32,123 nt of DNA, taken from positions 1 to 32,123 of the forward strand of contig CAMCZA010000005.1 in NCBI GenBank assembly GCA_945885515.1. Direction: 5' to 3'. The notes beneath the pieces were generated by a model that was not told the origin of the DNA, searched no databases, and saw nothing but the letters and a program-made list of their open reading frames with translations. Origin of the DNA: Ferrithrix thermotolerans DSM 19514 (GTDB lineage: Bacteria; Actinomycetota; Acidimicrobiia; Acidimicrobiales; Ilumatobacteraceae). A program made the position numbers and the translations under genes. This document shows positions 1 to 32,123 of this stretch, piece by piece. Position 1 is the first letter of the stretch, and the number at the start of each line of letters is the position of its first letter.

Positions 1-1016
1 TGCGCGAGTATGCCGGTCGGCCTTCAATTTTAACTGAGTGCCATAATCTCGGTGCTCAATTGGGCATCAGACTGATTCTTAAACGCGAAGATTTGAATCA
101 CACGGGCTCACACAAGATCAACAGTGTTCTCGGACAGGCGTTGCTTGCAAAACGCATGGGAAAGAAGCGAATCATCGCCGAGACCGGTGCAGGTCAGCAC
201 GGCGTTGCATCTGCCACAGCCGCTGCATTGTTGGGTCTTGAATGCAAGGTTTACATGGGCGCGGTTGATGTTGAGCGACAGTCGTTGAATGTGTTTCGAA
301 TGAAACTTCTCGGGTCAGAAGTAGAAGCGGTGAATTCTGGCAGTAGAACTTTGAAGGATGCCGTAAACGAAGCGATGCGTGACTGGGTGGCAACAGTTGA
401 ATCTAGTTACTACGCGATTGGTTCAGTAATGGGTCCACATCCATACCCGTTCATGGTTCGACAATTTCAAAGCGTGATCGGCCAAGAAGCACGACAGCAA
501 TTTAGTGCAATGTGCAATGGGGACGATCCTGATGTTGTTGTGGCTTGTGTTGGTGGTGGATCAAACGCAATGGGTATTTTCTCTGGTTTCATTGACGCGC
601 ACTCACGATTGATTGGCGTTGAGCCTGCTGGTGGTGCGGCAGTCGGTCGCGGAGTGCCTGGAGTCGTTCATGGGATGAAGAGTTACTTGATGCAAGACGA
701 GCATGGACAAGTACAAGAGGCACACTCAATTAGCGCTGGTCTTGACTATCCTGGCGTCGGACCAGAGCATTCGTACCTTTCGTCTGTTGGTCGGGCTGAA
801 TATCCAAGTGTCACGGACGAAGAAGTAATTGCAGGATTTGTATTGCTCGCGCGAAGTGAAGGAATAATTCCTGCACTTGAGTGTGCTCATGCAGTTGCGT
901 GGATTACTAAAGAAGCCCCAAAAATTCAAGGTCAGACTGTCCTAATGAATTTGTCGGGTCGTGGCGATAAAGATGTAGCCCAGATGATGACAATTCTCGG
1001 TGATTCGCTCGGCTAA
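1..1016 (+). CDS. trpB: Tryptophan synthase beta chain, 5'-truncated by the window edge (reading frame open from base 3)
   Basis: Frame from base 3 reads [21 protein letters not shown]...[40 protein letters not shown], with the PLP lysine in HTGSHK; followed directly by trpA. Confidence 0.97.
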
Positions 1017-1822
1017 TGAGTTCGCAGAATCGTGAATTTGGTGTTCTTGAAACGCACCTTCGCACTTCGCGATTAGCCTCAAGAAAAATTCTAGTTCCGT
1101 ATATTACAGGTGGTCTGACAGGTTGGATCGATGCAATTCGCAGTGCCGCGGCGAATGGTGCCGATGCAGTTGAGATTGGTATTCCGTTTTCTGACCCGGT
1201 GATGGACGGCCCAGTGATTCAACAGGCATCCGAAAAAGCGTTGCGCGACGGGGCAACGCCGACTTCAATTTTTAATGAACTGCGCAATGTTGACGTGCAA
1301 ATTCCGTTAATTGTGATGTGTTATTACAACACAGTTTTTCGAGCCGGGCATGAACGCTTTGCAAATAATCTTTTAGATGCGGGCGTAGTTGCCGCAATCG
1401 TGCCAGATTTGCCCCTAGAAGAGTCAGGCCCGTGGTGCACTGCTGCAGACAAAACAGGCATTGAAACAATTATGTTGGCGGCACCAACGGCACCAGATGC
1501 CCGATTGCCCCGAGTGGTTGCTCGCGCACGGGGCTTTGTCTATGCAGTTGGCTTGCTCGGCGTAACTGGTGAACGCTCGGAGTTGGCGACGACGGCGATT
1601 TCAATGGCGACCAGACTTAAAAGTGTCACCGATGTACCGGTTTTGGTTGGAGTCGGAGTTTCAAATGCAATGCAGGCACAACAGGCATGCGCGGTTGCCG
1701 ATGGGGTTATTCAAGGGGCGTCTGTTGTGCGTCGGCTGTTAGACCAAGGTCCAGATGCAGTTGGGCAGTATGTTGCTGAAGTTCGATCTGCAATAGACCA
1801 GCCGATTGTTGTCGCACGCTAA
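1016..1822 (+). CDS. trpA: Tryptophan synthase alpha chain
   Basis: PYITGG...ADAVEIGIPFSDPVMDGPVIQQASEKAL, typical TrpA motifs; 1-nt overlap with trpB. Confidence 0.96.
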   Translation: MSSQNREFGVLETHLRTSRLASRKILVPYITGGLTGWIDAIRSAAANGADAVEIGIPFSDPVMDGPVIQQASEKALRDGATPTSIFNELRNVDVQIPLIVMCYYNTVFRAGHERFANNLLDAGVVAAIVPDLPLEESGPWCTAADKTGIETIMLAAPTAPDARLPRVVARARGFVYAVGLLGVTGERSELATTAISMATRLKSVTDVPVLVGVGVSNAMQAQQACAVADGVIQGASVVRRLLDQGPDAVGQYVAEVRSAIDQPIVVAR

Positions 1823-1831
1823 ATTTAGAGC

Positions 1832-2284
1832 ATGTTGAAAGTCGGCAATAAGGCGCCATCAATATCTTTGCTTAATCAGTATGGAAAAAAAGTTGCGCTT
1901 AAAGACTTTGCAAAAAAGCGAGTTTTAATTTACTTCTACCCAAAAGCAGATACTCCAGGTTGCACGCAGCAGTCGTGTTTGTTGCGCGATATCCGTAAAG
2001 ACATCGGTAAAACAGCAATTGTTGGTATCAGTCCAGATACATCAGCAAAGCAATTGAAATTTGACGAAAAGTATGATCTTGGGTTCACATTGCTTGCAGA
2101 CACTGACCATGTTGTAGCCAAGGCATATAAGGTTTGGCAAAAGAAGTCGATGTATGGTCGAGAATATATGGGGATCGTTCGTTCGGCTTTCTTAATCGGT
2201 GCAAATGGAAAAATTGAAAAGGTGTGGTACAAAATTTCGCCAAAAGACACGCCATCTAATCTCTTGAAAGCACTTGAAGAATGA
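1832..2284 (+). CDS. bcp: Thioredoxin-dependent peroxiredoxin, Bcp/PrxQ type
   Basis: YFYPKADTPGCTQQSCLLRD peroxidatic/resolving Cys motif, 150 aa. Confidence 0.93.
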   Translation: MLKVGNKAPSISLLNQYGKKVALKDFAKKRVLIYFYPKADTPGCTQQSCLLRDIRKDIGKTAIVGISPDTSAKQLKFDEKYDLGFTLLADTDHVVAKAYKVWQKKSMYGREYMGIVRSAFLIGANGKIEKVWYKISPKDTPSNLLKALEE

Positions 2285-2709
2285 ACGAATTTCCAGCACC
2301 GTCTTCATTGATACCGCATCGGCCGCCGTTCTTGTTTGTCGATCAGATCACTGCGCTGAACCCAGGTCAGAGTGCAAGTGGTTTGTGGCGCCTTACTGGT
2401 GACGAAAGTTTTTTCGCTGGTCATTTTGTCGGGCGACCAACATTGCCTGGGGTTTTGATGTGCGAAGCGATTGCACAAGTTGGCGCAATTGCAATTCTCA
2501 GTGATGAAAAGTTTAAGAGCAAGTTGCCATTATTTGGCGGGATTGATTCTGCTCGCTTTCGCCGACAGGTGATACCAGGCGACACACTCGAAATGTCGAT
2601 CACGCTGACCAAAATGTCTGCTCGCGCAGGAAAAGGCACGGGCGTTGCAACAGTCAACAGCGAAATCGCTTGCCAGTGTGAGCTGTTTTTCGTGGTAGTT
2701 GATTCGTAA
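2281..2709 (+). CDS. fabZ: 3-hydroxyacyl-ACP dehydratase FabZ
   Basis: IPHRPPFLFVDQI...GHFVGRPTLPGVLMCEAIAQ, FabZ hot-dog motifs; overlaps bcp stop. Confidence 0.93.
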   Translation: MNEFPAPSSLIPHRPPFLFVDQITALNPGQSASGLWRLTGDESFFAGHFVGRPTLPGVLMCEAIAQVGAIAILSDEKFKSKLPLFGGIDSARFRRQVIPGDTLEMSITLTKMSARAGKGTGVATVNSEIACQCELFFVVVDS

Positions 2710-2724
2710 TATTAATTTACGAAT
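2702..2724. terminator. 8-bp perfect inverted repeat covering both converging 3' ends (fabZ/fabF); possible weak bidirectional terminator
   Basis: ATTCGTAA-TATTAAT-TTACGAAT; the two stop codons lie within or next to the arms; AT-rich, so weak. Confidence 0.35.
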
Positions 2725-3899
2725 GGCGCAATAATGATTGAACCATTGTGACCACCAAATCCGAAGTTATTTGAAATCGTAGGCCCTGGTTCCCATGCTC
2801 GGGCTTTGCCGATAACAATGTCAACATTCATTTCTGGGTCGACAACAGTTGTATTTGCAGTCGGTGGAATCAATTTATGTTCAAACGAAAGCAATACTGC
2901 CGCGGCTTCGAGTGCTCCTGCGGCACCCAATGGGTGACCAGTAACGCCTTTGATTGATGTCATTGGTGGTTTGTTTGAGCCGAACACTGCTTCAACTGCC
3001 TTTGCTTCGGCTGCATCATTAAGGGGTGTTGATGTGCCATGCGCATTGACTTGCTTGATCTGATCAGCAGATAAACCTGCATCGTCTAACGCCAGTTTCA
3101 TGCATGCGATGGCGCCGACACCACCAGGAGATGGAGCAGTGATGTGATGTGCATCTGCATTACTTCCTGCTCCGAGAATCTCACCGTAAATAGTTGCGCC
3201 ACGTTTTACCGCGAGGTCTAAACGTTCAAGCACAAATACTGCGGCACCTTCGCCAAAAACGAAACCATCGCGAGTGGCGTCAAATGGTTTACTGACCATT
3301 GTTGTTGAGAGTGCTGTCATGTTTACAAAGCCAGCAACGGCGGTAATAGTTGCGGCAGATTCCGCTCCTCCCGAAAGCACTGCATCACATCTGCCCCATG
3401 CAATCTGTCGGGCGGCATAGCCAAGTGCGTGAGTCGCAGCAGCGCATGCAGTGCAGATAGTTTCGGCAGGCCCTTGAAATCCGTGACGCATTGAGATTGC
3501 TGCACCCGAGGCATTTGACATCATCATTGGAACCAGAAATGGTGAGACACGTTCCTTGCCTTTGGCGACCCGTACTTCGACTTGCCCTTCGAGCGTTCGT
3601 AATCCACCAATACCCGTTCCAAAAATGGTGCCGATACGCGAGCGGTCGTAAGGCAAGACGCCAGATTGCTCTAGCGCTTCTTGAGCGGCGGCAATTGCGT
3701 ACTGTTCGCAACGATCAGCGCGACGCATCTCTTTTGGTCCTGCGTAATACGATGTTGCATCCCAGTTTTCAATTTCAACCGTGTGCGAACCACTAAGACT
3801 AGGCCCGAGAAGACCCTTCCAAAAATTTTGTTTTCCGATTCCGCAAGGGGCCACAACGCCATAACCAGTAATTGCTACTCGATGACCGGCGCCTTGCAT
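2712..3899 (-). CDS. fabF: Beta-ketoacyl-ACP synthase II
   Basis: VAITGYGVVAPCGIG..., active-site region TICTACAAATHALGYA, NAHGTSTPLND, KGVTGHPLGAAGALEA. Confidence 0.95.
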   Translation of the reverse strand: MQGAGHRVAITGYGVVAPCGIGKQNFWKGLLGPSLSGSHTVEIENWDATSYYAGPKEMRRADRCEQYAIAAAQEALEQSGVLPYDRSRIGTIFGTGIGGLRTLEGQVEVRVAKGKERVSPFLVPMMMSNASGAAISMRHGFQGPAETICTACAAATHALGYAARQIAWGRCDAVLSGGAESAATITAVAGFVNMTALSTTMVSKPFDATRDGFVFGEGAAVFVLERLDLAVKRGATIYGEILGAGSNADAHHITAPSPGGVGAIACMKLALDDAGLSADQIKQVNAHGTSTPLNDAAEAKAVEAVFGSNKPPMTSIKGVTGHPLGAAGALEAAAVLLSFEHKLIPPTANTTVVDPEMNVDIVIGKARAWEPGPTISNNFGFGGHNGSIIIAPFVN

Positions 3900-3919
3900 A
3901 TTTTCAGGTTGTTAGAAAG

Positions 3920-4159
3920 TTAAGAAACTTTCGAAGTGACGAGATTGAAAGCCTTGCCGACTGTGTCAACACCATCAAGATCACTTTCAGGCACAGAAAT
4001 ACCGAACTCTTCTTCAAGTGCCATTACGAATTCAACAAGATCAAGGCTGTCAGAGCCGAGGTCTTCTTTGAATTTTGCTTCAAGAGTAAGTTTGCTCGCA
4101 TCAACTGCCAAGACATCAATAGCGCATTTTTTAAATCGGTCAAATAGTTGTTGGTCCAT
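3920..4159 (-). CDS. acpP: Acyl carrier protein
   Basis: 79 aa with phosphopantetheine motif EDLGSDSLDLVEFVMALEEEFGI. Confidence 0.95.
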   Translation of the reverse strand: MDQQLFDRFKKCAIDVLAVDASKLTLEAKFKEDLGSDSLDLVEFVMALEEEFGISVPESDLDGVDTVGKAFNLVTSKVS

Positions 4160-4168
4160 ATGGCGAGT

Positions 4169-4873
4169 CTAGTGCCCCATGCCTAAACCACCATCGACTG
4201 GGATGACTGCACCCGTGATGTACGCAGCATCTTGTGATGCAAGAAATCCAACCACGCCTGCTATTTCTTGCGTGGTGGCGGTGCGAGCAAGCGGGACGGC
4301 ATCAATCATTTTTGCGCGTTGTTCATCGGTCAATGCTGCGATCATGTCCGTATCGACAGGCCCAGGCGCAACAACATTGACTGTTATTGAACGCGAGCCG
4401 AGTTCACGCGCCAACGAGCGGGCAAGACCGATCAGGCCAGCCTTCGAGGCTGCGTAATTCGCTTGGCCAGCAGACCCAAGCAAGCCAACCACTGATGACA
4501 TCAAAATAATTCGACCAGATCGAGCGCGCAACATTCCTTGAGTTGCTCGTTTGCAAACTCGGTAAGCGCCATTTAGGTTTGCATCAATCACAGATGTGAA
4601 GTCGTTCTCGCTCATTCGCAGTAGCAACAAATCTTTTGTGATTCCTGCATTGGCAACTAATACCTGTACTGGTCCAAATTTCTCCTCGACGGCAGTGAAT
4701 GCTGCGTCGACTTCTGTCTGCGAAGTTACATTACATTTAACTGCAAAGAAGTCACCGGTTGGTTTGGTTGAATTATAAGTAATTGCAACCTGGTCACCGA
4801 GGCTTGCGAAATGTTTCGCGCAGGCCAGACCGATTCCTTTGGCGCCCCCAGTAATTAATACGACACGACTCAT
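4169..4873 (-). CDS. fabG: 3-oxoacyl-ACP reductase FabG (SDR family); start chosen at the ATGA overlap with fabH rather than the ORF-track start at 4885
   Basis: TGGAKGIGLACA, NAGIT, YAASKAGLIGLARSLARELG, PVDGGLGMGH. Confidence 0.93.
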   Translation of the reverse strand: MSRVVLITGGAKGIGLACAKHFASLGDQVAITYNSTKPTGDFFAVKCNVTSQTEVDAAFTAVEEKFGPVQVLVANAGITKDLLLLRMSENDFTSVIDANLNGAYRVCKRATQGMLRARSGRIILMSSVVGLLGSAGQANYAASKAGLIGLARSLARELGSRSITVNVVAPGPVDTDMIAALTDEQRAKMIDAVPLARTATTQEIAGVVGFLASQDAAYITGAVIPVDGGLGMGH

Positions 4874-5820
4874 GGTTGAGTCCACTTTATTACTGCACTG
4901 GCCGCCGTCATTCCGGCACCGAAGCCGACAAGCAACACAATGTCCCCAGTTTTAAGTCGTTTTTTGTCGGCGGCATCAAATAATGCCAAAGGAATTGATG
5001 CAGAAGAGGTGTTTCCAGTCTCGTCACCCACCCATGCAGCCTTACTCATCGGAATATCCAGCCGCTTGCAAGCCGCTTCGATAATTCTCAAATTTGCTTG
5101 ATGCGGTGCCACGAGGGCGACATCGCTTGTTGTCAAACCCGCGGCCTTCAATGATTTTTGTGCCGAGTCAACCATGATTCGAACTGCACGACGAAAAACT
5201 TCTTTGCCTTCCATATACAACGTGCCACCGATCTCGGCGTAAAGCAAATCTTCTAGTGAACCGTCGGCATCAATATCCCATCCGAGTAGTTGCCCTGGGC
5301 CGTCAACTGCTTCAACAACAGCGGCACCAGAGCCATCGGCAAACAATATGGCTGTGTTGCGATCTGTCCAATCAGTGATTCGCGACAAAGTGTCGGTTCC
5401 GATTACAAGAATCTTTCTCATGCCGATCGCAATCAGCCCGTGCGCCGTTACGAGACCGTAGACAAAACCCGAGCATGCAGCATTCACATCAAACGCTCCG
5501 CAACGAAGACCTAAACCGTTTTGTACTGCCGCGCTTGTTGCAGGCACAGTTCTGTCTGGGGTTGTTGTCGACAAAATCAGTGCATCAATTGTTGCGGGGT
5601 CGATACCCGCCATCTCAATTGCTTTGCGTCCTGATTCAATCGACAGGCTCGCCGTCGTCCCGCCAATGTGTCTTCGCTCAATGCCTGTTCGCTCACGAAT
5701 CCATTCATCAGAGGTTTCCATCGTTTTCGCTAGATCGCTGTTGGAGACGACTTTTTCTGGCAACGCACGACCCCAGCCGGTGATTGCGGCGTTGATTGCC
5801 GTCTTTGGAATTATCGGCAT
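4870..5820 (-). CDS. fabH: Beta-ketoacyl-ACP synthase III
   Basis: SDEWIRERTGIERRHI, FDVNAACSGFVYGL active-site Cys, PHQANLRI, GNTSSASIPLAL. Confidence 0.96.
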   Translation of the reverse strand: MPIIPKTAINAAITGWGRALPEKVVSNSDLAKTMETSDEWIRERTGIERRHIGGTTASLSIESGRKAIEMAGIDPATIDALILSTTTPDRTVPATSAAVQNGLGLRCGAFDVNAACSGFVYGLVTAHGLIAIGMRKILVIGTDTLSRITDWTDRNTAILFADGSGAAVVEAVDGPGQLLGWDIDADGSLEDLLYAEIGGTLYMEGKEVFRRAVRIMVDSAQKSLKAAGLTTSDVALVAPHQANLRIIEAACKRLDIPMSKAAWVGDETGNTSSASIPLALFDAADKKRLKTGDIVLLVGFGAGMTAASAVIKWTQP

Positions 5821-5830
5821 TTATTGAAAC

Positions 5831-7006
5831 CTAAACCGTTCGAAGCCAGGCGATTGGCTGATGTGCAGTGACGCGTTCTCCGTCAACACTGATGAAGTTT
5901 TGCAAGATTCCGTCAAATAGCGATCGCACTTCGTTGCCCCCAACCATACCTAACACGTCACCAACCTTAATTCTTGAACCATCGCCCAGTGACGACAAGG
6001 GGGTAAACACCCCAGCACTCGGGCTGACGACTAGGCGCTCAACAGCAAAAAGGTGTTCTCCTTCGTGAAGTTCGGGCGACGGCATCTTTGCCTCACCGAT
6101 CCACTCAATTAATTTGTCAAGTTCATCTGGCGTCGAGATGCTCAAGGTGCGCGCCGTTGTTAGCGTTCGTTTTGCCATTCCAGTGAGCACGCCACCCGGA
6201 CCAAGTTCGATGAATTTGGTAACTCCATTTTCTGCCATCGTTTGTAAGCATTGCTTCCACTTCACTGGGCTTGACAACTGCGCTGACAGTAAGGTCGACC
6301 ATTCGCTACCGTGATCGTGGGGCTTAGCGTCGACATTTGAAACGATCGGCACATCGCTGTCTCTGGGTTTTGCAAGCGCGATTGCATCTCGCAACCGATC
6401 GCGAGCTCCGCTCATATAAGGGGTATGAAACGCCCCCGAAACTGGCAACGACATCACGCGCTTTGCGCCCAACTGTTTGGCATGATCACTTGCAATTGCT
6501 ACCGCTTCGGGTGATCCAGCAATAACTACTTGACCCGGTGCATTAAAATTTGCAATCCACACATCGCTATCGGCACGACGACAGGCTGTTTCTACATCTT
6601 CATCTTCGAGTCCGAGTACCGCCGACATCACGCCTGGCAAAGATAGCCCGGCTTCGTGCATTGCTGCTGCTCGTTCAACGACAAGTCGTACACCATCGTC
6701 AAAGCCGAGAGCACCGTTTGCGGTTAGGGCTGTATATTCTCCAAGTGAATGCCCAGCACAGAGGCTTGGCTCAACACCAAGACGCTCGACAGCGTCAAGA
6801 ACCATCAGACTTGAAACGAAAGTCGTCAATTGTGCATTGCGCGTATCTTTTAAAGTCTCGGCGTCGGCAGTAAGCAAAAGTTCACCGACATCGCGACCGA
6901 CGATCGCAGAGGCTTCATCAACCAACTCCCAACTTTCGTGGTCAACCCAAGGTTGGCCCATGCCAGGTCTTTGAGAACCCTGTCCCGGAAACGTGAACGC
7001 AAGCAT
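5831..7006 (-). CDS. fabD: Malonyl-CoA:ACP transacylase FabD with an extra C-terminal biotinyl/lipoyl-like (barrel-sandwich hybrid) domain; the ORF-track N-terminal extension (to 7468) is rejected
   Basis: MLAFTFPGQGSQRPGMG start at 7006, GHSLGEYTAL nucleophile motif, GAFHTPYM; about 80 extra C-terminal residues VVSPSAGVFTPL...IKVGDVLGMVGGNEVRSLFDGILQNFISVDGERVTAHQPIAWLR. Confidence 0.93.
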   Translation of the reverse strand: MLAFTFPGQGSQRPGMGQPWVDHESWELVDEASAIVGRDVGELLLTADAETLKDTRNAQLTTFVSSLMVLDAVERLGVEPSLCAGHSLGEYTALTANGALGFDDGVRLVVERAAAMHEAGLSLPGVMSAVLGLEDEDVETACRRADSDVWIANFNAPGQVVIAGSPEAVAIASDHAKQLGAKRVMSLPVSGAFHTPYMSGARDRLRDAIALAKPRDSDVPIVSNVDAKPHDHGSEWSTLLSAQLSSPVKWKQCLQTMAENGVTKFIELGPGGVLTGMAKRTLTTARTLSISTPDELDKLIEWIGEAKMPSPELHEGEHLFAVERLVVSPSAGVFTPLSSLGDGSRIKVGDVLGMVGGNEVRSLFDGILQNFISVDGERVTAHQPIAWLRTV

Positions 7007-7074
7007 TGTCGTCTCTATCGTAGAAGAATTTAAGGCAATCGCAGAGACCGCAACTAGATACGATAGTTGTGCAA

Positions 7075-7157
7075 GCCCGGGTGGCGGAATGGCAGACGCG
7101 ACGGACTCAAAATCCGTTATCTGAAAGGGTGTGTGGGTTCGACTCCCATCCCGGGCA
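7075..7157 (+). tRNA. tRNA-Leu(CAA)
   Basis: Acceptor GCCCGGG/CCCGGGC; anticodon stem-loop ACGGA-CTCAAAA-TCCGT giving CAA; long variable region; T-arm TGGGTTCGACTCCCA; CCA not encoded. Confidence 0.93.
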
Positions 7158-7179
7158 CTTAGCGCTAGGTGTTGATCCA

Positions 7180-7192
7180 TACACTCATATAT
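7180..7192 (+). promoter_or_regulatory. TANNNT -10-like hexamer TACACT, 7 nt before an ATG; candidate leaderless promoter
   Basis: TACACT at 7180-7185, ATG at 7193. Confidence 0.45.
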
Positions 7193-7492
7193 ATGACTGA
7201 AAACAATCTCAGTGATCGCTTTGTCGAGCGTCGTCTCAAACGCGGCACGCAAACGTTGCGTGAATTGAGTGATGATCTGCGAGTCACGAGAGAACAACTT
7301 GATTTTCTGATCGATGAGGCTCAAGAAAAAGAAATCAGGGCGATGTTTGCCGAGACACCGGATGCAGCGCTCGAGCATCATCAGGCTCAGCGACATCTTG
7401 AGGTGATGCAGCGTCACCATGATCACCTTGTAGCCAAGATTGCCGAGCAGAAGGTTCACCAAGATCAACTGCTTGACAAGTTGGGCAACTAA
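7193..7492 (+). CDS. Small predicted coiled-coil protein of unknown function, immediately upstream of an ANTAR response regulator
   Basis: 99 aa MTENNLSDRFVERRLKRGTQTLRELSDDLRVTREQLDFLIDEAQEK..., charged heptad-like; start moved from 7169 to ATG 7193; stop 3 nt before next start. Confidence 0.75.
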   Translation: MTENNLSDRFVERRLKRGTQTLRELSDDLRVTREQLDFLIDEAQEKEIRAMFAETPDAALEHHQAQRHLEVMQRHHDHLVAKIAEQKVHQDQLLDKLGN

Positions 7493-7495
7493 TTC

Positions 7496-8071
7496 GTGGC
7501 AATTCGGATTGTTGTCGCCGAAGATGAAGCGATAATTCGATTAGATCTGCGTGAAACCCTCGAAGAAGAGGGCTACGAGGTTGTTGCAGATTGCGGGCGT
7601 GGAGACGAGGCCGTAAAACTAGTGACTCAGCACAAACCAGATGTCGCCATCTTGGATATAAAGATGCCGGTGATGTCCGGACTTGAAGCGGCCAACCTGA
7701 TTTCTCAGGCCAAGATTTGTCCAGTCGTGATGCTAACCGCGTTCAGCCAGCGAGAAATTGTCGAGCAAGCACGTGATGCAGGTGCTTTGGCATATCTCGT
7801 TAAGCCGTTTCAAAAATCAGATTTAGTTCCGGCAATTGAGTTGGCGATCGCCAGGTTTGCCGAGATGCGGGCTTTGTCGGGCGAGGTTGAGGCACTCGGT
7901 GCCCAACTTGAAATTCGAAAACTCATGGACCGCGCCAAAGGGATACTGATCGATAAACACGCAATGACCGAAAGCGGCGCCTTCACATATATTCAGAAAA
8001 TGGCAATGAGCGAGCGAGTAAAGATGGGCGAGATTGCCGAACGAATTATCTCTGGAGATCTTCGTCCGTAA
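7496..8071 (+). CDS. Response regulator with N-terminal receiver and C-terminal ANTAR RNA-binding domain (PdtaR-like)
   Basis: VVAEDEAIIRLDLRETLEEEGYEVV...DVAILDIKMPVMSG...VKPFQKSDL receiver; LEIRKLMDRAKGILIDKHAMTESGAFTYIQKMAMSERVKMGEIAERII ANTAR. Confidence 0.93.
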   Translation: MAIRIVVAEDEAIIRLDLRETLEEEGYEVVADCGRGDEAVKLVTQHKPDVAILDIKMPVMSGLEAANLISQAKICPVVMLTAFSQREIVEQARDAGALAYLVKPFQKSDLVPAIELAIARFAEMRALSGEVEALGAQLEIRKLMDRAKGILIDKHAMTESGAFTYIQKMAMSERVKMGEIAERIISGDLRP

Positions 8072-8124
8072 ATTTGAATAATTACGCGTGACTGAAAGTG
8101 TCAGGTCGTTGTTGTAAACCCGAC

Positions 8125-8136
8125 TAGTTTCTTGTT
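8125..8136 (+). promoter_or_regulatory. TANNNT -10-like hexamer TAGTTT, 6 nt before polA ATG; candidate leaderless promoter
   Basis: TAGTTT at 8125-8130, ATG at 8137; no Shine-Dalgarno. Confidence 0.5.
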
Positions 8137-10851
8137 ATGAAATTGATGGCGCTCGACGGTAACTCGTTGGCATATCGTGCCTTTTTTGCTTTGCCGACAG
8201 ACATGGTCACAGCAAATGGTCAAGTTACAAATGCAATTTATGGTTTCACATCAATGTTGCTGACTTTATTGAAGGATCATAAACCCGATGGAATAATCGT
8301 CGTCTTTGATCGCAAAGAAAAAACCTTTCGACATGTTGCAGCGCCAGAATACAAGGCTCAGCGCGAAGCCCAGCCAGATATTTTGTATCAGCAACTTGAC
8401 TTGATTCGTCAGTTATTGGAGGCGATGGGTGTAGTGGCGATTGATGCGGCCGGTTTTGAAGGCGATGATCTGATTGCTACCATCGCCGCAAAAGCCGAAG
8501 ATGCAGGCGATGATCTGATCATTGTCACCGGTGATCGAGACAATTACCAACTAGTTAGCGACCCAAATATTCGGGTGTTGTATAACAAGCGCGGTGTTAG
8601 TGACTATGCGTTGTATGACGAAGCGGGTATTTTTGAACGCACCGGAGTCACGCCAAAACAATATGCAGATTATGCAGCGCTTCGTGGAGACCCAAGTGAC
8701 AATTTAGATGGAGTTCCCGGAGTCGGCGAGAAGACCGCTGCCAAACTGATCAACAAATACCTAAGCCTTGTCAATGTTTTTGATCATGCTGATGAGCAGA
8801 CACCGAAACTTAAACAGGCGCTTAACGAAAATAGAGATCGTGTAATTAGAAATGCTGAACTGATGGTGTTGCGTCGTGACGCTCCAGTAACGATTGACAT
8901 CCACGACTCTGTGCCAAGCCCGCGTATGGATGAAGTTAAAAAGATGTTCGCGATGTTTGAATTTCGAACCATGAACACACGATTTTTAGAGGCCCTCAAA
9001 CACTTTAAAATAGATTTGAAGCAAAGTTCAAGAGAAGGCGACAGTCTCGATGCAGGATCTGCCATCTCATCGGACGCAGAAGTCGGCGCATTGACGGCTG
9101 TTATGAAAATATGTGAGTCGTCAAGTGTTGCTTGCACTGCCTTGACGGCAAATCTGATTAGTGATATTTCTGCAGCATGGGTGGGTGACCCAGGTAGGTC
9201 TGAGTTACTTGGTTTAGCTGTTGTGACTAATACGGCGAAACAAGAAGTCACTTGGATAAGCAAATCGCTGTTGGTGAATGTCGATGTGATCAAAGTTCTC
9301 TCGGGTCAATGGCAATTTCGGGGACATAATGTCAAGCCGTTGTTGCGAAGTCTGCTTGGTCTAAAAATTGACTTGAAATACATGGTCTTAGATACGGCGA
9401 TCGCAGCATATTTGCTTGACCCGTCAGAAGCTAAGTACGAAATCGAACAAGTTGCTGAGCGTTATTTAGGTTTTAAATTCGTTGCCGCAACCAAAGACAG
9501 TGACGATGGACAATTGAATTTCGATTCCGTTGACACAGAGTCAGGGGTGATGACGAGTTCTGCCAACGCGGCGCTTGGTGTGGCGCTCGTTTCGCAAGTA
9601 CTGACAGACTCGCTCACGAAACTAAATCTTTTGAAGTTGTACCAGGAGATCGAGCATCCGCTAGTCAGGGTTCTGGCGAAGATGGAATATCTAGGTGTAC
9701 AGATAGATCGAAAGCAGTTGGGCGCAATCAATGATCGATTGACCGCTGAGTGTTTACGGCTCACCAAACACCTACATGGTGTTGCTAAAAGTGAGTTTAA
9801 TTTGAACTCGCCACTGCAACTTCGCAAGATTCTCTACGAAGACAAAAAGCTGACTGTGGGTAAGAAAAATAAAACAGGACCCTCGACAGATGCTGCGACA
9901 CTTGAGAAGCTCAAAGATCAGTGGCCCGAGTTCATTGAGCCGTTGCTTGAATATCGTGAAGTTGAGAAACTTCGGTCGACATACGGCGAAGGTCTGCTAT
10001 CTGTTGTCGAATCAGACGACAGAATTCATGCAACTTTCAACCAAACAGTTGCTCGCACTGGAAGATTAAGTAGTGACAAACCAAATCTTCATAACATCCC
10101 GATACGCAGTGAGCAAGGAAAAGTTTTTCGTACGGCTTTTATTCCGCGCAAAAGTTCGCGTCTGCTCGTTGCTGACTACAACCAAATTGAACTTCGATGT
10201 ATTGCTCATTTAGCGAATGATCCGGGTTTAATTGACGCTTTCAAGAACAACGTTGATGTCCACAATGTGACTGCAGCAAATATTTTTGGCGTTGCGATTT
10301 CTAAAGTTACGAGTGAACAACGATCCAAAGCCAAGATGGTCTCATACGGTTTGGCATACGGAATGGAGGCCTACGGACTTGCGCAACGCCTAGCCATCGG
10401 GGTTAGTGAAGCAAGTGAGATCTTGGATGCATATTTTGCGGCCTTCCCAAGAGTCAAAAAGTACATGGATGAAACCGTCGAAGAGGCGCGAAAGCGTGGG
10501 TATACCGAGACGCTATTTGGTCGTCGTAGATCAATCCCTGAATTACAAAATCCAAATTTCAGAATTCGACAAGTCGGCGAGCGACAAGCAATGAACTCAG
10601 GGATTCAAGGTTTGGCGGCAGATATTTTTAAAGTCGCGCTCGTACGTATAGACGATGCTTTAGAGGCAGGCGGGTTTGTCTCGCAGTTGGTGCTGCAGGT
10701 TCATGATGAGGTGATTCTTGAGGCTGTTGATATTGAGGAGGCAGCGGTTGAAAGCCTTGTGCGCGACACGATGTGTTCGGCTGCAGAACTCAATGTCCCA
10801 TTGGTTGTGAACCTTGCGTGGGGCGATACTTGGGCTTCGGCGAAAGCCTGA
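8137..10851 (+). CDS. polA: DNA polymerase I
   Basis: 5' nuclease domain (LMALDGNSLAYRAFFALP, GDRDNYQLV, GVPGVGEKTAAKL) and family A polymerase motifs (TGRLSSDKPNLHNIPIR, VADYNQIELRCIAHLANDP, KMVSYGLAYGMEAYGLAQRL, QVHDEVILE). Confidence 0.97.
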   Translation: MKLMALDGNSLAYRAFFALPTDMVTANGQVTNAIYGFTSMLLTLLKDHKPDGIIVVFDRKEKTFRHVAAPEYKAQREAQPDILYQQLDLIRQLLEAMGVVAIDAAGFEGDDLIATIAAKAEDAGDDLIIVTGDRDNYQLVSDPNIRVLYNKRGVSDYALYDEAGIFERTGVTPKQYADYAALRGDPSDNLDGVPGVGEKTAAKLINKYLSLVNVFDHADEQTPKLKQALNENRDRVIRNAELMVLRRDAPVTIDIHDSVPSPRMDEVKKMFAMFEFRTMNTRFLEALKHFKIDLKQSSREGDSLDAGSAISSDAEVGALTAVMKICESSSVACTALTANLISDISAAWVGDPGRSELLGLAVVTNTAKQEVTWISKSLLVNVDVIKVLSGQWQFRGHNVKPLLRSLLGLKIDLKYMVLDTAIAAYLLDPSEAKYEIEQVAERYLGFKFVAATKDSDDGQLNFDSVDTESGVMTSSANAALGVALVSQVLTDSLTKLNLLKLYQEIEHPLVRVLAKMEYLGVQIDRKQLGAINDRLTAECLRLTKHLHGVAKSEFNLNSPLQLRKILYEDKKLTVGKKNKTGPSTDAATLEKLKDQWPEFIEPLLEYREVEKLRSTYGEGLLSVVESDDRIHATFNQTVARTGRLSSDKPNLHNIPIRSEQGKVFRTAFIPRKSSRLLVADYNQIELRCIAHLANDPGLIDAFKNNVDVHNVTAANIFGVAISKVTSEQRSKAKMVSYGLAYGMEAYGLAQRLAIGVSEASEILDAYFAAFPRVKKYMDETVEEARKRGYTETLFGRRRSIPELQNPNFRIRQVGERQAMNSGIQGLAADIFKVALVRIDDALEAGGFVSQLVLQVHDEVILEAVDIEEAAVESLVRDTMCSAAELNVPLVVNLAWGDTWASAKA

Positions 10852-10877
10852 TTTCTACTCGTATCTAGATGCCCTTC

Positions 10878-10913
10878 GGGTAGGCTAAACCGTCCTATCC
10901 ACCTCTCCTATCC
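10878..10913 (+). promoter_or_regulatory. rpsA leader element: GGGTAGG followed by two direct TCCTATCC repeats, either of which could pair with it
   Basis: GGGTAGG 10878-10884; TCCTATCC 10893-10900 and 10906-10913; 17 nt before the GTG start. Confidence 0.35.
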
Positions 10914-10929
10914 GCCGAAAGTTACAACC

Positions 10930-12267
10930 GTGTCAACCGATCAAATAGTTATGTCCTCTCCCGCAATGGGAACCTTCGATTCCGATGGAAATTACACCCC
11001 TCGTAAAGTTACGGAACGAGATGTTTCCTTTGCTGACTCAATCAACGAAACAATGGTTGAACTTAAAGAAGGAAAGTTAGTTACCGGAACAGTTGTACGA
11101 ATCACTCGCGATGAAGTTCTCGTTGAGATTGGATATAAAACAGAAGGCGTAATTCTCAATCGCGAACTTTCAATTCGTCAAGATGCTGATCCAAATACGA
11201 TCGTCAAGTTGGGTGAGAAGATTGAGACTCTGATTCTCACTCTTGAAGACAAAGAAGGTCGGTTGTTGCTCTCAAAGAAGCGTGCGCAGTACGAGCGTGC
11301 ATGGGGAGATATTGAGGCGATTAAAAATAGCGATGGAACTGTTGAAGGCGTCGTAATTGAAGCCGTTAAGGGCGGTTTAATCGTAGATATCGGTCTCCGT
11401 GGCTTTTTGCCAGCGTCACTCGTTGAGTTGCGTCGTGTGCGCGATTTGGCACCGTACCTTGGTCAGCGCATCACCGCAAAAATTCTTGAGCTTGATCGCC
11501 AACGAAACAATGTTGTACTTTCGCGACGAGTTTTGCTTGAGCAAAATCAGAAGGGAAGTCAAAGCGACTTCCTTGAGAATCTCGCAATCGGCGAAGTTCG
11601 AACTGGTCGAGTCTCGAGCGTTGTTGCCTTCGGTGCCTTCGTTGATCTAGGAGGCATGGACGGACTGATCCACGTTTCAGAATTGTCGTGGAAGCATGTT
11701 GACAATCCAAGTGCAGTCGTAAAAATTGGGGATGAAGTTTCGGTCAAGGTTCTTGAAATTGATCGTGAACGAGATCGAATCAGTTTGTCGCTCAAAGCAA
11801 CGCAGCAAGATCCTTGGCAGGAATTTGCATCAAGCCATCAAGTTGGGCAACTTGTTTACGGTCGCGTCACAAAACTTGTTCCATTCGGTGGTTTCGTTCA
11901 AGTTGGTGACGGTATTGAAGGTCTCGTCCACATCTCAGAGATGTCTACACATCATGTTGAGGCACCAGAACAAGTCGTCACTCCGAGCGAAGAACTTTGG
12001 GTCAAGATCATTGATCTCGACTTGGCTCGTCGTCGAATAAGTTTGTCAATCAAGCAGGCGGCAGAAGGTGGCGAATTGGCTGAAGAATATCGAGGTCAGT
12101 TTCAAACTGACGACCAGGGCAATTGGGTAAGCGGAGATGATTCGTCGCGTGAATCTGCGTGGGCAGAGTTTTTTGATCCAAATGCAGTTGCCACACCAGA
12201 GACAGCCGAGCAGGCACCAGCAGAGACACCAGTCGCTTCTGCTGTCGATGAGCCAAGTGCAGGCTGA
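10930..12267 (+). CDS. rpsA: 30S ribosomal protein S1 (four S1 domains)
   Basis: Repeated S1 motifs (GTVVRITRDEVLVEIGYKTEG, GVVIEAVKGGLIVDIGLRGFLPAS, GRVSSVVAFGAFVDLGGMDGLIHVSELSW, GRVTKLVPFGGFVQVGDGIEGLVHISEMS). Confidence 0.96.
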   Translation: MSTDQIVMSSPAMGTFDSDGNYTPRKVTERDVSFADSINETMVELKEGKLVTGTVVRITRDEVLVEIGYKTEGVILNRELSIRQDADPNTIVKLGEKIETLILTLEDKEGRLLLSKKRAQYERAWGDIEAIKNSDGTVEGVVIEAVKGGLIVDIGLRGFLPASLVELRRVRDLAPYLGQRITAKILELDRQRNNVVLSRRVLLEQNQKGSQSDFLENLAIGEVRTGRVSSVVAFGAFVDLGGMDGLIHVSELSWKHVDNPSAVVKIGDEVSVKVLEIDRERDRISLSLKATQQDPWQEFASSHQVGQLVYGRVTKLVPFGGFVQVGDGIEGLVHISEMSTHHVEAPEQVVTPSEELWVKIIDLDLARRRISLSIKQAAEGGELAEEYRGQFQTDDQGNWVSGDDSSRESAWAEFFDPNAVATPETAEQAPAETPVASAVDEPSAG

Positions 12268-12315
12268 TTAATTAACTAAAGATCAAACACCGAAAATAAC
12301 TACAGTGAGTCTCAA

Positions 12316-12909
12316 ATGATTCTCATTGGATTAACTGGCGGAATCGGTTGTGGTAAGTCTGAGGTTTCGCGGTTGCTTGCAGACCGTGGTGCAATCATCA
12401 TCGACGCAGATCTGATTGTCCGTGAATTGCAACTGCCAAACGGTGAGATATTCAATCAAATGGTCGAGATGTTCGGCGACTCGGTTGTCGCAGATGACGG
12501 AACATTAAATCGTGGCGCCGTAGCCAACGAAGTGTTCAAGGACAAAGGGATTCTAAAAAAACTTAACGAGTTGATACATCCTGTTGTGCGCCGGGTAATG
12601 AACGAACGAGTCAAGAGTTACAGCGATACCTCTAAAGTCGTCGTGCTCGATATTCCATTACTAGTAGAGAACCCACGAGAAGGATTAGATGGCGTTGTTG
12701 TCGTTGACCTTGACCCAGAAATAGCCGTGGAACGAATTGTCGAGCAACGAAAAATGAATATTGATGACGCCAAGGCGAGAGTTGCAAACCAATCCTCGCG
12801 CGAGCAACGCAGGGCGATTGCAAACTTTATAATTGATAATTCTGGAGATCGAAAAGCACTCGACTTGCAAGTTGATGCGGCTTGGTCTTGGATTAACGCC
12901 CTGAAATGA
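12316..12909 (+). CDS. coaE: Dephospho-CoA kinase
   Basis: [48 protein letters not shown]. Confidence 0.95.
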
Positions 12910-14942
12910 GCGAACGAAAGTTTGTAGTTGACTCGCCATTTTCTCCAGCGGGGGATCAACCTGAAGCAATTGAGAAACTTGCCGAGGGAGTAAATCGCGG
13001 CGACAGATTTCAGACTCTTCTAGGAATTACCGGGTCGGGTAAGTCAGCAACTATTGCCTGGACAATTGAGAAGGTACAGCGCCCAACACTGATTCTTGCA
13101 CCGAACAAATCGCTTGCGGCGCAACTTGCTCAAGAGATGCGAGAGTTCTTTCCGAATAATCGTGTCGAGTATTTCGTCAGTTATTACGACTACTACCAAC
13201 CCGAGGCGTACATTGCGTCAAGCGATACCTTCATCGAAAAAGACTCTTCAATCAACGATGAAATAGATAGATTGCGCCACTCGGCAACCGCCGCACTTTT
13301 GACTAGGCGAGACACGATAGTGGTGGCCTCTGTCAGTTGTATCTACGGCATGGGCGACCCTGGTGAATATCGGGGTAATTTACTTGAGCTTCATGTTGGC
13401 GTTGACTATGACCAACGAAGCATTTTGGCGCGGCTTGTTGGGTTGCAATATGATCGCAATGACTTGACGCTCGGTCGCGGAAACTTTCGTGTTCGCGGTG
13501 ACACGATAGAAGTTCATCCGGCATACGAAGAAACTGTGACGCGCTTCGAGATGTTCGGTGACACTGTCGAGCGAATCACGGTGGTTGATCCAGTAACTGG
13601 TGAAACCCTTCGTGACTTGACCGAGGTCGTCGTCTTTCCGGCGACCCATTATGTCGCTGGTGAAGAGCGAATGAAATTGGCGATGGCGAAAATCGAGACT
13701 GAACTTGCCGAGCGTCTCAAAGTGTTTGAAGCCGAAGGCAAACTTTTGGAGGCTCAACGAATTCGAATGCGAACAATGTTCGACCTTGAGATGATGAAAG
13801 AAGTGGGCTATTGCAACGGAATTGAAAACTATTCGATGCATATTGATGGTCGTAATCATGGAGAGCCACCATTTACTCTGCTGGACTATTTTCCAAAGGA
13901 CTTCTTGCTTGTAATCGACGAAAGCCATGTTGCGGTGCCGCAGTTGCATGGACAATTCGCTGGGGATAGAAGTCGTAAGCAGACGCTCATCGAGCATGGC
14001 TTTCGTTTGCCATCTGCGATTGACAATCGGCCATTGCAGTTTGAAGAAACAATGGAGCGATTGAACCAATGTATTTTTCTTTCGGCCACACCCGCGAAGT
14101 TCGAACTTGGTTTAAGCGATCAGATAGTAGAACAAATCGTCCGCCCAACAGGATTGATTGACCCAGAAGTAATGGTGCGACCAACGACTGGTCAAATAGA
14201 CGATCTGATTGAGATGATTAAGTTGAAAACCGCCAATGGTGACCGAACACTGGTTACGACTCTGACAAAAAAAATGTCCGAAGATTTATCCGAATATCTG
14301 ATTGAGCAGGGTCTGCGGGTCAGATATTTACATTCAAATATTGACACGATTGAACGTATTGAGATATTGCGTGCATTGCGTCTTGGCGAGTTTGACGTCT
14401 TGGTCGGAATTAACTTATTGCGTGAAGGACTCGACTTGCCAGAAGTTTCGCTGGTCGCAATTTTGGATGCTGACAAGCAAGGCTTCCTTCGCAGTCAGAC
14501 ATCGCTGATTCAGATGATCGGACGAGCGGCACGAAATGTCGACGGCCAAGTGATTATGTATGCCGATAATCGAACACCCGCAATGGAGTTTGCAATTTCT
14601 GAGACCGCCAGACGGCGCGAGCTGCAGATTGCCTACAACCTCAAACACGGGATCGATCCGCAAACGGTTCGCAAGGCAATCGGTGACATTCTCTCAATTC
14701 TTCGTCCTGCGTCAGCGGGGGCCAATGGGGCTCCTTACCCCGGCAAGGGAAAGCGCAAAGATCACGAGCGCGACAAGGTTGTGCGTGAGCTTCGGGCTCT
14801 GCCTCAAGATGAGTTAGCCCGACTCATCGCAACCCTTGAAGAGGAAATGAATCAAGCAGCCGAAGAATTGCGTTTTGAATACGCCGCTCGACTTCGTGAC
14901 GAAATAAAAGAACTAAAGCGCGAGTTACGGGATGCGCACTAA
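12906..14942 (+). CDS. uvrB: Excinuclease ABC subunit B
   Basis: [58 protein letters not shown]-terminal UVR motif; ATGA overlap with coaE. Confidence 0.98.
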
Positions 14943-14959
14943 GCCTTTGTAGCCTTCGG

Positions 14960-17815
14960 ATGATGGCTAACAAGATAATTGTCCGCGGTGCTCGCGAACA
15001 CAACTTAAAAAATATCAATGTCGAACTGCCGCGCGACAAATTAATCGTAATCACAGGGTTGTCGGGCTCGGGTAAATCCAGTTTGGCTTTTGACACGATT
15101 TATGCCGAAGGGCAGAGACGTTATGTCGAGTCGCTGAGTTCGTATGCGCGCCAGTTTTTGGGTCAAATGGATAAACCAGATGTTGATTTGATTGATGGTC
15201 TTTCACCGGCGATTTCAATTGATCAAAAGTCGTCATCAAGAAATCCGCGATCAACGGTCGGCACGATCACCGAGGTCTACGACTATTTGCGTTTGCTGTA
15301 TGCGCGCATTGGAGTTCAACACTGTCCGAAGGATATGACCAAACTCTCAAGGCAGACTCCACAACAGATAGTTGATCGAATTTTGAAACTTCCAGAAGGA
15401 ACACGGTTCCAGGTTTTGGCACCAGTTGTTCGCGGGCGAAAAGGCGAATACGACACTTTGTTGCAAGAGTTGGCAGCGCAAGGGTTCTCTCGTGCGAGAG
15501 TTGACGGTGAGGTCGTCGAGATAAGCGAGTTTCTCAAAAAAGATAAGCGCTTAGCAAAGTATGAACAACATCAAATAGACATTATTGTTGATCGACTCGT
15601 TCGTAAAGACAACATCAGTCGGCGTTTAACTGATTCACTTGAAACCGCACTTCGACTTGCCGATGGTGTGGCAGAAATAGAACTTGTTGAAGGTGGTGAG
15701 CCGATAACAGTTAGTCAGCATCTGGCTTGTCCAAAGTGTGGAACAAGTTTCGAAGAACTGGCGCCGCGAAACTTTTCGTTCAATTCGCCATACGGTGCCT
15801 GTGAAACCTGCCTGGGCCTGGGCACAAAATATGAAGTTGATATAGACCTTGTTGTTCCAGATCCAAACATGACCATCAACGAAGGCGCTCTTGCTCCATG
15901 GCGGTCTGCACACACTCAATATTTCACACGAATGCTCGAGGCTGTTGCTGACCGCTTTGAAATTGATCTTGATAAAAAGTGGTCGAAACTGTCGGTCAAG
16001 GCCCAAAAAATCGTAATGAACGGCGTAGACGACAACATGATGATCAAGTATCGCAATCGCTATGGTCGAACCCGCGAATACAGCACATCGTACGAGGGAG
16101 TTATTCCGTGGATCAAACGTCGTCACGAAACTGCTGAGAGCGATAATGCCCGCGAACAATTTGAAAGTTACATGCGCGAAGTGCCATGTCCAAAATGTAA
16201 AGGAGCACGACTCAAGCCTTCATCATTGGCGGTGCTCGTTGACGGAAAACATATCTCCGAGGTGTGTGCGATGTCGATTGCAGAATCAGCAAAGTTCTTG
16301 GCAAGTTTTGAACTTTCAGACCGAGACACCATCATCGCCGAGAGAATTACAAAAGAAATTAACGCGCGACTTGGCTTCTTATTAGATGTTGGCCTTGACT
16401 ACTTAACTCTCTCACGTGCGGCGGCAACACTGGCTGGTGGTGAAGCGCAACGAATTCGTCTTGCAAGTCAGATCGGTTCAGGACTTGTTGGCACCCTTTA
16501 TGTTCTCGACGAACCAAGCATTGGCTTGCATCAGCGCGATAATCATCGATTAATTGAAACACTGCAGCGTTTGCGCGATTTGGGCAACACGGTGATCGTT
16601 GTCGAACACGACGAAGACACAATTCGATCTTGTGATTGGCTGGTTGACATCGGTCCTGGCGCCGGTGAACATGGTGGACAAGTTGTTTACAGCGGGGCTG
16701 TTGGCGGTGTATTGAAAGTCGCTGAGTCAATCACTGGACAGTATTTGTCGGGCAAGCGATCTGTAGAGATTCCAGTGATGCGACGCGAACCTAATAAAGA
16801 GTTCCTTTCAATCAGAGGAGCCCGCGAGCACAACCTAAAAAACCTAAATGTAAAGATTCCATTGGGATGTTTTGTTGCTGTAACAGGCGTATCGGGTAGC
16901 GGCAAGAGCACGTTGATCAGAGACATTCTTTTGCCTTCGTTGATGCAAAAGATTTACAAGTCAAAAGATGCACCTGGACGCCATACAGGGGTAGACGGCA
17001 TACAACATCTTGACAAGGTCATCGATATGGATCAATCACCAATTGGGCGCACTCCTAGATCGAACCCTGCGACATACACGGGTGTTTTTGATGATATTCG
17101 CAAACTATTCTCTTCAACCCCCGAAGCAAAAGTGCGTGGCTACATGCCAGGAAGATTTAGTTTCAATGTTCCTGGTGGTCGCTGCGAAGCATGTTCTGGC
17201 GATGGAACAATCAAGATTGAGATGCACTTTCTACCCGATGTATATGTGCCGTGCGAAGTTTGTAAAGGTGCCAGGTATAACCGTGACACTTTGGAAATTA
17301 CTTTCAAAAGCAAAAATATCGCTGATGTACTTGATATGCCGGTCTCCGATGCCGTCGACTTTTTCGCCAACCAACCGAGAATAGCCAGACATATGCAGAC
17401 ATTCGTCGACGTCGGATTGGGATATGTGCGTCTAGGCCAATCAGCGCCAACACTTTCCGGGGGTGAGGCTCAACGCGTAAAGCTTGCGAGCGAACTTTCA
17501 AAGCGCAGTACAGGTCACACGATTTATCTTTTGGACGAACCAACAACCGGTCTGCACTTTGAAGATGTTCGAAGGTTATTGATCGTCTTGGCGCGTCTTG
17601 TTGATCAAGGCAACACTGTGCTTGTGATTGAACACAATCTTGACGTGATTAAGACAGCCGATTGGATCATTGACCTCGGTCCAGAAGGGGGCAGCGGAGG
17701 TGGAACTGTCGTTGCTGAAGGATCACCTGAAGCAGTCGCGAAGATTGGTGCATCGCATACTGGTCGATATCTTGCCAAAATGCTAACTTCCAAGCCAGTC
17801 AAAAAGAAAAAATAA
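14960..17815 (+). CDS. uvrA: Excinuclease ABC subunit A (start ATG 14960 or 14963)
   Basis: [66 protein letters not shown] zinc motifs; duplicated ABC modules. Confidence 0.98.
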
Positions 17816-17827
17816 TTCGCGAGACTC

Positions 17828-19687
17828 ATGCAGCGACCGAGTGAGGTAATCCCAGAAAAGCCTGGCTCGTATCAATTCAAAGACTCGCATGGGCGCGTCA
17901 TTTATGTGGGTAAAGCGAACAATTTGAGGTCACGACTAAATAGTTATTTTGCTAGTGCCGACACATTGCACCCACGAACAGCAAATATGGTTTCGACTGC
18001 GACGAGTGTTGAGTGGATTGAAGTTCGTAACGAAATCGAAGCATTGATTCTTGAGCACAGTCTGATAAATCGCTACTCGCCCCGTTTCAATATTCGTTTA
18101 CGTGACGACAAGAGTTATCCGTTTTTGGCCGTCACGGTTGACGAGCAATGGCCACGGGCACTCGTGATGCGGGGTCGGAAACGAAAAGGCACCAGGTATT
18201 TCGGGCCGTATCCGCACCCATGGGCGATTCACGAAACACTTGACCTACTTTTGAGATCTTTTCCAGTTCGGACTTGTTCTCCGGCGACTTTCAAACAACA
18301 CGAGCGACTTGGGCGTCCGTGTCTGCTTTTTCATATTGAGAAATGTTCAGGGCCGTGCGTTGGAAATGTAACTCCAGAGGAATATGCGAACCATGTCAAA
18401 GACTTTTTGGACGTAATGGATGGAGAGAGTGATGAAGTTTGCCAGAGAATTCGTGAAGAAATGGCAGTTGCTTCGACGAGTCATGAATTCGAGCGAGCCG
18501 CAAGATTACGCGATCAACTGTCGGCAATAAATCTGGCGCTTGAGCGTCAGCAGATGGTTGGTGAACGCAGTGAAGATATTGATCTAATCGGTGTTGCTGA
18601 AGATGAGTTTGAGGCCGCTGTTCAGGTGTTCTATGTGCGCAAGGGTCGCGTTGTCGGGAGGAAAGGTTTCGTCGTCGACAAAGTTGAAGCGGTAACTAGT
18701 GCTGGCTTAACAAGTCGGATTATTGAGCGACTATACGACGAGTCACCGATCTTGGGTATTCCTAAATTGGTAATAGTTTCGTTTGAACCAGAAGAAGTTC
18801 AGATTCTTGAAGAATGGTTAAGCAGTCTTAGAACTTCGCATGTTGAAATTAGAGTTGCGCAGCGCGGCGATAAGCGTGAACTACACGAACTTGTAACGAA
18901 TAATGCTAAAGAAGAATTGAATCGCCATCGACTTCGTCGGGCATCTGACCATACCGCTCGCTCGCGGGCTTTGACTGAGTTGCAAACTTTGTTGAATTTA
19001 CCCGAAGTTCCATTACGAATTGAATGTTATGACATGGCGCATTTGCAAGGTACGAACTATGTCGGCTCAATGGTTGTACTCGAAGACGGCCTGCCGATGA
19101 AACGCGAATATAGAAGATTCAAGATAAAAGATGTACCAGGCAATGACGACTATGCGGCAATGCGCGAAGTATTGACACGAAGACTGAGTGCTTACATCAA
19201 AGAAAGAGACCAACCAGTTAACGAGCGCGGCGAGAGGCCCGGCAAGTTCTCTTATGCCCCACAACTGCTTTTGGTCGACGGCGGTAAAGGTCAACTAGGT
19301 GTCGCCGAGCAGGTTGTCCGTGAACTTGGTCTTGAAGACGAGATTCCAGTCGCATCATTAGCCAAACGCTTTGAGGAGGTTTTTATTCCGGGAAGTTCGG
19401 AGCCTGTTGAGGTACCTCGTGGAAGTGACGCCCTATTCATGTTGCAGGTCATTCGCGATGAGGCCCATCGTTTTGCCAATCGGTTTCATCGAGAGTTACG
19501 TGGCAAGGCGATGACTTCAAGTTCGCTTGATGGCATCGCAGGTCTAGGGGCAGCCCGCGCATCCAAGTTGGTCAAGGCTATGGGCAGTATTTCGGCGGTA
19601 AAGCAGGCAAGTCGAGAAGACTTGGCGTTGCTGACATGGTTGCCGACTTCTGTTGCAGATTCGGTGTTTCAGCGATTTCATTCCTGA
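17828..19687 (+). CDS. uvrC: Excinuclease ABC subunit C
   Basis: PEKPGSYQFKDSHGRVIYVGKANNLRSRLNSYF GIY-YIG; ECYDMAHLQGTNYVGSMVV; LLLVDGGKGQL; C-terminal HhH. Confidence 0.97.
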   Translation: MQRPSEVIPEKPGSYQFKDSHGRVIYVGKANNLRSRLNSYFASADTLHPRTANMVSTATSVEWIEVRNEIEALILEHSLINRYSPRFNIRLRDDKSYPFLAVTVDEQWPRALVMRGRKRKGTRYFGPYPHPWAIHETLDLLLRSFPVRTCSPATFKQHERLGRPCLLFHIEKCSGPCVGNVTPEEYANHVKDFLDVMDGESDEVCQRIREEMAVASTSHEFERAARLRDQLSAINLALERQQMVGERSEDIDLIGVAEDEFEAAVQVFYVRKGRVVGRKGFVVDKVEAVTSAGLTSRIIERLYDESPILGIPKLVIVSFEPEEVQILEEWLSSLRTSHVEIRVAQRGDKRELHELVTNNAKEELNRHRLRRASDHTARSRALTELQTLLNLPEVPLRIECYDMAHLQGTNYVGSMVVLEDGLPMKREYRRFKIKDVPGNDDYAAMREVLTRRLSAYIKERDQPVNERGERPGKFSYAPQLLLVDGGKGQLGVAEQVVRELGLEDEIPVASLAKRFEEVFIPGSSEPVEVPRGSDALFMLQVIRDEAHRFANRFHRELRGKAMTSSSLDGIAGLGAARASKLVKAMGSISAVKQASREDLALLTWLPTSVADSVFQRFHS

Positions 19688-19707
19688 GTACAGACTCCGA
19701 ACTTAGA

Positions 19708-19721
19708 TAGTGTTTTAATCA
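19708..19721 (+). promoter_or_regulatory. TANNNT -10-like hexamer TAGTGT, 8 nt before rapZ GTG; candidate leaderless promoter
   Basis: TAGTGT at 19708-19713, GTG at 19722. Confidence 0.4.
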
Positions 19722-20588
19722 GTGGCTGACATTTTGTTGATTGCTGGTCTATCGGGTGCGGGTCGCTCATTAGCCGCAGACGACTTAGAAGATCTGGGCT
19801 GGTTCGTTATAGACAATATGCCGACTGAACTAATCGACAAGGTTGTCGAGATTGCGTCTGTTGGTTCAAAACTTGAGAAACTAGCGTTAGTCGTTGGTAC
19901 ACCTACTGCGCAATTAGGAATAGTTGAGGTGTTAAAAAAACTACGACACGGTAGTCATCGCGTGCGTTTGTTGTATCTAGATGCGACGACTGCTGAACTT
20001 GTCAAACGATACGCAACTACGCGACGGAAGCATCCACTGGCTGATGATAAGTCTGGAGTTGAGCAGGCGATAGCCAAAGAAAGAATTCTTCTTGAACCTG
20101 TTAAAGGTGACGCTGATTTAGTAATTGACACTACGAATTTGACTATTCATCAACTCAAATCTCGAATCGGAGAACTGTTTGCCGGTGGCGACGCCAGTGA
20201 CGCGATGCAGGTTTCTGTGGTCTCTTTTGGTTACAAACACGGATTACCAACCGATGTTGATCTTGTGTTTGATGTTCGATTTTTGCCCAATCCTCATTGG
20301 GATGAGAAATTACGTCCCTTAACTGGTCTTGACGCAGCGGTAAATGAATATGTGATGTCGCAAGAACTTTCGCACAAATTTCTCAATGAGTTGTACAGCA
20401 TGTTAAAAATTCTTCTGCCTGCTTACATTGCCGAGGGTAAAAGCTATTTAACTATCGCGATCGGCTGCACCGGTGGTCGCCATCGATCAGTCGTTATTTC
20501 TGAGCAAGTTTTGCAGTGGCTTGGTGAAAATGCTCAACATCCGAGACTTACTCATCGCGACATTATGCGAGTTGACTCGGGGCACTAA
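19722..20588 (+). CDS. rapZ: RapZ/YvcJ-family nucleotide-binding protein
   Basis: IAGLSGAGRSLAADDLEDLGWFVIDNMPTELI; VSFGYKHGLPTDVDLVFDVRFLPNPHW; IAIGCTGGRHRSVVISE. Confidence 0.95.
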   Translation: MADILLIAGLSGAGRSLAADDLEDLGWFVIDNMPTELIDKVVEIASVGSKLEKLALVVGTPTAQLGIVEVLKKLRHGSHRVRLLYLDATTAELVKRYATTRRKHPLADDKSGVEQAIAKERILLEPVKGDADLVIDTTNLTIHQLKSRIGELFAGGDASDAMQVSVVSFGYKHGLPTDVDLVFDVRFLPNPHWDEKLRPLTGLDAAVNEYVMSQELSHKFLNELYSMLKILLPAYIAEGKSYLTIAIGCTGGRHRSVVISEQVLQWLGENAQHPRLTHRDIMRVDSGH

Positions 20589-20597
20589 GGTTTAGAT
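20586..20597 (+). promoter_or_regulatory. TANNNT -10-like hexamer TAAGGT, 6 nt before gap ATG; its TAA is the rapZ stop codon
   Basis: TAAGGT at 20586-20591, spacer TTAGAT, ATG at 20598. Confidence 0.45.
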
Positions 20598-21608
20598 ATG
20601 ACTATCAGAGTAGGAATCAACGGCTTCGGTCGAATTGGCAGAAACTTTTATCGGGCGATCAAGCAAACTGGTGCAGATATTGAGATAGTTGCGGTCAATG
20701 ATCTCGGTTCGCTTAAGACGATGGCGCATCTTCTCAAATACGACTCCGTGCTTGGTGTGTTACCGAACGAGATATCTGCAACAGATGACGGCATCAATAT
20801 TGACGGCAAACTCTTAAAGGTCTTATCCAAGCGCGACCCCAAAGAGTTGGGTTGGGGAAGCCTCGGCGTTGATCTTGTAATTGAATCAACGGGATTTTTT
20901 ACAGATCGCGATAAAGCATCTGCCCACTTAGATGCTGGAGCACCGTGTGTAATTATCTCAGCACCTGCAACTAATGCTGATGCGACTTTTGTATATGGTG
21001 TAAATCATCAAGACTTTGACGCCAAGAATCACAAAGTGGTTTCGAACGCAAGTTGCACGACGAATTGTTTCGTGCCAATGGTCAAAGTGCTGGATGATGC
21101 GTTTGGTGTTGAGAATGGTTTGATGACAACGATTCACGCATATACGGGCGACCAGTCGATAGTTGACGGGCCCCATAGCGATTTGCGAAGGGCCAGAGCG
21201 GCAGCAATAAATATCATTCCAACAAGCACAGGTGCCGCACGCGCAACAAGTCTTGTAATGCAGTCGATGAAGGGAAAGTTGGACGGAACTTCTTTACGAG
21301 TACCAGTCCCAACGGGATCGATCACTGATTTGGTCGCAAATCTTAAGAAACCGGCATCAGTTGCCGAGATTAATGCTGCATTTAAGGCCGCTGCATCAGG
21401 ACCTCTAAAAAATATTCTTGAATACTGCGCTGACCCGATTGTCTCAAGTGATGTAGTTACGAACCCACATAGTTGCGTCTTTGATAGCGATCTGACAATG
21501 AGTATGGGGTCGTTGGTTAAAGTTCTCGGGTGGTACGACAATGAATGGGGCTATTCGAATCGTCTGGTCGATCTCACTACATTTATTGGGGCAGCACTTA
21601 AGCGTTAG
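20598..21608 (+). CDS. gap: Type I glyceraldehyde-3-phosphate dehydrogenase
   Basis: VGINGFGRIGRNFYRA, SNASCTTNC, WYDNEWGYSNRLVDL. Confidence 0.97.
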   Translation: MTIRVGINGFGRIGRNFYRAIKQTGADIEIVAVNDLGSLKTMAHLLKYDSVLGVLPNEISATDDGINIDGKLLKVLSKRDPKELGWGSLGVDLVIESTGFFTDRDKASAHLDAGAPCVIISAPATNADATFVYGVNHQDFDAKNHKVVSNASCTTNCFVPMVKVLDDAFGVENGLMTTIHAYTGDQSIVDGPHSDLRRARAAAINIIPTSTGAARATSLVMQSMKGKLDGTSLRVPVPTGSITDLVANLKKPASVAEINAAFKAAASGPLKNILEYCADPIVSSDVVTNPHSCVFDSDLTMSMGSLVKVLGWYDNEWGYSNRLVDLTTFIGAALKR

Positions 21609-22718
21609 ATGGTCTCACAACTAGAAGACCTTGGCGACGTTCGCGGCAAGACCGTGTTGGTAAGGACTGATTTCAATGTCCCGATGTCTGGCCCAGATGA
21701 CGCTCGGGTAATCGCTGATGATTTTCGAATTCAAGCGGCATTGCCAACCATTAACTGGCTAATCGGTCGTGGTGCAAAAGTAATTTGTGCCAGTCACCTT
21801 GGGCGTCCAAAAGGTGTGATGACAAAGAAACATTCGATGGCACCAATTCAAAGACGACTTGCAGAACTCGCCCCAGGTGTCGAGTTACTTGAAAATCTTC
21901 GCTTCAATCCTGGAGAAGAAGCAAACAGTCCAGAGTTTGTAAAGCAACTTGTTGAAGGCATCGACCTATACGTCAATGACGCTTTTGGTGCAGCACATCG
22001 ATCACACGCTTCAATTGTCGGCCCGCCAAAGACATTGCCATCTGCGGCGGGGCGGTTATTGCAGCGCGAAGTAGAAGTACTCGGGGAAATGCGAAATAAC
22101 CCTAAACGACCACTAGTGGCAGTGTTAGGTGGAGCGAAGATCAGCGACAAAATCGGCGTAATCGAAGCACTGTCGAATGTTGTTGACTCGTTCGTGATTG
22201 GTGGAGGAATGTGCTTTACTTTCCTCGCGGCCAAGTCCATGCCGATTGGCGATTCTCTGTGCGAAAAAGATCAAATCGATTTTTGTAAAAAACTTCTCGC
22301 ATCAAAAGTAGAAATTCATTTACCTGAAGACATTGTCGGTGTTGATTCTGACGGCCAATTTGCAACTTTTGGCGTTCGACTGCCGCCTGGGGCAAAAGGT
22401 TTAGACATTGGGCCGGGAAGTGCCGCAGCGTTTGCCGACATAATCATGGGCGCCCGAAGTGTCTTTTGGAACGGTCCGATGGGGATGTTTGAAGATTCAC
22501 GATTCGCCGCCGGTACTCGAACTATCGCTCAGGCAATATCAGAGACGAAAGCGTTTACAATTGTCGGCGGCGGTGACTCGGCGGCAGCCCTGGCGCAGTT
22601 TGGTTTTGAAAAAGACGTTGACCACGTTTCAACTGGCGGCGGTGCATCACTAGAGTTTCTTGAACTCGGCGACTTGCCAGGATTGAGCGCGTTGCGAGGA
22701 GCACCAAATGTCAAATGA
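21609..22718 (+). CDS. pgk: Phosphoglycerate kinase
   Basis: GKTVLVRTDFNVPM, SHLGRPKG, YVNDAFGAAHRSHAS, VLGGAKISDKI, GGGDSAAAL, STGGGASLEFLE. Confidence 0.97.
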   Translation: MVSQLEDLGDVRGKTVLVRTDFNVPMSGPDDARVIADDFRIQAALPTINWLIGRGAKVICASHLGRPKGVMTKKHSMAPIQRRLAELAPGVELLENLRFNPGEEANSPEFVKQLVEGIDLYVNDAFGAAHRSHASIVGPPKTLPSAAGRLLQREVEVLGEMRNNPKRPLVAVLGGAKISDKIGVIEALSNVVDSFVIGGGMCFTFLAAKSMPIGDSLCEKDQIDFCKKLLASKVEIHLPEDIVGVDSDGQFATFGVRLPPGAKGLDIGPGSAAAFADIIMGARSVFWNGPMGMFEDSRFAAGTRTIAQAISETKAFTIVGGGDSAAALAQFGFEKDVDHVSTGGGASLEFLELGDLPGLSALRGAPNVK

Positions 22719-23496
22719 AGTTCGTAAGCCAATTATCAGTGGCAACTGGAAGATGAACCATAATCACTTTGAAGCGATTCAATCGATTCAAAAACTTGCC
22801 TATCTTTTGACGAAAGATGATTTCGCAGCAGTTGATGTGACGATACACCCACCATTTACGGATTTAAGAAGTTCACAGACACTTATTGATGCTGACGAGT
22901 TGCAATTCATTTTAGGTGCGCAACATTGCCACGAGGCTGAATCTGGCGCATTCACAGGTGAGGTTTCGGCGCAGTTTCTCGCCAAGCTGAATGTTCATTA
23001 TGTGATTGTTGGACACAGTGAGAGGCGCCAAATCTTTGGTGAGACTGATGAACAAGTTCAGCAAAAAGTAGTTGCCATACAGAAATATTCAATGACACCG
23101 ATTTTGTGTGTTGGCGAAACTCTTGCTGACCGAGAAGCGGGTCTCACACACGAAAAAGTTCTTGGCCAAGTTCGCTCAGCCTTAGCGAAGCGATCAGTCG
23201 AACATGTTCGGTCGATGGTGATTGCCTACGAACCAATTTGGGCGATCGGAACTGGCAAAACTGCAACCGCCGATGACGCGCAGCGAGTCATTAGTTCAAT
23301 CCGTGAGGAAGTATCAAAAATCTCGTCGCCGATGGCGGCAAGTGCGATACGACTTCAATATGGTGGGAGCGTAAAAGCCAGCAATATTGTCCAGATCATG
23401 TCCCAACCTGATATTGATGGTGTGCTGGTTGGTGGCGCGAGCCTTGATTCTGCTGAGTTTGCCCGCATCTGTCAATACCGTCTGCGGGCGGCTTAA
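22708..23496 (+). CDS. tpiA: Triosephosphate isomerase
   Basis: ISGNWKMNHN, VIVGHSERRQIFGE, VIAYEPIWAIGTGKTA, QYGGSVKASN. Confidence 0.97.
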   Translation: MSNEVRKPIISGNWKMNHNHFEAIQSIQKLAYLLTKDDFAAVDVTIHPPFTDLRSSQTLIDADELQFILGAQHCHEAESGAFTGEVSAQFLAKLNVHYVIVGHSERRQIFGETDEQVQQKVVAIQKYSMTPILCVGETLADREAGLTHEKVLGQVRSALAKRSVEHVRSMVIAYEPIWAIGTGKTATADDAQRVISSIREEVSKISSPMAASAIRLQYGGSVKASNIVQIMSQPDIDGVLVGGASLDSAEFARICQYRLRAA

Positions 23497-23579
23497 CTTT
23501 TCGCCCTTACTCAACGGGTGTTACTGTTTTGATATCTAGATTTCAATTGATTTCTGGATACTCAAAGGGGAGAACAAAA

Positions 23580-25313
23580 ATGAGAAAAACCACAAAAGTG
23601 GCTCGTCTCGCGTCAGCATTAATCGCCGTGTCATTAATTGGCGCAGCGTGCGGTGGAAGCGATGATGCAGCAACAAGCGATACAACAGCGGCGGTGGCGC
23701 CTGCAAGTTACCCAACAAGTTTGGATGACTGTGCAGCGGTTACTTACGACTACACCAAGCCAGCGACAACTGGCGGAATGACAATTACATACGACATTAA
23801 TCCAGCTGCAGTTTGGGATGACGGTTCACAAATAACCGCCGCCGACTTCAAAGCAACTTGGGAAGCATCCTTGAATACCCCAGCATCAATTTCGACATCT
23901 GGGTATGACCAAGTGACCTCTGTAGAAGCGGGTGCAAGTGACAAACAAGTCGTTGTAACAATGAAGGCTGTTTACGCACCATGGCGTGGATTATTTAGTT
24001 CATTGATCAAGGCTGCGGCAGTCAAGAACACTAAAGATGTCTCGGGTGATTTCGCAGACAACATTCCATTCTCTGGACGTCCTTACAAAATTAAATCATG
24101 GAGTCCAGACCAAATTGTGTTTGTGCCGAACGATAAATATTGGGGTGACGACAAGGCTGTAACGAAGAAATTCGTAATGGTGCCGAAGGCTGACAGCGAT
24201 ACAGAAATCGCAGCAATCAAAGCAGGCGAAGTGGACATGATTTATCCGCAGTTCTACGCAGGCATTGAAGAAGCAGTGAAGCAAGACAACATCGCATCCA
24301 AGATTGATTACGGCGGCGACTATGAAGGTTTATATTTCCAACAGAAATGTGGACCATTCGCAGATCCAAACTTCCGTGCGGCATTCTCGATGTCAATTGA
24401 TCGCGAAGCATTGTTCAAGCAGATCTACATACCACTCGGTGGAAAAGAATTGCTTCAGTGTGGACCGATGGTCCCTGGACCGTTCTGCAATGGAGACGAG
24501 TTTGCAAATAGTTACGACCCGGCAGCAGCAGAAGCATTGTTGACCGAGAACGGTTGGACCAAGGGATCCGATGGTTTCTGGGTTGACCCAAGCGGCAAGG
24601 TTCCTGATGTTCGTTGGATCATTAACACCGGCAACACACGTCGTGAGAGCACTCAGGCATATTTGATTCCGTTGCTAGCTGCAGCAGGTTTCAAAGTGCG
24701 TGCAGATAACTGCCCTGCCGAGTGTTACTTTCAGCAGCGGCTACCGGCAATGGACTACGACATGGCGATGTACATCAGTACAGCGCCACCAGATCCAAGT
24801 TATTTGACTGGCAGTTTCGCTTGCGACCTCATTCCAACTGCAGCCAATAAAAACATTGGTCAAAATAGTGGTGGTTGGTGCAACACTGAGGCGTCAGATT
24901 TGCTTTATGCAGCTGATGTCGACGCTGATGCACTTACTCGCGCAGATAAAATCAAGCAAGTACTCGTGCTGATGGCAAAGGATCATATGATGTTGCCTTT
25001 GATGCAGTTTCCGAAATCAGGATTCTGGCGAAGTGACAAGGTCGGCGGTCCTGTGGATGGTCAACTCAATAATTATGCAGCATTCAATAATATTCACCTG
25101 TGGACTGATGTTGATGGCGACGGGCAAATTGTGCTCGGTGCCGAGCAGTGGCCAGGGTGTCTCAACCCAATCACAGAGTGTGCAAACTCTTCGTGGATGG
25201 TTTGGACAACGGCATTTCAAGTAATGCCAGGTGCTTATGCAACCACGAATGATGCAAAGTATGTAGTCACCAACCTGCTCTCAGGTGAGGCGACTGTAAA
25301 GGTAAATAGCTAG
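23580..25313 (+). CDS. ABC transporter solute-binding lipoprotein, SBP_bac_5/peptide family, apparently circularly permuted (start moved from 23529 to ATG 23580)
   Basis: Shine-Dalgarno AAAGGGGAG before ATG 23580; lipobox LIGAAC; ITYDINPAAVWDDGSQITAADF near the N-terminus; canonical N-terminal block GQIVLGAEQWPGCLNPITECANSSW...YVVTNLLSGE at the extreme C-terminus; followed by dppBCDF-like genes. Confidence 0.93.
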   Translation: MRKTTKVARLASALIAVSLIGAACGGSDDAATSDTTAAVAPASYPTSLDDCAAVTYDYTKPATTGGMTITYDINPAAVWDDGSQITAADFKATWEASLNTPASISTSGYDQVTSVEAGASDKQVVVTMKAVYAPWRGLFSSLIKAAAVKNTKDVSGDFADNIPFSGRPYKIKSWSPDQIVFVPNDKYWGDDKAVTKKFVMVPKADSDTEIAAIKAGEVDMIYPQFYAGIEEAVKQDNIASKIDYGGDYEGLYFQQKCGPFADPNFRAAFSMSIDREALFKQIYIPLGGKELLQCGPMVPGPFCNGDEFANSYDPAAAEALLTENGWTKGSDGFWVDPSGKVPDVRWIINTGNTRRESTQAYLIPLLAAAGFKVRADNCPAECYFQQRLPAMDYDMAMYISTAPPDPSYLTGSFACDLIPTAANKNIGQNSGGWCNTEASDLLYAADVDADALTRADKIKQVLVLMAKDHMMLPLMQFPKSGFWRSDKVGGPVDGQLNNYAAFNNIHLWTDVDGDGQIVLGAEQWPGCLNPITECANSSWMVWTTAFQVMPGAYATTNDAKYVVTNLLSGEATVKVNS

Positions 25314-25360
25314 AAGACAACTTCCAGCAGTTTCAGTAATTGAATTAACTAATTAAGAAT

Positions 25361-25403
25361 GGTGCGTCGATTTGGCAAAGTGTCAAGTCGACGCACCTTC
25401 TTT
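25361..25403 (+). terminator. Strong hairpin between solute-binding protein gene and permease genes; terminator or intra-operon attenuator
   Basis: GGTGCGTCGATTTGGC-aaagt-GTCAAGTCGACGCACC, 10 perfect outer base pairs plus 6 inner pairs with G-U wobbles, followed by TTCTTT. Confidence 0.7.
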
Positions 25404-25438
25404 AGTTCAACAGAATGAAATGGAATTTCTAAGAACCA

Positions 25439-26413
25439 ATGATTCGTTACATCTTGCGTCGCCTTGCATGGGCGCTTCCAACTATGTTGATCGTTACATT
25501 TTTGGTTTATGTGGCATTGAGGATCGGCACGAATCCAGTTGAGAGCTACAAGCGGTCCAACCCTCGCGTCACGCCAGAGAAGATTCAGCAATATATTGAT
25601 ATAAATGGTCTGGACCCGAACTATGTTCTGGGTTATTTTCGTTGGCTCAACAATTTTTTGACCGGCGACTGGCCGCGCAGCATTAAAGGATCTCGCGAAG
25701 TTTGGCCCGCATTAAAAGATGCCATGGCGAACACGCTTCGACTAGGTATTGCCGCGACAGTTGTTGGCGTTTTCTTTGGGCTTATTTTTGGTCTACTTGC
25801 CTCGCTGCGACCTGGTGGTAGCCGCGATATTGCGATTAATACCGGGGCTTTCGTCGGCATTTCAATTCCGCCCTATATTTCGGCAATTTTATTGCAACTT
25901 TTATTCGCTGTTTATTGGCAGCGTTGGTTTGGATCTAGTCTTTTCCCAACTTCGGGTGTTTACCCTGCAGGCCATACAGGGTTCGATCTATTTCTTATGT
26001 TGAAATTTATGGCGCTACCAACCATCGTCGTGGCTATCCAGATTGTTGCAACCTATAGTCGTTATTTACGTTCTTCTTTGCTGGATGTGTTGAATTCTGA
26101 TTACATGCGCACGGCACGATCCAAGGGCATCAGTGAACGTCGAATTTTGATCCATCACGGAATGCGAAATGCACTGATACCAATTGTCACAGTTGCCGCG
26201 ATTGATTTTGGTTCGATCGTCGGAGGTTTAATTATCTCCGAGAATATTTTTTCGTATCCAGGGATGGGTCTTTATTTTCTGAAATCATTTGGTGATGGAG
26301 ATTTCCCACTGCTTATGCCGTGGATGGTGATTATTGTCGCTTCGATTCTCATTTTTAATTTAATTGCCGATATTTCTTACGCATGGCTTGATCCAAGGAT
26401 TCGCCTTGAGTAA
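25439..26413 (+). CDS. Peptide-type ABC transporter permease (DppB/OppB-like)
   Basis: MIRYILRRLAWALPTMLIVTFLVYV; binding-protein-dependent permease EAA-type motif (YMRTARSKGISERRILIHHGMRNALIPIVT). Confidence 0.94.
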   Translation: MIRYILRRLAWALPTMLIVTFLVYVALRIGTNPVESYKRSNPRVTPEKIQQYIDINGLDPNYVLGYFRWLNNFLTGDWPRSIKGSREVWPALKDAMANTLRLGIAATVVGVFFGLIFGLLASLRPGGSRDIAINTGAFVGISIPPYISAILLQLLFAVYWQRWFGSSLFPTSGVYPAGHTGFDLFLMLKFMALPTIVVAIQIVATYSRYLRSSLLDVLNSDYMRTARSKGISERRILIHHGMRNALIPIVTVAAIDFGSIVGGLIISENIFSYPGMGLYFLKSFGDGDFPLLMPWMVIIVASILIFNLIADISYAWLDPRIRLE

Positions 26414-27326
26414 TGAAACTGAGACCTCGCTGACGCCGCGCCAGATGGCTTTCAGGCGCTTTGTTTCTCACAGAGCCGCAGTCATTAGCTGTGTGATTTT
26501 AGGTCTGTTGACCTTGCTGGTAATTTTTGCACCATTTACTGCTCGCTACGGAGTCAATGAATCAGTTCAAGTTCCGCCCAATTCATTTCTGACACCGCGT
26601 GCCAATGCTTGGTTGGGCACCGACGATATTGGTCGCGATCTTTACAGTCGTTTAATTTATGGAGTGAGAGTTTCCCTGATAATCGGTTTGCTTAGTGCGC
26701 TGATTTCAGTCACTATCGGATCACTTGTTGGCGCCATTGCTGGTTTTCGAGGTGGAAAGTTTGACGACATCATGATGAGGGTCACCGATTTATTTTTGGC
26801 TTTTCCGTTTCTCGTGACTCTTCTGATTGTGCGAAATGTCTTAGGTGCGATTTCTTGGATTCAACCAATTACAGGGGAGATGAACTCAGTTAGGTTTATT
26901 ATTCTTTTGTTCAGTATTTTTGGTTGGATGGGGGTTGCCCGCATTGTTCGAGGGCAAGTGCTCTCACTCAAAGAGCGTGAGTTCATTGAGGCCGCTCGAG
27001 CAGTGGGTGCGAGTCGTCGTTACATTATCCGCCGACATTTGTTGCCGAATTCAATAGGACCAATCATGGTCGCGCTTACATTTTCTGTGGTTGGAGCTAT
27101 TACCGGCGAATCAACTCTTGCGTTTTTTGGTTATGGTCCACAAGCGGGTGATGGTGCGACATCTCTCGGTAATTTAGTCGGTGCAGCCAAAGGTGCCGTA
27201 CAAACGGGCTTTTGGTGGCTCGCCGTGTTTCCTTGTCTTATGTTGGTAATTATTGCGCTGAGCGTAAATTTCATTGGCGATGCACTACGTGATGCAACTG
27301 ATACTCAACTGGATCGTGGTAATTAA
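26406..27326 (+). CDS. Peptide-type ABC transporter permease (DppC/OppC-like); TTG start at 26406 overlapping the upstream gene
   Basis: GTDDIGRDLYSRLIYGVRVSLIIGL, EFIEAARAVGASRRYIIRRHLLPNSIGPIMV. Confidence 0.93.
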   Translation: MSNETETSLTPRQMAFRRFVSHRAAVISCVILGLLTLLVIFAPFTARYGVNESVQVPPNSFLTPRANAWLGTDDIGRDLYSRLIYGVRVSLIIGLLSALISVTIGSLVGAIAGFRGGKFDDIMMRVTDLFLAFPFLVTLLIVRNVLGAISWIQPITGEMNSVRFIILLFSIFGWMGVARIVRGQVLSLKEREFIEAARAVGASRRYIIRRHLLPNSIGPIMVALTFSVVGAITGESTLAFFGYGPQAGDGATSLGNLVGAAKGAVQTGFWWLAVFPCLMLVIIALSVNFIGDALRDATDTQLDRGN

Positions 27327-28306
27327 TGGCTGAAAAGATTCTTCAAATTCGTAATCTGCGAGTTACTTTCGAAACCCCATTTGGGCAAGTTTTCGCTGTG
27401 AGAGGTGTAGACCTCGATGTTGAAGAAGGTGAACTTCTCGGGGTGGTCGGAGAATCAGGCTCTGGTAAATCTGTGACGTTCTTGGCAGCGATTGGATTGC
27501 TTTCTTCTAGGGCGCGAGTCACGGGTTCAGTTGTTCTTCAGGGCGAGGAACTTATTGGCAAAACTCCGCAGCAAATGCGTTCGGTTCGTGGACGACTGAT
27601 GGCCATGATTTTTCAGGATCCGCTATCAGCGCTGAACCCTGTTCATCGTGTTGGCAAGCAAATAGTTGAGATGTTGCAATCACACCAGAATCTGACGAAC
27701 AAACAAGCAGCAACACGCGCGGTGGAACTTCTGGACTTAGTTGGTATCCCACAACCTGAACAACGCTCAAATCAGTATCCTCACGAATTTTCGGGCGGAA
27801 TGCGTCAGCGTGTAGTTATAGCCATCGCGATAGCCAACAATCCAAAGCTATTGATTGCCGATGAGCCGACAACTGCACTTGATGTGACGGTGCAAGCACA
27901 GATTCTTGAGGTGATCAAGCGCGTGCAACAGCAATTTGGTACGGCTGTTGTTTTGATTACCCACGACCTTGGTGTGATCGCGCGCGTAGCAGACAGGGTT
28001 GATGTGATGTATGCAGGTCGCAATGTTGAACAGGGTTTAGTCGACAATTTGTATGATCACCCAAGTCATCCTTACACGCGTGGGTTGCTTTCATCGATAC
28101 CACAAGCCGGTAAAGACCGACTAACTCCAATCCGTGGATTCCCGCCAAATATGATGTCGCCACCGTCTGGGTGTGCATTTCGCACGCGGTGCGAGTTTGC
28201 CGAACCCTCATGCGAGGTTGACATCCCCGAGTTGAAAATGTTTAATGATCTACAAACAGCGTGTTTGCGCGCACATCAACTGCCAAGTTTTCAGGTCCGA
28301 CAATGA
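27326..28306 (+). CDS. Peptide-type ABC transporter ATP-binding protein (DppD/OppD-like)
   Basis: [43 protein letters not shown]-terminal oligopeptide-type extension with Cys cluster. Confidence 0.95.
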
Positions 28307-29277
28307 GCGACGAACTTCTCAATGTTGTTAATCTTGTAAAAAATTTTCAAGTTCGGCGTACAAGAAACTCTGGATCTAAGAAGCGAACGGTACAGGCTGT
28401 CACCAATGTTTCATTTTCAATCAATAGAGGCCAAACACTTGGTTTAGTAGGCGAGTCAGGTTCTGGAAAAACAACAGTTGGTCGTTGTATCTTGCGACTG
28501 ATTGAGCCAACTTCTGGTCAGGTCGAATTTGACGGTGAAGATTTGGGCTCAATGAAGTTTGAAGAGTTGCGTGCGACTCGGCGCAAAATGCAAATCGTCT
28601 TTCAAGATCCGTTTGCATCTCTGGATCCTAAAATGACTGTTGGTTCGTCTATCGCCGAGCCGTTAATTGTTCAAGGTGTACCGGGTGACCATAACGATAA
28701 AGTCTTTGAGTTGCTTGAACTTGTCGGACTCTCGGTTGATCACGCTTCACGATTTCCCCACGAGTTCTCCGGAGGCCAGCGCCAACGAATCGGAATCGCA
28801 CGGGCGTTGGCACTGAACCCCGCGCTGATTATTCTTGACGAACCAGTTTCGGCTCTTGATGTGAGTATTCAAGCAGGAATTCTCAACTTGTTCGAAGATT
28901 TGCAGAAGAAACTCGGAATCAGTTATCTGTTTATTGCCCATGATTTGTCCGTCGTGCGCCATATTGCTGATCGCATTGCGGTTATGTACCTTGGAAAGAT
29001 TGTTGAAATAGGTGACAGAGATTCGGTATTCGATCACCCAACACACCCGTACACAAAGGCATTGTTGTCGGCGGTTCCGGTAACGGACCCAAAAGTTGAG
29101 CGATTGCGTTCTCGCGTGACGCTTGAAGGTGAAGTGCCGTCGCCGATGAATCCTCCGTCAGGTTGTCGCTTTCGAACCCGGTGTTGGAAAGCCCAAGACA
29201 TTTGTGCACAACAAGAGCCCGTACTTGAATTGCGTGCAACTAGCCAAATGTCGGCATGCCATTTTCCTGAGTCCTGA
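28303..29277 (+). CDS. Peptide-type ABC transporter ATP-binding protein (DppF/OppF-like); start moved from 28261 to ATG 28303
   Basis: [54 protein letters not shown] overlaps the end of the upstream gene. Confidence 0.95.
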
Positions 29278-29280
29278 AGG

Positions 29281-29292
29281 TAGCATTTTGGC
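29281..29292 (+). promoter_or_regulatory. TANNNT -10-like hexamer TAGCAT, 6 nt before secG GTG; candidate leaderless promoter
   Basis: TAGCAT at 29281-29286, spacer TTTGGC, GTG at 29293. Confidence 0.45.
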
Positions 29293-29529
29293 GTGAGAAA
29301 TATAATTACCTATGTAACCCTTTTCGTTAATGTCATCGCAATGTTCTCAATGATCGTTGGCGTTTTACTACACAGCGGAAGAGGTGGAGGATTGTCAGAC
29401 ATGTTCGGGGGAGGAGGCTCTGCCGCTCTTGGTTCGGCCGCCGCAGAGAGAAATCTAAACCGAATAACAACAGTGTTTGCAGTTGCATGGGTTGTGACTG
29501 TAATTGCGTTGGGTTTACTGCTGGCTTAG
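29293..29529 (+). CDS. secG: Preprotein translocase subunit SecG
   Basis: 78 aa with two hydrophobic segments around LLHSGRGGGLSDMFGGGGSAALGSAAAERNLNRITT. Confidence 0.93.
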   Translation: MRNIITYVTLFVNVIAMFSMIVGVLLHSGRGGGLSDMFGGGGSAALGSAAAERNLNRITTVFAVAWVVTVIALGLLLA

Positions 29530-29571
29530 TTGTCAGCATTCACAGGTTTTTAGGATATATTTTTATTCCAC

Positions 29572-29655
29572 GTCGGAGTGGCGAAATTGGCAGACGCACC
29601 AGCTTAAGGGGCTGGCGCTCGTAAGGGCGTAGGGGTTCAAGTCCCCTCTTCGACA
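29572..29655 (+). tRNA. tRNA-Leu(AAG), class II with long variable arm
   Basis: Acceptor GTCGGAG/CTTCGAC (one G-U); anticodon stem-loop CCAGC-TTAAGGG-GCTGG; variable arm CGCTC-GTAA-GGGCG; T-arm AGGGG-TTCAAGT-CCCCT. Confidence 0.88.
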
Positions 29656-29687
29656 CTAGAAATCTTTCGGCGTACTATTCTTTGCTC

Positions 29688-31040
29688 GTGAATTCTTCTC
29701 GACAGTCGTTTAAGCAATTTTGGAAGTTTTTGACGCAGCCGCTAGGTGCACTCATATGGTCGTTTATTGCTGTGTTTCCAATCTGGTTTACTGGCGCAAA
29801 CGTTAAAAGGTTTCTCGTATATGTCGTGTTGTTTTCATTGATTCTGTCGGCGCCTGCGCTATCTGAAAAGTTTGGCAAAATTAAATATCTCAGTAGATTT
29901 CTTGCTATTTTATTTTGCGCTGGCTTGCTGATTTTAGAAAGATCATCTCTCTCATCGCTCGCGGTGAGTGTGATCGTAGTCTCGTCTTTACTTTTGACTG
30001 TCATCACTTATAGTCGACCGCCAATTCGACGAATTGTTGCCATCAATTTTGCTATTTTCTTTTGTCTTTTGTTGCCAACTGAGATCGGTTTCAGATTCGT
30101 CACCGAAAACTACAAGGGGTACAACTGGGATATGCTGATGGCTCGAAACTCAGGTTCCACCTCACATTATCAGTCTGTAGAAAATTTTAGGAGTTCGCGA
30201 TTAGACGGCCCAGGGTTAGTCCCATACCCAGTAATAACACGGACAGCGGCCGGGCTGCGCACAACTACTGACCAACCTGCTTCTTTCTTAGGAAGAATCT
30301 TAATCTTTGGAGGCTCGACTACCTTTTGTGGTGAAGTGCCAGATGATATGACGCCTTCGTCAACTCTTCAGCGACTTCTAAATGACCGCGGTGCCAAACG
30401 ACGGGTCGAAAATTTTGGAAAAAATGCAGCTACTTCTGCAGACCGTGTGACCGTTCTTGGAGGGGTAGATGATTTAAGCGAAGGTGACATCGTCATTTTT
30501 TATATCGGTATCAACGAGGCTGGCGTAGGTTTCACGCAAAAATTACAACCAATTAGATTAATCAGCAAGATCCCAGAGATTGGAACAGGTATTCAGAGAA
30601 TGGGTAACTATTCACGAATAGCCAATGTTCTTTATAGGAAACTTGTGTTTGGTTCAATTGTGGTGTCTGAGCAATCAAAATTAGATGCAATTCAACAATT
30701 TCAAAAGTCGATGGATGACGCCAAGGCAATCACGGATAAGGTTGGCGCGTCTCTGGTTCCTGTGTTGCAGGCAAATCTTTTCACTCGTAACCCATCAACC
30801 GCATACGACGACGAGCTTGGCAAGTTATATGGAAGTGAATTACGCGTTGTTGTGAGCGATCTGTATAAAAGATTGCAGGCAGTAATTTCAAGATACGAAT
30901 ATCACGGCGATGCAACAGCAGTCATGAATGACTTAGAACCGTCGCCATATTACGACTGGATGCATGTCAATGTTGCAGGTAATAAAAAAATTGCTAAATA
31001 TCTCGAAGAACATCTCGTAGCTTCGCAACTCATTGACTAA
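29688..31040 (+). CDS. Membrane-anchored SGNH/GDSL-hydrolase-like protein (N-terminal hydrophobic helices plus C-terminal SGNH domain); TTG 29682 is an alternative start
   Basis: Multiple N-terminal hydrophobic segments; LIFGGSTTFCGEVPD (block I-like), VENFGKNAATS (block II-like), FYIGINEAG (block III-like Asn), DWMHVNVAGNKKIA (block V-like DxxH). Confidence 0.75.
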   Translation: MNSSRQSFKQFWKFLTQPLGALIWSFIAVFPIWFTGANVKRFLVYVVLFSLILSAPALSEKFGKIKYLSRFLAILFCAGLLILERSSLSSLAVSVIVVSSLLLTVITYSRPPIRRIVAINFAIFFCLLLPTEIGFRFVTENYKGYNWDMLMARNSGSTSHYQSVENFRSSRLDGPGLVPYPVITRTAAGLRTTTDQPASFLGRILIFGGSTTFCGEVPDDMTPSSTLQRLLNDRGAKRRVENFGKNAATSADRVTVLGGVDDLSEGDIVIFYIGINEAGVGFTQKLQPIRLISKIPEIGTGIQRMGNYSRIANVLYRKLVFGSIVVSEQSKLDAIQQFQKSMDDAKAITDKVGASLVPVLQANLFTRNPSTAYDDELGKLYGSELRVVVSDLYKRLQAVISRYEYHGDATAVMNDLEPSPYYDWMHVNVAGNKKIAKYLEEHLVASQLID

Positions 31041-31171
31041 ATAGTGTTATCCTGACGCGACGTGTCGAGAATAATTCGAATTTCCAAATAGATATGGTCT
31101 GTCATGTTTGCAATCCAAACGACTCTCGTCGCATTCATCAGCAATGAGATCAATGAGACAGCTTTTTCAAC

Positions 31172-31255
31172 ATCGGCGAGGCGAAATTGGCAGACGCACC
31201 AGATTAAGGTGCTGGCGCTCGTAAGGGCGTAGGGGTCCAAGTTCCCTCTTCGACA
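31172..31255 (+). pseudogene. Decayed copy of tRNA-Leu (pseudo-tRNA)
   Basis: Acceptor ATCGGCG/CTTCGAC has A-C and C-T mismatches; U8 changed to A; anticodon stem CCAGA/GCTGG mismatch; TTC changed to TCC in the T-loop. Confidence 0.8.
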
Positions 31256-31287
31256 CTATGAATGTTTCGGCGTACTAATCTTTGCTC

Positions 31288-32123
31288 GTGGATTCTTCTC
31301 GCCAATCGCTTAAGCAATTTCGGAAGTTTTTGACGCAGTCTCTCGGCGCTCTCATTTGGTCGTTTATTGCGTTGGTTCCAATTTTGTTGTCCGGTGCCGC
31401 AATTGAAAGATTCCTTACTTATGTCGTGTTATTTGGATTGATTCTTCGGGCGCCAACACTTACTGGAAAGTTAGGCAAAATTAAATATCTGAGTGAGTCT
31501 CTTGTTGTTTTATTTTGCGGTGGTTTGCTGATTTTTGAGAAATCATCACTTGCGTCGCTCGCGGTAAGAGTTGTTCTTGTTCTTTTCCTACTCCTCGCAG
31601 TCATTATTTATCGCCGACCGTCAATTCGACGAATTGTTGTCGTCAATTTTGCCGTTCTTTTTTGTCTTTCGATACCAACTGAGATTGGTTTCAGATTCTT
31701 TACTAACTCTCAATCGTCTTCGCAATTTCAGATTGTGGACATTTTCAGAAACTCACGACCAGATGGTCCTGCAGCATGGCCAGTTGAGTTTACAACTAGC
31801 AGTACAAACGGTCTGCGGACTACAACAGATCAACCTGCTTCTTACTCGGGTCGAGTTTTAATTTTTGGAGGGTCAACAACCTTTTGTGCCGATGTGCCCG
31901 ACTTTATGACGTACCCATCGATACTCCAGCGTCGGCTAAATGACCGCGGTGCGAAACGTAGAGTAGAAAATTATGGAAAGAGTGCGGCGACTTCTACAGA
32001 CCGTGTGATCGTTCTTGAAGGTGTAAAGGATTTAAGTAAAGGTGACATTGTAATTTTTTATATAGGCGTCAATGAAGCTGGTGTCGGCTTTACGCAAAGA
32101 GAACTACCAGCCGGAATAATCAG
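31288..32123 (+). CDS. Second membrane/SGNH-hydrolase-like paralogue, intact frame open to the window end (absent from the ORF track because no stop is in the window)
   Basis: GTG GAT TCT TCT CGC... translates MDSSRQSLKQFRKFLTQSLGALIWSFIALVPILLSG...RVLIFGGSTTFCADVPDFMTYPSILQRRLNDRGAKRRVENYGKSAATSTDRVIVLEGVKDLSKGDIVIFYIGVNEAGVGFTQ. Confidence 0.82.
   Translation, partial: MDSSRQSLKQFRKFLTQSLGALIWSFIALVPILLSGAAIERFLTYVVLFGLILRAPTLTGKLGKIKYLSESLVVLFCGGLLIFEKSSLASLAVRVVLVLFLLLAVIIYRRPSIRRIVVVNFAVLFCLSIPTEIGFRFFTNSQSSSQFQIVDIFRNSRPDGPAAWPVEFTTSSTNGLRTTTDQPASYSGRVLIFGGSTTFCADVPDFMTYPSILQRRLNDRGAKRRVENYGKSAATSTDRVIVLEGVKDLSKGDIVIFYIGVNEAGVGFTQRELPAGII

Follow-up and report, generated by a model that had tools for sequence, protein, structure and literature searches.

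The protein encoded at positions 23580-25313 of the window (the whole 32,123-nucleotide stretch of Ferrithrix thermotolerans DSM 19514 DNA that was analysed) is a natural circular permutant of a family-5 (cluster C, OppA/DppA-type) solute-binding protein. It is a 577-aa lipoprotein whose frame runs unbroken from the ATG at 23580 to the TAG at 25313. The lipobox cysteine, Cys24, is followed by a linker and then by the strand 'TITYDINPAAVWDDG', with no N-block ahead of that strand, whereas in canonical family-5 binding proteins about 60 residues precede the strand equivalent to 'MTITYDINPAAVWDDG' of the window protein. In the window protein, linker residues 25-63 occupy the place that linker plus N-block hold in canonical proteins. 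A first-pass annotation, made from the sequence alone, had claimed that the expected first block was absent from the N-terminus, that a matching block formed the last ~65 residues (about 25113-25310), and that the continuous frame spoke against a simple frameshift. The permutation held in tests with a canonical-only HMM, shuffled blocks and a doubled canonical sequence, and the continuity of the frame was confirmed. The position of the block also held and was refined to residues 515-577 (25122-25310), slightly inside the first estimate. The checks proposed with that annotation included a search with Pfam PF00496, a structure prediction and a comparison of the arrangement in related genomes.

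The PF00496 (SBP_bac_5) search gave a collinear match of profile positions 14-359 to residues 64-412, with 190.4 bits against a gathering cut-off of 32.4. Since this model covers only the 'Middle' part of the family, it conceals the rearrangement. Relatives were gathered from the family, order, class and phylum of the window genome, and their frames were classed by the position of a moved-block profile relative to the middle. This gave 62 permuted and 70 canonical proteins, counted as distinct middle sequences; several loci were the same assembly reached in two ways. The moved-block profile was itself derived from permuted proteins, and for this reason the decisive test relied on an HMM of the 70 canonical-order homologues alone. 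On the window protein, model positions 62-497 matched residues 63-493 (1.6e-121) and positions 1-61 matched residues 515-575 (1.9e-21). The two pieces abut at model 61|62 with their order swapped, and the model is covered once, with no duplicate block.

An HMM of the canonical N-block only matched window residues 515-573 (1e-25, 75.8 bits), while the best of 5,000 block shuffles reached 12.8 bits. With this model the N-block was found at the C-terminal end in all 62 distinct permuted relatives, and no N-terminal copy before the middle was detected in any of them. In Smith-Waterman alignment the moved block scored 143 against the N-block of the canonical protein L173, 26 SD above the scores of 2,000 shuffles (maximum 45). 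The whole-protein alignment score rose from 808 to 935 (+127) when the canonical sequence was doubled; seven canonical controls shifted by 5 or less. The moved block is ~40% identical to the canonical N-block. The pattern 'AEQWPxCLNPITxCANxSW' is common to the moved block and the canonical N-terminus (L093, L171 and L173), and both cysteines and a tryptophan are invariant across the two orders. A search of PDB sequences with the N-block-only profile gave no meaningful match, the block being too short and divergent. The full canonical profile aligned end to end with EppA, and therefore the canonical order is the order of solved structures. The positions of all features are given in Table 1.

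Table 1. Coordinates of the permuted gene, its parts and its neighbours in the window
Feature	Position	Strand	Basis
CDS, circularly permuted family-5 solute-binding lipoprotein (577 aa + stop)	23580..25313	+	orthologues keep this order over their whole length
Lipoprotein signal peptide and lipobox, residues 1-24 (...LIGAAC)	23580..23651	+	sequence; M1 and C24 invariant (45 aligned relatives)
Variable linker, residues 25-63, no N-block	23652..23768	+	canonical HMM finds no N-block match before the middle; low model confidence to residue 40
Canonical middle and old C-terminus, residues 64-509	23769..25106	+	HMM positions 62-497 at residues 63-493, 1.6e-121
New joint of old C-terminus and old N-terminus, DVDGDG, residues 510-515, EF-hand-like loop	25107..25124	+	motif in 60/62 permuted vs 1/70 canonical
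Moved block, residues 515-577, the canonical first ~60 mature residues	25122..25310	+	HMM 1-61 at 515-575, alignment, predicted strand-helix-strand
gap, pgk, tpi, directly upstream of the binding-protein gene	20598..23496	+	conserved neighbours of permuted and many canonical versions
ABC importer genes, 3' of the binding-protein gene	25439..29277	+	conserved beside permuted genes
Two permeases	25439-26413, 26364-27326	+	ORF starts from mechanical listing
Two ATPases	27326-28306, 28261-29277	+	ORF starts from mechanical listing

The upstream genes are those which we take to be gap, pgk and tpi, named by homology and established knowledge. At window positions 20588-20598, gap comes immediately after a rapZ-like gene, and yvcK and whiA homologues are absent at that place. 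In many actinobacteria, homologues of these two genes usually lie between the rapZ-like gene and gap. Between the binding-protein gene and the permease genes an inverted repeat (ggtgcgtcga...tcgacgcacc, 25364-25400) was seen by eye; it could be a partial terminator or an mRNA-stabilising hairpin.

An AlphaFold2 model of the window protein, made with an alignment of 45 permuted relatives, had a mean pLDDT of 87.9 and a pTM of 0.85. The pLDDT was 93-97 at residues 501-520, which comprise the joint and the first moved strand, and 70-72 at residues 521-540. The model of canonical L173 had a pLDDT of 90.2 and a pTM of 0.88, and shows in order a strand at 47-52, helices at 64-79, strands at 84-86, 92-94 and 109-111, and then 114-120. 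The predicted equivalents in the permuted protein follow in the same order, with a strand at 516-521, helices at 538-548, strands at 553-555, 561-563 and 572-576, and then 66-73. Over the shifted whole, secondary-structure agreement between the two predicted models was ~91%, without coordinate superposition. Against EppA, AppA and Mtb OppA, the permuted model gave a probability of 1.00 and TMt of 0.65-0.75 for the sequential part, so that the overall two-lobed family-5 fold is likely, as far as a predicted model can tell. In sequential Foldseek comparison with AppA (1xoc), the permuted model reached TMt 0.74 over 476 columns and the canonical model 0.90 over 542 columns. The smaller sequential overlap is supportive only, as conformational differences may widen the gap.

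The old termini are joined by the motif D-x-[DN]-G-[DN]-G in 60 of the 62 permuted proteins, and this motif lies near the termini in only 1 of the 70 canonical ones. In the window protein it is followed by Q-I. A D-x-[DN]-G-[DN]-G motif followed by Q-I resembles the opening half of the loop seen in EF-hands or dockerins. Under the EF-hand criterion, D-x-[DN]-x-[DN]-G with an acidic residue at position 12, positions 1, 3, 5 and 6 are kept in 60/62, while in the window protein position 12 is Ala and a Glu stands at 13. Binding of Ca2+ at the joint is inferred from sequence only; it is a hypothesis in which we place rather low confidence. The two permuted proteins without the motif, L097 ('KPKSGDTITIGAEQ') and L114 ('EPIGDTEIIIGAEQ'), sit in those groups of the permuted clade that are closest to its base. 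Each has a loop-bearing neighbour, so loss and late gain of the loop are both compatible with the data.

Among 101 genomes of the window's family, 44 had a strong match, and in 40 of these it extended into the moved block, the same order as in the window protein. Three of the others were canonical (G038, G015 and G055) and one was cut short in the match (G078). Outside this family, two genomes of the order sample were permuted (G146 and G266, families f47 and f26). The remaining relatives in the order cover ~65 to 515 of the permuted profile, ending at the exact start of the moved block. When family members and G492 are set aside, the joint-region matches from the class and phylum samples span essentially nothing but the moved block, and they lie at the N end of canonical proteins. 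In a maximum-likelihood tree of the middle region, all permuted proteins fell on one side of a single branch with 100/100 support, and the proteins elsewhere were canonical. This single group suggests one origin, and we regard a single origin of the widespread permutation as likely. The tree was rooted at the midpoint only, and it is from the canonical order of solved structures and of relatives across the phylum that the permutation is inferred to be the derived state.

Genes of both chain orders lie directly after pgk-tpi in the gap-pgk-tpi locus, including L171 and L173, the canonical proteins nearest the permuted group. As both orders share this neighbourhood, the change probably took place in situ. 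The dN/dS ratio was ~0.03-0.07 in both parts of the gene, indicating purifying selection on both; the values are approximate, with synonymous changes near saturation.

Several homologues depart from this general picture. L094 and L095 (G055 and G015, placed in the window's family) are canonical tpi-locus proteins whose tree positions are among other families, which suggests gene replacement or else placement problems. L088-L092 (G013, G035, G051, G065 and G077) are fast-evolving permuted homologues after tpi with ~30% identity to the window protein. No permease was detected near them in the flank examined, which was short for L088, L090 and L091. In L096:1825-4200 (minus strand, G011:C29), a permuted binding-protein domain is preceded by an Hsp70-like segment (PF00012, 21.9 bits against a cut-off of 20.6) and by what seems to be a transmembrane stretch, so that the product looks like a receptor-type fusion.

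In G492, a genome from another order of the class, a further chain order was found in a tpi-locus gene, L174:958-2616 (G492:C100:28493-30148), whose product starts at model position 341 after the lipobox. Model 341-498 lies at residues 35-192 and model 2-341 at residues 212-552, so that the chain continues through the C-terminus into the N-block and stops at 341. Like the window protein, it belongs to the locus family after tpi and gives a complete canonical HMM match in two abutting out-of-order pieces; the cut is at model position 341 instead of 61. L174 nests among canonical proteins on the tree, indicating independence from the widespread permutation, and its relatives in its own order are canonical down to 59% identity. 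No further copies of the arrangement were found: G492 is the only genome of its family, and across the 58 genomes of its order the relatives are canonical, with a match split in two adjacent pieces in canonical order. The evidence rests on one MAG only (G492, 83% completeness). The signal is intact, the model is covered completely and the neighbouring genes are unaltered, all of which speaks against an artefact, and L174 is likely an independent second case of permutation in this locus gene, as yet unconfirmed. A bolder reading, which can be held only as a possibility, is that the tpi-locus binding proteins of Acidimicrobiia were repeatedly permuted (at least twice, at different points) and that the joint of the widespread form is a Ca2+-binding staple. 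If this were true, the staple would stabilise the rejoined lobe and solute capture may be Ca2+-dependent.

The explanation that best covers these results, and a very likely one, is a working permuted family-5 lipoprotein with an ordinary fold, linked to an importer and of single origin in the gap-pgk-tpi locus. The chain order, homology, conservation, tree grouping and locus are shown; the fold is predicted and the function inferred, and there are no experimental structure, expression or binding data. The old C-terminus would have been fused to the old first strand via the short D-x-D-G-D-G loop, and the new termini would fall where the old N-block met the 'TITYDINP' strand. The permuted chain is predicted to fold into an ordinary two-lobed binding protein, with the lipid tether at its new N-terminus. 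Topologically, this means that the tether meets the fold where the second canonical segment begins, no longer at the first strand. A solute, probably peptide-like, would be passed to the adjacent importer with two permeases and two ATPases. This binding function is inferred from the family, the lipobox, the adjacent importer genes and the signs of selection; the specificity is unknown, and no equivalog model for ligand specificity reached its cut-off on the window protein.

A single event in an Acidimicrobiales ancestor probably produced the permutation, within the gap-pgk-tpi locus. The likeliest route is a tandem duplication with fusion and trimming, in which the original signal peptide was retained. 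General models of circular permutation by duplication, fusion and trimming have been described (PMC3320104). Tandem canonical homologues ~100-200 bases apart were seen in L106 and L107 (G303:C101 and G323:C14), the kind of arrangement from which a duplication-based permutation could start. The existence of such copies and the retained signal peptide favour the duplication route, to which we give a modest preference, as an inference and not a demonstrated event. The first-pass annotation had considered tandem duplication with loss of the outer halves plausible; it remains so, but is not shown, and no partly duplicated intermediate (an ORF with two N-blocks) was found among the ORFs examined.

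The rival that survives best concerns this route: fission and fusion, or gain of an N-block at the C end from a paralogue after loss of the protein's own, is possible and not excluded. The end product cannot distinguish fission and fusion from duplication, the authors of the TpMglB-2 study raise the same possibility for their protein (PMC4990184), and the genome itself encodes other family-5 proteins. Against this rival, the moved block indicates the same canonical relatives (L093, L171 and L173) as the middle does, and the pieces abut exactly at model 61|62, as expected from one ancestral gene. Nor was a free-standing N-block or half gene noticed, though no systematic search was made. Unlikely is a decayed or repurposed paralogue that no longer serves the importer. 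It could draw on the fast-evolving g13 group (L088, L089 and L092), without a permease detected in the flank examined, and on the fusion of L096 to an Hsp70-like domain, but the window's own group has the importer genes after the binding-protein gene and a dN/dS of ~0.03-0.07.

It is very unlikely that the protein is collinear, with an extra N-block-like domain at the C-terminus and linker 25-63 replacing the true N-strand. A short helix is predicted at 48-52 in the linker and its YPT..CA residues are conserved in near relatives, but other permuted proteins (L033, L023 and L101) lack this linker or have an unrelated one, it bears no similarity to the N-block, and the strong conservation sits in the C-terminal block. 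The first-pass annotation had named three outcomes that would refute a permutation. A collinear extra C-terminal domain is excluded, since the canonical-only model matched in two swapped pieces whose edges abut and no copy remained at the N-terminus; a second N-block upstream is absent in 62/62 permuted proteins; and as to related proteins sharing the order without a permuted fold, relatives do share the order, yet in the canonical ones, many of which occupy that same locus, the block stands at the N-terminus, and the predicted secondary structures correspond one-to-one after the shift (models without coordinate superposition). An assembly or binning artefact can be practically ruled out: all sequences come from draft genomes, mostly MAGs, but the order and the joint recur in dozens of assemblies made independently from many sites, with divergence to ~50% identity and below, and the artefact was rejected on the 40/44 family genomes with a match and the two other families of the order.

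The circularly permuted window protein resembles cluster C/family 5 (OppA, DppA, AppA, NikA, Mtb OppA Rv1280c, EppA and LpqW; PF00496) in its homologous middle domain, its lipoprotein nature, its predicted two-lobed fold and the adjacent permease and ATPase genes. Unlike canonical members, it carries its first ~60 mature residues at the C end, has its tether at a different point of the fold and contains an additional D-x-D-G-D-G loop where the old termini meet. Its closest precedent is TpMglB-2 (Tp0684) from Treponema pallidum, which with its homologues forms 'Type Ic / cluster Bc', permuted cluster-B proteins (PMC4990184). It too is a natural permutation of a tethered solute-binding protein in which the first N-lobe elements moved to the C end. 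It differs in being a sugar-binding cluster B protein with another cut point and an added fourth hinge crossing, and its moved part has 13% identity, too weak to prove descent (PMC4990184), where that of the window protein is clear at ~40%. TpMglB-2 binds glucose and changes conformation (PMC4990184), indicating that permutation is compatible with function. Membership of the window protein in cluster Bc/type I was considered and rejected, its top structural and profile matches all being family-5/cluster C. To our knowledge no natural solute-binding-protein permutant had been described besides this one cluster-B case. The first-pass annotation knew of no description of such a protein, and we found no family-5/cluster C circular permutant in the literature searched, which lacks most subscription papers; within that literature, natural permutation was known before from TpMglB-2 and the cluster C case is likely new.

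These results mean that Pfam's middle-only model keeps such permutants out of annotation, and that a peptide-type binding protein can have its lipid tether shifted while the gene persists. With a second permutation at another cut point, the fold seems to tolerate such change well, which would be useful for the design of biosensors based on binding proteins. The permutation is fixed across a family of abundant freshwater actinobacteria and their relatives, and since canonical relatives lie at the same locus, cause and consequence can be compared directly.
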